A stretch of 64,000 nucleotides of DNA from Candidatus Harpocratesius repetitus (lineage in GTDB: Archaea; Asgardarchaeota; Lokiarchaeia; Sigyniarchaeales; Promethearchaeaceae), in the NCBI GenBank assembly GCA_021498095.1, contig JAIZWK010000001.1, positions 1,723,666 through 1,787,665 of the forward strand, in the 5' to 3' direction. The position numbers were made by a program, and so were the translations under genes. A model generated the notes under the pieces. That model was not told the origin of the DNA, searched no databases, and saw only the letters and a list, made by a program, of their open reading frames with translations. Shown here one piece after another: positions 1 through 64,000 of the stretch. Each line of letters begins with the position of its first letter. Positions within the stretch are counted from its first letter, which is position 1.

Positions 1-285
1 CATCCTGAACGAAATATATCAACTCGAAAAGATTTTGATCTGATTGCAGATGAACTTGATAAGTTAGCCCGTAAAATTGGTCGTTTAGGTTACTTCTCTA
101 TTATTATGAAACCATTAAAATCATTCGCTACTCGATACTTAGGAGTGGATTATCTTTCTGTGCAAAAAATTGAGAAAAGCTTTGTTCAATGGGGTAATTC
201 TCAAATTTTTGAATACGATACAGCCGATTTTAATGGAACAATTATGAAATTTAAGAAAATTGTATCGAAATATGTTGCATTTTAG
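1..285 (+). CDS. C-terminal end of a CDS truncated by the window start (unknown function)
   Basis: Open frame 1 from base 1 to TAG at 283-285; translation HPERNISTRKDFDLIADELDKLARKIGRLGYFSIIMKPLKSF...KKIVSKYVAF*. Confidence 0.6.
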   Translation, partial: HPERNISTRKDFDLIADELDKLARKIGRLGYFSIIMKPLKSFATRYLGVDYLSVQKIEKSFVQWGNSQIFEYDTADFNGTIMKFKKIVSKYVAF

Positions 286-321
286 TATTAAAAAAAAAAT
301 AGGAGTTATCTTCTTCAATTT

Positions 322-2001
322 TTATTTAATGTTTTCTTTTATTGCTTGAATGAATTTCAAGTAAATTGGTGATGGTTTATAAGGTCTGGAGCAATATTCT
401 GGATGAAATTGGGTTCCAACCATAAAAGGATGGATTTTTTCAGATAATTCAATTGCATTCACTATTTTACCTGTTTTATCATAAGCAGAGATTATTAGTC
501 CTTTAGATTTAACTTCTTCATTAAAATAGTTTTGATTAATATGATATCGATGTCTAAAACGTTCTCTTATCTCAGTTGCTTTATACGACTGATGCAGTAG
601 AGTTCCTTCTTTAATTATAACTGTTTGACCACCCAACCGCATTGTTCCACCCATATTTACTATCTTATGTTGCTCGTCCATCATACTTACAACCGGATTT
701 GGTGTATTTGGATCGATTTCATTAGAATTTGCATCTGAAATTCCCATTTGGTAGCGCATAAAGGCAACAAAAAATAGTTGAGCACCAAAACAGATTCCTA
801 AATATGGTACTTTTTGTTCAATTGCAAATTTAGCTGTTTTTATCATACCTTCTACACCTCTTGTACCAAATCCTGGTGTCAGTAAAATCCCATCGCAATT
901 CTTAAGTTCTTGGATGAAATTTTCTTGTTCTGTATCAATAAAAACAATTTCCAAATTCACCTGCTCATGAGCACATGCATGTTTAAGAGCTTCATTAATT
1001 GAAACATAACTATCTTTATTATCGACGTATTTGCCTGGCATTGCAATTTTTAATGTTTGATCATATTTTTGCATGTATAAATCTGCTGTTTTTTTCCATT
1101 CAGAATAATTATTCACATTACTGAATTCAACTAACTTCGGTTTAAGATTTAGATGATAACCTAACAAATCACCCAATCTTTGTTCTTCAAAAATTAAAGG
1201 AACGCTATAGATAGATTTGATGTCTGGATTTGAAATAACATGATCAGGAGGAACATTAGTAAAAAGAGAAATTTTTTGCTTCAATTCTGCTGGAATTTCT
1301 ATTTTTGATCGACAAATTATAAAATCAGGTTGTAATCCCGCACTTTGTAATTCTTTTACAGAATGTTGAGTAGGTTTGCTCTTTAATTCTCCAACAGCTT
1401 CTGAGAAAGGGACCAAAGTTACATGGATTAGGGCTGTATCTTCTTTAGGATATTCTAAACGAAGTTGTCGAAATGCTTCTAAAAAGATGATCGATTCCAC
1501 ATCTCCCACAGTACCTCCGCACTCAATAATCAATACATCAATATTTTCTTTGATTGCAATGTCCTTAATTCTATTCTTAATCATATCGGTGCAATGTGGG
1601 ATTATTTGAACCGTTTTACCTAAATAATTTCCCTTCCGTTCCTTTAGAATTGTTTCAAAGTAGATTTGCCCTGATGTAATATTATGTGATGGATGAATAA
1701 AATCTCCTAAAAATCGTTCATAGGTTCCAAAATCTTGATCTAATTCCCCAATTTTCGTGGTGGTATATGGATTAAAACCCTCATCATGAATTGGATTGAA
1801 GTGCCAGACTTGATCTGTTATAAAACATTCTCCATGTTCTATTGGGTTTAGGGTTCCAGGATCAACATTTAAATATGGATCAATTTTTAATGCAGATACT
1901 TTAAATCCTCGAAATTGACAGAGTTTTCCTATTGATGCTGTAGTTACTCCTTTGCCAATTCCGCTCATAACACCCCCAGTAACAAAAACAAACTTGGGCA
2001 T
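322..2001 (-). CDS. pyrG: CTP synthase
   Basis: N-terminal KFVFVTGGVMSGIGKGVTTASIGKLCQFRGFKVSALKIDPYLNVDPGTLNPIEHGE and C-terminal glutaminase motif PYLGICFGAQL ... GTQFHPEY. Confidence 0.97.
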   Translation of the reverse strand: MPKFVFVTGGVMSGIGKGVTTASIGKLCQFRGFKVSALKIDPYLNVDPGTLNPIEHGECFITDQVWHFNPIHDEGFNPYTTTKIGELDQDFGTYERFLGDFIHPSHNITSGQIYFETILKERKGNYLGKTVQIIPHCTDMIKNRIKDIAIKENIDVLIIECGGTVGDVESIIFLEAFRQLRLEYPKEDTALIHVTLVPFSEAVGELKSKPTQHSVKELQSAGLQPDFIICRSKIEIPAELKQKISLFTNVPPDHVISNPDIKSIYSVPLIFEEQRLGDLLGYHLNLKPKLVEFSNVNNYSEWKKTADLYMQKYDQTLKIAMPGKYVDNKDSYVSINEALKHACAHEQVNLEIVFIDTEQENFIQELKNCDGILLTPGFGTRGVEGMIKTAKFAIEQKVPYLGICFGAQLFFVAFMRYQMGISDANSNEIDPNTPNPVVSMMDEQHKIVNMGGTMRLGGQTVIIKEGTLLHQSYKATEIRERFRHRYHINQNYFNEEVKSKGLIISAYDKTGKIVNAIELSEKIHPFMVGTQFHPEYCSRPYKPSPIYLKFIQAIKENIK

Positions 2002-2148
2002 ATTACATAGAAGTCGTGAAAATTTAAAAAATCATTTATTAAAAAATGCTTAATTCGTAAAAATTCAATAAACAAAAAAGAAAAAACAATTAAACAACTG
2101 TAATGTTGAATTCATTCACTGCATTTAATTATTTTAACAAGAAATGCA

Positions 2149-2517
2149 TTATTGAAATTGCTTGAGAAAATCTAGATTATATTGAGCTTTTTTGAGAATG
2201 TCTTGCAACATTTCTTTAGTAATTGGTTTTATGAGAAATTCATTAAAAGCCATTCGGATTTGAGGGGTTTCTAAAAAATTTGCCATCCCAATTTTAAAAC
2301 AGTCGTAATCTACTTCATAAATTAATTCATTTCCTTGTAATCCTCCAGTAAGATATATCTCAGTTAAAATTATGTCAAATTTTTGTTTTCGGAGAAGTCT
2401 TTGAGCATCAACGCTCGAATGGGCAGTGAAAACATCATGAGTCGGATCGATCTGTAAAATTAACTGAACAATCCGATCTTGATTAACTAAATCATTATCG
2501 ATTAGTAAAATGTCCAT
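2149..2517 (-). CDS. Orphan CheY-like receiver domain protein (non-canonical phospho-acceptor)
   Basis: MDILLIDNDLVNQDRIVQ...FDIILTEIYLTGGLQGNEL...EFLIKPITKEML; receiver fold pattern with acidic N-terminus and conserved K-P. Confidence 0.7.
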   Translation of the reverse strand: MDILLIDNDLVNQDRIVQLILQIDPTHDVFTAHSSVDAQRLLRKQKFDIILTEIYLTGGLQGNELIYEVDYDCFKIGMANFLETPQIRMAFNEFLIKPITKEMLQDILKKAQYNLDFLKQFQ

Positions 2518-2626
2518 TGTTGCAATTAAAAAATAAATTCCATCCTTAAAATAATATCGTATAAACTAAAATATATAGAAGAGAAAAATAGTGAGAATAT
2601 GAAAATTCGTTTTTTATTGTTAAAAT

Positions 2627-3199
2627 TTAAGAAAAATTAATCTTTTTTCCCCGTAACCAAGATTCCATTACCAGAGTATTAAAAATTCTGATATGATTGG
2701 AATCATTTGTCTGAAATACTAAAATGTGGTCTTTTTGTAATCCCAGAGCACCAAAAATTAATTTTTCACCATCAATTAATGCACACCAACGATCTTTACC
2801 TTCATATATCCGAATATTAATATTATCAAATGCACTTAGTTCTTCCATTATTTCTTTATCAGATTGATTGTCTAAAGCCATACTGCAGGCAACTTTAATA
2901 TTTATATTTGCATTGATTTCAAATAGAGATAGTTCTCCTACATCTTGGATGAGAGGCGTTGTAATAATAATATTATGTTGAGCTGTTTGGATTATTTCAT
3001 AGATTTTTTCTAAGATTTCTTTTCGTTTATAGAAAACTCCTTTATCTTGTTCGAATAATTGAAGGCGATGTTCTAATTCTTCAACTTCATCATCAGCTGC
3101 TTCTAAATCTTCTTTTAAAAACTCCATTTCTTCTTCTAATGAGCGGATTTTTTCTTTTAATTGAGCTATTTCATCTTGGTTTACAGAAATTATTCTCAA
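2627..3199 (-). CDS. Coiled-coil N-terminus plus PLD-like/TrmB-C-like domain protein
   Basis: Heptad-rich N-terminus (EIAQLKEKIRSLEEEMEFLKEDLEAADDEVEELEHRLQLF) followed by alpha/beta segment AQHNIIITTPL...NINIRIYEGKDRWCALIDGEKLIFG. Confidence 0.5.
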   Translation of the reverse strand: MRIISVNQDEIAQLKEKIRSLEEEMEFLKEDLEAADDEVEELEHRLQLFEQDKGVFYKRKEILEKIYEIIQTAQHNIIITTPLIQDVGELSLFEINANINIKVACSMALDNQSDKEIMEELSAFDNINIRIYEGKDRWCALIDGEKLIFGALGLQKDHILVFQTNDSNHIRIFNTLVMESWLRGKKINFS

Positions 3200-3353
3200 C
3201 CTCTTAATTTTTTTGAATGAATTTTAAGAAAATTAACTTATAATTTCAGTATTCGTTATAAAAAGTATTGCTTATCCATATAAAAACATTAAGGTATCCG
3301 AATATTTTTTATCTTTATTAGGGAATATTACAATAGAATAGGTTGGTTGAATT

Positions 3354-4121
3354 ATGAGTGATGGTGATAAAGAACTAATTATTGAAATTGAAAAATTAAT
3401 TGACGAGGCGATGGAAGCACACGTTGCCATTTTAGGTATTTCGATTGGAACCGAAATTGCCACGAATATTTATACAAAATTCAAACCTGAAATATCTTCA
3501 TTTTCTGAGCTTGAATTAATTGCTAGTTCAACCAGCTTTCAATATATTTCTAATTCTCTTTTTCGAAATATTGCTAAAAATAACTTAAATACAACTTATG
3601 TAACTGTGGATAAATTTACACTTTTAATGAGTATAACAAAAGAAGTATCTGCAGCAATGGTTTTAGATCGAAATTTAGCAGAATTGGAAGGAATTGAGAA
3701 GTATAATAAAGTTTTAAAAGATTTAGCTCTAAAAGCAAATGCATTTATTGAAACAAGTGAGTATTTAACACAAGATCCTTTAGTTAAAATAATTCGGGCA
3801 GTTCCTAGCGCATTATTTTTAGGAATTATTGGAAAAGAAGGATTGCCTATCAAGATAATTGATGACGGATCAATACAAGCTGCCATGGTTAGTTCTCAAG
3901 TCGCTGCTTTGAGTAATTTAACAAATATTATGTTAAAGAGACCTATGGATTATGCTTTATTACAAGGAGAAGGTGCAAATCTTTTAGTTATACAGTTTGA
4001 TGAAGAGCGAATTCTTGCAATTTCGATTCCTGAAAAAGAAAAGGAAAATGTGGGTCAATACCTAGCCCGGATTAAAGAGATAATTAAAAATAGTGATAGT
4101 AAATCGTTAGGTTTGTCTTAG
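3354..4121 (+). CDS. Apparently tandem Roadblock/LC7-like domain protein
   Basis: Two similar modules: AHVAILGISIGTEIATNIY... and PSALFLGIIGKEGLPIKIIDDGSIQAAMVSSQVAALSNLTNIML...LLVIQFDEERILAISIP, matching the Roadblock layout. Confidence 0.6.
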   Translation: MSDGDKELIIEIEKLIDEAMEAHVAILGISIGTEIATNIYTKFKPEISSFSELELIASSTSFQYISNSLFRNIAKNNLNTTYVTVDKFTLLMSITKEVSAAMVLDRNLAELEGIEKYNKVLKDLALKANAFIETSEYLTQDPLVKIIRAVPSALFLGIIGKEGLPIKIIDDGSIQAAMVSSQVAALSNLTNIMLKRPMDYALLQGEGANLLVIQFDEERILAISIPEKEKENVGQYLARIKEIIKNSDSKSLGLS

Positions 4122-4180
4122 TATTTTTTCTTTTCACATTTCGTTCTTTTTTCTTAATTTTAGGAGATTAAGTTTCAGAA

Positions 4181-4963
4181 ATGCGAATTCAATTCTTGGG
4201 AACAAGTGGACATGGCATTACACTTGAACGAAATTTACCTGCATTATTAATAGACAATCAAATTTTGATTGATTGTGGTGAAGGAACCTTAAAAACCCTA
4301 AAAAGACTAAATGTTGACCTGCATTCAATTAAAGTTATTATTTTAAGTCATTTACATGCTGATCATTGTATGGGTTTACCTGCACTTCTGTGGGATTATG
4401 CTTTGTACTCACGAGAGGATATAAACAAACCTGTCTCTTCCCCTCTTATTTACGTACCTGAAGGAATGAAATATCATTTAGAGGGTATTTTGAAAGATTC
4501 CTTTTCACCTTTTGAGAGAGTAAATTTTTCTGTAAAAATAGTTGAGTTACCTTCTAAATCTCAAATGAATCTTGATATAACATTGGATTCAAGAAATTAT
4601 CATATAGATTGGATTCCAAATGTTCATTTTCCATTATGTTATGCGTTCCGAATTAATTTTAAATTAGGAATTTCTAATGATACTGCCCCAACCAAGAATT
4701 TAACTGATTTTTTTTCGGATCTTTCAATTGTTATTCATGAAGCTACATTCTTTGATGAGCAAGAAATGTTAGCACATCAATTAAACCACAGTACTCCATT
4801 AGATGCTGCAAATTTGGGGAAAAATGCTCATGTTTCTCAGGTTATTCTTACACATCTACCTGAATTAACTCAGAAAAATTCGAAATCTTTTATTTCGAAT
4901 GCAAAAAAAATTTTTCCAAACATTGTTATTGCTCAAGATTTGGATGTGTTTAATCTTTCTTAG
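4181..4963 (+). CDS. rnz: Ribonuclease Z-like metallo-beta-lactamase-fold protein
   Basis: MRIQFLGTSG, ILSHLHADHCMGLP (HxHxDH), IHEATF...LNHSTPLDAA, ILTHL. Confidence 0.85.
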   Translation: MRIQFLGTSGHGITLERNLPALLIDNQILIDCGEGTLKTLKRLNVDLHSIKVIILSHLHADHCMGLPALLWDYALYSREDINKPVSSPLIYVPEGMKYHLEGILKDSFSPFERVNFSVKIVELPSKSQMNLDITLDSRNYHIDWIPNVHFPLCYAFRINFKLGISNDTAPTKNLTDFFSDLSIVIHEATFFDEQEMLAHQLNHSTPLDAANLGKNAHVSQVILTHLPELTQKNSKSFISNAKKIFPNIVIAQDLDVFNLS

Positions 4964-6248
4964 GATTCTTAAAGTTCCTTCGAAAAATACCCCAATTTAT
5001 AGAAATAGTAAATATTCCGAGAAGTAAAAATAATAAAGGAATTGAGAAATCTGCAATCCAACCGAATAATGGGGCGAAAATTGCTGAGAATATTGATTTA
5101 GTTTGAGATTCTACGCTTAGAACCGTAGCACGTTCATCTTTCCCTGCTAAATTTCCAATATAACCAATTAAAATTGGTCTTCGTAGATTGTATATCATAT
5201 AAATTAATAAATATAGAATGATTACTCCTAATGAAATTTGGAGTTGAAGAAAAATGCTAATTGCAAGCAAAAATACTCCAAATACATCAAAAAGAAAATT
5301 GTATGCTGTGGGCTCATCTTTGAATAATTTTCTAAATGAATATGCATTTTTTGACGAAAATGATGAAATTAGATAGAAAATTGCATATAAAGAACTTAAT
5401 AATATATGGGTATAAAATTCTGATTTTGATGAATCTAACTGTAGATCGCGAATAATGAAGATAATTAGAAGTGCCATAATGGGTTGTATGTAATCTTTAA
5501 TTCCTTTGAAAGTTGCATCATAAGTAGCAGAGCTGAATATTGATTTGCGTAGATTATCCGTTTTAAGCATTTTTTTTATATTCTTTATACTTTCTTGAGC
5601 AAGGGCTTTTATACTTAGTGTAGAATTTTTTGTTTTTGAATTCATATACTTAGGATATGTTGAAATTAAAACGAAATCTGCTAAGAAAGGAATTATTGCA
5701 ACGAGAAAAATCCATCGATCAGCAGGAATAATAAATATTAAAATTGCTGCGAGAATTGAATTCAATGCAGATCCATAAAGTGACCATGAACGTGATCGGC
5801 CATAAATAAAAGACTTATAATCTAAAAGTTGGTTTTTTTCCATCCAATCCATTTCCATCGCTTTATGAGTGCCTGATCTAAAAGCTTCTCCCAATCCATA
5901 TAAAACAGAACCTATTGCCAGAAAAATGAAAGATGGTCCAAGAAAATAACTGATAAATGCTAATATATAAAATGTAAAACATATCAATAACTCTGTTTTT
6001 TTTCCAAAATTATCTGCAAGAATTCCTGATGGTATTTCAAACACGTAGGTAATTACTTCCCGGATTAACATTAAAATTCCAATCTGAAATAGTGAATATC
6101 CCCATGAAATGAAAATGAGATAAATAAAAGGTTCAAAAAATTGCAAGTTTTTGAAAAATCCATAAAATTGAAATTTCCACATCATTGGTTCTCTGCGGAT
6201 TTTTTGTAATATTAAATTTTCTTCTTGAGAATTTGCCATTCTTATCAC
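4950..6248 (-). CDS. MFS transporter
   Basis: About 12 hydrophobic segments; EIPSGILADNFGKKTELL resembles the MFS loop 2-3 motif. Confidence 0.85.
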   Translation of the reverse strand: MIRMANSQEENLILQKIRREPMMWKFQFYGFFKNLQFFEPFIYLIFISWGYSLFQIGILMLIREVITYVFEIPSGILADNFGKKTELLICFTFYILAFISYFLGPSFIFLAIGSVLYGLGEAFRSGTHKAMEMDWMEKNQLLDYKSFIYGRSRSWSLYGSALNSILAAILIFIIPADRWIFLVAIIPFLADFVLISTYPKYMNSKTKNSTLSIKALAQESIKNIKKMLKTDNLRKSIFSSATYDATFKGIKDYIQPIMALLIIFIIRDLQLDSSKSEFYTHILLSSLYAIFYLISSFSSKNAYSFRKLFKDEPTAYNFLFDVFGVFLLAISIFLQLQISLGVIILYLLIYMIYNLRRPILIGYIGNLAGKDERATVLSVESQTKSIFSAIFAPLFGWIADFSIPLLFLLLGIFTISINWGIFRRNFKNPKKD

Positions 6249-6251
6249 TCC

Positions 6252-7235
6252 TTATTCTAAACCTATAAAATTAAGAATTTCTTGATATACTTCATAAGTA
6301 AACCTATCCATCAAAAGATTATGGCCGCCATTTTGATACATACGGATTTTTTTCTTTGGGTGCGGCCATTTTTGAAATATTTTTTCAATTGATGCATGAT
6401 CAACGATATTATCTGCAGTTCCTTGAAAAATAATGCATGGAAATGAAATTTTTGGAATTAATCTTGGAGTAAAATATATTAAATCCAGAAATTTCTTAAA
6501 CATTCGATATGACATTTTAGATAATCGAAATGGGTCAGAATTTGAAAAATCTACATATTCTTTGTAGTATGTAGAATATTGCTCTTCTTTTAGTACTCGT
6601 TGCACAGGTTCGTTTTTTGTAAAAACTTTCCCTATTGAGATCAGCGGATACAGCATAATATGTTTTAATTGCTTTTTTAATTTAAGAAGGGGAGATATTA
6701 ATATTAATCCTTCAATCTTATGATCTTGATTTCGATGAGCAATATGTAATGCAATTAAAGCACCTATGTCATATCCTAGTAAATAAATTGGTAGATCATA
6801 CTTTTTTTTGTATTGGTATAAAAGATGTTCAATATCAGTAAAAATCATTTTAATATTTTCGATATCTCCTAAATGTCCTCCCGCAAACCCTGCAGTTCTT
6901 CCATGTCCTCTATAATCAATACCAACAACTAATGCACCATAATGAGTCAAAATATCTGCCAATGGATAAAAAATATCTGAACATCCATAAGCATCGTGAA
7001 ATACAAAGATAATAAAACGAGGTGGAGAACTCGACTTATTTTGGGTAGGTTGCCATTCTTGATAAAAAAACCGAAATCCCCCATCTAATTCATAGAAATA
7101 TTCATTTATTCTTCCACATGACATGTTTTTTGCGATTACTTGCCGTAAATCCTTTAGGCGTTTATAATACTGTTTGATCTCCTTATCGCTTAATCCTTTT
7201 GTTCCTAAAATACGAGATGAGATTTCGGGGTTCAT
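6252..7235 (-). CDS. Alpha/beta hydrolase (S33/monoacylglycerol lipase-like)
   Basis: FIIFVFHDAYGCSDIFYPLADIL, GIDYRGHGRTAGFAGG, IYLLGYDIGALIALHIA, QNGGHNLLMD. The nucleophile elbow reads GYDIG rather than GxSxG. Confidence 0.8.
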   Translation of the reverse strand: MNPEISSRILGTKGLSDKEIKQYYKRLKDLRQVIAKNMSCGRINEYFYELDGGFRFFYQEWQPTQNKSSSPPRFIIFVFHDAYGCSDIFYPLADILTHYGALVVGIDYRGHGRTAGFAGGHLGDIENIKMIFTDIEHLLYQYKKKYDLPIYLLGYDIGALIALHIAHRNQDHKIEGLILISPLLKLKKQLKHIMLYPLISIGKVFTKNEPVQRVLKEEQYSTYYKEYVDFSNSDPFRLSKMSYRMFKKFLDLIYFTPRLIPKISFPCIIFQGTADNIVDHASIEKIFQKWPHPKKKIRMYQNGGHNLLMDRFTYEVYQEILNFIGLE

Positions 7236-7283
7236 TGTGGCTCTGAGAATTTTAAAATTCGGTAGGGTTAATATCTTTCGGAA

Positions 7284-8309
7284 TTAAACTGAAAATTCTA
7301 AATACATCAATTCAGATGAAGATTTTTGAAAGATCAAATGCAAATTAGTTCGATTTTCTCTAAAAAGATTCGTCTTTTTTATCGGATGATCGAAAAGTTC
7401 TTTGAAACACCATATTTCTTTGAATTCTTGAGTCTTAAGATCCATTTCCCATAGCACAATTTGGTATTTTGAATTTATTTTTTTATTTCCAACAATGATT
7501 ATCTTGTCATGCTCAGAATCTACTGAATTTAAGTTAATAATATTTTGAATATCGAAATCTCCCTCGAGAGTGCCTGGAAATCTTGAAAGGGGCGATATTT
7601 CAGTCCATGTATGGCCAATATCTGTAGACGTACTTGTTTGAAGAATAATGCTATTATAATTTTGACAGAAAATCTGCAATGTACTATCAGAAAGTTCAAC
7701 AAGCCTTGCATTTTTTGTTCCAGGAAAGACATGTGGTATATTTTTTTCATCATCGTTTATCTTTTCTAAATCCTCTGGTTCCACAAATAATGAGAAATTC
7801 CAATGTTTTCCATTATCATCAGATGAGAGACTAAAAATTCGAAACAAATTAGGATTAAAAAGAGGTAGGATTATTTTTCCAGTTTGAAATCCTGTTTCTA
7901 AAATTGAAATAGAACCTGTTGGAATCCAAGATTCTTCCTCCGGAGAAATCTGAATTGGAGTATTCCATGTTTTTCCGTAATTATGTGACAATGCCGAATA
8001 TAGCGTATAATTATTATTTTGAATTGAATCTTTTTGCGAAAAAATTAGAAGTAAATTCCCACTATTATCGATAATATGGAAAAAATTTTCAATAAATCTA
8101 CCATTTTTTGCTTGAAGTGAGAAATTTGCTAATTTCCAGGGTTGTTCTGCTGAATTTCTAAGCAAAAAATTAATTTCAGAAGAATCTTGACGATAAAAAG
8201 AAATCATTTGTTGTCCATGAGGCAGTATTTGAAATCTTGTATGCAATATTTTTTTTCCTCTTGAAAATTGATACATTGAAATGGATTCTTGGAAAATAAG
8301 TTCAACCAT
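7284..8309 (-). CDS. BNR/sialidase-fold (Asp-box) protein
   Basis: Three Asp-box-like motifs: SHNYGKTW, SSDDNGKHW, STDIGHTW; beta-rich composition. Confidence 0.7.
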   Translation of the reverse strand: MVELIFQESISMYQFSRGKKILHTRFQILPHGQQMISFYRQDSSEINFLLRNSAEQPWKLANFSLQAKNGRFIENFFHIIDNSGNLLLIFSQKDSIQNNNYTLYSALSHNYGKTWNTPIQISPEEESWIPTGSISILETGFQTGKIILPLFNPNLFRIFSLSSDDNGKHWNFSLFVEPEDLEKINDDEKNIPHVFPGTKNARLVELSDSTLQIFCQNYNSIILQTSTSTDIGHTWTEISPLSRFPGTLEGDFDIQNIINLNSVDSEHDKIIIVGNKKINSKYQIVLWEMDLKTQEFKEIWCFKELFDHPIKKTNLFRENRTNLHLIFQKSSSELMYLEFSV

Positions 8310-8425
8310 AATTATTCAGGCTTGTATTTTGATTAATTATTTTATTTAATGATATAATGTTATAGTTTAATAAAAAGCACAGAAATAAAAAAAAGAATTA
8401 AGATTTTTTACTATTAGGTCAAAAA

Positions 8426-8620
8426 TTATTCATCGGTTAATTCATATCCTAAAAGTTGGCAATTATGGACTTCTTTTTTTAAAAATTCTCTAATTGCTAA
8501 ACGAATTGCTTCAGATCTTGATGGGACTAACCCTATTTTCTGAATTTTTTCAATATTTTGAACATAAATTTCAGGTAAAGCAATGGTAATATTCTTCATC
8601 TTTTGACGTTCTAATCCCAT
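8426..8620 (-). CDS. Ribbon-helix-helix (CopG/MetJ-type) DNA-binding protein
   Basis: KNITIALPEIYVQNIEKIQKIGLVPSRSEAIRLAIREFLKKE is a typical RHH pattern. Confidence 0.8.
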   Translation of the reverse strand: MGLERQKMKNITIALPEIYVQNIEKIQKIGLVPSRSEAIRLAIREFLKKEVHNCQLLGYELTDE

Positions 8621-9077
8621 AAATGAAAACCTTCTATAAAATTTCGAAATATTACAAAAAATGCCGACTATAATAGAGGATGCACCAAATTATCCTTTCA
8701 ATAACTGCAATATTATTAGACCTTTTCAACTTAAAAAATTTGTGGGTTTGTATATTCTTCCTTTTCTGATTTTCTTTTCCATTTTTGCATCTCTAAAGGT
8801 AAAGTGAGAAAATGACCGTCTTTTTTAAAATTGGAAAAGTTTAAATAAAGTATTTTTATATTCAAAAAGATTATTAATAGCAAAGACCAACATGCTATAT
8901 AACCAAACCATAATTGTTTATTTGAAAATAATGAAAATCGTATAATGGAATAAATTAAAAAACCTCTTAAACTAAATAAAATACATATAAAAATAAAGAA
9001 GAGTGAATTTACTTTAACTCACAAATCAATTGCGATTTTCTGAATAAATCAGTTGAAAAAAAATTGGCGGGTATATT

Positions 9078-9443
9078 ATGAGTAATGAAGAAACACTTGA
9101 TGATATTTTGCATGATCTTTTATATTCTATTCCAGAAGTTCAAGCTGCAGCAATAGTTTCAGTTGAAGGACTTCCAATTGCATCTGCTTTGCCTCCTGAT
9201 GCAGATGAAACTCGAATCGCAGCAATGACTGCTGCTATTTTATCTTTGGGAGAGAGGGCTGCGCAAGAATTGGGGAAAGGTACATTGGAGCAAGTATTTG
9301 TTAGAGGCGTTAATGGCTATATATTAACAATGAGTGCAGGTCCAAATGCTGTTCTTACAATCAGTACAACAAAAGATATAAAATTAGGCTTAATGTTTTT
9401 AGATACGAAACGTACATGCGATAAAATTGCCAAATTAGTATGA
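9078..9443 (+). CDS. Roadblock/LC7 domain protein
   Basis: IPEVQAAAIVSVEGLPIASALPPDADETRIAAMTAAILSLGERAAQELGKGTLEQVFVRGVNGYILTMSAGPNAVLTI is a textbook Roadblock signature. Confidence 0.92.
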   Translation: MSNEETLDDILHDLLYSIPEVQAAAIVSVEGLPIASALPPDADETRIAAMTAAILSLGERAAQELGKGTLEQVFVRGVNGYILTMSAGPNAVLTISTTKDIKLGLMFLDTKRTCDKIAKLV

Positions 9444-9549
9444 GTCTTGTTAAGTTTTACTTCTTTTTATCATTAATTTATTCCTCTTCTTAATTTTTCA
9501 TAATGCTAACTTCTGAATATTAATTTTTTTAAACTTATTATTTTTAAAT

Positions 9550-10449
9550 ATGGAGCAGGTCTATACACATTATTTTGGCATTATCTCTAATTCAAATACT
9601 AATAGAACCTCATCTGAAGCTATAACTCATCATCATCATTTTATAGAAGATTTTTCTCGAGGTTATAAAGTCTGTATTCAATGTGGTTATGTCGCTGATG
9701 ATCTAATCTTTTCACAACAGCTGCCTTTTTTAAAAAAAAATCAAGATGTACACGGTGTTTCTTCTAATTCTACAACATCTTCGCGTTTTTCAAAGATTTC
9801 TGCTTTATCTACAGTATCTCCTACTTTGAAACGAGCTTTTAAGCTAGAAAAGAAGATTCCTTGGATTGAAAAAAAAATTACTTTAGGAAAGATCGAAATT
9901 CAAAGACTTGCTTCTATTTTTTTGCTTCCAAGAGCTACAGCAGAGCGAGGTTTCTATCTATTTCAAAAGATATGTCATGACACGCGCTTTCGCACCCATT
10001 ATATTAACCTTATGTGTCAAGTATGCCTGTATTATGCCGCAAAAGAACAAGGATATCCGATAATATTAGAAGATATTGTAAATCAAACTTATTATAGAAT
10101 CAGTCTAGCTCAACGATATTATTATCTATTGATCACAGTGTTAAAATTACCAAATATATCAACAAATGCCACAGCATTTATCCATCGATATGGAACTCTA
10201 TTACATTTAGACTCTAACCTGATTCAGAATGCAGTAAAAATTTTGCAACAATTTTCAAAATTCGCTAATTTGAGTGGATGTGATGTGAGAGGAATAGCCG
10301 CTGGAGTTTTGTATTTCACCTGTATTCATTTCCATATTCCAATAAGCCAGAAAAAAATAGCTCAAATGGCTGGAATCTCAGAAATTACGATTAGAAGTCG
10401 TTATAAAGATTTAAGAAAACTTCGTTTGAAAATTATTTCCTCAAATTAA
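9550..10449 (+). CDS. Divergent TFB (TFIIB)-like protein with atypical zinc ribbon
   Basis: Degenerate ribbon HHHHFIEDFSRGYKVCIQCGYVADD; two cyclin-like repeats ending GCDVRGIAAGVLYFTCIHFHIPISQKKIAQMAGISEITIRSRYKDL. Confidence 0.8.
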   Translation: MEQVYTHYFGIISNSNTNRTSSEAITHHHHFIEDFSRGYKVCIQCGYVADDLIFSQQLPFLKKNQDVHGVSSNSTTSSRFSKISALSTVSPTLKRAFKLEKKIPWIEKKITLGKIEIQRLASIFLLPRATAERGFYLFQKICHDTRFRTHYINLMCQVCLYYAAKEQGYPIILEDIVNQTYYRISLAQRYYYLLITVLKLPNISTNATAFIHRYGTLLHLDSNLIQNAVKILQQFSKFANLSGCDVRGIAAGVLYFTCIHFHIPISQKKIAQMAGISEITIRSRYKDLRKLRLKIISSN

Positions 10450-10574
10450 ACCATTTTTCTTTATTTTATCTACATAGAGATGAAAATATCAAGAATTTTT
10501 TCTTCCTTTATTCGAAGAAATCCTTATCATAATTCCGAAAATTTTTTTATAGTTATGTATTTGAGGTTCACAGT

Positions 10575-12515
10575 ATGGAACAATCGGGAATGTTAAAAAC
10601 TAATCACTATGAGCATTGGATTTCATACCCGATTTTTTCTGATTTTACTCGATCATTTTCTCCAGAACAAATTTTTCTATCAATTTCTTTACGAATCTTA
10701 TTATTAACAAAAGATCATCATACTTTAATTAAAATTAATTTAAACAAAGAAATTTATGAAATTAAATGGTATGGAGCTGTGGTTTCAATATTTGGGAAGA
10801 ATAATGAATTTCTATTTTTGATATACCATCATGAAGATTATTTTTATTTCCAAATCTCACCAACAATCACTCAATTATCACCATCTATACAATTATATAA
10901 TGAATTAGTTTCCTTGCAAAATTGGACAATAAAACAGTATTCTGATCATGAATATTTTGTATTAAAGCAAAATTCTACACAAATGAGTAATTTAATGAAA
11001 AATAAAGATTTAACAAAAATCATTTCCCGAATACAAGATCTTACGCAAATGATGAATGATATTCCTGTTTTTTCAGGATTTATAATTCCTAAAGTCTGGA
11101 AAGATCTTTGGATTCCTCCACATTTTGATAGGCATCAAATTAACTATGTTTTTCCTAAGCAGTCTAAGAAAAATCTGCTTGGACAAACCCAGAATTTAGC
11201 TATTCGAAATTTCTTGGATCTTTCACTTTATGATCAAATATTATTCATGGATGATTTAATATGGTATCGACCTATCCAGACTCAATCCTTTTTTGAGAAA
11301 TTTGTTTCTCATTTTTCACCTGTGATTAATTTTAAAACATCCGTATTTAATAATAAAGTAGAACGATCTACAGAAAAAATAAAACAATTGGTTGTTTCCC
11401 CACCAATTTGGTCACATTTTGCTTTAGATTATATTAAATACACCGGTTCTTCACATATTTTAAACATATTGTTTAAAAAGTTTAAGGCTCATTTAGATTG
11501 GTGGGAAAAAAATAGATTTTCTCAAAAATATGGTTTGTTTATATCGCATGGAAATGTAGAAATGTTAGAAATTGAAACAAAATGCTTCTTTTCTCCACGA
11601 TTTCGTACGAAACTGCTATCTTCTTCAAATAAACTTCAAACTTTACCTGCCAATTTCGAAAAAGAAATGATTCTACCTGATATTAATGCCCAACTTTGCG
11701 ATTTTTATCAAAATATGGGTGTTTTTTCACTACTTTTAGGAAACTCTGATTTTCAAAACTATTTTGATAAAGCAGAAGCCATACAACAGCATTATCAATT
11801 ACTGTGGGATCAAAATACTTCATTTTACTATGATTTTGACTTAGAGACTAATTCTCTTCACAAATTGAAGACAAATGCAGGATTTTGGGCTTTATTTGGA
11901 GGATGTGTTTCCAAATCTCATCTTTCCTCATTAGTTTCCCATCTTTTCAATCCAAATGAGTTTTATTCTTCAATTCCCCTACCTCATATTTCATTTGATG
12001 AACAAGAACGTTTTTCTTTCCCATCATTTAACTACAGTAATTTAGCCAATATTTATTGGTTAGTTCTTGGTTTAAAAAAATACAGTCTTGATCAAATTGC
12101 TGCAAAAATAACACTTCGCACACTTAAAACATTAACACAAGTATATCAAACTCAGAAATGCATTCCAAGTTTTTGCACAATTTCAAATTCTGAAAGAAAT
12201 GAAATGCAAATTAATGGTAATCGACCCATCTCATTTTCTCTTCTACAAAAAATGAATATATTGAATCCTTCTGCCTTACAATGGAAATTTTTCTATCATT
12301 CTCCTTTACCTCTTCATTCTCTCTACTATAAAAGTATTTTGGGCGCTGAGATATTAGATGATATTATTTACTTCGTTCCAAATTGGGAAATCCTTGAAAA
12401 TGACTTATCTTTTAGTTTTCATTATCGAGGGAAACAAATCGATGGATATCTTTCAAAAAAGGCACAAAAAACTTTCGCTATTAACTCAGATCTTCAAATT
12501 CTTAAGAATTATTAG
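10575..12515 (+). CDS. (alpha/alpha)6 glycoside hydrolase-like protein (GH37/GH63/MGH-like)
   Basis: C-terminal part LWDQNTSFYYDFDLETNSLHKLKTNAGFWALFGGCVSKSHLSSLVSHLFNPNEFYSSIPLPHISFDEQ...NLANIYWLVLGLKKYSL matches the trehalase/GH63 toroid pattern. Confidence 0.6.
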   Translation: MEQSGMLKTNHYEHWISYPIFSDFTRSFSPEQIFLSISLRILLLTKDHHTLIKINLNKEIYEIKWYGAVVSIFGKNNEFLFLIYHHEDYFYFQISPTITQLSPSIQLYNELVSLQNWTIKQYSDHEYFVLKQNSTQMSNLMKNKDLTKIISRIQDLTQMMNDIPVFSGFIIPKVWKDLWIPPHFDRHQINYVFPKQSKKNLLGQTQNLAIRNFLDLSLYDQILFMDDLIWYRPIQTQSFFEKFVSHFSPVINFKTSVFNNKVERSTEKIKQLVVSPPIWSHFALDYIKYTGSSHILNILFKKFKAHLDWWEKNRFSQKYGLFISHGNVEMLEIETKCFFSPRFRTKLLSSSNKLQTLPANFEKEMILPDINAQLCDFYQNMGVFSLLLGNSDFQNYFDKAEAIQQHYQLLWDQNTSFYYDFDLETNSLHKLKTNAGFWALFGGCVSKSHLSSLVSHLFNPNEFYSSIPLPHISFDEQERFSFPSFNYSNLANIYWLVLGLKKYSLDQIAAKITLRTLKTLTQVYQTQKCIPSFCTISNSERNEMQINGNRPISFSLLQKMNILNPSALQWKFFYHSPLPLHSLYYKSILGAEILDDIIYFVPNWEILENDLSFSFHYRGKQIDGYLSKKAQKTFAINSDLQILKNY

Positions 12516-12544
12516 TTAAAAAGAAAAAGAATTGAATTATATCT

Positions 12545-13525
12545 TTACATTCCAAAAGGAGTGGGTTTTGCCAATTGACGGAATTTCTCCAAAAAATTCT
12601 CCGTCATTTCATCCCATTTTGCTAACACTTCATCGATTTTAGGGATCATCGACTCACGTTCTTTATACTCTAAATATTCTTTCATCAACCTAAAAACATT
12701 TATCATTGCATTCCCTTGATTTAAAACTTTTTCAACTTCTACTGCTTGTGTCTCCACCAAAGATTCGATTCGAGCGGATTCACCCTTTCTAATCAAAGTC
12801 TGAATATAGCTGTGAGTTCCATCATACAATTCCTTCAATTTTTCTAAAGTGTTGTCGACATATTTCCGGTATTCAATTACAACACCTTCACCTCTTGGAA
12901 ATGCCTTTGTTACCCAATTTACAAACTCTTGAGCATTCCGAATAAACGCCTCATCAATCTCAAAATCCGTAAATTCAAATGGAACTTCATGAAATGATGC
13001 TTCTAAACCACTATTAGGATCATCCAATCGAAACACCAAAAATCCTGTATCCAAAGTTAATTGCGTCATAGGATCGCCCCTTCTTGCAGGAACCTCAACT
13101 TGTTTCAATAATCTTTGAGGATTAAACACTAAAGCCACTGCTAAGGGATTATTAGTCTGCCATGCGAGTTGATTTTTCACATCATCTTGTGAAAGCATCA
13201 ACTTTATTCCAGGATGCGAGTGGTACCATCCAACTATATATTGTGGTGGGTCTTTTAAATAAAATTCACTTTCAATTGAAGCTGCCAGCGCATAATCTTC
13301 TTCATCGAACTCAACCTTTAAGATATGTCTTTGCTTCTTTGTATGAGTAAAAGGAATTGCCTCTGTAATGATTACATCGTCACCGTCGTTATATCCATAT
13401 AACAACCCATATACTTCTGCCCATTCTTCTTCTGGAATTCGTAAATTCGCATAACGAGTCGTAGTTGCAATTATCGTCTTATATATTTCTAAATTTAATT
13501 TAACCACACCACGCGCTTGCATCAT
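12545..13525 (-). CDS. MPN+/JAMM metalloprotease (Rpn11/CSN5-like) with coiled-coil C-terminus
   Basis: JAMM motif HSHPGIKLMLSQDD (HxHx7SxxD) with upstream E in EVYGLLYG; preceded by YIVGWY. Confidence 0.92.
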   Translation of the reverse strand: MMQARGVVKLNLEIYKTIIATTTRYANLRIPEEEWAEVYGLLYGYNDGDDVIITEAIPFTHTKKQRHILKVEFDEEDYALAASIESEFYLKDPPQYIVGWYHSHPGIKLMLSQDDVKNQLAWQTNNPLAVALVFNPQRLLKQVEVPARRGDPMTQLTLDTGFLVFRLDDPNSGLEASFHEVPFEFTDFEIDEAFIRNAQEFVNWVTKAFPRGEGVVIEYRKYVDNTLEKLKELYDGTHSYIQTLIRKGESARIESLVETQAVEVEKVLNQGNAMINVFRLMKEYLEYKERESMIPKIDEVLAKWDEMTENFLEKFRQLAKPTPFGM

Positions 13526-13640
13526 AATGATCTATATCCATTTTCTTCGTTAAAGCATTTTTTATTTTTTATCATAAATTCATATTTTATCAAACTATTT
13601 TTATCTCAAATTAATAGACTTTATAAAGGTTTTTAAACTC

Positions 13641-13668
13641 TTTAAATATGGGTTTCTATTTAAATATG
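13641..13668 (+). promoter_or_regulatory. Twin TATA-like direct repeat upstream of tbp
   Basis: TTTAAATATG at 13641-13650 and again exactly at 13659-13668, 21 bp before the tbp ATG at 13690. Confidence 0.5.
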
Positions 13669-13689
13669 AAATAACCAAGGTGCTCTCTA

Positions 13690-14310
13690 ATGGCTAAAAA
13701 GAATAATGATGCTAAATTCTCTTATAAAATTGAAAATGTGGTCGCCACTGTAACCGTTAAAATCTCCGAAAAAATGGATTTAAACGTCATCGCCCGAAAA
13801 TATGCTGATGTCGAATACAATCCAGAACGATTCCCAGGCCTCGTCATGCGCATTGTAGACCCTAAAGCAACCATCCTCGTTTTCTCAACTGGAAAAATGG
13901 TCGTCACTGGTATGCGTAAAGCTGAAGAAGCAGAAGCTGTTGTTGATGACGTTATTAAAAGAATTCAAAAATGTAAAATTGATATCTCCGACCCCCAAAT
14001 CACCATTCAGAATATTGTCGCAAGTGGCGATTTAAACTGTATGATTGATTTAAATATGGCGGCAGTGGTAATGGAGTTTTCTATGTATGAACCCGAGGTA
14101 TTCCCGGGGCTGATTTATCGGATGCAGGACCCTAAATCTGTCTTCTTAATCTTTTCGACGGGTCGAATCGTCTGCACAGGTGCGAAGACGAAAGAATTAG
14201 TGGCAGAGGCAGTGGAAAAGCTGTATCATACGGTGCGTGAATATGATGTGGCGCGCGAGCCGGGTGACACTTTTGATTTCGAAGATGAAGAAGAGATGAC
14301 ATTTCTTTAA
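13690..14310 (+). CDS. tbp: TATA-box-binding protein
   Basis: Two TBP repeats: YNPERFPGLVMRIVDPKATILVFSTGKMVVTG and YEPEVFPGLIYRMQDPKSVFLIFSTGRIVCTGAKT; acidic tail. Confidence 0.98.
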   Translation: MAKKNNDAKFSYKIENVVATVTVKISEKMDLNVIARKYADVEYNPERFPGLVMRIVDPKATILVFSTGKMVVTGMRKAEEAEAVVDDVIKRIQKCKIDISDPQITIQNIVASGDLNCMIDLNMAAVVMEFSMYEPEVFPGLIYRMQDPKSVFLIFSTGRIVCTGAKTKELVAEAVEKLYHTVREYDVAREPGDTFDFEDEEEMTFL

Positions 14311-14466
14311 AATCTGAATTGGTTGAATATTTCAAAAGAAAAAAATATTCTCTTACAGCAAATATCGACCCATATCTTCAATTTTTTCATTTTTTATTCA
14401 TTTATCTTTATACTCTTTTATATAAAAATTGTATCTGAATCTATATATTTGTTTTATTCGTATTCT

Positions 14467-15189
14467 TTAAGTAATTCCGATTTCAATGTTTTGAACCCAT
14501 TGCCATATGGTTGGTTCGATTAATACAAAAATTATTGAACATACTAACGCTGTAAATAAAAATATCCAACCTAATTTTTTAAATTCTCTTGATTTCCCTT
14601 TAAAATCTTGAGTTTGAAAGATCGTTGAAAAAAGCGCGTGTCCAAACGTAATCCAACATCCAACTCCCATTAGACCTATTAAAACACTGATTATATATAT
14701 TATTAGAGGTGAATTAAAAGTAACACTTAATTGAACAAAGAATGGGAACCAACGATAGATTGAAAGTATAGCAAAATAAAAACCAATAAATGAAATTGCT
14801 GCGAAAGCGGCCCAAATTAACATAAAGTAGGTTGAAATAACACAAAACTGAGCTAAATTTTGTGCATTAGGTGAAAAACCTCCACTAAAATATGTAAAAT
14901 AGTAGGAAAACCCACTAAGAAAGGGTGCCATAATAATTAGTCCTTGATATGAACGAAGAAAATGAAGAATGGGTGGAGGGTTAAACTCTGAATATTTTGT
15001 ATAAATTACAATTAATAAATGGAAAAGTAGAATACCTGCAAACCCAAGCGGAGATAATCGATCTTTAAAAGCCAATAATAAAATTATTCCAGAAATTCCA
15101 ATAGTTGTAATAAGCCCAAGATTCTCTGGTATATAATGTGATTTTTTTTTTTTTTTATTAAGAGATGAAGGTAATTTAAGGGTCTGCAT
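14467..15189 (-). CDS. Multi-pass membrane protein, unknown function
   Basis: Several hydrophobic helices; no family recognised. Confidence 0.6.
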   Translation of the reverse strand: MQTLKLPSSLNKKKKKSHYIPENLGLITTIGISGIILLLAFKDRLSPLGFAGILLFHLLIVIYTKYSEFNPPPILHFLRSYQGLIIMAPFLSGFSYYFTYFSGGFSPNAQNLAQFCVISTYFMLIWAAFAAISFIGFYFAILSIYRWFPFFVQLSVTFNSPLIIYIISVLIGLMGVGCWITFGHALFSTIFQTQDFKGKSREFKKLGWIFLFTALVCSIIFVLIEPTIWQWVQNIEIGIT

Positions 15190-15412
15190 GTTTCAATTAA
15201 CAATGTTGAGGGCGGCTTAAAGAGTTTTATTCCACAAGATCATATTAACATTTAGTGATCAAATCTAATCGAAAATCAAGAAAAAGTGTTCACTGAAGGA
15301 TAAAAAAGAAATAGAATCAAATGAATTTAAGAAGAAATCAAAAAATAACGATTAGAATTATTCATATAATAAAATAAAAATAATTATATCTAAGTATATA
15401 AGGGGAAATTTC

Positions 15413-15976
15413 GTGAATAAAAAAGAATTACATCAAAGATATCGTAAACTTGCAGAAATTGCTGGGAGTCGCGTTATTTTAAGAAAAACAATAATTGCTC
15501 ATTCCGAAGCTTTGTATCATCAAATTAAAAGTCCTGGAGTACTCGAAAATTTGACTATTGATATAGATGATTTTCATGAATTTCGACGATACATCTTGTT
15601 TATTGAAAATCAATGGCAGATGAACCAAGATTTTACTTATACCATATTTATAAATCAAGATGAAATAATTGGTCAAATTTCTCTTTATAATATTGCTTTT
15701 TCAAATTTTCGTGGAGAAATTGGAATATGGTTGGGAAAATCAAATTGGGGGCAAGGATATGGAAAAGATGCCCTTCAAACTATTATCGCTTATGGATTTA
15801 AAGAGCTGCATCTGAATCGGCTTCAATCACATATATTTGTTAATAATCTTCGTTCTATTCGCTTATTTGAGGGTGTTGGATTTAAACAAGAAGGTATTAT
15901 TCGAGAATATGTGTGTAAAAATGCAGAATTTAAAGATGTTTACTCTTATGGGTTATTAAAGCGAAATTACTTTTAG
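15413..15976 (+). CDS. GNAT N-acetyltransferase (RimJ/RimL type)
   Basis: GEIGIWLGKSNWGQGYGKDALQTIIAYGFKELHLNRLQSHIFVNNLRSIRLFEGVGFKQEGIIRE. Confidence 0.92.
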   Translation: MNKKELHQRYRKLAEIAGSRVILRKTIIAHSEALYHQIKSPGVLENLTIDIDDFHEFRRYILFIENQWQMNQDFTYTIFINQDEIIGQISLYNIAFSNFRGEIGIWLGKSNWGQGYGKDALQTIIAYGFKELHLNRLQSHIFVNNLRSIRLFEGVGFKQEGIIREYVCKNAEFKDVYSYGLLKRNYF

Positions 15977-16130
15977 TTATTCCTTTATTCTCTAATCTTT
16001 CTTAAATTATTTCAATAATTTTTCTATAATTTTTAGAAAATATGATGAATTTTACAGATGTTTAAGATTTCTAAAGATTACTGAAGATTAATAATGATGA
16101 AATAATTATTCTAAATGGGTAATAATTCGA

Positions 16131-16823
16131 ATGAGATTTGCAAAAGAAGGGTTTTTCTGGGTAGTACCTGCGTTAGCACTGGATATTGGCTGGCACATCA
16201 TTTCTCTTCCAACAAAATATAATCCTTGGCTTTATTTTTGGGTCATAACTTTTCCAACTACAGTGGGAATAATACTATTAGCTTCATTTTTTCGTGATCC
16301 AGAACGAGAACTTCCAGAGAATTTTAACCCAAAAACTGATGTAGTTTGTCCTGCAGATGGAACTGTTGTATCCATAGAGCAAGTTAATGATTTACTCTCA
16401 ATTTATATTGAAATGCACTATTATAATGTTCATGTTGTTCGATCGCCTTGTAATTTGATTGTGGATGAAGTAATTCGGCAAAAAGGTAAACATCATTTGG
16501 TTTATTTTGTTAAAACATCTACAAAGACAACCACAAAAGCAATATTGAAAAATGCTCGAACTATTGTAAAATTGAAGAATGAATCTGGAGAAAAAATTGA
16601 TTATTATATGATCTGTGGTGCATTTTTCCGAAGAGCCAAACCTTATGTAAAAGCTGGTGATAAACTATCTGCTGGCGATCGGGTTGGCATGATTGTATTT
16701 GGAAGTACGTTAAAAATGGTTATTCCCTTTCACAATCAGAGTTGTTGTGTAAAAGTAGGTGAAAAAGTTCGTGCAGGGAAGACTATATTATTTCAAAAAG
16801 AGGTTGATGTAAAAAATGGATGA
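16131..16823 (+). CDS. asd: Archaetidylserine/phosphatidylserine decarboxylase proenzyme
   Basis: VVCPADGTV, YYNVHVVRSPCNL, and cleavage-type motif MIVFGSTLKMVIP. Confidence 0.88.
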   Translation: MRFAKEGFFWVVPALALDIGWHIISLPTKYNPWLYFWVITFPTTVGIILLASFFRDPERELPENFNPKTDVVCPADGTVVSIEQVNDLLSIYIEMHYYNVHVVRSPCNLIVDEVIRQKGKHHLVYFVKTSTKTTTKAILKNARTIVKLKNESGEKIDYYMICGAFFRRAKPYVKAGDKLSAGDRVGMIVFGSTLKMVIPFHNQSCCVKVGEKVRAGKTILFQKEVDVKNG

Positions 16824-17754
16824 TTCAGATGAAAGCGAAATAAGTGAAATGATCAATTCGTGGTTGGATGCGAATATGGAAGTTTTCGGTGAAATTTTAG
16901 AAGAGTGGGAAGAAAATAACTATGTTCAGCCCTTTTTGGATAGTAAAGTCAATTTTCAATGCAATGATTGCGGAAAATGCTGTAATTTTCACGACCACTG
17001 GGTATGGGTGTATCCTTATGATATGGTACGATGGTTACAAAAAATAGATGAAGAAGAAAAGATCCCACTATTTCTCAGTGCTTTGTTTCCTGTTGAGGAT
17101 CTTGATGGAATTTCTGGGTATGGACTTCCTTCCCAAAGAGAAATTTCTGAACGCTATGATGAAATGATTCGCCAAAATAAAAAAAATCCTTTGGTTCAGA
17201 AAACACTTCGGGCAATACTTTCTTATTTACGGAAAATCAACCCCCAATTTAATCCAAAATCGGAATTTTGCATCTATTATTCACCAAATCTCTCGGGTAA
17301 ATCGGGACATTGTTTGATCTATCCATATCGGCCAATACAATGTCGCTCCTATCCATATGATTATCCTCAATTTACTAAATTTGTAATTCCTGGCCTTGAA
17401 GAAAAGGAAAATACTCAAGATTCTCCTATGTGTCCTGAAGAAACTTATATTGGTGGGAGTTCCATAAATGGTGTTCAGATTTCAGAGGAACAGCTTGAAA
17501 ATGTCATTATTGAAAAAGCGAATTATAAAACTTCTGCCGTAATTTATGACTGGAGTCAAGAATCGGAAGAATGGAATCAAATTAAAGAAACTGATTTATG
17601 TGATTTATTATTGCAGTATTTTCATAAAGATATCTTGGTGTTAAGCAGAGAAAAGCGGTTTTTTCAAGATGATTCACAAGAAAAAAATCAAAAAAAAAAA
17701 GATGCAAACAAGACTCATATTGCAGGGAAGCGACCTATTCGTAAAAAAAGGTGA
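16816..17754 (+). CDS. YkgJ/CxxCxxCC family Fe-S/zinc cysteine cluster protein
   Basis: FQCNDCGKCCNFHDHWVWVYPYD and CLIYPYRPIQCRSYPYD; overlaps the preceding gene by 8 nt. Confidence 0.85.
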   Translation: MDDSDESEISEMINSWLDANMEVFGEILEEWEENNYVQPFLDSKVNFQCNDCGKCCNFHDHWVWVYPYDMVRWLQKIDEEEKIPLFLSALFPVEDLDGISGYGLPSQREISERYDEMIRQNKKNPLVQKTLRAILSYLRKINPQFNPKSEFCIYYSPNLSGKSGHCLIYPYRPIQCRSYPYDYPQFTKFVIPGLEEKENTQDSPMCPEETYIGGSSINGVQISEEQLENVIIEKANYKTSAVIYDWSQESEEWNQIKETDLCDLLLQYFHKDILVLSREKRFFQDDSQEKNQKKKDANKTHIAGKRPIRKKR

Positions 17755-17760
17755 AAACAT

Positions 17761-18249
17761 ATGGCTGATAAATCGATTTTATCCGTAGTAGAGACCTTAT
17801 CAAATCAATCTCTGGAAAAATATCAAAAATTAATCTATAATGCTGATTTTTGGCGTCCATTAATCCCTCTCAAAACTCCCGTTTTTCAAAAAACTTCAGA
17901 ATTCACCTTTGAGTTTGAAATTGATGATGATATAAAGTTAGAACCTACAGGAAATTTAACCCGTCATTTTCATGCCAAAGGTAAGATTAATGTTGAAGAT
18001 TGTGGTGTGCAAGATCATCGTGGTTCATTATGGATTGTGCGGATATATTTAATAAATCCAGAGGTTCAAGTTGTTGCTCGAGTTCGTGCAAAAGATTTAA
18101 CTGATAAAAAAGCGTTAAAAATTGGTATTTTTATCCTTTCCATTGATTATAACACAAGTATTAAAGAAAATATTGCTTTTGATGCAGTTCTTTTTGCTAT
18201 ACGCCTATACCTTCGGGAATTGATTCAAAAAGCCAGCTCGTTGCTTTAA
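17761..18249 (+). CDS. Conserved-looking protein of unknown function
   Basis: Clean ORF 6 nt after the YkgJ-like gene; no recognised domain. Confidence 0.55.
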   Translation: MADKSILSVVETLSNQSLEKYQKLIYNADFWRPLIPLKTPVFQKTSEFTFEFEIDDDIKLEPTGNLTRHFHAKGKINVEDCGVQDHRGSLWIVRIYLINPEVQVVARVRAKDLTDKKALKIGIFILSIDYNTSIKENIAFDAVLFAIRLYLRELIQKASSLL

Positions 18250-18306
18250 ACAATATTGAACCATTTTTTTTTAATAAGATCTAATATTATAAACACAAGG
18301 GTTATT

Positions 18307-18810
18307 ATGGTTAAACTCAACTGGTTTCGAGGCAAATCTTTAGGACTGGCATTAATTTATTTGGGAATAATGGGCATTTATCAACTTTTATTTATGGTTT
18401 TAGCCCAATATGGATTACAGATTGGCTCTCGCCCAATTATTATATTAGTTCCTATTGGCGTTATTTTAGCAACTTTTTACAGCGTAATCATCTTATTTGA
18501 AACAAATACCACTATGATTCAATATCGCCAAAAAATGAAATATAAAAATAAGAAGAAAAAAAAGAAGAAAGTTTCATCAAAACAAGCCTTTCTTTCAGCA
18601 ATATCTGTTTTATGGAAAAACACATATATCAGACCTATCTTTTATACAGTGATTGTTTTTGCTACTGTTTTTGGTTTAAGTTATTGGGTTTGTACTTTGT
18701 TTGTTGAAGAAATTTCTTCAGTTTTTGTTTTAGCAGATAATATTGGAGCCATTGGATGTATTCTGTTTGCTAATTATTTCGATCAAACAACAAACAAAAA
18801 AGTAAAGTAA
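18307..18810 (+). CDS. Small multi-pass membrane protein
   Basis: Within ORF 18256-18810; ATG at 18307 (MVKLNWFRGKSLGLALIYLGIMG) is the more plausible start. Confidence 0.55.
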   Translation: MVKLNWFRGKSLGLALIYLGIMGIYQLLFMVLAQYGLQIGSRPIIILVPIGVILATFYSVIILFETNTTMIQYRQKMKYKNKKKKKKKVSSKQAFLSAISVLWKNTYIRPIFYTVIVFATVFGLSYWVCTLFVEEISSVFVLADNIGAIGCILFANYFDQTTNKKVK

Positions 18811-18955
18811 ATTGATAATTTGAACATCTGATTGCTTAAATTCCAAATATATATCACATTTTTTCTTTAATCTTCCATTTTTCTTTACCCATGATTTTAA
18901 ATTATTAGAATCCCAAAATTATATACGATAAGTAAAAGTTATAATTGTATTAGTA

Positions 18956-19675
18956 GTGATCAGATTGCACATTAACATTAATTGTCCTTATTGTGGTCAT
19001 CGAATGGAATTTGATTTTCTTGCTTCACAGATTCCAGAAGTTATCTGTGAATTGTGTGGATCTCCGTTAAATGATGAAATTACAGAAGCGATCAAGAACT
19101 ATAATCTTTCCATAAAAAGTAAAACTGAATCTATGTATCAAACAAATCAATATGGATCTGGTGCAAAACATCAGCAAGTTGGTTCACAAACTCCATTTCC
19201 TAAATCATCTAGTCGTCCGATACAAACACCTCCATTTTCATCGCCAATTAATACTCCATCTTCATCTTCAACTCCTTCTTCATTACCACCTAAAAACGGT
19301 GCATTACTCGTCTTTCCGCAAATTCACAAGCAAATTCAAATTTTACCCACAGAAACTGTATTTTATTTTGGAAGGAATACCATATTACCTTTAGTTTCAC
19401 CATCTGAATATGATGTAGAATGGTTGAATTCAATTTCGAGGGTAAAAAAAGATAGTTATAAGCGAATAATTCACCAACATTTTATTATTCGAAAAGAACG
19501 TAATGGACAATATACTATCGAAGATAATCGTAGTCGATGGGGTACTTGGGTTAATCGCCAGCAAATAAAAGGTAGAGGGCCTATTCCTTTAATTAATGGG
19601 GATAAAATCGAATTAATGCTCTCTAAACCTGGTACAAAAAAAATAGTGCCTTTCGAAATTATCTTTTATTCATAA
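18956..19675 (+). CDS. Zinc ribbon plus FHA-domain protein
   Basis: N-terminal CPYCGHRMEF...CELCGSPL, Ser/Pro linker, then FYFGRNT...HQHFIIRKERNGQYTIEDNRSRWGTWVNRQQIKG...LINGDKIEL. GTG start. Confidence 0.8.
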   Translation: MIRLHININCPYCGHRMEFDFLASQIPEVICELCGSPLNDEITEAIKNYNLSIKSKTESMYQTNQYGSGAKHQQVGSQTPFPKSSSRPIQTPPFSSPINTPSSSSTPSSLPPKNGALLVFPQIHKQIQILPTETVFYFGRNTILPLVSPSEYDVEWLNSISRVKKDSYKRIIHQHFIIRKERNGQYTIEDNRSRWGTWVNRQQIKGRGPIPLINGDKIELMLSKPGTKKIVPFEIIFYS

Positions 19676-19704
19676 TTATTTTCTTAATTATTCTTTTTTT
19701 GACT

Positions 19705-20751
19705 TCATTCCTCGAATATTTTAGTGATTTCATCTATGTGAGAATATTTTAAAGGAGTTCGACTACCATCTTCTTCAATATACTCGTATTCATCATCATT
19801 GCTTGTTAAATGACCAATTTTAGACACTTCAATTTCCTGTTGTTGGAGAAAATTAATGATCCGTGTAGAATCATTTGGATGAACCGCGGCAATTAAACAA
19901 CCAGAAGAGATCAATCCAAAAGGATCAATATCAAAAATTCTACTGAATTTAGCAGTTAAAGGATGCACAAGTATTTTTTTTCGTTTAACGATCAATCCAC
20001 ATTTAGAATTTTGAGCTAATTCAACTAATCCCATATTTAATCCTCCTTCAGTGGGACCATGTAATGCATGTATATCAAAATTTTGAGTAAGGAGTTCTGC
20101 TTCTTTAATAATGCTGATTCCAGGATGATATAAATAATCTTGACCTTTTTTAATCATTTCAAGTGAAATTCCCTTTTGCTGTAGATATTTTGGGCGTTCT
20201 CTCGCCATAATTGAAGTTCCTTCTATCCCAATTGAATTGATTAATAGTATATCATCATTTGGTTGTCCTCCAAAAGTGGAGACTACTTTTTTTTCAAATG
20301 GAATTAATCCCATCATGGTTCCGATTACAATTGGGCGGTTTAAACCAATTGTTACTTCTGTATGTCCTGCAACAACTGCAATATTCAGTTTTTGACATTC
20401 TTGAGAAATGCTTTGAAAGATAGAATTGCAAAGTTTTATATCTGTTCGCCTTTCAGGAAAAAGAATTGTGGTAGTGAACCATTTAGGGGTTGCACCTGAT
20501 AAGGCAATATCATTAGCATTTAGAATTACAGCATAATACCCGATATCATTAGTTGCAAAAGTAACTGGATTAGTTTTTACCACCAGGAACGATTTTTCTA
20601 CCTTAAATACTCCAGTATCTTGGCCAAAAGTAGGCGAAATGACTATATTTGCATCTTTAGGTGCTAATTTGAAGTATTCTAAAAGTTTTTTCATTAATGA
20701 AGGTGGTAATTTTCCAGGTTCAAAAATTGGTAGGGGCGCTGTCATTTTCAT
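19705..20751 (-). CDS. AIR synthase-related/HypE-like protein (PurM fold)
   Basis: GQDTGVFKV, LNANDIALSGATPKWF, VAGHTEVTIGLNRPIVIGTMMG, HGPTEGGLNMGLVELA. Confidence 0.82.
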   Translation of the reverse strand: MKMTAPLPIFEPGKLPPSLMKKLLEYFKLAPKDANIVISPTFGQDTGVFKVEKSFLVVKTNPVTFATNDIGYYAVILNANDIALSGATPKWFTTTILFPERRTDIKLCNSIFQSISQECQKLNIAVVAGHTEVTIGLNRPIVIGTMMGLIPFEKKVVSTFGGQPNDDILLINSIGIEGTSIMARERPKYLQQKGISLEMIKKGQDYLYHPGISIIKEAELLTQNFDIHALHGPTEGGLNMGLVELAQNSKCGLIVKRKKILVHPLTAKFSRIFDIDPFGLISSGCLIAAVHPNDSTRIINFLQQQEIEVSKIGHLTSNDDEYEYIEEDGSRTPLKYSHIDEITKIFEE

Positions 20752-21308
20752 TTCCTCTGATATAAATTTTGATTGTGTGTATCTGCAGTAACAATTAATG
20801 GTCCAAATTTATTAACTTCAAAAAACCAGACCGCTTCTGGTGTCCCCAAGTCTAACCATTCAATATTTACGATTTTTTTTATAAATTTAGACATCAATGC
20901 ACCTACACCCCCTGGAAATGAGAGATATATTGCATTAATGCGGTTCCAATTGATATTGGACATTCCACCTTTACCTATCACGAAAGCGACACCTAATGTT
21001 TGACATACTTCTTCTTGATATGGTTCCATACGGGCACTTGTTGTTGGTCCACCAGAAACTATTTGATATTCATTTTTTTCATTCTTCTTAACAATAGGAC
21101 CCATATGATAAATCGCGCCCTTGTCAAAAAATGAAAATGAATCAGGAAGGATTCTATCTGAATTTCGATACTCTAAAATTCGTTTATGAACATGATCTCT
21201 TCCTGTGCCAATAGTACCAGAAAGATAAATGATATCCCCTACATGAAAATCATGAATATCATAATCTTTCAGGGGAAGTTTGATATTATATGTTTTCATT
21301 AATTTCAC
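20748..21308 (-). CDS. fumB: Fumarate hydratase, beta subunit (class I)
   Basis: YLSGTIGTGRDHVHKRI, YHMGPIVKK, SGGPTTSARMEPYQ, GKGGMSN, FPGGVGAL, WLDLGTPEAVWFFEV. Confidence 0.92.
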   Translation of the reverse strand: MKLMKTYNIKLPLKDYDIHDFHVGDIIYLSGTIGTGRDHVHKRILEYRNSDRILPDSFSFFDKGAIYHMGPIVKKNEKNEYQIVSGGPTTSARMEPYQEEVCQTLGVAFVIGKGGMSNINWNRINAIYLSFPGGVGALMSKFIKKIVNIEWLDLGTPEAVWFFEVNKFGPLIVTADTHNQNLYQRK

Positions 21309-22248
21309 CTAATCCTGCGTTCTTTTTTTCTGGTTGGAATTTATATTCTGAATTTAAAGTTCCAAATAAGACTTTCCCATTTTTTGTGATCTTACATGAG
21401 CGAATGCGGTGAGAATAGCAATCAATTACAATTCCAAGGGGGTATGTTGCGGGATGTCTCATTGAACGCTCAACATGAACATCTAAACACGTGCATGAGC
21501 CACCTAATCCCATTATTCCAATATCAAGTTTATTTATTTCATGTAAAAGTTTATTTTCTAAATCTGCTAAGTCAGAATCTAAATTACGTGATGATATTGG
21601 TCTTAAAAGTGATTTTTTTGCTAAAAACATTGATTTTACTGCGTCACCTCCAATACCGACCCCAACAATTATTGGAGGGCATGGTTTACTTCCAGCTTGT
21701 TTAATGGTTTCAATGACTGTAGGAATAATTAGTTCTTTTCCAGAAGAAGCAGATAACATATATAATTTAGACATGTTTTCTGATCCACCTCCTTTATTTA
21801 GAAGTGTGATTATCAAATCTTCAGATTTTTGAATTATTTCAATATAAATAGGAGGATAATTGAGACCTAAATTGTTTTGAGGATTCTTATTTGAAATTGG
21901 ATCAACAGTATTGGGGCGTATTATTGCTTCATTAGTCAATTTTTCAATACTTTTTTCAATTTGCTTTTTAAAATCTGATATTATTGGAAATGAATCACCT
22001 AATTGAATGAAAAAATTCAGATGACCTGTATCTTGGCAAATTGGAATTCTATTCATTTTTCCATATTCTAAGTTTTCTTTCATAAGTTTCAGTTGAATTG
22101 CAGCAACTGATTCTGGTTGAATTTGATCTTGGCATTCTTGTATCTTCTGCATTACATTATCAGGAACTGAAGTAGAAGATTTTAAAATCAATTGATATAT
22201 TGCATTTTCAATAATTTTAGCTAAATGTATCTTGAAAGAAATCTCCAT
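21286..22248 (-). CDS. fumA: Fumarate hydratase, alpha subunit (class I, Fe-S)
   Basis: PICQDTGHLNFFI, NKGGGSENMSKLYML, GVGIGGDAVKSMFLAKKSLLRP, IMGLGGSCTCLDVHVE. Confidence 0.94.
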   Translation of the reverse strand: MEISFKIHLAKIIENAIYQLILKSSTSVPDNVMQKIQECQDQIQPESVAAIQLKLMKENLEYGKMNRIPICQDTGHLNFFIQLGDSFPIISDFKKQIEKSIEKLTNEAIIRPNTVDPISNKNPQNNLGLNYPPIYIEIIQKSEDLIITLLNKGGGSENMSKLYMLSASSGKELIIPTVIETIKQAGSKPCPPIIVGVGIGGDAVKSMFLAKKSLLRPISSRNLDSDLADLENKLLHEINKLDIGIMGLGGSCTCLDVHVERSMRHPATYPLGIVIDCYSHRIRSCKITKNGKVLFGTLNSEYKFQPEKKNAGLGEINENI

Positions 22249-22495
22249 GATGTCTGGTTAAATAAGGTTTCCAAGTTAAAAAGTGTTGTATCAATGAATT
22301 ATTAATATAGAAATTAAACGATTTTGATTAAAAGAAAAATAATTATAGGGATGGAGCACTCAACAAGAAATAATTGATAATTTGAAGATAAATTAGAAAC
22401 TTTAATAAAGAAAAAAAATCGCATAATTTGTATATAATAATACATTTCTATTAATTCCATAATTTGAATTAAGTAAATGAATTAAAGTTGATAAA

Positions 22496-24445
22496 TTGGG
22501 GATACAATTGACTGAAAAATTACATTCCTTTCTTGAGCGAATAGCAGCGAATTTTACTGAAAATTGGTACAACATTCGGAATTTACAAGATTGGATGTTA
22601 GATGAGATCTACCGAAAACGAAAAACATTTCCATTTTGGAGAAAGAAAGTTCGTTTTGCATTTGCATCTTGGCAGAGAAAATACTATAAAAGACATATTT
22701 CTCAAAAAGGCAAAAAAGAAAATCCTAATTTATCACGATTTTTTTATTATAAGTTTGATTGGTTGTTTCGATATTTTTTCGAGAATATGTTTTTAGGATT
22801 TAATGTTAAACAGTTAAAATTGCTCAGTTTAGAAGGTAATATACGTCCTAATTCAGATCTATTCTTTTTATATGAGTATTCATTAAATAATGAAGAAATT
22901 GAGGAATTTCTTAAATTTAAAAAAAAATATCATCATCCTGACCATTATTATCGAATTATATCTTATATTTTTAATTCAATAGTAATTGTTTTTAGTAAAT
23001 TAATTACAGATATCATAAAAGCTAAAATTTCTTTTAATATAATATCTGCTAAAATTGATACAGATCCTGAAAAAAATACTCATAATCTAAATTTCCTAAT
23101 TCATTTTCAAAAACCTGAGACTGAATTCTTAAAATCATTTTTAAATTCACTTATTTATGATTTTGCTGAATTAATTCCTGGAATGGATAAAAATTTATTG
23201 TCAAAACTCTATCAACGAAAAGGGAAATTATATCCTATGGCTTTAAAAGTATATCCTTATAGCAAAACAAATGTTGTTAGAGTTTTTTATACATTACAAC
23301 GTAAATCACAAGTTTTAGGTCATATTACACCTTTACTTGATATTCTTAATTTTATTGCAGCTCGAGTTGAAGATTCTATCTATAATACTTCAGAATTAGT
23401 ACATGAAATTCTTATTGAAAAACAGACCCACCTAATTCATTTTGGACAACTTGAAGTATATGAAGAAGTATTTCGTTTTTTAAATGAAAGTGCCTCAATT
23501 TTTTCCACCTTTCAATCTAATAACAGGGCAGCCCTTTACCGACAGTATCAGTTATTTTTCTTCTACAGCCAATATTTTCTCCCCTTTGAAATTTTAGCAA
23601 ATCCACAGCAAGAAACTTTCTTTTTTCCTGAAATTTTTGAGAAAAATCTACAAACTCATTTTTCGAAAAAATCAAGTTTTACTCAGTCTTTTTCCATCTT
23701 AAATTTATTTTTAATGCAAGGTATTCAATTTGGATTGGATGAAGTATTAGATAAAATTTTTACCATAATATTTAAGCAGTCAATTCATCACCTAAATGTA
23801 AGTTTTTTTGAATCTCTGCTAAAATCCATAAATCAAAAACTTCATAACATACTAAATAAGTCAATCCCAAAATCAGTTCCATATTTTGTTTATTTTAACG
23901 AAATGGTTCATGTAATGTGCGTAATAATGAAAAATTTAGTAATGCGCATTTTCATTCGAGAGGATCCTTCTCTAGCAATGGAAAACTTTCGAGATAATTT
24001 GACGCGATATACTCCTCAACAAATTGCATTACGTGTGTTAGAATTGCGTATTTTTAAAGAAATCCCTTTAGCTGATAACAATTGGCAGGATTATTACCTT
24101 AGTCGGAATAAAAATACTGTAAAGCGGGTATTTGCGAAATACTACGAGATCCCTGATAATTATTTCTTCACAGAAGAACGATTATTAAAGATAAATATGA
24201 ATTACGAACGTGGCATTCTCAATGAAACGCCTTTATTAGAAAAATGGCTTATAATGAATATTTTAGAGCCTTTTGATAATTTCTATAAAATCATAAAGAA
24301 AAAACTAGGTCGAAAACCAACTATCTCGAAAATCCGTCAGATAATTTTTGAACATTTCTCAAAGGGAATTATCGATGCAGCAAAACTCGAAAAAATTGAA
24401 GATTATGCAGCATATTTTGCTGAATTATGGGATGCTTGTTCATAG
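22496..24445 (+). CDS. Large protein of unknown function
   Basis: 649-aa uninterrupted ORF, TTG start candidate; no motif recognised. Confidence 0.6.
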   Translation: MGIQLTEKLHSFLERIAANFTENWYNIRNLQDWMLDEIYRKRKTFPFWRKKVRFAFASWQRKYYKRHISQKGKKENPNLSRFFYYKFDWLFRYFFENMFLGFNVKQLKLLSLEGNIRPNSDLFFLYEYSLNNEEIEEFLKFKKKYHHPDHYYRIISYIFNSIVIVFSKLITDIIKAKISFNIISAKIDTDPEKNTHNLNFLIHFQKPETEFLKSFLNSLIYDFAELIPGMDKNLLSKLYQRKGKLYPMALKVYPYSKTNVVRVFYTLQRKSQVLGHITPLLDILNFIAARVEDSIYNTSELVHEILIEKQTHLIHFGQLEVYEEVFRFLNESASIFSTFQSNNRAALYRQYQLFFFYSQYFLPFEILANPQQETFFFPEIFEKNLQTHFSKKSSFTQSFSILNLFLMQGIQFGLDEVLDKIFTIIFKQSIHHLNVSFFESLLKSINQKLHNILNKSIPKSVPYFVYFNEMVHVMCVIMKNLVMRIFIREDPSLAMENFRDNLTRYTPQQIALRVLELRIFKEIPLADNNWQDYYLSRNKNTVKRVFAKYYEIPDNYFFTEERLLKINMNYERGILNETPLLEKWLIMNILEPFDNFYKIIKKKLGRKPTISKIRQIIFEHFSKGIIDAAKLEKIEDYAAYFAELWDACS

Positions 24446-24481
24446 AATCGATTTATTCATAATAGTAGATAGTGTTCAAGA

Positions 24482-25087
24482 TCAAATTAAGTTAAATATT
24501 TTTAAAATAAGATTAGGGTTGGTTAGGCAGTTAATCATAGGGATTTGAAGCTGTTTAGTAAGATTTTCAATATTATCCTGATTTGAAGTAATCTTTCCTG
24601 AAATTACTTTGATATTAGGATTCATTTGTTTTTGGATATCTTCAATAGTATCAGCACAGAGAATATGGGGTCCAGGAAAATTGCGAAATCCTTCTGAGAT
24701 TACTAAAATTTTTTTATCGGGATGTAGATCTTGAAAAAAGGCAATTGTTATTATACAATATTTTTCATATTGCTCATCATTTAACGATTCATTCATAAAA
24801 GATGCAATCTCGACCTGTGTTCGCCCAATAACCAATCCTGCACCTTTTCGTGAATATTTCCAAGTATTTTTTCCAGGAGTATCGAAAATTGGAGAACTAT
24901 GGTTGGTTTTTTTCATTACCACACATTGAAATCCAATTTGTGTTGCAGATGTTATTATTTTTTCAATAGAAGCAGTTTTTCCAGAGTGGGAATATCCGAT
25001 AAAAGAGATTAAAGGAATTTTTTTATCCGACAAATACGAAAACAATGGAGATTTGGATTTATTTGTTTCTTGTATTGAAATCACCAT
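24482..25087 (-). CDS. mobB: MobB-like P-loop protein (molybdopterin-guanine dinucleotide biosynthesis adapter)
   Basis: PLISFIGYSHSGKTASIEKIITSATQIGFQCVVMKKTNHS...DTPGKNTWKYSRKGAGLVIG. Confidence 0.85.
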   Translation of the reverse strand: MVISIQETNKSKSPLFSYLSDKKIPLISFIGYSHSGKTASIEKIITSATQIGFQCVVMKKTNHSSPIFDTPGKNTWKYSRKGAGLVIGRTQVEIASFMNESLNDEQYEKYCIITIAFFQDLHPDKKILVISEGFRNFPGPHILCADTIEDIQKQMNPNIKVISGKITSNQDNIENLTKQLQIPMINCLTNPNLILKIFNLI

Positions 25088-25194
25088 GATAAGTGTGTTG
25101 ACATTCGATTTAATATAATTATCAAAAGGAATAAAATTTTTGAACCTTCGTGCAGAAAAGTAAATAAGTTATATAAAGTTACGTTTGTGTTCCT

Positions 25195-27177
25195 ATGTCG
25201 ACTCCAGATACACGCCCAGTTTTTATCTTTGATGCCAATTTTTTCATCGGATTGAAGGAAATAAAAGCAGAAAGTCCTTATACTAACTTAGCTCTTGCAA
25301 AAAAGAAACTTAACCTTCGTTTTTTTGTTTCTGCACAAGTATTCAATGAGTGTCCATTTATTGTTGGAACAAATTTTAGAGATTTTAGTAAAGGTATAGA
25401 AATCGTAATGGTAAAGGATAAGGAATTGAATCAAGTAAAAGACGAACTCTTAAGGCGGGGGGTCAAATTGATGGCTCAAGATCCCGATTTGTCCCTTGTT
25501 GCTTTGGGAATTAAATTGAAAACTCCAGATAATGAAGTATATATTGTTAGTGATGATTTTAAACTTAGTCAAAATATTGAAAATTTAAATAAGGATATGA
25601 AATGTTTAACTCTTCCTTCATTCTTGCAAATGATGGGACAGAATTTAAAGGGAATATATCAAAAATACTGGAAATTGGTTCGTAAAAAGATACTTAAACT
25701 AAACTTGGATTATATGATAAGCCGTTCAGATATCTATGCCCCTCAAGCGAAAATTGCATGGTTCATTGAAAATTCCATTGATATTGCAGGAATGGGGGTG
25801 AATCTTCGAGAATCAATGGATGAAAGCGAGAAAGAAAATGAAAAACTCGATTCTGAACGAAAACTGATAAAAATATGTTTCAATTTTATCCAAAATCGCA
25901 AACTTTCTAAAGAAGAATTCAAATTGATCAAACCTTTTGAAAAGTCGTTATTAAAAATTCGAAAAGAGCGAAAAAATCTTCAATTGGCTCAAGATTCTCT
26001 AATGAAGAATGATTTCAAAACAACTTTAAAAATTCTCAGACGCACTAATGAAATCTTAAATAGAAATTTCCAATTAATGGGCACAAAATTACAAGAAAAA
26101 GATTATCAACTGTTAGAACAGATCTTTGCATCTGAAATCTCAAAAGTTGTATTTTTACGATGTTTTGTCTTGATTGCATCCAACAAGTTCATTTCTGCAT
26201 TAGATGCGCTTGATCAAACTGCTCTATTTGCCACAGTTGCTCGGTTACCAGAAACAGTTTTGGCTATAAACTATTTAAAGGCTCTTCTATATATTTTAAA
26301 TTCTTATTACAATAAAGCAATAGATCAATTTAGATTTAATTTTAGATTGGCTTCACATCTTCAAGTTCGTCCAAATATTGCAGAGATATTAAGGCTAAAA
26401 GCCGTTATTGGAAACTGTATTACGAATTATTTGATTGATCAGCAACATGAAGCATTTGAATTGGTTTCTGATACGAAAAAAACTCTAACCAAAAAATCCA
26501 TTCCAAATTTGATGCAAGCCTTACTTGATTCGGGTGAATATTTCTTAGCTATGGGTTTCCCAGAAATTGCATCTAATTTGTATTCAGAAGCTTTAGAATG
26601 TGCTATAGATTCAGGAAAGAAGTGGAAATATTCTTTTATTTTAGGAAAAATGAAAGAAGCTTATATGGCATCTGCTCTTATTGGAACAGAAACCCGTCCC
26701 AGTGCGGATATTTCTGTATTAATTGATAAATTCCATGATCTTCAAGATGTCGATACCTACAATGAATTAATGGTTAAATTGGCCCAATTCACTAATAAAT
26801 TTTACGAACCATTTCCATTTTATACCAAAGATAAGCGGAAAAAAACAGCATTTTCTCAACTTCCACATGAATTAAAAAATGAATGGCAATGTGTTAAGAT
26901 CGAAGAAAGTCAAAAAAATGATGAAACAATTCTTATTGGATTTAATGAGTCTGTTGGGTTAGTTGCATTTTCTGTATTGCTTGATCGAACCTTAGAAGGA
27001 GTTCCTGAAAATTATATTATCCAATTAAAACCGACAGCAAAAGTTGTCATTGAAAAACCCAGCGAATCTGATCTCACCTCTTTTTTAATTAGAGCTACTA
27101 TTAAAATCTATAAAGAAGAGCGTGATTTGAGCATAATTCGAAAAATTCCAATTTTCTTCAAACAATTGCATAATTAG
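25195..27177 (+). CDS. PIN-domain protein with long alpha-helical (TPR-like) C-terminus
   Basis: VFIFDANFFIGLK (PIN N-terminal Asp), DNEVYIVSDDFKLSQNI, followed by helical-repeat-like region. Confidence 0.7.
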   Translation: MSTPDTRPVFIFDANFFIGLKEIKAESPYTNLALAKKKLNLRFFVSAQVFNECPFIVGTNFRDFSKGIEIVMVKDKELNQVKDELLRRGVKLMAQDPDLSLVALGIKLKTPDNEVYIVSDDFKLSQNIENLNKDMKCLTLPSFLQMMGQNLKGIYQKYWKLVRKKILKLNLDYMISRSDIYAPQAKIAWFIENSIDIAGMGVNLRESMDESEKENEKLDSERKLIKICFNFIQNRKLSKEEFKLIKPFEKSLLKIRKERKNLQLAQDSLMKNDFKTTLKILRRTNEILNRNFQLMGTKLQEKDYQLLEQIFASEISKVVFLRCFVLIASNKFISALDALDQTALFATVARLPETVLAINYLKALLYILNSYYNKAIDQFRFNFRLASHLQVRPNIAEILRLKAVIGNCITNYLIDQQHEAFELVSDTKKTLTKKSIPNLMQALLDSGEYFLAMGFPEIASNLYSEALECAIDSGKKWKYSFILGKMKEAYMASALIGTETRPSADISVLIDKFHDLQDVDTYNELMVKLAQFTNKFYEPFPFYTKDKRKKTAFSQLPHELKNEWQCVKIEESQKNDETILIGFNESVGLVAFSVLLDRTLEGVPENYIIQLKPTAKVVIEKPSESDLTSFLIRATIKIYKEERDLSIIRKIPIFFKQLHN

Positions 27178-27256
27178 TTAATGATTTAGAATTAACTTTT
27201 TTTCAGTGCTTTTTTATAGATGATTTCAGTTATTATTATTTAGGAATAGAATTGAG

Positions 27257-27670
27257 TTGATTTTAATGGGAAAAACGCGCTTCGTACATACAGAAGATTT
27301 GAAATATATTTTAAGTAGCCTTGTACTTCAAGGAGATGTTTTTTCATTAGAACATGAAGTTCTTTTCTGGAAAAGCTTATATGATTCTATTGAAGCAGTT
27401 GAAGTATTAATCGAAACTCGTATTAAGCGATGGAAAGGATCTGACTTGGAAAAACCATTAAAATCTTTAAAAAAACAAACTACTAAATTCATTAAAAAAG
27501 TAAAAAAACTTGGAACAGAACATGGATCTTGGTGTGGTGCATCAGATGAATGCGCTCATCTTTTAAATCGTTATCGGATGCAGTGCATTCCAAACCTTTT
27601 GGAATTGGCAGGTTTTCTTGCTGAAGATGATCTCACACGACAACAAGTCGAAGGATATTTGCTATTTTAA
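27257..27670 (+). CDS. Small protein of unknown function
   Basis: 137-aa ORF downstream of the PIN gene; helical, Lys-rich. Confidence 0.55.
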   Translation: MILMGKTRFVHTEDLKYILSSLVLQGDVFSLEHEVLFWKSLYDSIEAVEVLIETRIKRWKGSDLEKPLKSLKKQTTKFIKKVKKLGTEHGSWCGASDECAHLLNRYRMQCIPNLLELAGFLAEDDLTRQQVEGYLLF

Positions 27671-27771
27671 AGATCAAGAAAGATAATATATAATATATCA
27701 TTAAATCTAATCTTAATTTAAAATGAAACAAAAAAAATGCATTGTTAGTGTTTTTCAGCAGAAATATCTTT

Positions 27772-28059
27772 TTATCGAATTTTTTCATGCTTCCTTCTAT
27801 CATCCCCTGCTCGAATATGAACCTTGTGTGTATGAATTGCACATGAAACACAATACCAGTTCGTAACTTGGCGTCTGGGAACGATAGCGCCTGCATCTCG
27901 TAATTCTTTTCCGATAGTTGCATCAACTAAGGATACATATTTCGTAACCCGCTTAGCTTTCCCACGAGGTACAAAACGACCACATTTGGCACATTGAACG
28001 GGTTGATCACGACCGGATTGTGAACCTGTTCGTCCACCCGATCGTCGTTTTTTAGTCAT
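27772..28059 (-). CDS. rps26e: Small ribosomal subunit protein eS26
   Basis: VQCAKCGRFVPRGKAKRVTKYVSLVDATIGKELRDAGAI...YCVSCAIHTHKVHIR. Confidence 0.93.
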   Translation of the reverse strand: MTKKRRSGGRTGSQSGRDQPVQCAKCGRFVPRGKAKRVTKYVSLVDATIGKELRDAGAIVPRRQVTNWYCVSCAIHTHKVHIRAGDDRRKHEKIR

Positions 28060-28257
28060 TAATAACTCACCATGTTAATCAGTTTATTTTCAATTAATAA
28101 AAAGGCTTATGAAAGGAAATTTAGCATTAAAAAAAAAATTTTGGATAAAAATCACAATTAAATCATATAATATTCAAAAATTAGCAATAAATTCATTACC
28201 CACAATTAATTTTGAAATGAAAGAAAAAACTTATCAACATTGAATTGGATAAGCAAA

Positions 28258-28950
28258 TCATTTATTAAGAGTTTTATACGAATAAACAATCCGTTGAATT
28301 AGTGTCCATGTGCATAGTGCACTAAAGATTAAAAATAGAGCAGGAAACACCCAACGTATCTTGTGTTCACCCAAAATTTTTTCTTCTAGCGCAAACACTG
28401 CCCATTCGATAATATAAATAAATATTAAAATGAAAAATCTTTCAGCTCGTTCCATAAAACCTATTCCTTTCATGGAAATACCTTCAATTTCAGCTCTCGA
28501 ACGGGTATATGAAATCATTAGCATTACTGTTAAAGTAAAAATACCAATTAAATAGTTAATTGTCGAATTCCAAGGCCAGATTATACCTCCAAACATTAAC
28601 CCCATCATTGAAACTGCATCTGCAATCCTATCTAGTGTACTGTCTAAAAAAGCGCCGTACTTTGAAACCTTTCCAGATTTTCGTGCTACGGAACCATCCA
28701 ATACGTCAATGTATCCTGATAAAAAGAATAGCCAAGGAGGAACACACGCCCACCACCACCAAATATTGGGAGTGATATAAGAATAATTATATAAAAATAC
28801 AGAAGGAAAAGCAAATGCCACGCCTGCCAGAACTGAAAGAGCAAATCCGAATAAACTCAACTGGTTGGGGGTTATGTGATGCTTAATACACCATCGACTG
28901 GGGCCATCAACAAATTTTGGAAGTAGATAGCGATAATTATTTAAAACCAT
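28258..28950 (-). CDS. CDP-alcohol phosphatidyltransferase family protein
   Basis: DVLDGSVARKSGKVSKYGAFLDSTLDRIADA matches DGx2ARx8Gx3Dx3D. Confidence 0.93.
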   Translation of the reverse strand: MVLNNYRYLLPKFVDGPSRWCIKHHITPNQLSLFGFALSVLAGVAFAFPSVFLYNYSYITPNIWWWWACVPPWLFFLSGYIDVLDGSVARKSGKVSKYGAFLDSTLDRIADAVSMMGLMFGGIIWPWNSTINYLIGIFTLTVMLMISYTRSRAEIEGISMKGIGFMERAERFFILIFIYIIEWAVFALEEKILGEHKIRWVFPALFLIFSALCTWTLIQRIVYSYKTLNK

Positions 28951-29091
28951 AATTTCGACCCTTTTTTATTTACAATCTAATTAAGAATACAAAATTAATA
29001 AGGTATCTTAAAGTAATTACAGAATTAATGGCAGAAAATAAGCTTTAGAAATAGAAAGAATCGAATAGATTAATAGTATAAAGAGTATTAA

Positions 29092-29417
29092 GGCATGATC
29101 TGTATCCGTTTTATAACCTTTGCGATCATTGTTAGGAAAAACCTAGTGCTCTCGCAACCTCTTCTCTAAAAACGGAAAATATGATTCATGCGGGCCAATA
29201 TTTCTTGTTGCGGAGTAGGGTTGCTGACGATCTCATCATTGCAAGCTCACGGCTGCCTCAGAGATGAGCCTAATTTCCGACTTAAAGAAATATTAACTCG
29301 GGGTTGTTGTCAGGATGCTTATGCTCGAAAATTTCATTCGGAGACTTGATACAGTCAATTAACCGTCTATCTCGTCCTCGGTATCACATGACAAAAAAAC
29401 GACCCGTCATTGTTCCC
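29092..29417. ncRNA. Candidate structured non-coding RNA (class not identified, strand uncertain)
   Basis: No long ORF and locally GC-rich. Nested complementary arms: CCGTTTT 29106-29112/AAAACGG 29169-29175 enclosing TGCGA 29121-29125/TCGCA 29152-29156; AATATTTCTT 29197-29206/AAGAAATATT 29285-29294 (10/10) enclosing CTCATC 29232-29237/GATGAG 29263-29268; hairpin GACT-TGATAC-AGTC 29343-29356. TATA-like ATATATAATTTTAT (minus) about 26 nt upstream of 29417. Confidence 0.5.
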
Positions 29418-29646
29418 TAAATTTATTAAAAGAATAAAATTATATATTCCTTCTTATGATAATTTTTTACTGATCAAAGTTGATCAACCACTATCATTGG
29501 TGGTTATTACAATAATAGATTGAGAGTTTATAAAGTTTTGGAAAAAAATTGAAGAGATCTCGCCTAAAATATGCCTAAAATCCACTGATTTGGCAATTTC
29601 AAAGAATTGGATTGTAAAAAAAAATTAAAATCTCGGAAATATTATG

Positions 29647-29781
29647 CTATCCATCAAATCCTTCTTCATTTTCTTCGCTCTGCTGCTTAGTAATCGGAGT
29701 ATCTTCAATTTTTTTGGAATTCTCAGTATTTGTTTCACCAGAAACTGGTAGTTCTTCTTTTTTGGTTTGTGCATCAGCCAT
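29647..29781 (-). CDS. Possible 44-aa acidic small protein
   Basis: ATG..TAG frame: MADAQTKKEELPVSGETNTENSKKIEDTPITKQQSEENEEGFDG*. Confidence 0.3.
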   Translation of the reverse strand: MADAQTKKEELPVSGETNTENSKKIEDTPITKQQSEENEEGFDG

Positions 29782-29839
29782 AATGATCAACCGTTTGATA
29801 GATTATGGTATATTTAAGGGTTATACGGTTTTGATTTGA

Positions 29840-30339
29840 TAGATTATTGATTATCGATACATCAAAAATTCTGCAAACATATTCTAAAAACGGAAATCCG
29901 AATCTTGTGAGCCGATCCTTATTGGCGATCAGCACCTGTGCCACCTTTCTCTGCACAATTTGCTACATCAGCCGCCACAACCCTCTGCGCATCGGATTCA
30001 AGCCTGAACCGTATTCTTTAATAATTTTTGCAGGTGATTCCTCAGTAAAATGCTCTTTGTGATATTTTTTCAAGCGTTCAACTTGTCTGTCAAGATTTCC
30101 ATCCTTTTCTGTTTGGCAGATGAGACTCTGGCATAAACATAGGTCGATTTTACCGTTTCCTCCGCTTGTTGGCATGGAAGATTAACCGATTCGGGCAGAA
30201 AATCCGCCAACTGTTCCTATAAGTATCGGCGGTGATTTCCAAATGTCCTTTTAGGAACGAGGTATCCTTTTTTATCCCATCTGCGTAGAGTTGCGGGAGT
30301 AACTCCAAGAAGGCATGAAGTTTCGGAGATAGTTAGTAT
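29840..30339 (-). pseudogene. Decayed IS607-type serine resolvase (TnpA)
   Basis: Minus-strand fragments: HTH LTISETSCLLGVTPATLRRWDKKGYLVPKRTFGNHRRYL(stop); YVYARVSSAKQK / (frameshift) DGNLDRQVERLKKYHKEHF...GSGLNPMRRGLWRLM(stop)QIVQRKVAQVLIANKDRLTRFGFPFLEYVCRIFDVSIIN. Confidence 0.88.
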
Positions 30340-30523
30340 AGAATTAAATTTGGGGAAGATCTATATAAATTAAGCGATCAATGATCAAGTTTGATCAAAA
30401 ATTTTTTTGCTGTTGATAAGTTTCATTATAGTTAATATGTTGATCTAAATGATATCGTGATATTATTTGGATATCTCCTAAATATTAACCGAATCTAAAT
30501 CAATCAATATTTTTTGGTTTTAT

Positions 30524-30928
30524 ATGGCATTCCCTGAAAGTGCAGTGGAAAAATATAATACAAATTCTGATGTAAAAATTAATGAATTAGAAAATGCGAA
30601 TCAGGGTCTTCTAACACGCCAAATGCTTCAGAAATTTACTTACTCAATTAAGAAGTGTTTTCCCACATGTGTGGCGACGGTTTTGACCGATCCTCATGGA
30701 TTTCCTGTTTATTCTGAAATTGAAGCCGATTTGGATGAAAATTTACTCGCACTTAGTGCCATTGAAGAACGGCGCAAATTTCTTGATTTGCATGAGTATC
30801 ACAAGATTATTAAACCAGTCGGAAAAGAAATTCGAATGATAATTCTTCTCAAAAAAGCAAGGCAAAACTACGTGCATTACGGCAATTTTGAGCGAACTTT
30901 CAAATATCATGCTAAACAGATGGGTTAG
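30524..30928 (+). CDS. Small protein, possibly divergent Roadblock-like
   Basis: CVATVLTDPHGFPVYSEIEADLDENLLALSAIEE is Roadblock-like; weak. Confidence 0.5.
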   Translation: MAFPESAVEKYNTNSDVKINELENANQGLLTRQMLQKFTYSIKKCFPTCVATVLTDPHGFPVYSEIEADLDENLLALSAIEERRKFLDLHEYHKIIKPVGKEIRMIILLKKARQNYVHYGNFERTFKYHAKQMG

Positions 30929-31019
30929 CCGCATTAAAAAAGAGATTTTGATAATGTTTTCAAAAATTGATTGATTATTTTTAGAAATTCAATAAATGAT
31001 ATTATTGTTATTTTTTTTA

Positions 31020-31976
31020 TTATTTATTACATCGTTTGGTTGGAAGTACAATATTTAGTTTGGTCACCAATTCTTTAAAGCGGTTCCTGACTGTAACTTC
31101 AGTTACTTGGGAAATACGCGCAATATCTCTCTGAGTTCGACGTTCTCTATAATATATCGATGCAACATATATAGCTGCGGCTGCCACACCTGTAGGACCT
31201 CTTCCTGATGTTAATCCTCTTTTCTCAGCAAGTGCTATTATTTGGTTGGCTTTTTTCGCTACTCTAGCGCTTAATTTCAATTCTGAAACAAACCGATTAA
31301 CATAATCAGTAGCTTTAGTTGGATTGGAAGATAAATTAAGTTTTGAAGCTACAAATCGATAACTTCTTCCAATTTCTTTTTTATCTACTCTTGCGTTTTC
31401 TGAAATTTCCTGCAATGTTCGAGGAATTTTGCACATTCGACATGCTGCATAAAGAGATGCTGCTGCAACTCCCTCAATTGACCTTCCTCTTATTAAATGG
31501 TTACTAACAGCAGAACGGTATATTTTAGCTGCTGATTCACGTAAATTTTTCGGTAATCCTAAAACTGAGCTCATACGATCTAATTCAGAAAGTGCAAACG
31601 TAAGATTTCTTTCGGTTGCATCAGAAACTCGAATACGGGACTGCCAGCGACGCAATCGATAGATTTGACTTCGCAATCGAGAAGGAATTTCACGACCCGC
31701 ATAATCACGATTTTTCCAATCAATGATGGTGCTTAAACCTTGATCGTGAATAGTTAAAGTCATTGGTGCACCAACCCTGGTACGTTTCTCTCTTTGATCT
31801 GAATCGAAAGCACGCCATTCTGCGCCTGGATCGATTAATTTAGTACTCAAAACTAAGCCACAATGAGGACAGATTACTTCTCCTCGTTGAGTATCCATAA
31901 TTGTATCATAACTATGGCATATTGGACAATAATCGTTTGTATCCATATCATCAAATTCTGTGCTTTTTTCCATCAA
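31020..31976 (-). CDS. tfb: Transcription initiation factor B (canonical)
   Basis: Zinc ribbon [50 protein letters not shown]-reader/linker; two cyclin repeats. Confidence 0.97.
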
Positions 31977-32009
31977 GTAAATACCTCTTGTTTAAAGATT
32001 AGATTAAGT

Positions 32010-32450
32010 TTAAGATTTTTGGAGATCTGATTTGTAAGATTTTGAATTAAAACTTTTAGGTTTGGGATTTTTATTTTTGAACGCTTTAGGATTTCCTTTT
32101 GGATTTGCAGTTAACCTTAATTTCGGATTTTTTGGATTTGATTTAGAATGAAACTTTGCTTTTTTAATTTTAGTTCTCCGTGACTTTTGAGCAGAAGAGA
32201 GTGTGAATAAAGCAGATCCTTTTTTAATATTGTATTTTTTAAAAATTTCTGCATCTGAATGAAATGGTTTGACCGAAACAAATGGTTTATTCACAGGACC
32301 AAAAATATCTGTGATGATACCTATTTTTTGCTTTTCTGAAGAATATACTTTTTCTCCAATATCAGGTAGCTTTTTATCAAAAGCTCCTTCAATACTTCGC
32401 AAAATGATATGATTTGAATGAGCAATGCCGATAATTTTCCCAATGTTCAC
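32010..32450 (-). CDS. gar1: H/ACA RNP protein Gar1-like
   Basis: GKIIGIAHSNHIILRS...PDIGEKVYSSEKQKIGIITDIFGPVNKPFVSVKP; basic tail; adjacent to tfb. Confidence 0.88.
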   Translation of the reverse strand: MNIGKIIGIAHSNHIILRSIEGAFDKKLPDIGEKVYSSEKQKIGIITDIFGPVNKPFVSVKPFHSDAEIFKKYNIKKGSALFTLSSAQKSRRTKIKKAKFHSKSNPKNPKLRLTANPKGNPKAFKNKNPKPKSFNSKSYKSDLQKS

Positions 32451-32784
32451 AGTTCAAGAGCTCCCAAGGTACGATTATAAATTGATTAGGAAATATGAAA
32501 AAAAATCCCAAATGGTTGAGAATGGTTCAAATATATTATAATAAAAAAGGGAATAACCATTTAAATCTTCGGATGAGACCCCATTTACTTAAAAAAATCT
32601 TGAAGTAAATCCAAATTTACCCGAACGAAAAAATAGAAGAAATAATATTTCCACTGTTCTTGTTTCTAAGCTTTTATTCGCTTTAGCGGATTTACTAAGA
32701 ATTTAATTTTAAATGAAATTTAGGAAAATATTTTTACCCAAATGGTAATCCAATAAAAAAAATTACAACTTAAAAGTTTTATTA

Positions 32785-33531
32785 TTATTTTTTTCTCACT
32801 AATTCTTTTTGGTTAATGGGTGGGAGATCCATTAATTTATTACGAGAATCATATTTACTAAGATCAATTTTAGACGCATGTGAATTAATAATTTGCTTTA
32901 AAGCTTTAATTCCCTTATTCGTTTTAGTGGAAGTTTCAATAATCCCTATTAAGCCTTGAGATGATGAAGTATCATTATTTACATTTATATCAAATTCATT
33001 TAACGCAGTGTTAAGTTTTTCTTTCACAATGGCAAGCTTGTATGAATTCAGTTTGTCAACTTTGTTAAGAACAAGTAAACATGGAATATTAAGATTTATC
33101 ATAAACTGAACAAGTTCAATAGATAATGGAATTGTTTCTTGATTTTGAAAAAACCACTTCTCTAGTTCTGATTCTAAACGATCTAAACTTATTACAATCA
33201 ACATTAGGAAGATATTCTTCTGATCTAATTGGATATAACGCAGAATTTGATCTTGAACCCGTCCTTCTGAACTTCGATCTAATCTTACCATCCTACCAAA
33301 GCCAGGTAAATCAATTACGTGATAGTTTAAAGCAGGATCGTTAATTATAGTTAATCTTATGGTAGAACCTGCTGTTTTACCTACTTTACTCTTATACCAT
33401 TTTGGATGGCTTAATAAGAGGCGCGTAAGACTGCTTTTACCAACATTTGAATTACCGATTAAGCAAAGTCTGGGGAAATTTCCACGTGGGTAAGAAAATT
33501 TAATTCTATTTTTGGATGATTTTTTTCCCAT
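32785..33531 (-). CDS. engB: EngB-type GTPase
   Basis: LCLIGNSNVGKSSLTRLLL, GKTAGSTIRLT, VIDLPGFG, LVLNKVDKLN. Confidence 0.88.
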   Translation of the reverse strand: MGKKSSKNRIKFSYPRGNFPRLCLIGNSNVGKSSLTRLLLSHPKWYKSKVGKTAGSTIRLTIINDPALNYHVIDLPGFGRMVRLDRSSEGRVQDQILRYIQLDQKNIFLMLIVISLDRLESELEKWFFQNQETIPLSIELVQFMINLNIPCLLVLNKVDKLNSYKLAIVKEKLNTALNEFDINVNNDTSSSQGLIGIIETSTKTNKGIKALKQIINSHASKIDLSKYDSRNKLMDLPPINQKELVRKK

Positions 33532-33563
33532 CTATTGTCACTTTCTTTGATTAAAATAGAATT

Positions 33564-34361
33564 TTATATATCTAGAAAATCATCTTTTAAGAAATCTTGA
33601 AACATTTTTGTTTTTTCAGATTTTGTTAATATAGGACGCTCTGAGATAGGATCTCCAACTATATTTAAGATTTCTTTCATATGATCTGGATTTATTGCTA
33701 AAACTAATTTTCCATCTTTAAATTGAACTACTTTTTCATCATAAAGCTGTAAGCGAAGAATGAAACCCAGACCAAAATAAAATTTATGCTCTTCAATTGG
33801 CTCTACAGGATTTTTGCTAGTAACTTCTTTTAGTGCTTCATATAAAGTCTGTTTAGATGCTTGGTGATCTTCAATGTTGAAAACTAAATGCCATAAGGCA
33901 TGATATATTATTTTATTACGCCGTTTACTTAGATTATTGATGAATTGTTCTTTTGAAACGGTTTTTATTCCCATTTCTTTTCTTTTCTTTTGGATTTCTT
34001 CTTCCATACGGGCTTCTAAATCAGCGTCTATTTCTGGTTGAAATTCTATTTGGTTATTTTCTAATGGCTCTGTTTCTTCTTCAAATTCGCTTTCTATGTC
34101 TTCTATGTCCATCAAATTTTCAGCAATTGCTGCTTCCATGTCTTCTAAGTCTTGTTCAGTGAATTCATCTTGTTCCAATTCAGAAAAGTTCAATAATTCT
34201 TCTTTAAGATTTTTATTAGTAAGATTGCTTATCGTATTATCTTCTTGATTTGGTGCACTCATATTGTCAATTTCTTTATTTTCGACAGAATTACTTTCAT
34301 TTTCTTTTTTATCATCTTCAATTTCTTTATTTTTCTGATTAGGTATTGAAGGATCTTCCAT
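33564..34361 (-). CDS. Protein with acidic disordered N-terminus, unknown function
   Basis: Asp/Glu/Asn-rich first ~120 aa then ordered helical C-terminal part. Confidence 0.6.
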   Translation of the reverse strand: MEDPSIPNQKNKEIEDDKKENESNSVENKEIDNMSAPNQEDNTISNLTNKNLKEELLNFSELEQDEFTEQDLEDMEAAIAENLMDIEDIESEFEEETEPLENNQIEFQPEIDADLEARMEEEIQKKRKEMGIKTVSKEQFINNLSKRRNKIIYHALWHLVFNIEDHQASKQTLYEALKEVTSKNPVEPIEEHKFYFGLGFILRLQLYDEKVVQFKDGKLVLAINPDHMKEILNIVGDPISERPILTKSEKTKMFQDFLKDDFLDI

Positions 34362-34479
34362 ATCTCTCAGTTAATATCAAAACAATTACAAATTTAGAGT
34401 TATGTATATGAGAGCAATATTGGAGATTTTAAAGTGCAAAGCCGTATACTTTATGTGAAATCGTGTATTTTTAAAAACC

Positions 34480-35199
34480 ATGAAATCGAAAGAATTTCTG
34501 AACGGAATTGAGTTGATAATATTCGATTACGATGGAGTTCTTTACAATATGATTGATCCCTTACGTGAGACTGTTATTGAGGGTATTAATAAATTCAGTC
34601 TTCAATCAAATGGGCTTAATGAAGACATGCGGGAAGTATTTCGTGTGCTTGAATTCGCTTTAACGAGATCAGTTGCCGATCAAATTTTAGATTCTAAAGA
34701 AATGCTTGATATAAAATTACTTGATGGATTTCCTTTATTGAAGCGATTACGCATAGCTACATTCTTTTATGGTGATTTTCGCGCTAAAACTCAAGAACCT
34801 AAACTTTTTGATGGGGTCATTGATTTAATAAAGAAATTGCATGCTAAAAGTATCAAATTGGCTGTTTTATCAAATAGTGCTAAAAAGTATATTGATAGCA
34901 CTTTAGAAGCTTATGAATTACGCTCTTATTTTAATACAATTTTAGGTGCTGCAGAAGTGACGAAAGTCAAGCCAGATCCAGAAGGATTATTAAAAATCAT
35001 GGAAATTGAAGGGGTGAAGCCTAAAAAAACTCTTTTTATAGGAGATATGGTTTCAGATATTGATGCGGGAAAAAATGCACATATTCACACCATTGCGGTC
35101 GCCAGTGGAATTCTACCGAGAGAAAAATTGGAAGCTGCACAACCCTATGCCCTAGTATCAAATATTAGGGAACTAATTGATCTTTTTGGGTTAAAATAA
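34480..35199 (+). CDS. HAD-superfamily hydrolase
   Basis: IIFDYDGVLYN (DxDG), LAVLSNSAK, KVKPDPEG, LFIGDMVSDIDAGKNA. Confidence 0.93.
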   Translation: MKSKEFLNGIELIIFDYDGVLYNMIDPLRETVIEGINKFSLQSNGLNEDMREVFRVLEFALTRSVADQILDSKEMLDIKLLDGFPLLKRLRIATFFYGDFRAKTQEPKLFDGVIDLIKKLHAKSIKLAVLSNSAKKYIDSTLEAYELRSYFNTILGAAEVTKVKPDPEGLLKIMEIEGVKPKKTLFIGDMVSDIDAGKNAHIHTIAVASGILPREKLEAAQPYALVSNIRELIDLFGLK

Positions 35200-35274
35200 C
35201 TTCATTGGAAAAGAAAAAAAGCAAAAAAGTCAAAAATTACCTCTCGTTATTGCAACTATAATAATTCATGGAAA

Positions 35275-37359
35275 GTGATAGAAATGAAAATATTGATGAT
35301 ACATAGTAATGGAGCTACAATGAAGAAGTATGCTCCTGCCACATCCAAACCTCAAGAGTACTCTGAGAAAGAACTTCAATTGGAAGGAAAAGTGCTTGTT
35401 TGTTTTATCTCAGTTGAAGATCAAGATACATTTGATATAAATATTATTTCAAATCAAGCAGTTAATGAAATACTTAATGCTGTTGACTTAATTGAAACGT
35501 TTCCTGAGAAAATTAAGGAAAAAAATGCAGAAGTAGAGAAATTTAACGATGGTTTGAAAAAAGCGCAAGAAAAAGGATTTAGGAAAAATGAAAATCCCAA
35601 ACAGAAAAAATCGTTAATACTAGACCCTTCTATGTATAAAGTAGATAAGATTTTGGTTTATCCATGGGCTCATCTCAGCAATTTTCTTAGTCAAGAATCA
35701 ACTGCCATGGAAGTATGTCCAACAATTGCTAAAATCTTAAAAGAAAAAGGTTTTGACGCTTATTTCTCTCCTTTTGGATGGTATAAAGCATTTACTTTAG
35801 ATTGTCTTGGACATGAAGTTGCAGAAATGTATCGAGACGTACCTTTGGCACTGTTGTCTACAGATGTAAGAGCAAAATCTGTTTTTAAAATTGTAAATCC
35901 TGACAAATCAATTGAATTTTTCTGTGATAGTTCTGAAGAGGGTAAGAAAAAGGCAAAAATTCCTAAAAAATATCCTAAAGACTTTAGAGATTTTATTAAA
36001 GCAGAAGTCCTCAGCTCACGTGAAGCTGGACGCGAAGAACCTGCGCACATTAAATTAATGAAAAGGTTTGAACTTGCTGATTTTGATGATGCAACAGATG
36101 CTGGAAATTTAAGATGGTACACAAAAGGTTTACTGATGAAAAATTTGCTTCGTGAATATGTAGAGAATCAAGTTGTAGAACATGGTGCTATTTATGTTGA
36201 TACACCTGTCATGTATACCGTTAAAAATAAGAAGTTGACAGCACAAACTGCTCGATTCCCTGCCCGTACTTATTGGGTTCACAGTGGAAATAATCGATTT
36301 TTACTCCGATTTGCTTCTGATTTTCTATTATTTAATATGTTTTCTCAAATGAATATAAAAGCGGAGCAATTGCCCATTCGTGCTTATGAATATGAACAAT
36401 ATGCATTTCGAAGGGAACAGGCAGGAGAATTAGCCGGATTACGTCGTCTTCGTGCTTTTACAATGCCTGACATGCACACTTTATGTAAAGATCTTCCACA
36501 GGCTGTGAAAGAATTTAAAGATCAATTTATCTTATCTAATAAAATCCTGCGAGATCTTGGCTTAAAATCATATATGATTATTAGAACAACTGAAGATTTT
36601 TGGGAAGAAAATAAAGATTGGATTTTAGAAATTATTTCATCTGAAGGAGAACCTGCATTAATAGAACTTTGGCCAGAACGATATTACTATTTCATTTTAA
36701 AATATGAGCGCCCAGTTCTTTCTGCTCAAGGACATACTGCTTGTCTTTGTACAAATCAAATTGATGTTGAATCTGCTCAAGAATTTGTAGAACAATATGG
36801 AGAAAAAAGACAAAAATATAATATTAAGTGGCATGATAAATCTGGTAATGAAGGACATCCTATAATTTTACATAATTCTCCATCAGGTGCAATTGAACGA
36901 GTAATTTGGGCTCTGTTAGAATCAAGTGAAAGATATAAGGATACTAAGGTTCCTGGATTTCCATTATGGCTTTCACCTGTTCAATGTCGTGTTGTATCAG
37001 TAAGTGAAAAAGAAAAAGAGTATGCTGAAAAAATTGTCGAAAATCTGAATCAAATCAATATTCGCTGCGATTTTGATGATCGAGACGAAAAAATAGGTAA
37101 AAAGATTAGAAGTGCTGAAATTGAATGGATCCCATATACTATAATTGTAGGAGCGAAAGAAATGGAGAATAGGACAATATCTATTCGAAAAAGGTTAACA
37201 GGAAAACCTTTTGTTAATGGAAATTCAAGTGAGCAAATTAATGATATTTCACTTGATTCATTAATTTCGGAATTAGAACAAGAATTATCCGGATTTCCAA
37301 GAAAAACACTACCAAAACCATTCCGTCGTTTCAGCTCTCGGATATTTTTCAGACAATAA
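35275..37359 (+). CDS. thrS: Threonyl-tRNA synthetase (archaeal type with N-terminal editing-like domain)
   Basis: N-terminal MKILMIHSNGATMKKYAPAT; class II catalytic domain with MLRFASDF-like, AYEYEQYAFRREQAGELAGLRRLRAFTMPDMH; anticodon-binding C-terminus. Internal ATG at 35284 is the likelier start. Confidence 0.93.
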   Translation: MIEMKILMIHSNGATMKKYAPATSKPQEYSEKELQLEGKVLVCFISVEDQDTFDINIISNQAVNEILNAVDLIETFPEKIKEKNAEVEKFNDGLKKAQEKGFRKNENPKQKKSLILDPSMYKVDKILVYPWAHLSNFLSQESTAMEVCPTIAKILKEKGFDAYFSPFGWYKAFTLDCLGHEVAEMYRDVPLALLSTDVRAKSVFKIVNPDKSIEFFCDSSEEGKKKAKIPKKYPKDFRDFIKAEVLSSREAGREEPAHIKLMKRFELADFDDATDAGNLRWYTKGLLMKNLLREYVENQVVEHGAIYVDTPVMYTVKNKKLTAQTARFPARTYWVHSGNNRFLLRFASDFLLFNMFSQMNIKAEQLPIRAYEYEQYAFRREQAGELAGLRRLRAFTMPDMHTLCKDLPQAVKEFKDQFILSNKILRDLGLKSYMIIRTTEDFWEENKDWILEIISSEGEPALIELWPERYYYFILKYERPVLSAQGHTACLCTNQIDVESAQEFVEQYGEKRQKYNIKWHDKSGNEGHPIILHNSPSGAIERVIWALLESSERYKDTKVPGFPLWLSPVQCRVVSVSEKEKEYAEKIVENLNQINIRCDFDDRDEKIGKKIRSAEIEWIPYTIIVGAKEMENRTISIRKRLTGKPFVNGNSSEQINDISLDSLISELEQELSGFPRKTLPKPFRRFSSRIFFRQ

Positions 37360-37822
37360 AGGAAAGAGAGAAGCGATCAAGATTGTTACTTTTTTTTAGT
37401 TTTTACTTATCCCAAGAAACAAAATTTTAATTATTGAAAATAAGGGGAAATTTTTCCCATTTAGATTTATTATGAATTTTTTTATTTTTTCTTCGGTTCT
37501 ATTCGATAATAATAATCAATTCTTATAGAACATTATCAAAAAAATAAAAAAGCATTCTGTGTTTAATTAAAATAGAATTTATTATATTATTTCGTGATGT
37601 CCTAATGCCAGAAATTGAAATTGATTTTAATATTTTTTTCCCTTCAGAACATGTATTCAATAGTTATATTGAAATATTAAAAATACGCAATGTTTCACCA
37701 GAAATTGGTATCAACCCTGAAAAAAGAAAATTCTTCTAATTATATAACTAATTATCTTATTTTACAATTGAAAAAAGTTGTATTTTTTATTTTTTGTGTC
37801 ATTTTAGATAAAATTAAAAATG

Positions 37823-39181
37823 TTATACATGATCAAAATCAATTTCTATTGACTTATTTTCAGGCCAATTAGCTCGAAGTAATATATCCCGAGAAGCTTC
37901 ATGCGTTCTGATGATTGGGAATCCAGTAAATTCTGAAAGTTTTCTCGCAAAAATTAGTAAATCTTGGAAACTTGGTGCAAATTCACGTAATTCATGCCCC
38001 TTAGCAAATTGACCAAGACGATTAGTCAATTCCAAAGCATTGGCTTCCACAGTAAATCCTTTTATATCTATAAAATTTGGAGGGTTTTTTTTCAAAATTT
38101 CTGCATAATCTTCAACCATATCTAGATCGATGTTTAAAAATTTTACAGATGTTATTCTTACAACCGTTCGGCATGGTAATTTTGGTAGAAGAGCTAGAGT
38201 AGCATTTAGATTTTCCCAAGAATTTTTAGTTAGTGGTCGACAAATCTTTGAAAAATCAGATCTTGTAGGCGCAGGAAGGGTTACATAAAGTTGTGTCGGA
38301 AGCGAATTTTCTTTCCACATCTTCTTTATAACATCAGTATTAGAACCATTTGTTACAATAAATGTGCACATTTTTCGATTTCTGAATTCAGAAACGAGTT
38401 CACCAATTTTAGGATATAAAGTAGGTTCCCCCGCCAAAGAAATTGCTGCATGTTTTGGGTGTTTTGCACGTTCAAATGCTTGAATTATTTCTTCTCTAGT
38501 GGTAACATTTTCTTTGATAATCCGGGAAATATCTTCATTTGTATTAATATTTGGTAGAATATTTGGTCTTACCGAATAAATATCATCTGAATCAAGGTTT
38601 TGAAGAACTTTACAATTTTTTAATAAAAGAACAGCGCGATGAGTTTTAGTTTTCGTTTGATTTATTAGTTTTGCAATTTCTGATATTGTAAATCCTACTT
38701 TTTCTCTCGAAATTTCTTTGTGTTGAAATTTTTCAACATATTTTTCCAAAACTTGATGCATGATTTCAAGATTATCCAACGAACGCTTGAGAGTAATATG
38801 TTCAACAACCAGATTTACTGAATGTCGAATCATTTCATCCACTAATTTTTTTGGGGAATCAACAGGACCTGTCCAAGAGGCTCCGAAAGATGCATTTTCA
38901 ATATCGCGCCAACAAAAAACGCACTGGTGGTTACAGAACGGAAGTGCAGGTGTGTTTTGTATGCATGTTTCTGATTTAATTCCAAAATAACCTTTATAAC
39001 AATTTCGATTATCTCTTCCAGTAAGTAATTTCTCAGTCAACCAATGACACGGTTTAATCGCAGAATGTTTAGACGGACCAATAATACGATAATTACTTTT
39101 CATATATGATTGGATTATTTTATTCCGGTAGGAAGATTCACTATTAGAAGAAGAATTTGTAGATTTAGATTTGTTATCCAC
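37823..39181 (-). CDS. taw1: tRNA 4-demethylwyosine synthase (radical SAM, Taw1/TYW1) with internal insertion
   Basis: LPFCNHQCVFCWRDIE radical SAM signature, KHAAISLAGEPTLYPKIGELVSEF, PTQLYVTLPAP. Confidence 0.93.
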   Translation of the reverse strand: MDNKSKSTNSSSNSESSYRNKIIQSYMKSNYRIIGPSKHSAIKPCHWLTEKLLTGRDNRNCYKGYFGIKSETCIQNTPALPFCNHQCVFCWRDIENASFGASWTGPVDSPKKLVDEMIRHSVNLVVEHITLKRSLDNLEIMHQVLEKYVEKFQHKEISREKVGFTISEIAKLINQTKTKTHRAVLLLKNCKVLQNLDSDDIYSVRPNILPNINTNEDISRIIKENVTTREEIIQAFERAKHPKHAAISLAGEPTLYPKIGELVSEFRNRKMCTFIVTNGSNTDVIKKMWKENSLPTQLYVTLPAPTRSDFSKICRPLTKNSWENLNATLALLPKLPCRTVVRITSVKFLNIDLDMVEDYAEILKKNPPNFIDIKGFTVEANALELTNRLGQFAKGHELREFAPSFQDLLIFARKLSEFTGFPIIRTHEASRDILLRANWPENKSIEIDFDHV

Positions 39182-39240
39182 GAGAATTCACTAAGTATAA
39201 AAAAAAAGGATAGAATTTATGTTTATTCAAAGTATTTTTT

Positions 39241-42200
39241 CTATGCTTCTACTTCCAATAAAAATTCAGATATTTCTTGTTTTTTATATTTATAAAGAGT
39301 ATATCCTAAGAGGAGATATGTGCATGCAAAAATTCCACCTAAAATAACTAAATATTCAACTATATCGAAAAATATAGGAAAATTGTAAATTTTTCCTCCT
39401 CCAGATAATCCATATAATCTACAAAAAGCAACTGATGTAAAACTACCTGCAAATGTCCCAACAACTAGAGAAATAAGGAAGGATATGGACATTTCTGAAA
39501 AAACTAACAAATTTATTCCTTTCCGTCCAAATCCACGAGCAATTAATTCTCCGTATAATCCTCGATTTTGATCTTGCATATTAATTATTAGAATTGCCAT
39601 TCCAATTGCCAATATAATTCCAATTATTACAAGATTAAAGTAGAATAATCCTAAATATGGAATATTCGATTGATTTAGAGAAGTACTTTCGATTTTAGTC
39701 CATTGATCATTATATAATTTATAATTTGTATTATATAATCTATATGTGGTTGAACTTTTAATCAAATCTTTCATATCTTGAATATTAAATTCAGTTTTTT
39801 TTTTTAAATTTTCATTAATGTTTATGATTTCTCTGATATTTTTACTTGGAAATATATTAATGTCATATTCTGAGAAGATCTGATCACTAATAACCATGAA
39901 ATCACTGGGTGTATTTGTCTTTGAAAAATATAATCCAGGCATCACATCAATAACTTTTATGATTTTAGCTGAAATTTGTTTTGTAATATATTGTCCTGAT
40001 GTGAAATTAATACTTGAATGTAGAAAGGTGATAGTTTCCCCTAATTGAAAATTATTGATTGTAAGAAATGTTGAACTAACAATAATTCCCACTTTATTCG
40101 TTTCATTTTTCAATTTTTCATTAAAATCAATTGCATCTTGTATATCTTTCAGTAAACTTGTTGAAGGTAATAACTTGTTTTTATCTTCAGATATAAGTGA
40201 ATAATAATCAGATAGATTCAAATAGAATATTTGACGAAATCCATTCCCTGTGAATTGATTACGAATAAAAGCATGAGTGATATCGGAAAATATTGTTTCA
40301 TTCTTCTCATTTTTTAAATTTCCTAGTTGATTTTCGAAATTGGTTAATTCTGAGTAGTTTGAAAAACTTGTCTTAGAAATTATAAATTCTAAATTAATAT
40401 CTCCTCCACATTCAATATTAGATTTTACTTGTTCCAATCGAAATAGTGTATTTGTCGTTAAATTTGAAAACATTAACATTGCAACATAAAAACCAGCCAA
40501 AAACATAACTTGTCTAAATTGCTTCTGGCGTACCATCTCTATTCCTACAAAGTAATTCTTTTTGCCAACAAAAATTTTAGAAATAAATCTTGAAATTCGA
40601 GCATATCTTGGTGGAGATTCGACAATTAAGTATCGAATTATTCCTACAACAAGTAGCAATGGTGAAATTATTGTCAAAATTATTAAGATATTAATTCTAC
40701 TATAAAGCACATTTGAAATTTCGATTAATGTATCTGAAACTAGAATATTTTGGCCTGATATCATTAAAATAAAGAGTAGTATTGGTATTAAAGAACTAAA
40801 AACAGCAATTAATCCCCATTTTGGAATTAATTCTTCTTTTTTCTTCATAAAATTTTCAATATCTAGTTGATCAGATTTATTATTTTCACTATTTTTTTTC
40901 TGATAGTATAATGATGATTCATCATAGTCTACATCACCTGAGATATTTTTTAATTCAGATGATAATTCAGATGTTTTCAGTTTATTTATATGTTTAATTG
41001 TTGACAATGTCGCTAAGATATTTAAAATGGTTCCAAATAGGAATGTTTCAATAATTGTCTGAGATGTGAAATGAAAATCAAGTCCAAATCCAGTTTGATT
41101 AAAATCTTTTAAGAATAGCGGATTTAACCAATGCTGACCTAAGAAAAATACACCTATTCCCAAAAATATTCCCAAAACAGAAACAAAAATTGAATTTAGC
41201 AATGCTTCCATCAAAAATTGATTACGAATCATTTTTTTTGGAAATCCTCGCATTCGCATTGAAAAGAATTCGTGATACCGTTTTCTTACTTTTGTTTTAT
41301 TTGCCATAGAACCCATGTAAATTGCGAAAATGTATAATGGTAAATTTGTAAATTGGATGGAAAGGCGAACTATTGCTTGGAAATGAAATTGATTTTGGAG
41401 GGAAATTGAGAGCAAATTATATGGTTTTATATAGTTGGGTAATTTTTTTATAAATTGGTTATATTCTGCAGAAATTTCATCTGCTGAAGCACTTAGCCAT
41501 GAAACTTTTATTTTTGTTCGATCGGAAGTAAAAGCAACAAAAGTCTTAATGTTGAATAAAAAATTAGTTTTGTTCTCAAATTCCGTATGATTTTGTAAGT
41601 GGTTAATTAATATTCTGTTAGGTTTTAATTGAGACTGTTCAGAAAAATTAATAGATTGTAAAAATATATTTGAATTGGGTTCAATAACATCTTCTGGAGC
41701 TCCAAATTGAAATAAATCTTTTTTAGGTCTGAAAAATCCAACAATATTTATGTTTGGTATCTCAATTATTTCGATATTTGTTATACCTAATCTAAAAGGG
41801 ATCGTTTGATTAAAACCAATTGATAAATTAAATTCTTGAGCAAATTGTTCATTCACGAGTATTTCATTACTTTGTTTTGGGATATTTCCAGATGTTATTA
41901 GAAAATATTGATTAAACCGCTCAGAATTAAAGAAATCAGATTCTACTAGAAACCATGTAAATCCATTGTATTTGTTTTGACTTAAATAAAGAAAAAGACG
42001 GGGATTAGTATATAACTGATAATAATATGAATTTTCTATTTCTAAATTCGATGAAAGGAAAGCATTTTCAACTTCAATTTCAGAGGAAGTTATAGAAAAA
42101 TTTAAGTTTTCTGTATTTGGATTATTTATTTGTGCACAATAGTCAAAAACATTATAGTTTGTTTCTTGCATGATGAAAAATTGGGCTGAGTCAAAATAAT

Positions 42201-42312
42201 ATCCAAAACCTGCTACCATTGATATTGCTATTGCTAATGTTAAAATCGCCAATTTGGAATCATTTACATATTTCCAACTTTCTTTTATGTAAAAACTTAA
42301 TTTTGTTCTCAT
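39241..42312 (-). CDS. ABC transporter permease, MacB/FtsX-like
   Basis: 1023 aa; N-terminal TM, large soluble domain, C-terminal TM cluster; ATGA-type overlap with upstream permease. Confidence 0.82.
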   Translation of the reverse strand: MRTKLSFYIKESWKYVNDSKLAILTLAIAISMVAGFGYYFDSAQFFIMQETNYNVFDYCAQINNPNTENLNFSITSSEIEVENAFLSSNLEIENSYYYQLYTNPRLFLYLSQNKYNGFTWFLVESDFFNSERFNQYFLITSGNIPKQSNEILVNEQFAQEFNLSIGFNQTIPFRLGITNIEIIEIPNINIVGFFRPKKDLFQFGAPEDVIEPNSNIFLQSINFSEQSQLKPNRILINHLQNHTEFENKTNFLFNIKTFVAFTSDRTKIKVSWLSASADEISAEYNQFIKKLPNYIKPYNLLSISLQNQFHFQAIVRLSIQFTNLPLYIFAIYMGSMANKTKVRKRYHEFFSMRMRGFPKKMIRNQFLMEALLNSIFVSVLGIFLGIGVFFLGQHWLNPLFLKDFNQTGFGLDFHFTSQTIIETFLFGTILNILATLSTIKHINKLKTSELSSELKNISGDVDYDESSLYYQKKNSENNKSDQLDIENFMKKKEELIPKWGLIAVFSSLIPILLFILMISGQNILVSDTLIEISNVLYSRINILIILTIISPLLLVVGIIRYLIVESPPRYARISRFISKIFVGKKNYFVGIEMVRQKQFRQVMFLAGFYVAMLMFSNLTTNTLFRLEQVKSNIECGGDINLEFIISKTSFSNYSELTNFENQLGNLKNEKNETIFSDITHAFIRNQFTGNGFRQIFYLNLSDYYSLISEDKNKLLPSTSLLKDIQDAIDFNEKLKNETNKVGIIVSSTFLTINNFQLGETITFLHSSINFTSGQYITKQISAKIIKVIDVMPGLYFSKTNTPSDFMVISDQIFSEYDINIFPSKNIREIININENLKKKTEFNIQDMKDLIKSSTTYRLYNTNYKLYNDQWTKIESTSLNQSNIPYLGLFYFNLVIIGIILAIGMAILIINMQDQNRGLYGELIARGFGRKGINLLVFSEMSISFLISLVVGTFAGSFTSVAFCRLYGLSGGGKIYNFPIFFDIVEYLVILGGIFACTYLLLGYTLYKYKKQEISEFLLEVEA

Positions 42313-45300
42313 TTTTCTTTCCTTTGAACGTTTTTCATATTAATTTTTAAAGATGTTTCTTTCTTTTGAAAAAATATATTGATAAAATTGCTAATTGTGA
42401 AAATACTTAATGCTATAATTAAAAAAATGCATAGAATTAGACTAATTTCATTTAAATCTGAAAAAATTGGAAAAGTAAAATCACTCGGAATCTCCTCAGC
42501 GATTCGTGAACTATTACTTAAAAGTTCAAATTTTATAAAACTTAAAGCGGTCAAACTTCCAATTGGAATACTTATTATTAGTGATGTAATTAAAATAATT
42601 CCAAATTCAACTATTCTAATTGTAATTAGTTGATTTTTCTTCATACCTCTACCCAAAAGACGGTTTTCAATTGGTTTTGATGAATTAAGGAAAATTTGAG
42701 ACAGAATTGCAATTTCTCCTATAACAAAAAACCCTATTATTATAAAATCATAATAGAGTAAACCAAAAATATTCGATAAATTTCCTTCATTTCCGATCTT
42801 AATTGGTGAAACCTCATCCCAATTTGGATCTTGAAATTGAATTACAGGAAATTTACAATAATTCGATAGAAACTTTAGCATTGTATTATATAATAATTCT
42901 TGATTTGTATCTTTAGAGAAATCCTTTAATTTTATCAAAGAATGAAATTCTTCACCCAATAAAGCTTCATTTTCTGTTAAGGCTTCATTATAGTCAATTA
43001 AAATTATATCTGAGATATCATTCACGCTACTATAATAAACTCCAGGAAAAATATCTATTGCACCAATAATTTGCACTGGGTGATCAATATATTGTTGATT
43101 GTCTGGAGTAGCATAATAATGAAGTGAAATCATAATTCTATCTCCGATTTCTAAATTATTTTTTCTTAGAAAATGTGAACTTACAATAATACCGGTAAAA
43201 TTTTCATTTTCTCGGTTAAATTTGATTAATTCTTCCAAACTGGAATAAAGATTTGGGTTTACATCTAATAGCTTATTTTGCTTGAAGATCGTGAAATATT
43301 TTTCTGTTTCAAGTGAAATTACTTGGATTTTTCTTTGGGTTACTGGATTTAAATCCATTGTTTGAGAATAATAACAATAATCGCTCTTATAGTAAAAAGC
43401 TAAATCTTGAATGATCTTTTGGTTTGTTAAATCAGTTAAATTTCTAAATTTGTTTTGAAACGATACAATATCACTTTGATTTTTAAAATAAGGATCTTCA
43501 TAAGAAATACTAACATCTGCTCCAATCTGAAAGATTTCAGGCATTCTTGAATAATTTGATGTAGTATTACTCAGAATATTTAATGCAATAACCCCTGAAA
43601 AAAGAAGGGTCAATTGAATTAAAATTGCATTCCATTTTTTTTTTCCTATCAAATTAACTGAAATATATTTGTCAAATTCACCGAGGGTTATATGTGACAT
43701 AATTTTTACTAATTTTGCATAGAATTTAGGGCGTTCTAATGAAATAATCCGAATTACTCCAATTATTATCATAATTACACCAATAAAAAAACTAAATTCG
43801 ATAATTTCATAGTTATTTTGTAATGTTGAAAAGAAATCTATCATTAAATCAGAAAAAACCATTTTATTTTTCAGAATTAATAAGAAAAATAAGATGATTG
43901 GAATAAATCCAAAAATAAGCAATAACCAGGTTTTTATTGATACTTGGTTCTGCCATTCTTCTTTTTCTTCTTTAAAAATTTTAGTTCCAAATAATGATTT
44001 AATTTTATTGAAGAGTATATTGGGGTATTTTAATTTTTCATTTCTTCTTGTTTCTGTTTCTGTTTTCGCTTTATTATTAATATAATTCTCGATTTTTAAA
44101 TCTGAATTTTTTGTTGAATTCTTCTTTTTTGTTTTAGTAGAAAATAAAATAAATTCATCTAAATTTGCAGAGTAATCTTCTTTTATTTTTATTTTTGGGG
44201 CTAATTTTTCCAAATTTAATCGAGAAATCATACGTAAGATTTGAATTATTGATATGAAATTAATTATAATACTTAAAATAAAGCCCCATAATAGCGCATT
44301 AATGTTCATTTCAAAGGTTAAGTTTACTCCTGTATCTTTTAGAAATATATCATGGAAAACTTGATCATATAGGTAGAAAGTACCAATTCCTAAAGCAATT
44401 CCGAGAGATGAACTGATAAATGCGTTAATAAATCCATCAAATATAATAATCTTCTTTAGAATTTTGTTTTTAAATCCCATTGATTTTAAATAGAAAAGTT
44501 CTTTTTCCTTCCTTTTTTTCGATGATTTCATCAATAAAATACTAATTGTCAATGAGAATAGTATTATGGGCATATATATTAATTGAAAAAGAACTTTTGA
44601 TTGTTTAAAATCATCATAAAATAATTTCATATTACTGCTTAAAAGATCAACAAATCCATGATCAATTGGTAAATAAATAGATAAATTCTGAGAAGCAGAT
44701 TGAATTGTGGATATTTGGTGCCGAATTTGATTGAAATTTAATATTTCACGATCATATAATAAAAGATAACCTGATCGTGTATAAGAAGTGCGTAAATATT
44801 GATAATACCACTCATCTTGAGCAATTTCTTGATGCAATATTTGAAAGGGGTGTTGCATATCAGGACCACTAAAATTATAATATGAAAACATTGCAGGTTC
44901 ATCAAATTTTGAAACAGAAAATGGAATTTCTCGATTAGCGAGATAATCTTCATATGTATAAGAATATATAAAATGCTCTGTATCAAAGACATATTCATTT
45001 TGTACAGCTAAATATATGCCAGATATAGTTACATTCTTTAGTTGAAATGCTTTATATTGCACAATTGGAGGAGAATATTCGAGATCAGAACCAATTAACA
45101 TAGTAATATTTGTGGTCTGTCCTGTCTTTAATCCAAGCTGTTGAGCAAAGCGATATTCTATAAGTATCTCATTAGGATTATTTGGTGTTGTTCCTTCAAT
45201 AACTTTAAAGTATTGTTTAAATCGACTTGAATTATAATAATTATTATCAAAAACAATGAATTCAATTTCAGTCGCATTTAATTTCCTTTGATAATCGAAA

Positions 45301-45707
45301 AGACTAACAGTAGATAAAGGATTAATCGTAGCCCATTGATTATGTACCCAAAAACCTTCTTCAATATTTAAAATCCCGTATTGACATACTTCTTCGATTT
45401 GCAAACTCGATCTAGAGATGGCATTCATTACTTCTTTGTAATCTTTTTCAAAATTGAGAGAATACTCTAGTTTTGGGATTGCTGAATGATGTTCGCCATA
45501 GATTTGTTTATGACTTATCTCAAAATCAGGAACAAAATCAAAGGATTTATTAAATTGATATGAGAAAAGCGCATTATTATAATAACTTAGTCCAACAATC
45601 ATTGAAATGGCAATACTGATACTAAAGATGATCAACCATTGATTTTTTAAGTTGTAAATCGATTTTTTCCAATAGAATCCAATAAATGAACCCATAGAAT
45701 CCCTCAA
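42309..45707 (-). CDS. ABC transporter permease, MacB/FtsX-like (paralogue of the adjacent gene)
   Basis: 1132 aa with the same architecture. Confidence 0.82.
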   Translation of the reverse strand: MRDSMGSFIGFYWKKSIYNLKNQWLIIFSISIAISMIVGLSYYNNALFSYQFNKSFDFVPDFEISHKQIYGEHHSAIPKLEYSLNFEKDYKEVMNAISRSSLQIEEVCQYGILNIEEGFWVHNQWATINPLSTVSLFDYQRKLNATEIEFIVFDNNYYNSSRFKQYFKVIEGTTPNNPNEILIEYRFAQQLGLKTGQTTNITMLIGSDLEYSPPIVQYKAFQLKNVTISGIYLAVQNEYVFDTEHFIYSYTYEDYLANREIPFSVSKFDEPAMFSYYNFSGPDMQHPFQILHQEIAQDEWYYQYLRTSYTRSGYLLLYDREILNFNQIRHQISTIQSASQNLSIYLPIDHGFVDLLSSNMKLFYDDFKQSKVLFQLIYMPIILFSLTISILLMKSSKKRKEKELFYLKSMGFKNKILKKIIIFDGFINAFISSSLGIALGIGTFYLYDQVFHDIFLKDTGVNLTFEMNINALLWGFILSIIINFISIIQILRMISRLNLEKLAPKIKIKEDYSANLDEFILFSTKTKKKNSTKNSDLKIENYINNKAKTETETRRNEKLKYPNILFNKIKSLFGTKIFKEEKEEWQNQVSIKTWLLLIFGFIPIILFFLLILKNKMVFSDLMIDFFSTLQNNYEIIEFSFFIGVIMIIIGVIRIISLERPKFYAKLVKIMSHITLGEFDKYISVNLIGKKKWNAILIQLTLLFSGVIALNILSNTTSNYSRMPEIFQIGADVSISYEDPYFKNQSDIVSFQNKFRNLTDLTNQKIIQDLAFYYKSDYCYYSQTMDLNPVTQRKIQVISLETEKYFTIFKQNKLLDVNPNLYSSLEELIKFNRENENFTGIIVSSHFLRKNNLEIGDRIMISLHYYATPDNQQYIDHPVQIIGAIDIFPGVYYSSVNDISDIILIDYNEALTENEALLGEEFHSLIKLKDFSKDTNQELLYNTMLKFLSNYCKFPVIQFQDPNWDEVSPIKIGNEGNLSNIFGLLYYDFIIIGFFVIGEIAILSQIFLNSSKPIENRLLGRGMKKNQLITIRIVEFGIILITSLIISIPIGSLTALSFIKFELLSNSSRIAEEIPSDFTFPIFSDLNEISLILCIFLIIALSIFTISNFINIFFQKKETSLKINMKNVQRKEK

Positions 45708-45741
45708 TGTTCAGAAACTGTTTCACTTTTGTTTTTTTACT

Positions 45742-46791
45742 TTATTTTAATTTTGCTTTTTCTAAATCAAAAGCTGTGATTGTAATATAGGAGATTTCAT
45801 TACATTCTTTGCAGAATATCGCTGTTCGTTCAATGACTTTATTATCACATATTTGTGCAAAAACTTCATCAACATCTAATTTTTTCACAATATTTCTACT
45901 ATGACAATGCGGACATATTTCAATATCTTTCAAATATGGATAATTTTTTTGTTGAATTATTTGAGATGTTTTTGTATCAGTACGAGATGAATGAATATCG
46001 ATAATAAAATCATCTCCATTAAATGATTGATTATAGTTTTTCCCCTCTTTTTGCATACTCTCTATTCGACGTACAAATTGTCCATCTCGAATGACTAGAG
46101 TATAATCTGCTATTTTTCGAAGCGCAGGATCGTGAGTTACAATTAAAAGTGCTTTGTTAGGATTTGATGCCATAAATTCTTTGAAAACTGTCATTATATT
46201 TTCTGCTGAAACTGAATCGACATTTGCAGTAGGTTCATCTGCAATTACAATGGATGGATCGTTGGCAAATGCCATTGCAATTGAAAGTCGTTGCTTTTCT
46301 CCACCTGATAAAGTGCTAGGGCGATGGTGGATTCTGTGTTCTAACCCTACTTTTTTTAAAAGATCTTCAACTCTCGCGCGCCGTTCTGATTTCGATAATT
46401 TTCCCAAAACGATCATAGGTAATTCTACATTCCCTGCAGCTGTTAAACTAGGTATAAGATTAAAAGATTGGAAAACAATACCTATTTCTTCTTGTAGTAG
46501 TTTTTGAATACCTTCATCTCGTAATTTGGTAATTTCCATACCTTTGATTTTTACAGAACCTGCATTTGGGCGCTCAATTCCACAAAGGCAATTCAAGAGT
46601 GTAGTCTTTCCAGAACCACTTGGACCCATAATTACGATAAGTTCTCCAGGATATATTTTTAAATCGATTCCCCTGAGCGCCATTACTTCAATTTTTTTTT
46701 GCTTGAAGATTTTGTAAACACCAGAAAGTTCTACAATGGGAATTCGTTCCCCTTCTAATTTCGTTGTTGAAGACAAAACTTCATCTGCCAT
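45742..46791 (-). CDS. ABC transporter ATPase (LolD/MacB type) with C-terminal zinc-ribbon extension
   Basis: Walker A GPSGSGKTT, LSGGEKQRLSIAMA, VIADEPTANVDS; extension ICPHCHSRNIVKKL...IFCKECNEISYI. Confidence 0.95.
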   Translation of the reverse strand: MADEVLSSTTKLEGERIPIVELSGVYKIFKQKKIEVMALRGIDLKIYPGELIVIMGPSGSGKTTLLNCLCGIERPNAGSVKIKGMEITKLRDEGIQKLLQEEIGIVFQSFNLIPSLTAAGNVELPMIVLGKLSKSERRARVEDLLKKVGLEHRIHHRPSTLSGGEKQRLSIAMAFANDPSIVIADEPTANVDSVSAENIMTVFKEFMASNPNKALLIVTHDPALRKIADYTLVIRDGQFVRRIESMQKEGKNYNQSFNGDDFIIDIHSSRTDTKTSQIIQQKNYPYLKDIEICPHCHSRNIVKKLDVDEVFAQICDNKVIERTAIFCKECNEISYITITAFDLEKAKLK

Positions 46792-46884
46792 AATAAGATA
46801 GAGAAGGTCTTATGATTTTAAAATATATTAATTATAAGAAATGAAAGTTCATTTTTTACTGAATTAGGAAATAGAAAATTATCG

Positions 46885-47895
46885 TTATTTATCGATAAAA
46901 TCGCCAAATGGTGGAACTTTGTATAAATCATTATAACTTTTCAATAAACTTCGATTGATATGCATTCCCTTCTCGTCTTTAATTAAAATGTCTTTATTTT
47001 CCAAAGTTTTGACATGGTATTGAATTGCTCCATGGTAAACACCAAGTCTTCGAGCAATTTCAGATAAACCAATGTTTTCTTCTTTTAAAAGAATCTTGAT
47101 AATATCTACGACTAATGGATTTGAAAAAAGGACAACAAATTCATCAAATATTTCAGGTAAATTAGCTAAGAAATAATTAAGAGTTCTACCAATTTTCTTA
47201 GAACGAACTAGTCCAAAAGCTTCTAAAACCATAACATGTTTAATAAAGGGATTCCGAGTAATACCAATTACTTCTTCTATTCGGGTGTCTCTTGCATGAG
47301 TACCTGGATAATCATGAATAAAAGAAAGTACTTGTTGTAAGGTTTTTGTACCTAAAATTTCTCTACGCGTGCGACGTTGATCAGAAACAATCCAACGTTT
47401 TTCTGATAATGATTTAATTGCTTGGAATATTTGCTCTTTTGAATATCCTTTACTATGAGTTAATTTTGCAATGCACTTTGAATATAATTTCTCCATTAAA
47501 GGACTAAGCATTTCCACTCTTTCTACTTGAATATCTGCTTTATATCGCTTTTGTTTTAAGATGTCTTCAGCTATTCGAAGAACATTTTTTTCCAAATCCG
47601 AAAGATCTTCAAATTCTTTATGAATTTTTTCTAGCGGATCGATTTTTGCTGCTTTAAACGCTTGAATTGTTCGTTCACTTGAAATTGACTTAGATGATTT
47701 ATTTGATTTAGTTGATTGGGGAAAAGGTGCTAAATTAAGTGGTATTGAGCTTAAACTGGCATTATTTTTACGAAGGATTGAGGTATCAACTGTATTATTT
47801 AATGGCGTCTTAGGATTTTCTTCTTTTTTTTCTTTATTAATTTCTTCTTTTTCAATGTGTTTAATAAGTTCTTTTTCAGCCATACTTTGATTCAA
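46885..47895 (-). CDS. Winged-helix (ArsR-like) transcriptional regulator
   Basis: NIGLSEIARRLGVYHGAIQYHVKTLENKDILIKDEKGMHI; additional upstream wHTH-like segment. Confidence 0.82.
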   Translation of the reverse strand: MNQSMAEKELIKHIEKEEINKEKKEENPKTPLNNTVDTSILRKNNASLSSIPLNLAPFPQSTKSNKSSKSISSERTIQAFKAAKIDPLEKIHKEFEDLSDLEKNVLRIAEDILKQKRYKADIQVERVEMLSPLMEKLYSKCIAKLTHSKGYSKEQIFQAIKSLSEKRWIVSDQRRTRREILGTKTLQQVLSFIHDYPGTHARDTRIEEVIGITRNPFIKHVMVLEAFGLVRSKKIGRTLNYFLANLPEIFDEFVVLFSNPLVVDIIKILLKEENIGLSEIARRLGVYHGAIQYHVKTLENKDILIKDEKGMHINRSLLKSYNDLYKVPPFGDFIDK

Positions 47896-47951
47896 TCCTG
47901 GTAAACCTTATGATTAAGAATTTTTTAATCATCTCATTTCTTTTATTTTTT

Positions 47952-49793
47952 TTATTGATTTTTATTTGTTTTTTCTAAAATATATACAAATTCATCTAAA
48001 TCTTCTTCTGGCAAATATTTCAATTGATTTATTAAAAAATCTTGTTCTTCCCTTGCCATATCTAAGGAACGAATGCGATTTATATATTGTGTATTGATTA
48101 AATCTTCTGATTTATTAACATTTTCAAGCTCTTTAATATACTTTTTTTGAGCATTTTTGTTTAAATATAAGAACGCTTTGGAAATTTCATCCTTTTCTCC
48201 ATTTGAAATGGGTAATTTAATTAATCGCGCTCTAATTTCTGGATCCAGTACTGTGAAGATTATTTTCGAAATTTGTCCTTCAGGAGGGACTGGACGGATA
48301 TTTTCTTGTTTAATTGAATGATTTGGATGTGCTAAATGCTCCTTTTGTGTAGTTTTATCTTTATTTGTAAATGATGTTTTTCTTTTTGAAATGAATTGGG
48401 TGGGAATTGTTGATTCTGGGTTAATTAATTCACCTGTTTGTGGATCGAATCGTTTTACCCTATTTCTATGATTATGATTTGCCAGTTGATTTAAGTTATT
48501 TGAGACTTTGCTAATTTTATTCTCAGAAGTTTCATTATGAGTTGGAAATACTAATATATCAACTAAATCTCGAATTTCTTTCACTTCTGGTAATTTTTTA
48601 TCATATTTTTGTAATTCTTTCTGGAAAGTTATGATTAAACCACCAATCACTAATAAATAGACACCTACACCCAAATTTAAGGTAAAAATTCCACATATAA
48701 TTAAAATTATTGATTTTTCAATAGGTATTTCTTCTAATTTTACATATTTTAATGTAGGTAAAATGGAATAATATAAAATTAAGACAACAATTCCACCAGA
48801 TAACAGTGTATAAAAGAAATTTCCAAGACTATAATTATTATTATTAAAAATTTTACCCAGTCTTCCTAAAATTCCTGCAATGAAAAATGTAATAAAAATA
48901 CTCAAAATATAAGGAATAAATGAATAAAATATTTCTCTATTCCAGATAAGATTTAATTGAGGGCTTTGATGAATTGCAGGATGGTTTTTTGATAATTGCT
49001 TAGTTTCTTCGATAAATATAAGAACTGATAAGATACCTCGAGCTAATAGAAAAACCCCTATTCCATTTACACCTATACTAATTAGACCTAATATTATCAT
49101 TGGAATACCGGCGTGAGAAACATGACCAAGTCTCTCTGAATCTAAAAATTCTCGGTGATCATATATTATTACATAGAATTCAATCAAAAGTAATCCAACT
49201 AAATGAAACCAAGATCCCTTGTGGATTGAAGTAATTAATGTGATTATAAGGATTAGAGTGTAATAAAAAGGTGTCAATTCCACCAAAACATTTTCAGCTG
49301 AAGTGAGATTTTTAATTGTTTCATTCGTTCTTGGTATATTTTCTTTTGTTTGGAACAAATCTGTTTGGTTTTTGTCTTTTTGTCTTGTTACTCTCAATTC
49401 TTCTTTTCTATCTTTTTGTCTATTTGTTTTAGATGAAGAATAATTATTTTCTTGTGTATTTATTCCTTTATTCGTAAATAATTCAGAAAATACTGAGGAA
49501 AAATTGCTTTTTAATTGTGTTTTGATTCTTTGCCATTCTTTTTTCCATTTTATCCATTGTATCTCTTCTTTTGTAAGATTTTTTTGAATAAATGGACTTT
49601 CTTGCTTTTTTTCCAAGGGTTTGACATCACCTGATTCAATGCCATGGAAAGGAAATCCACATTGTTCACAATAAACTGTCTTACCCGATAAAAGCAATTT
49701 TACAAGTTGTGTATCTAAACGATAATGACATTCGGGGCAGTGAATTTCGGGCAAAGAACCCGAATCAAGTGAGTTAAAATTCATAATAAACAC
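47952..49793 (-). CDS. Zinc-ribbon plus multi-TM membrane protein
   Basis: CPECHYRLDTQLVKLLLSGKTVYCEQCGFPF; central TM segments; helical C-terminus. Confidence 0.65.
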   Translation of the reverse strand: MFIMNFNSLDSGSLPEIHCPECHYRLDTQLVKLLLSGKTVYCEQCGFPFHGIESGDVKPLEKKQESPFIQKNLTKEEIQWIKWKKEWQRIKTQLKSNFSSVFSELFTNKGINTQENNYSSSKTNRQKDRKEELRVTRQKDKNQTDLFQTKENIPRTNETIKNLTSAENVLVELTPFYYTLILIITLITSIHKGSWFHLVGLLLIEFYVIIYDHREFLDSERLGHVSHAGIPMIILGLISIGVNGIGVFLLARGILSVLIFIEETKQLSKNHPAIHQSPQLNLIWNREIFYSFIPYILSIFITFFIAGILGRLGKIFNNNNYSLGNFFYTLLSGGIVVLILYYSILPTLKYVKLEEIPIEKSIILIICGIFTLNLGVGVYLLVIGGLIITFQKELQKYDKKLPEVKEIRDLVDILVFPTHNETSENKISKVSNNLNQLANHNHRNRVKRFDPQTGELINPESTIPTQFISKRKTSFTNKDKTTQKEHLAHPNHSIKQENIRPVPPEGQISKIIFTVLDPEIRARLIKLPISNGEKDEISKAFLYLNKNAQKKYIKELENVNKSEDLINTQYINRIRSLDMAREEQDFLINQLKYLPEEDLDEFVYILEKTNKNQ

Positions 49794-50084
49794 ATGTTTT
49801 TCGTTTCAAAGTACATTATTATTGGAATGTATTTCAAAGTAATTGAGTCCAATAATTATCATTTTAACTGTATCTTTTTCTATCTTTTTCTATATATGCT
49901 TGCATTAAAAAAAAAATTGGAAATGGTCTAAGAGAGTACATTCAAATAAATAATCAGATTTAGATAGCAATAAGTGTTGTTATGAAAGCCCCCCTAAATT
50001 AAATCAAATTTTTGAAAGTTAATTTTCTTTTATAACACACCCCTCACAATCCTACCCCCGAAGGGAGGGCTCTTCACGCCCCCC

Positions 50085-50140
50085 AGTGAATCCCTCTCTT
50101 CAACCTCTCTTCTGTTATACTGATAGGACCAACAGGTGTT
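50085..50140. repeat. Partial duplicate (copy A) of sequence at 51113-51268
   Basis: 50085-50116 matches 51113-51144 at 30/32; 50123-50140 ATAGGACCAACAGGTGTT is identical to 51251-51268. Confidence 0.85.
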
Positions 50141-50142
50141 AA

Positions 50143-50397
50143 AGAACATTTGAAGAATATATCGGTTATAATCGAACTGCCTGTAAATTTTTCAAGTATA
50201 AATGGCATTGGAAATCATATTTCTGCGCAATGGAGTGGAGTTTTCGCAATTTTCTATTAGATTCCGAGCAACATAGATGTGAGGATTGTGATAAATCTCA
50301 AGATGTACTGCTTTACTGCTTAGAAGATGCGATTGTATCAATGCTTATTTACGTATGGTATGAAATCAATAAAAATAAATTAGAATCTAACAATTAA
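50143..50397 (+). pseudogene. Orphan ORF remnant without convincing start (possible mobile-element fragment)
   Basis: Open frame RTFEEYIGYNRTACKFFKYKWHWKSYFCAMEWSFRNFLLDSEQHRCEDCDKSQDVLLYCLEDAIVSMLIYVWYEINKNKLESNN*, directly after copy A. Confidence 0.35.
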
Positions 50398-50443
50398 AGA
50401 AAAAAATAGTTTATTATATTCTAAATCAAAATTTGTTTTCATG

Positions 50444-50923
50444 CTAAACAGGTTTATGACAATGAGGGCAAAAGGTGTATTTCATTCCGTAAAAATGTAA
50501 TCCACAATTAGGACATTTGTTTTCAAAATCTGCCATAACATTAGAATTTGAGCTGGTTTGATTGTTAGATGTTTTAAATCCATCTTTTAACCATTCTGAT
50601 TTTATTTTAGAATCAGATTGCCATAGATAAATGCTAATAAAAATCGCTGGGAGAAACCCCACCATTGAATAAAGGAGCAAATTTAACATATCAAAACAAC
50701 CAAAAGAAAATGCATCCCTCTTCTCAATATCCTTAAGAGTTACACGAAATAAAACATAGCTAAGATTGGATGGAACCACAATAATCAAAAAGAAGAATAT
50801 TATCCCTAATGCAATTTCTCCAGAAGAAGCTATAATAATTAAACCCAACAATCCTACAATTAATCCATTTATTGTATATATAATGTACGCTTGTTTATTA
50901 AAAGATAAATCTTTAAATGCCAT
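50444..50923 (-). CDS. Membrane protein with C-terminal double zinc ribbon-like motif
   Basis: TM segments followed by ENKCPNCGLHFYGMKYTFCPHCHKPV. Confidence 0.7.
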   Translation of the reverse strand: MAFKDLSFNKQAYIIYTINGLIVGLLGLIIIASSGEIALGIIFFFLIIVVPSNLSYVLFRVTLKDIEKRDAFSFGCFDMLNLLLYSMVGFLPAIFISIYLWQSDSKIKSEWLKDGFKTSNNQTSSNSNVMADFENKCPNCGLHFYGMKYTFCPHCHKPV

Positions 50924-51205
50924 CTACATTTCACCTTTTTGGTTTATATAAACATCCCGAGATGTTTATAATATTATTTCATATCTTTCCTTAAAAAAAT
51001 ATATTTTTTTTTGTCTTTTTGGGTGTTGATGCCATTTTCTTTTTTACTAATCATTTAATTACATGCTCTAATTATTAATTCGGAGTAAAATTAAGGAAAG
51101 TGAAAGTATTCTAGTGAACCCCTCTCTTCAACTTCTCTTCTGTTTAATTAATATAATATTAAATATATATTAACAATATTTTTCCAATATCTTTTCCTAC
51201 CTTAG

Positions 51206-52222
51206 TTGTGCGATAAAATGAGAAATAAATTTGAAAATGATATTATACGGATAGGACCAACAGGTGTTCAAAAAGAACTTTTTAAAATAGAAGGGAAAAA
51301 TGGAAAACTTCGAAATGGGAAAAGATTTGAAATTCCAGAATATTTAGCAAGTTTGAATTTAAATGCCTATGAATTTCCAGGGGGAAGAATGGCGAATTTT
51401 AAAGATTCTCCAGATTATGAAAAATTCCGTCAAAATGCTCAAAAATTTAATGTGGCAATTTCGTTGCATGCACCCTATTATATATCTCTAACCAGTGAAG
51501 ATGATATCGTTTATGAAAAATCAATAGAACGATTGGCACATACTTATGCATGGGCGACCTATTTGAATGCAAAGCGCATTGTTCTTCATCCTGGTTCTTA
51601 TGGTAAATCTATCTTATCAAATAAAAAATCAAATAAATCTGGATTGGATTCATTCATGGATACTTCTCAATCTTCCAAGATTGATGCAAATATACGAAAT
51701 AAAATTACAAAGATTGTCGATGGGATTCGATCTGGTATTGAAATGGCAGGAAAAATATATCCTGATTTGAGATCGGAATTTCAAAATATATGCCTCTGTC
51801 CTGAAACAATGGGAAAACATGGTCAGCTTGGCACTTTATCAGAAATAATTGAGATCTGTAAATCGGTTGGTCTTAATAAAGCACGACCCTGCGTTGATTT
51901 TGGGCATCTTTATGCGAGAAATCTAGGAAAATTGTCTGCAGATCAGTTATATTCAAAAACAATAAATCAATTAGAATCTGAACTTGGTTCTAATGTTGTT
52001 CAATCTTTACATATTCATTATTCAATAGTAGAATTTACCCCAAAAGGAGAAAAGAAGCATCATGAAAATGAAACACGTACTTGGGGACCTCAAGTTGATT
52101 CTCTCTTTCAATTTATTGTAGATAATCAACTCACACCGATTATTATCAATGAAAGCCCAAAATTAGAACCCGATGCAGTGTGGTTGATGCAAAAATTAAA
52201 CAATTTAAGAAAATCTACATAA
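51206..52222 (+). CDS. nfo: Endonuclease IV-like AP endonuclease
   Basis: VAISLHAPYYISL, RIVLHPGSYG, NICLCPETMGKHGQLGTLSEI, RPCVDFGHLYAR, SLHIHYS, PIIINESP; TTG start or internal ATG at 51218. Confidence 0.88.
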   Translation: MCDKMRNKFENDIIRIGPTGVQKELFKIEGKNGKLRNGKRFEIPEYLASLNLNAYEFPGGRMANFKDSPDYEKFRQNAQKFNVAISLHAPYYISLTSEDDIVYEKSIERLAHTYAWATYLNAKRIVLHPGSYGKSILSNKKSNKSGLDSFMDTSQSSKIDANIRNKITKIVDGIRSGIEMAGKIYPDLRSEFQNICLCPETMGKHGQLGTLSEIIEICKSVGLNKARPCVDFGHLYARNLGKLSADQLYSKTINQLESELGSNVVQSLHIHYSIVEFTPKGEKKHHENETRTWGPQVDSLFQFIVDNQLTPIIINESPKLEPDAVWLMQKLNNLRKST

Positions 52223-52275
52223 AAGATTAAAGTGATAAATAATTACTCTACTATATAAAATTCGGAGAATATAGA

Positions 52276-52896
52276 ATGCCATACTGCAATGGATGTGGAT
52301 TATATCAAAACTATGTTGATCAGCGTAAATTATGCCATTTATGTTCAAAACTCTTCCAAGAACATAAATTGGATGAAAAACGCATTTTTTATCAAAGGAA
52401 ATTAGTAATTCAAAGTAATTCGTATAAGCTTTTATATTATCCAGTTAAATTGCAATCTATTCCTGATTTATTTAAACACTCAAAAATTGAACCAGTTGCA
52501 AGCAGATCTTCTCCATTGTCTCAATTTTCAACGATTGATGAAGGAGAAAATCAAACGAGTAATAGTGTAATTCCAAATCAAAATCTTCTTTCTCAGCTCT
52601 TTAATAATCCCCAATTTGGATTAAACCAATCAAAAATCGCCTTAATTTCTGTAATACTCGGTTTTTTTCTCTCTTTTGTCTCGTATTTAAGCTTTTTCGG
52701 ATTATTTCTGGAGCTTTTTGCTTTATTTACAATTATCAAAGCTTTTAGAACTGAACCTCGAAATTGGCAACAAATCTTAGCATTGCTTATATCTTTAATA
52801 TATTGGGGTATAATTATTGCAGGAACAATAATTATCTTATCTAACCCTGAAATACTTGCTTCTTTGGAACAGAATATAAATCAACCTTCAACTTAA
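52276..52896 (+). CDS. N-terminal zinc ribbon plus TM protein
   Basis: MPYCNGCGLYQNYVDQRKLCHLCSKLF and C-terminal hydrophobic helices. Confidence 0.65.
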   Translation: MPYCNGCGLYQNYVDQRKLCHLCSKLFQEHKLDEKRIFYQRKLVIQSNSYKLLYYPVKLQSIPDLFKHSKIEPVASRSSPLSQFSTIDEGENQTSNSVIPNQNLLSQLFNNPQFGLNQSKIALISVILGFFLSFVSYLSFFGLFLELFALFTIIKAFRTEPRNWQQILALLISLIYWGIIIAGTIIILSNPEILASLEQNINQPST

Positions 52897-52924
52897 GGTT
52901 GAATTTTATTCTTTCTATCTGTTA

Positions 52925-53536
52925 TCATCCATTTGGACGATATATCTGCTTTTCGGTAATTATTATATCCATATATACATCTTTTTCATGTGTTGGTATT
53001 GGATATTTCATTACAGCATTATCTAAAGCGAAAGCAATTTTTAAAATTTCTTTATTCGTCAGAAATGAATCGTAATAACCAGCACCGTATCCATAACGTG
53101 CTCCGTAAATATCAAACACAGAACCTGGAACTAAAATTATCAAAGATTTTTTATGAATATTTGATAAATATTTATTTGGATTGATCTTTTGACAAGTAAA
53201 TTTTGGTTCCATTATACCATAAGCACCTAGTTCAACATCATTCACAATATCATTAATTCTATAAATATCTAAGGCAATCCTTTCGTTTACACAACGTGGA
53301 AGGAATAACGCTTTGCCGTCGTTTAAAATTTGTGTTAAAAGTGGTCGAGTATCAAATTCTCCTGATTCTACTTTTCCAAAATATCCAATAATTGAATCAG
53401 ATTGTTGATAATCATATAATTTGAAAAATTTTTTCATAATTTTGGCGAATTTCTGCATCCGTATGACAGGTGGAAGTTCCTTTCGTTTTTTAAGAATTTT
53501 TTTTCTTAATTCAGCCGGATCAAGAGGTGTTTCCAT
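52925..53536 (-). CDS. 5-formyltetrahydrofolate cyclo-ligase
   Basis: LRKKILKKRKEL, ALFLPRC, ILVPGSVFDIYGARYGYGAGYYDSFL. Confidence 0.93.
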   Translation of the reverse strand: METPLDPAELRKKILKKRKELPPVIRMQKFAKIMKKFFKLYDYQQSDSIIGYFGKVESGEFDTRPLLTQILNDGKALFLPRCVNERIALDIYRINDIVNDVELGAYGIMEPKFTCQKINPNKYLSNIHKKSLIILVPGSVFDIYGARYGYGAGYYDSFLTNKEILKIAFALDNAVMKYPIPTHEKDVYMDIIITEKQIYRPNG

Positions 53537-53906
53537 AACATTTGAAATGAGACTAATTGTTAAAATATTTCCAACTCACACATTTTAAATGGGAATTATC
53601 TTTCTATATAAATTCATTAAAAATCAGATTAGATTTATTTACAAGTGTTTTTTAAAGAACACAAATACGTTGGAATTTGTACGGGTGATACCAATATCGA
53701 CACATTTGTCAAAATTTAATTAAACAAACCTTCTCATTTATGATTAGGGGACTCTATTCAGATGGAAATTTTGAAGAATTATAGATGTCGATTAATGTCA
53801 TGGTTCCAATATCTGTCGATTAAATGAATTTGGATCCAATGTTATAATATTCCTAAGATAGAGTTCTAAAAATCATAATTAATAAAGAATATCAGGGAAT
53901 GATTTT

Positions 53907-54191
53907 ATGGCTAACAGACTATATACATTGATGAAACGACGTGGTTTTGCCGAAACTTTAAAAGTTTTAGGCAGTTTTGAAAAATGTGAAGCAGTACAAT
54001 CGAAATTTTTCGAGAAATTTGAAGAATCCGAAAGTTATTACAATGCATATTTACGAGTAAAGAAACAATTACTTGATTCAGAACTAATTAAATTTAAATT
54101 AAACGAGAATAATGAAAAAGTAATTTATTTAACCGATAAAGGTAAGCAAGTTCTTGAAAAAATGGAAGAAATCGAAAAATTAATTGAATAA
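53907..54191 (+). CDS. Small winged-helix-like DNA-binding protein
   Basis: AETLKVLGSFEKCEAVQSKFFEKFEESESYYNAYLRVKKQLLDSELIKFKLNENNEKVIYLTDKGKQVLEKM. Confidence 0.7.
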   Translation: MANRLYTLMKRRGFAETLKVLGSFEKCEAVQSKFFEKFEESESYYNAYLRVKKQLLDSELIKFKLNENNEKVIYLTDKGKQVLEKMEEIEKLIE

Positions 54192-54397
54192 ATTCCTTCT
54201 TTTTTTCTTCTTTTCTCATCTTGTGAGTTATGTCTCATCTTTCTCATCATAATTTAATTTTCAATTTGTATTGCGGCATATAATTCAGCAGAATAAATAG
54301 AAAGTCGATTATTTCAACTAAAATTAAAGGGTTATTATATAATTTTAGGAAGAAGTTTTAAGTAATTCATGAACGCTAGTGATTAAATGAGAAAGAA

Positions 54398-55606
54398 ATG
54401 GATATTCCTCCGAAATTTACAAATTGGCCTATTTGGGATGATCAAGATATTTCTATGGTTAGTAATGTCATTAAATCTGGAAATTGGTGGTGTGGTGCCC
54501 CTAAAAATAAAGTAGGAAATCAGGTTTGGGATTTTCAAGATGAATTTGCACATTATTTGAATGCGAATCATGCATTTGCTTGTACCAATGGAACTCATGC
54601 AATTGAAATTTGTCTACGCGCTCTTGGGATTGGATTGGGGGATGAAGTAATTGTATCTGATTGGACATTTGTTGCTAGTGCTTCAGCTGTTGTGGCTGTT
54701 GGAGCAATACCTATATTTTGTGATATTGACGCAAAAACATTCCTTATCGATTCGCAGCAAATTAAAAAATTAATAACTCCAAAAACAAAGGCAATTATTT
54801 GTGTTCATTTAGGGGGAATGCCATGCAATTTAAAAGTGATCCTTCAAATTGCAAAAGAAAATGATCTAAAAATCATAGAAGATTGTGCTCATGGTCATGG
54901 AAGTCGATACAAAGGTAAATCTGTAGGTCTCTGGGGTGATTGTGGCACATTCTCTTTTCAAGCAAGTAAGGTACTAAATGCAGGAGAAGGAGGTGCTATA
55001 ATTTGCAATGATGATCATATTGCCAATAAAATTTATGAGATTTTAGATAGCGGGCGCCATCCAGGAGAATGGTTTTATGATCATTTTACGTTCGGCTCAG
55101 ATTATCGTTTAGGAGAATTAAATGCTGCATTGTTACGAAGTCAATTAAAAAAATACCCCAAACAATTTGAAAAACGAAATCAAAGCGCGATTTATTTAAA
55201 TAGTGCTTTAAGTCTGATTCCTGGAGTGCACCCACAGAAGAGATATGATTATGTTGATGGGTGTGCTAATTATGTTTACATTGTTTATTTTGATCCAGAA
55301 TATTTTGGAGGAATTGATTACAAAATTATGTATAAAGAATTATCACAAGCAGGAATTCCAACAGATGCATGTTATCCTCCGTTACATAGGCTTGAATTGT
55401 TTCAAAAAGTAAAATTGCTGCCAAATATCGATTATAGTAATGCCAATTGGGGAAATGAAAAATCTAACCCTGAGCATTTTCCTATAGTTGAGAAAATATA
55501 TCGTAATGCTTTTCAATTAGATCACCGAGTTCTTCTCTCTGATCAACCTGCTTTAGATTATATTGTAGGAACTTTAAAAAAAATACAAGAAAAATATAGC
55601 ATTTAA
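54398..55606 (+). CDS. DegT/DnrJ/EryC1 aminotransferase
   Basis: AFACTNGTHAIEICLRALGIGLGDEVIVSDWTFVASASAV, IIEDCAHGHGS, GTFSFQASKVLNAGEGGAI. Confidence 0.95.
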   Translation: MDIPPKFTNWPIWDDQDISMVSNVIKSGNWWCGAPKNKVGNQVWDFQDEFAHYLNANHAFACTNGTHAIEICLRALGIGLGDEVIVSDWTFVASASAVVAVGAIPIFCDIDAKTFLIDSQQIKKLITPKTKAIICVHLGGMPCNLKVILQIAKENDLKIIEDCAHGHGSRYKGKSVGLWGDCGTFSFQASKVLNAGEGGAIICNDDHIANKIYEILDSGRHPGEWFYDHFTFGSDYRLGELNAALLRSQLKKYPKQFEKRNQSAIYLNSALSLIPGVHPQKRYDYVDGCANYVYIVYFDPEYFGGIDYKIMYKELSQAGIPTDACYPPLHRLELFQKVKLLPNIDYSNANWGNEKSNPEHFPIVEKIYRNAFQLDHRVLLSDQPALDYIVGTLKKIQEKYSI

Positions 55607-55673
55607 AAAATATAGAAAGTTGAAAACGCTATTATATAGTAAATGAAAAAAAGGTTTATAATGGTGACTTCAG

Positions 55674-56777
55674 TTGAGAAATGAAAATTTAGGTAAAAAA
55701 ACCCTTCAAGAAATCATGCAAATTCCCGATTCGATTGAGAATTCTATCTTTAAGGAAAGGAATAGGGAAAAAATTCTTAGTATTGCTAAAAATATCATTA
55801 AAAGTAAATGTGTCTCAATTTATATATTTGGATCAGGCACAAGTTATCATGCAGGTTTAGTTTCGACATATTGGTTCAGTGAATTAGCCAATTATCCAAC
55901 ACACTGCGAATTAGCACCTGAATTTCCTTATTTGATTGAACCAATAATCGCAAAGAAACATGTGGCTATTTGCATCAGTCAATCTGGAGAATCAGAACTT
56001 ACTATATACTCTGCTAAAAAATCAAAAGAAAAAGGTGCCTTGGTTATTGGAATTTCAAATAATAGTTCAAGTCAGTTAGCTAAAATCACCGGAGATAACT
56101 CCATTATCACTGAAGCAGGACCGGAAGAAAGCATTTTAGCAACTAAAACGTATCTTAGTCAACTTAGTGTATTAGCCGCGTTGGCAATTGATTTAGCATT
56201 TTTACGCCAAAAAATAACTCTTGAAAAATATAATCAAATTTGGAAAGAATTCCAATCTGTTCCAAATTTAATTAAATCTGCTTTACCAGACATTCATAAG
56301 GAAATTTTAAAAATTGCACCATTCTTTAAATTTTCCCGTAATTGTTTTGTAATTGGAGCAGGTCCTGATTACGCAAATTGTATGGAAGCTGCATTAAAAC
56401 TTAAAGAAGGTGCTCGAATTTTTTCTCAAGCATTTTCTACGGCAGAAACTCCACATGGACCCATTACTCTTCTTTCAGATCCCCGTGATGCGTTTGTTCT
56501 ATGCATTATTCCCCGCCCAGAAGCAACTTCACGACACTCAGATATTATCAAATTGATTAAACGTCTTGAAAAAAAGGGAGTAACCATATTAGGCATAAAA
56601 AATCCAAATGATTTCATAAAGGAATTAGAAATCTCTATTGATATACCCAAGTGTAGCGATTTTTTCTATCCTCTTTTCTCAATTATTCCCGTTCAATTAT
56701 TAGTGGTGGAAATTGCCGCAATTCAAAATAATGATTGTGATCGACCTATATATCTTTCAAAAATTTCCAAATTATGA
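55674..56777 (+). CDS. SIS-domain sugar isomerase (GlmS isomerase-domain-like)
   Basis: IFGSGTSYHAGLVSTYW, ICISQSGESELTIYSAK, LATKTYLSQL, FVIGAGPDYANCMEAALKLKEGARIFSQAF. Confidence 0.92.
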   Translation: MRNENLGKKTLQEIMQIPDSIENSIFKERNREKILSIAKNIIKSKCVSIYIFGSGTSYHAGLVSTYWFSELANYPTHCELAPEFPYLIEPIIAKKHVAICISQSGESELTIYSAKKSKEKGALVIGISNNSSSQLAKITGDNSIITEAGPEESILATKTYLSQLSVLAALAIDLAFLRQKITLEKYNQIWKEFQSVPNLIKSALPDIHKEILKIAPFFKFSRNCFVIGAGPDYANCMEAALKLKEGARIFSQAFSTAETPHGPITLLSDPRDAFVLCIIPRPEATSRHSDIIKLIKRLEKKGVTILGIKNPNDFIKELEISIDIPKCSDFFYPLFSIIPVQLLVVEIAAIQNNDCDRPIYLSKISKL

Positions 56778-56843
56778 TTATTTTTCCCAAAATTAAGAAA
56801 TGGAATTTTTTACAGCAAATTAAAACGAATATATTGATTTTCC

Positions 56844-57650
56844 ATGTCAAAAAAAGTATTAATTATTTGTCCCCATCCAGATGATGCAGAAGCATTTGCT
56901 TCACAATTATGTATGCAGGCAGTACAAGCAAAATGGGAAGTTCATCAAGTATTGGCTACATGTGATGAATATGGAACTCCAATCAATAAATTTAAAGGAC
57001 AACGGATTAAAAGAATTCGTTATTTGGAAATGCTAAAAGCTCAACGCTTGTATGGGGTTGACAAAAATGGAAAATATATTGTGCAACTCCACTGGATGAA
57101 TTACATCGATGGATTTGTTCCCCAAACGAAATCAGCCGTTTTCCGACTTAAAGTTTTTATTCAAAAAATCAAACCAGATGTAATTATTGGTCCAGATCCA
57201 TTTATCTATTATGATAGCCACGTAGATCATATAGCGGTTGGTAAAAATTATTATCTGGCATTAAGATCTTTAGATCCACTAGAAAGACCGAGGCTTATGC
57301 TTTATTTTCAAACATTGATGCCAGATTTTTTTCTCCCAAAATTACATTATAAAAGGGTGAATTTAGTAAGATCAGCGCATTTAAGTCAATGGAATCCACG
57401 AATGGTAAAAATTATCGAAAAATTTAATTCCATTGTGCAAATTTGGGTAATTCTGAAACATGGATATGTTAGAAAGGTGGAAGGATATCGGCGGGTAACT
57501 TTTGATTCTTCACATAATATTCCTTCCGGTTTTGCTAAAATACTTTTCTTCTTTTTCCGAGATCGTCCTCTTGGGTATAAAGAAGGAAGGTTTATCCCTA
57601 ATCCAAGAGAATTGGGGCTTGAATTGATTCCTCATGAACCAATTCAGTAA
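56844..57650 (+). CDS. PIG-L/LmbE family deacetylase
   Basis: LIICPHPDDAEAFASQL (PHPDD), DSHVDH. Confidence 0.92.
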   Translation: MSKKVLIICPHPDDAEAFASQLCMQAVQAKWEVHQVLATCDEYGTPINKFKGQRIKRIRYLEMLKAQRLYGVDKNGKYIVQLHWMNYIDGFVPQTKSAVFRLKVFIQKIKPDVIIGPDPFIYYDSHVDHIAVGKNYYLALRSLDPLERPRLMLYFQTLMPDFFLPKLHYKRVNLVRSAHLSQWNPRMVKIIEKFNSIVQIWVILKHGYVRKVEGYRRVTFDSSHNIPSGFAKILFFFFRDRPLGYKEGRFIPNPRELGLELIPHEPIQ

Positions 57651-57663
57651 AAGATAATAATAG

Positions 57664-58767
57664 ATGAAGATTCAAATAAGAGAATACCTCAAAGTAAATA
57701 TTATGAAACTAAAAATAGGGATTATTGGCGCCGGATTTATTGCAGAGCGCCATATTCATGCATTTTGCCAGATTCCTGAAGTTGAAATTGCCGGTATCTG
57801 CTCTCGTAATACAGAAAAGGCACTAATACTTGCTCGAAAGTATAATATACAACCTGAAATTTTCTCAGATTATCAAATCCTTCTTAATCAAGAGTATGAT
57901 GCAGTTAGTATTTGTCTTCCAAATTATCTCCATAAAGATGTAGCAATTCAAGCGTTATCTAAAGGAATGCATGTATTTATTGAAAAACCTCTAGCACGAA
58001 CTGTTGCTGAAGGGGTTGAAATGATTCACGCAGCCAGAAAATCTCAGCGCATGATAATGTACTGCGAAAACAACATGTTTGCTCCTGCATTTGTGAAAGC
58101 AAAAGAATTGATTGATTCTGGTTCTATTGGAGATATTTTTATGGGAAGAGGGAGGGAACACCATTCAGGTCCGCATAGTGCTTGGTTTTATAAGAAACAT
58201 GATGCAGGGGGCGGTTCTCTTATCGATCTCGGTATTCATGATATTGCATGTATTGTATGGTTAACTGGTATGGATGTGAAAGAGGTATTTTGCCAAATAC
58301 AAACCAATCAACCCGATCGTCACGATTTTGGAAGGTGTGAAGTGGAAGATAATGCTATAGGAATTCTATATATGGAGAATGGTGCTCAAATTAGTATTGA
58401 AGAATCTTGGACTGTCCCCTCCAGTTTTGATGTGAAAATCGAATTATATGGTGAAAATGGCCAAATTATCGTGAATCCCAGCCGTATGGCTCCAATGGAA
58501 GTATTTTGTACTCAAGGCTATGGATATGCTGTTGAAAAAGCTAGTACCACCAAAGGATGGACTTTTCCTATCCCAGATGAAAATTCTACCTTTGGATATT
58601 TACAAGAAATGAACTACTTCGTTCGCTGTATCCAACAACAAAATTCAGAAATGAAAGTTTTCCCAGATGGAATTTTTGGCCTCAAAATTCTTGCTATAGT
58701 AGAAGCGATGTATGTATCAGCTCAATCAAGAAAAATTGAAAAAGTGGAATATCCATTAATAAACTAA
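57664..58767 (+). CDS. Gfo/Idh/MocA family oxidoreductase
   Basis: KIGIIGAGFIAERHIHAF, HVFIEKPLARTVAEGVEM, GGGSLIDLGIHDIACIVWL. Internal ATG at 57703 is a likely start. Confidence 0.94.
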   Translation: MKIQIREYLKVNIMKLKIGIIGAGFIAERHIHAFCQIPEVEIAGICSRNTEKALILARKYNIQPEIFSDYQILLNQEYDAVSICLPNYLHKDVAIQALSKGMHVFIEKPLARTVAEGVEMIHAARKSQRMIMYCENNMFAPAFVKAKELIDSGSIGDIFMGRGREHHSGPHSAWFYKKHDAGGGSLIDLGIHDIACIVWLTGMDVKEVFCQIQTNQPDRHDFGRCEVEDNAIGILYMENGAQISIEESWTVPSSFDVKIELYGENGQIIVNPSRMAPMEVFCTQGYGYAVEKASTTKGWTFPIPDENSTFGYLQEMNYFVRCIQQQNSEMKVFPDGIFGLKILAIVEAMYVSAQSRKIEKVEYPLIN

Positions 58768-58815
58768 GTGTGACTAAGTGAGAATGAATATTGTGATTAT
58801 CTTAAGTCTATATTT

Positions 58816-60567
58816 TCAATCCCATTGTCCTTGAGAGCGCAGTTCTTTGATTTTTTGATTTGCCATATTTCTTAAAGCAATATAATCAATTTTTTCAGTT
58901 CTATTAAGCGGCATCTCGTTATACTGTAAAATAACTACTAAATTCGGACGTTTATATGCCGCTAATCCCTTAGCTGCCTGTATAACTTCTTCTTCTGATA
59001 TGTGCTTACCTTTTTGTTGTTCTACAAAGGCGATGATAGCTTCACCGTAAACAGAATGCTTATGACCAACAATCCCGATATTTTCAACTTTATCCTTAAG
59101 TTTTTCTAGCAAAAATCCTTCTATTTCGGGTGGATATACATTATAGCCTTTTGATTTGATCATTAGTTTGGAACGGCCAACAATGTGGAGTCCTTTTTCA
59201 TCTATAAAACCTAAATCTCCCGTATAACACCAACCATCAGATGAGATTGTTTTTTTGGTATTTGTCGCGTCATTTACATATCCGAGAAACACTTGGGGAC
59301 CTGAAAAGCATATTTCTCCCACTTCACCTATTTGTTTTTCAGAACCCGAGGTTCCATCTGGATTCATTTCATTACGTATCGATATTGGGGTAATTGGCAT
59401 CGCATATCCCACACTTTCAGAGAGTAATTGAACATCGGCATCTTTTGGCGTGTATGTTGCCATCCCGGATAATTCTGTAAGACCCAATCCTGTTCCTATC
59501 TGGGGCGCCATTAACCTTAGTTTTTCAAGAAAAGGTCGTCCTACAGATTGTCCTCCATATATTGCAAATTTTAAAGAAGAGAGATCATAAGTATTGTAAT
59601 TTGGTAATCGCCATTCTAAATTAAATAAGGCAGGAATTTGGCCCAAAACAGTAATTTTATACTTTTGGATAACTTCTAAGCTAAGATCAGGTTTAAAAAG
59701 ATCTAAAACTATTGCTGTCCCTCCAAAGAAAAATGTAGTAATTAGTTGTTCGGCTTGACCTCCAACATGGCTTGGAGGAAGATTTACCAACATTACAAGA
59801 TCTTTATAACGTAGGTCAAATCCCCACCCCATACAAAGATTTTGAGCAGTAATTCCTTGATGTGAAAGCAAAGCAGGTTTTGGATATCCAGTAGACCCAG
59901 TTGTATAAATCACTTGACAACCATCTGTCTCTTGGATATTTGAATGCATTTTTTCATATGTCTCTAAAAGATCTTGGCGTTTTCCTTGATGAATGAGCAT
60001 ATATAATTGATGGGCTGATTTAGCAAAACTCCACGCAGAAATAACCGATTCTTCCCCTGCTTCTTCAATTAATTGATCTGGTTTGCTAAATTGTATAAAA
60101 TACTGCACACAATCCACATTATCACGAACTATTTGAACCATGGATTTAAAATCTGCTACATCAGTTTCCCCTAAATGAAAATACATTTTAGCTTTCACAA
60201 GAGAAAGGCATCGAACAACCTCTGTTGGTTTCAAACGAATATCCAAAGGAACATGAATTGCTCCGATTTTAAAACATGCATATTGAATGAATATATGTTC
60301 TGGGAGGAAAGGAAGGGATGTCGCAATAAAATCTCCTTTTTGAATGCCTAAATCTATTAATTTAAATGCTAAAGCAGTAGCATTTCTATCAAACTCTTGC
60401 CAAGTAAATTCTTGCCCTGTATTTGCCGAAACAAAAGCAACTTTGGTGGGTTGCTCTTTTGCCCATTTTTCAATAGCTTCATGCACAAGATGTCGATCAA
60501 AGTAATCATCTTCGTACATTTTCCATGTTACCATCGGTACACCATGTTTAAATTCTGGTTTTATCAT
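58816..60567 (-). CDS. Acyl-CoA synthetase (AMP-binding, ANL superfamily)
   Basis: VIYTTGSTGYPKPALLSH, GLTELSGMATYTP, GWCYTGDLGFIDEKGLHIVGRSKLMIKSKGYNVYPPEIE. Confidence 0.95.
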   Translation of the reverse strand: MIKPEFKHGVPMVTWKMYEDDYFDRHLVHEAIEKWAKEQPTKVAFVSANTGQEFTWQEFDRNATALAFKLIDLGIQKGDFIATSLPFLPEHIFIQYACFKIGAIHVPLDIRLKPTEVVRCLSLVKAKMYFHLGETDVADFKSMVQIVRDNVDCVQYFIQFSKPDQLIEEAGEESVISAWSFAKSAHQLYMLIHQGKRQDLLETYEKMHSNIQETDGCQVIYTTGSTGYPKPALLSHQGITAQNLCMGWGFDLRYKDLVMLVNLPPSHVGGQAEQLITTFFFGGTAIVLDLFKPDLSLEVIQKYKITVLGQIPALFNLEWRLPNYNTYDLSSLKFAIYGGQSVGRPFLEKLRLMAPQIGTGLGLTELSGMATYTPKDADVQLLSESVGYAMPITPISIRNEMNPDGTSGSEKQIGEVGEICFSGPQVFLGYVNDATNTKKTISSDGWCYTGDLGFIDEKGLHIVGRSKLMIKSKGYNVYPPEIEGFLLEKLKDKVENIGIVGHKHSVYGEAIIAFVEQQKGKHISEEEVIQAAKGLAAYKRPNLVVILQYNEMPLNRTEKIDYIALRNMANQKIKELRSQGQWD

Positions 60568-60579
60568 AACATTTCACCT

Positions 60580-61512
60580 TTATTTTCGGAATTCTTCCAA
60601 TTCTTTTTTTGAAGGAATATATGCCCCAGGGAATAATTCCTTGAGTTCTTGAACAGATGGTTGTCTACCATACTCGCACAACTCAAAAGCTTCTGCTTTC
60701 TTTATACGTTTTCCTGGAAAAGCTTTCTTCCAGAGTTTACGATAATCAGTTATTATCCTTGAAAACACTGAAATTATAAGCATTTCTAAAATTTCCAGTC
60801 TATTTTGAATATCATAATCTTCTGGAATTTGTTCTTCAAAATTTAGTGTCCAAGGGAGCCAATCCATCATTTGACTTTCATGATTTATCAAAGCAGCACT
60901 TTTTTGAGAGTATTCTTCTGTAATATCTAACATTATATTCGGAATGAAGGGATAAGGTTTTTGAAAATCATCATATGCATAACAAATTACTGGCATTTTT
61001 CTGGTTTTAGAAATTGGAGTGGCTGAACAATAATGTGGAACAATCAGCATATAACTTGCATCCATCACCAATTGGCCTGTATATCGATGATCTCGGTGAT
61101 AATCATAGGGACGGTGGGTTATAACTAAATCTGGGTCAAATTCTCGAATTACTCGCACTACCTTTTCAGTTTGCTCACGATTTACATATACATGCCCATC
61201 GTCTATATTAAGTGAGGTGTATTCTGCACCTAGTATTTTTGCAGATGCTTGAGCTTCCTTCTGACGAATTTCAGCTAAATCAATTTGATCTTTCTCATAA
61301 TGCCCAAGATTTCCATTTGTAAGTGAAACATATTTCACTTTATGCCCTCTAGATGTTAATTTAAGCGTTAAACCTCCCGTAAGCAAATCCGCATCATCCG
61401 GATGGGCACAAATTACCAACACCTTTAGTATTTTTTTTTGTTTTTCATCTCGTGGATAAATCCAAGAACAATTTAATGGCCACAATTGACTATCATATTC
61501 CTCTCCACTCAT
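60580..61512 (-). CDS. PIG-L/LmbE family deacetylase (second copy)
   Basis: LVICAHPDDADLLTGG, GHYEKDQIDLAEIRQKEAQASAKILGAEY, YDYHRDHRYTGQLVMDASYM. Confidence 0.95.
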   Translation of the reverse strand: MSGEEYDSQLWPLNCSWIYPRDEKQKKILKVLVICAHPDDADLLTGGLTLKLTSRGHKVKYVSLTNGNLGHYEKDQIDLAEIRQKEAQASAKILGAEYTSLNIDDGHVYVNREQTEKVVRVIREFDPDLVITHRPYDYHRDHRYTGQLVMDASYMLIVPHYCSATPISKTRKMPVICYAYDDFQKPYPFIPNIMLDITEEYSQKSAALINHESQMMDWLPWTLNFEEQIPEDYDIQNRLEILEMLIISVFSRIITDYRKLWKKAFPGKRIKKAEAFELCEYGRQPSVQELKELFPGAYIPSKKELEEFRK

Positions 61513-61572
61513 AATGTTTTATTAGTGATAGAAGAAAATAAATATATATTTGCAAAAAACGAAGGTAAATAA

Positions 61573-62076
61573 TGGATAACGAACAATCAATTAGAATGGT
61601 TGAGAGAAGATCTTTCTCGAAATCAAAATATGTGGAAATTCGTATATATGCATGTTCCAATGTATTCCACCGGTGATTACGGAAGCAATATTGAGTTGGT
61701 TAATCAACTTGAGCCGATTTTTGAAGAAAATAATGTGAATGCAGTATTTTATGGTCATGATCACCATTTTGAATCTTTTTATGTAAATCACACTTCTGCT
61801 CAAGGAATATATTATTTTGTGATAGGAACAGATGGAGCAGGCACAGATGATTTAATTGATAAAAATAAGAGGGGAGATTGTGCTTTGTCTAGCACTACTT
61901 TGAATATTTCAAATACAGAATATAACTATAACTGTTTCTACGGATCTGAATTTCAAATCTACGGTGAAATGAATTATGCATATATTAAAGTAAATGTTTT
62001 AGGAAATCAAGCCACATTTAGCGTGATAAGGAGTGCTGATGGCAGTGAAATCATAAAATTTACTCAAACAAAATAG
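61573..62076 (+). pseudogene. N-terminally truncated calcineurin-like metallophosphoesterase remnant
   Basis: Frame opens right after TAA with WITNNQLEWLREDLSRNQ...VYMHVPMYS...VNAVFYGHDHHFE. N-terminal metal motifs (DxH, GDxxD, GNHD) absent. Confidence 0.7.
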
Positions 62077-62156
62077 AATAAAAAATATAGTATCAGTTTT
62101 TTTTAGCAAATTTAACAATTTTATCAAAAATTCAGCTAATTGAAAAAAAATGATTT

Positions 62157-63761
62157 ATGATGAGAATAAAAAATCGAAAAAACTCGAATAAACCTTTTGA
62201 AAAATCAAACCCTACACCGAAATCATCAAAATCTACAAAATCTCGCGGATTAAAGATGATTCTTAATGATTACAAACCAATTTTATATTTTATTCCCCTA
62301 ATTATTCTTATTAGTTCCGATGATGCAACCCTCTTAGTAAATGAAGTTCTCATAATCGTTTTTTTTCAACTTGAAAATAATTTAACACCTTTTGGAATAC
62401 TTCTTGGAGTATCTCAAATTACCAAAGCGATATCGCTACTTATTTTTGGATATTTAGCTGATAAATTCCAACGAAAAAAATTATTACTTATTTCTTCTCT
62501 CTGCTGGGCAATTTCTGATATCATGATAAGTTTTTCTGAAAGTTTTGTTATGCTTTTTACATTTAGAGTTCTCAGTTCAGCATTTGCGGGAGCAGCAGCT
62601 TCAGTTATTTTGAGTCTTTTAGCCGATTCTTTTTCGAGCGATGATAGAGGGATGTCTTTTGCAATTTGGACCATGATCAGTACTATCGGTATTGCCATTG
62701 GAGGGATGCTTTGTAGTGCATTCAATAAAGTTACTGTGGATTTCGATGAATCTGCTGATGATTTTATTGCGCGTATAGCAAATATTCGCTCGACAAATTC
62801 TACTGAAATAATTCAACAATCTTGGCAAACTCCATTTTTAGTTTTTGGATTATTTGGATTAGGATTTATTTTTCTCGCAATGTTCTTTAAAGAGCCAAAA
62901 AGAGCTGCAAAAGAAAAAACTCTTGCAGATATTCTTGCTTATGATGAAGTTGATTACTCTAAATTTTATTCAATCAAATTAAGTGATTTAAAATATATTT
63001 GGAAAAGAAAAACGAATTTTTTCTTAGTTGTTAATTTTTTTGATACAATATTGGCAGGAATGTTGGTTGGTTATTTAATAATGTGGATTTCTGTTGATAT
63101 GGGATTTGATGTTAGCGATTCTTCATCTATTGGATATCTTCTTCTCTTTTTAATTCCGATTATCGGTGGTTTAATTTGGGGAAATTTCTTTTGGCCTAAA
63201 CGAGCAGATGAGGCAGTAAAGAAAGGAAAATTAACTGCTCGAGTTAGAACTGCCACATTTTTAGGTTGGGTTCATCTTCCCTTTCTATTATTGGGATTTG
63301 CATTTATTCCAAATTACCAAACAATGACTTTATTTAAAGGAGCTGTGGAGACTACTCCTTTTACTTTTGGTGTTGGATTAACTATCATGGGATTATTAAT
63401 AGGAATCGGTATGTCGTTTGAGATGGCTGTAGGACCTCTTCATTATTCTTCAATGGTCGATGTAAATTTACCAGAACATCGATCAACAATGATTGCTGCC
63501 GCTTCTTTTATGGATGCAATAGGACGTGCATTGGGAACAACTATCGGAGCTGTAATTATGGATTTTTTCATTGCACGTAATAGTCCAAGTCCAATTTCTG
63601 AAACTCTTCTTTTTTCTCTTATAACTTTTGGTGTTATTTCAGGTTTACTATGGCTTCCAATTTATAAATATGCAAACGGGGATTTTACTGAAGTATCTCG
63701 AATACTACAAGAAAGAAAAGAATTTCTGAAGCAACAACATGGAATATCTCAAGAGGAGTAG
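62157..63761 (+). CDS. MFS transporter
   Basis: LVNEVLIIVFFQLE...LISSLCWAISD; FGYLADKFQRKKLLL; ~12 TM. Confidence 0.88.
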   Translation: MMRIKNRKNSNKPFEKSNPTPKSSKSTKSRGLKMILNDYKPILYFIPLIILISSDDATLLVNEVLIIVFFQLENNLTPFGILLGVSQITKAISLLIFGYLADKFQRKKLLLISSLCWAISDIMISFSESFVMLFTFRVLSSAFAGAAASVILSLLADSFSSDDRGMSFAIWTMISTIGIAIGGMLCSAFNKVTVDFDESADDFIARIANIRSTNSTEIIQQSWQTPFLVFGLFGLGFIFLAMFFKEPKRAAKEKTLADILAYDEVDYSKFYSIKLSDLKYIWKRKTNFFLVVNFFDTILAGMLVGYLIMWISVDMGFDVSDSSSIGYLLLFLIPIIGGLIWGNFFWPKRADEAVKKGKLTARVRTATFLGWVHLPFLLLGFAFIPNYQTMTLFKGAVETTPFTFGVGLTIMGLLIGIGMSFEMAVGPLHYSSMVDVNLPEHRSTMIAAASFMDAIGRALGTTIGAVIMDFFIARNSPSPISETLLFSLITFGVISGLLWLPIYKYANGDFTEVSRILQERKEFLKQQHGISQEE

Positions 63762-63770
63762 AATTAATTA

Positions 63771-64000
63771 TGAACATTGCATTTGGAAAAATTATTATAA
63801 CTCCAAAAAATGATGGAGTTAATGTCCCTATGGCGGGATATACCCGGTCGTTTCCTGCTCAAGGTAAACTTGATGATATCTATGCACGTGGAATGCTAAT
63901 TGAAGAAGAACCTCCATTTGAAATATCTAATTCTTCTAATTCTTCTAAATCAATTGAATCACTTGAATCACCAAAACGCTTTCTCATACTTAGTCTCGAT
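63771..64000 (+). CDS. 5' part of a neutral/alkaline ceramidase N-domain-like protein (runs off window)
   Basis: MNIAFGKIIITPKNDGVNVPMAGYTRSFPAQGKLDDIYARGMLIEEEPPF. Confidence 0.6.

Follow-up and report, generated by a model that had tools for sequence, protein, structure and literature searches.

A conserved RNA is encoded on the minus strand of the stretch of DNA analysed here (64,000 nt, hereafter the window), and we put at about 88 per cent the probability that it is a three-unit archaeal box H/ACA guide RNA, transcribed from its own TATA promoter and predicted to direct pseudouridylation of 23S rRNA. Its architecture, kink-turns and ANA boxes are those of archaeal H/ACA RNAs, and the characteristic distances agree approximately for units 1 and 3. 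The features of the locus are as follows.

29092–29418, minus strand: whole RNA, about 327 nt, conserved in 10/10 family genomes and in 20 or more from other families
29439–29446, minus strand: putative TATA box TATATAAT, 22–29 nt upstream of the GGGA start
29415–29418, minus strand: 5′ strand (AGGG) of the closing helix P0, pairing with 29192–29194 (CCC)
29305–29394, minus strand: predicted H/ACA unit 1, from covariation, descriptor and ACA in 18/18 other-family genomes; P1 29389–29394/29307–29312; P2 29369–29373/29328–29332; s1 29374–29388 (..CCGAGGAC); s2 29313–29327 (CGAGCAUAA..); kink-turn GA..AAUGA (29334–29338); ACA at 29308–29310 and 29305–29307
29206–29279, minus strand: predicted H/ACA unit 2, from covariation, descriptor and ANA in 18/18 other-family genomes; P1 29276–29279/29211–29214; P2 AUCUC/GAGAU 29261–29265/29230–29234; s1 29266–29275; s2 29215–29229 (..GUCAGCAACCC..); kink-turn GA 29258–29259, NNU-GA 29236–29240; ACA 29206–29208
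29101–29176, minus strand: predicted H/ACA unit 3, from covariation, descriptor and ANA in 17/18 other-family genomes; P1 29169–29176/29105–29112; P2 UUGCGA/UCGCAA 29152–29157/29120–29125; s1 29158–29168 (UAGAGAAGAGG); s2 29113–29119 (AGGUUAU); kink-turn GA 29150–29151, NNU-GA 29126–29130; ACA 29101–29103
29197–29294, minus strand: outer helix around unit 2, 29285–29294 with 29197–29206
29093–29191, minus strand: outer helix around unit 3, GCAUGAAUCAU (29181–29191) with GAUCAUGC (29093–29100)
28258–28950, minus strand: CDP-alcohol phosphatidyltransferase (Pfam PF01066), downstream of and outside the RNA
32013–32450, minus strand: homologue of GAR1, a core H/ACA RNP protein (Pfam PF04410, E 6.8e-12)

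The candidate noncoding RNA at 29092–29418 is real, and its functional strand is the minus strand. Its folding energy is unexceptional (z −1.45 for the plus strand and −1.40 for the minus strand), so the case for it rests on comparison with relatives, that is, on conservation and covariation. A sequence-only reading of the window had proposed a highly structured, GC-rich RNA at 29092–29417, in an interval with no long open reading frame, and had suggested looking for conservation and covariation in related genomes; both were found when this was done, which bears out the proposal, and we agree on the lack of a long reading frame. The interval is rich in G+C relative to its flanks (∼42 per cent against ∼28–35 per cent), not in absolute terms. 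Every inverted arm listed in that reading is present, and three of them belong to the conserved structure: CCGTTTT/AAAACGG and TGCGA/TCGCA are the lower and upper stems of unit 3, and the 10-bp arm AATATTTCTT/AAGAAATATT is the outer helix around unit 2. The remaining two are not conserved. One, CTCATC/GATGAG, competes with AUCUC/GAGAU, the upper stem that is conserved in unit 2; the other, the GACT-TGATAC-AGTC hairpin, falls in a part of unit 1 that varies, its apical loop.

The RNA is conserved across one order of Asgard archaea. It is a single-copy element in the source genome and is present in all ten genomes examined of the source genome's family (the family): copies in genera g1, g4 and g5 were detected by DNA search, diverged copies in g3 (genome G003) and g2 (G002) by R2, a covariance model covering the 3′ third of the RNA, and the copy in G006 was located from its syntenic place. 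A model of the middle domain (R1) missed diverged homologues that were detected by R2 and by R3, a second covariance model of the 3′ unit built on the ten family sequences. With R3 the RNA was found in 18 of 32 genomes from other families at E < 0.001 (best 1.7e-10) and in two further ones at E 0.001–0.005, and it could be read at full length in all 20. This other-family count is at least 20, given that the best 120 candidates per genome were scored, so the RNA cannot be taken to be absent where R3 gave no match. No match was found in the plasmids searched. In genome G021 the 3′-unit model gave a second, weak match (contig C17, 42374–42497, minus strand, E 0.02), which lies ∼470 nt beyond the RNA on its downstream side and may be a further H/ACA RNA in tandem.

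As judged from conservation, the putative 5′ end of the transcript lies at an invariant GGGA near 29417 and the putative 3′ end at GCAUGCC near 29092; nearly every copy begins with the conserved GGGA, and a few with GGGG. The minus-strand TATA-like element noted in the sequence-only reading upstream of 29417 is present and recurs at near-constant spacing in relatives, with a weaker A-rich variant in genus g3, and a T-rich stretch follows several copies of the RNA. Transcription from the plus strand was considered and rejected, since the plus-strand consensus fold contains 13 pairs with double changes against 22 for the minus strand, and the kink-turn/ANA descriptor described below is at background there. 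By this comparative pattern the RNA is predicted to be transcribed from the minus strand, with a putative TATA promoter of its own.

The three units share one plan, in which a lower stem, an internal pocket and an upper stem are followed by a kink-turn (5′ GA; 3′ NNU-GA), an apical hairpin and an ANA box. When a hand-drawn structure of 60 pairs was laid over an alignment of 18 other-family sequences, 89 per cent of cells were paired and 38 of the 60 pairs carried double changes, compared with 19.4 ± 2.4 after shuffling and 13–17 in slid controls. The stems of all three units covary in two independent alignments. The units are held in an outer scaffold: P0 brings units 1 and 2 together, while units 2 and 3, with their boxes, each lie inside an outer helix of their own, and all of these helices covary. 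In the other families the equivalent of P0 is 91 per cent paired with three doubly changed pairs, that of the outer helix around unit 2 is 96 per cent paired, and that of the outer helix around unit 3 has five pairs with double changes.

A descriptor applied automatically (P2 with a minimum of 4 bp, GA, C-stem, NNUGA, P1 plus ANA) found three of three units in the window RNA and did so in none of 200 shuffles, and no other such triple cluster occurs on either strand of the 64-kb window. Across the ten family RNAs it identified 17 kink-turn modules where ∼2.9 would be expected, with the antisense strand at background; in its strict form it found none in G002 and G006, where variant kink-turns were recognised by eye only. 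The UGA strand of the kink-turn is kept in nearly all other-family genomes. The boxes are similarly persistent: in the other families unit 1 carries ACA in 18/18 genomes, unit 2 ACA or AUA in 18/18 and unit 3 ACA or AAA in 17/18, and in the family a hand reading found the boxes of units 1 and 2 in 10/10 genomes, A112 and A114 of the unit 1 box being invariant in the alignment. The unit 3 box in the family is ACA, AUA or AAA in g1, g2 and G003; g4 and g5 have UCA in place of a canonical ANA box, and in G006 it is absent.

Archaeal H/ACA sRNAs are built from one to three units, joined through single-stranded ANA; in each, a K-turn or K-loop sits 5–6 nt above the pocket, and 14–16 nt separate the target from the box (PMC3726423, PMC3608112, PMC7991803). 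Here P2 is mostly 4–8 bp in units 1 and 3. From the guide start to ACA, unit 1 measures ∼14 nt in other families and 14 or 17 nt in the window, and unit 3 measures 14–16 nt to its box. The corresponding distance in unit 2 is 17–18 nt with an ambiguous pocket boundary, and its upper stem lies 19–24 nt from the ANA box, which exceeds the usual ruler. Cbf5 was detected above cut-off in nine of the ten family genomes, the source genome included, and the GAR1 gene lies 2.6 kb from the RNA.

Targets were sought by scanning homologous 23S and 16S positions in four family genomes for pairing of the 3′ guide, an unpaired U-N and the 5′ guide, with permuted guide columns as the null and ruler ranges of 13–16 and 13–18 nt; the choice of range does not alter the top site of unit 1 or of unit 3. 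These permutations replaced the base-relabelling null of an earlier, cruder scan that yielded no significance, because relabelling alters composition. For unit 1 the top site is LSU U2616 (CUUGC-UU-CCUCGAUG) in 4/4 family genomes and 0/400 permutations, and unit 1 guides from other families, scanned with the source genome rRNA as a proxy, independently pick U2616 as well (17/17; 0/200 permutations), with the 3′ guide pairing over only 3–4 bp. For unit 3 the top site is LSU U2047 in helix 69 (UAUAAC-UC-UCUUAAGG), again in 4/4 family genomes and 0/400 permutations; in other families U2047 ranks fourth and is outscored by LSU 2264, so this assignment is weaker than that of unit 1. The most likely target predicted for unit 1 is thus U2616 in the peptidyl-transferase centre, and the most likely target predicted for unit 3 in the family is, less firmly, U2047 at helix 69.

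By local sequence we take U2616 to be E. coli 2496, in the peptidyl-transferase centre, and U2047 to be E. coli 1921. The source 23S reads GCUUCCUCGAUG at the peptidyl-transferase centre, with UU at ∼2616–2617 where E. coli has CA. Yeast equivalents were assigned by local sequence and numbering offsets. Offsets of 369 and 343, derived from modifications shared with E. coli (PMC8307265), map U2616 and U2047 to yeast 25S Ψ2865 and Ψ2264, which are guided by snR46 and snR3, respectively (PMC8307265).

For unit 2 no site reached significance in the family (P 0.14), and its best targets disagree between families. Two candidates were rejected: an A-loop target (GGGCUGUUCGCCC), which fits only G003, and LSU 2748, the top site in other families, which tops that set only. 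The A-loop of 23S (2668–2680) reads GGGCUGUACGCCC in the source genome and GGGCUGUUCGCCC in G003. The source genome has two copies of 23S (802841–805945 and 2300729–2303834) and two of 16S (724577–726072 and 2304121–2305614), one 16S/23S pair being adjacent and the other ∼77 kb apart.

The genomic setting of the RNA bears on what else it might be. In genera g1, g4 and g5 it shares the strand of the phosphatidyltransferase and precedes the start of that gene by 78–154 nt, as would suit a riboswitch or 5′ leader acting on a phosphatidyltransferase–eS26 operon downstream of it. The phosphatidyltransferase adjoins the RNA only in those genera, however. In g2, g3 and the other families a gene for a TrmY-like SPOUT methyltransferase sits directly upstream of the phosphatidyltransferase (in g1, g4 and g5 this gene is missing there and the RNA takes its place), the RNA of g2 and g3 lies beyond it on the strand opposite to the phosphatidyltransferase, and in other families it is 1–34 kb away on the opposite strand. 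With its own TATA box, and a T-rich 3′ flank in several genomes, the RNA is very unlikely to be such a leader, a candidate that we rejected because synteny breaks. Nor is it tied to a mobile element, one of the suggestions of the sequence-only reading: it is single-copy, and its neighbourhood is kept within the family. A degenerate resolvase- or transposase-like remnant of short broken open reading frames adjoins the RNA (window 29960–30400, minus strand); the one of these frames that was checked has no Pfam match. Length (∼300 nt), an L7Ae-type kink-turn and housekeeping-like conservation might also recall an RNase P, RNase MRP or SRP RNA that has diverged, yet the same genome has an RNase P RNA at 709938–710219 (E 1.5e-15, 58.5 bits) and an SRP RNA at 720759–721076 (E 2.1e-16, 73.9 bits), each found with Rfam models. 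The RNA at the locus is not RNase P or SRP RNA, and the probability of any such identity is negligible. Since both of the RNAs found elsewhere score under the gathering cut-offs of Rfam, they would escape standard annotation. Rfam had no hit anywhere in the window, and at the locus itself and in three diverse homologues gathering and permissive scans returned chance-level hits only and no Rfam family match, in keeping with the earlier failure to match SRP or RNase P motifs.

The same permissive scans of four diverse members did return weak, sub-threshold matches to C/D snoRNAs, and together with the three kink-turns these could hint at a box C/D cluster or at an unknown L7Ae RNP. Since box C/D pairs do not occur in the right arrangement and every unit has a lower stem, a pocket and an ANA box instead, this is exceedingly improbable. 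A closer alternative is an H/ACA-derived RNA that serves rRNA folding or processing in the manner of snR30/U17, binding Cbf5 and L7Ae without converting a uridine. On this view the units would dock on functional centres of 23S rRNA. In its favour, the ANA boxes lie inside outer helices, unit 2 departs from the usual ruler, conservation of the pockets is very strong and the guides form short duplexes. Against it, the ruler is roughly observed in units 1 and 3 (13–17 nt), and the U-N that these units leave corresponds in position to yeast pseudouridines 2865 and 2264; we regard this alternative as unlikely. An H/ACA pseudouridylation guide remains the preferred reading. The sequence-only reading had offered a divergent housekeeping RNA, a guide-type RNA or a new class; the first two were each half right, in that the RNA is a conserved, order-wide guide of the H/ACA kind, and its class is not wholly new.

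As an H/ACA guide, the RNA would bind L7Ae at the kink-turn of each unit, while the unit's lower stem, its pocket and its ANA box would carry Cbf5–Nop10–Gar1. Each unit would then hold a 23S uridine unpaired in its pocket, where it would be isomerised to pseudouridine. This mechanism is extended here from the H/ACA family by analogy. A more tentative proposal, which we hold to be possible though somewhat doubtful, is that the RNA forms a fixed three-headed H/ACA RNP of Lokiarchaeales, whose units jointly act on large-subunit centres and place pseudouridines at positions shared with eukaryotes.

In the literature searched, no H/ACA guide RNA had been reported from Asgard archaea. No Rfam model detects this one, and the alignments obtained here can seed a model with which to annotate the order. 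The RNA also offers a specific prediction of guide and target for the archaeal lineage that is closest to eukaryotes, the best-supported target (U2616) lying in the peptidyl-transferase centre. If the prediction is true, the modifications at E. coli 2496 and 1921 and at yeast 2865 and 2264 would be common to Asgard archaea and eukaryotes, and a match of sites would bear on the share of eukaryotic rRNA pseudouridylation that was inherited from archaea. Cultured relatives exist, and the prediction is therefore directly testable.

Compared with known systems, the RNA has the same P1, pocket, P2, apical K-turn or K-loop and ANA boxes as archaeal two- and three-unit H/ACA sRNAs (PMC3726423, PMC3608112, PMC7991803), and the same rRNA-complementary guide strands around an unpaired U-N. 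It differs in size and enclosure: ∼325 nt against the mostly single hairpins of 65–75 nt in archaeal H/ACA RNAs, with outer helices and a P0 scaffold, so that it is larger and more enclosed than the textbook form; the RNA has no Rfam match. With snR30/U17 (PMC7991803) it has the H/ACA architecture in common, and possibly docking on rRNA without modification. The likeness claimed to yeast snR46 and snR3 is one of target position, the predicted targets of the window RNA lying at equivalent positions of the rRNA (PMC8307265); guides of eukaryotes consist of two hairpins and lack a kink-turn.
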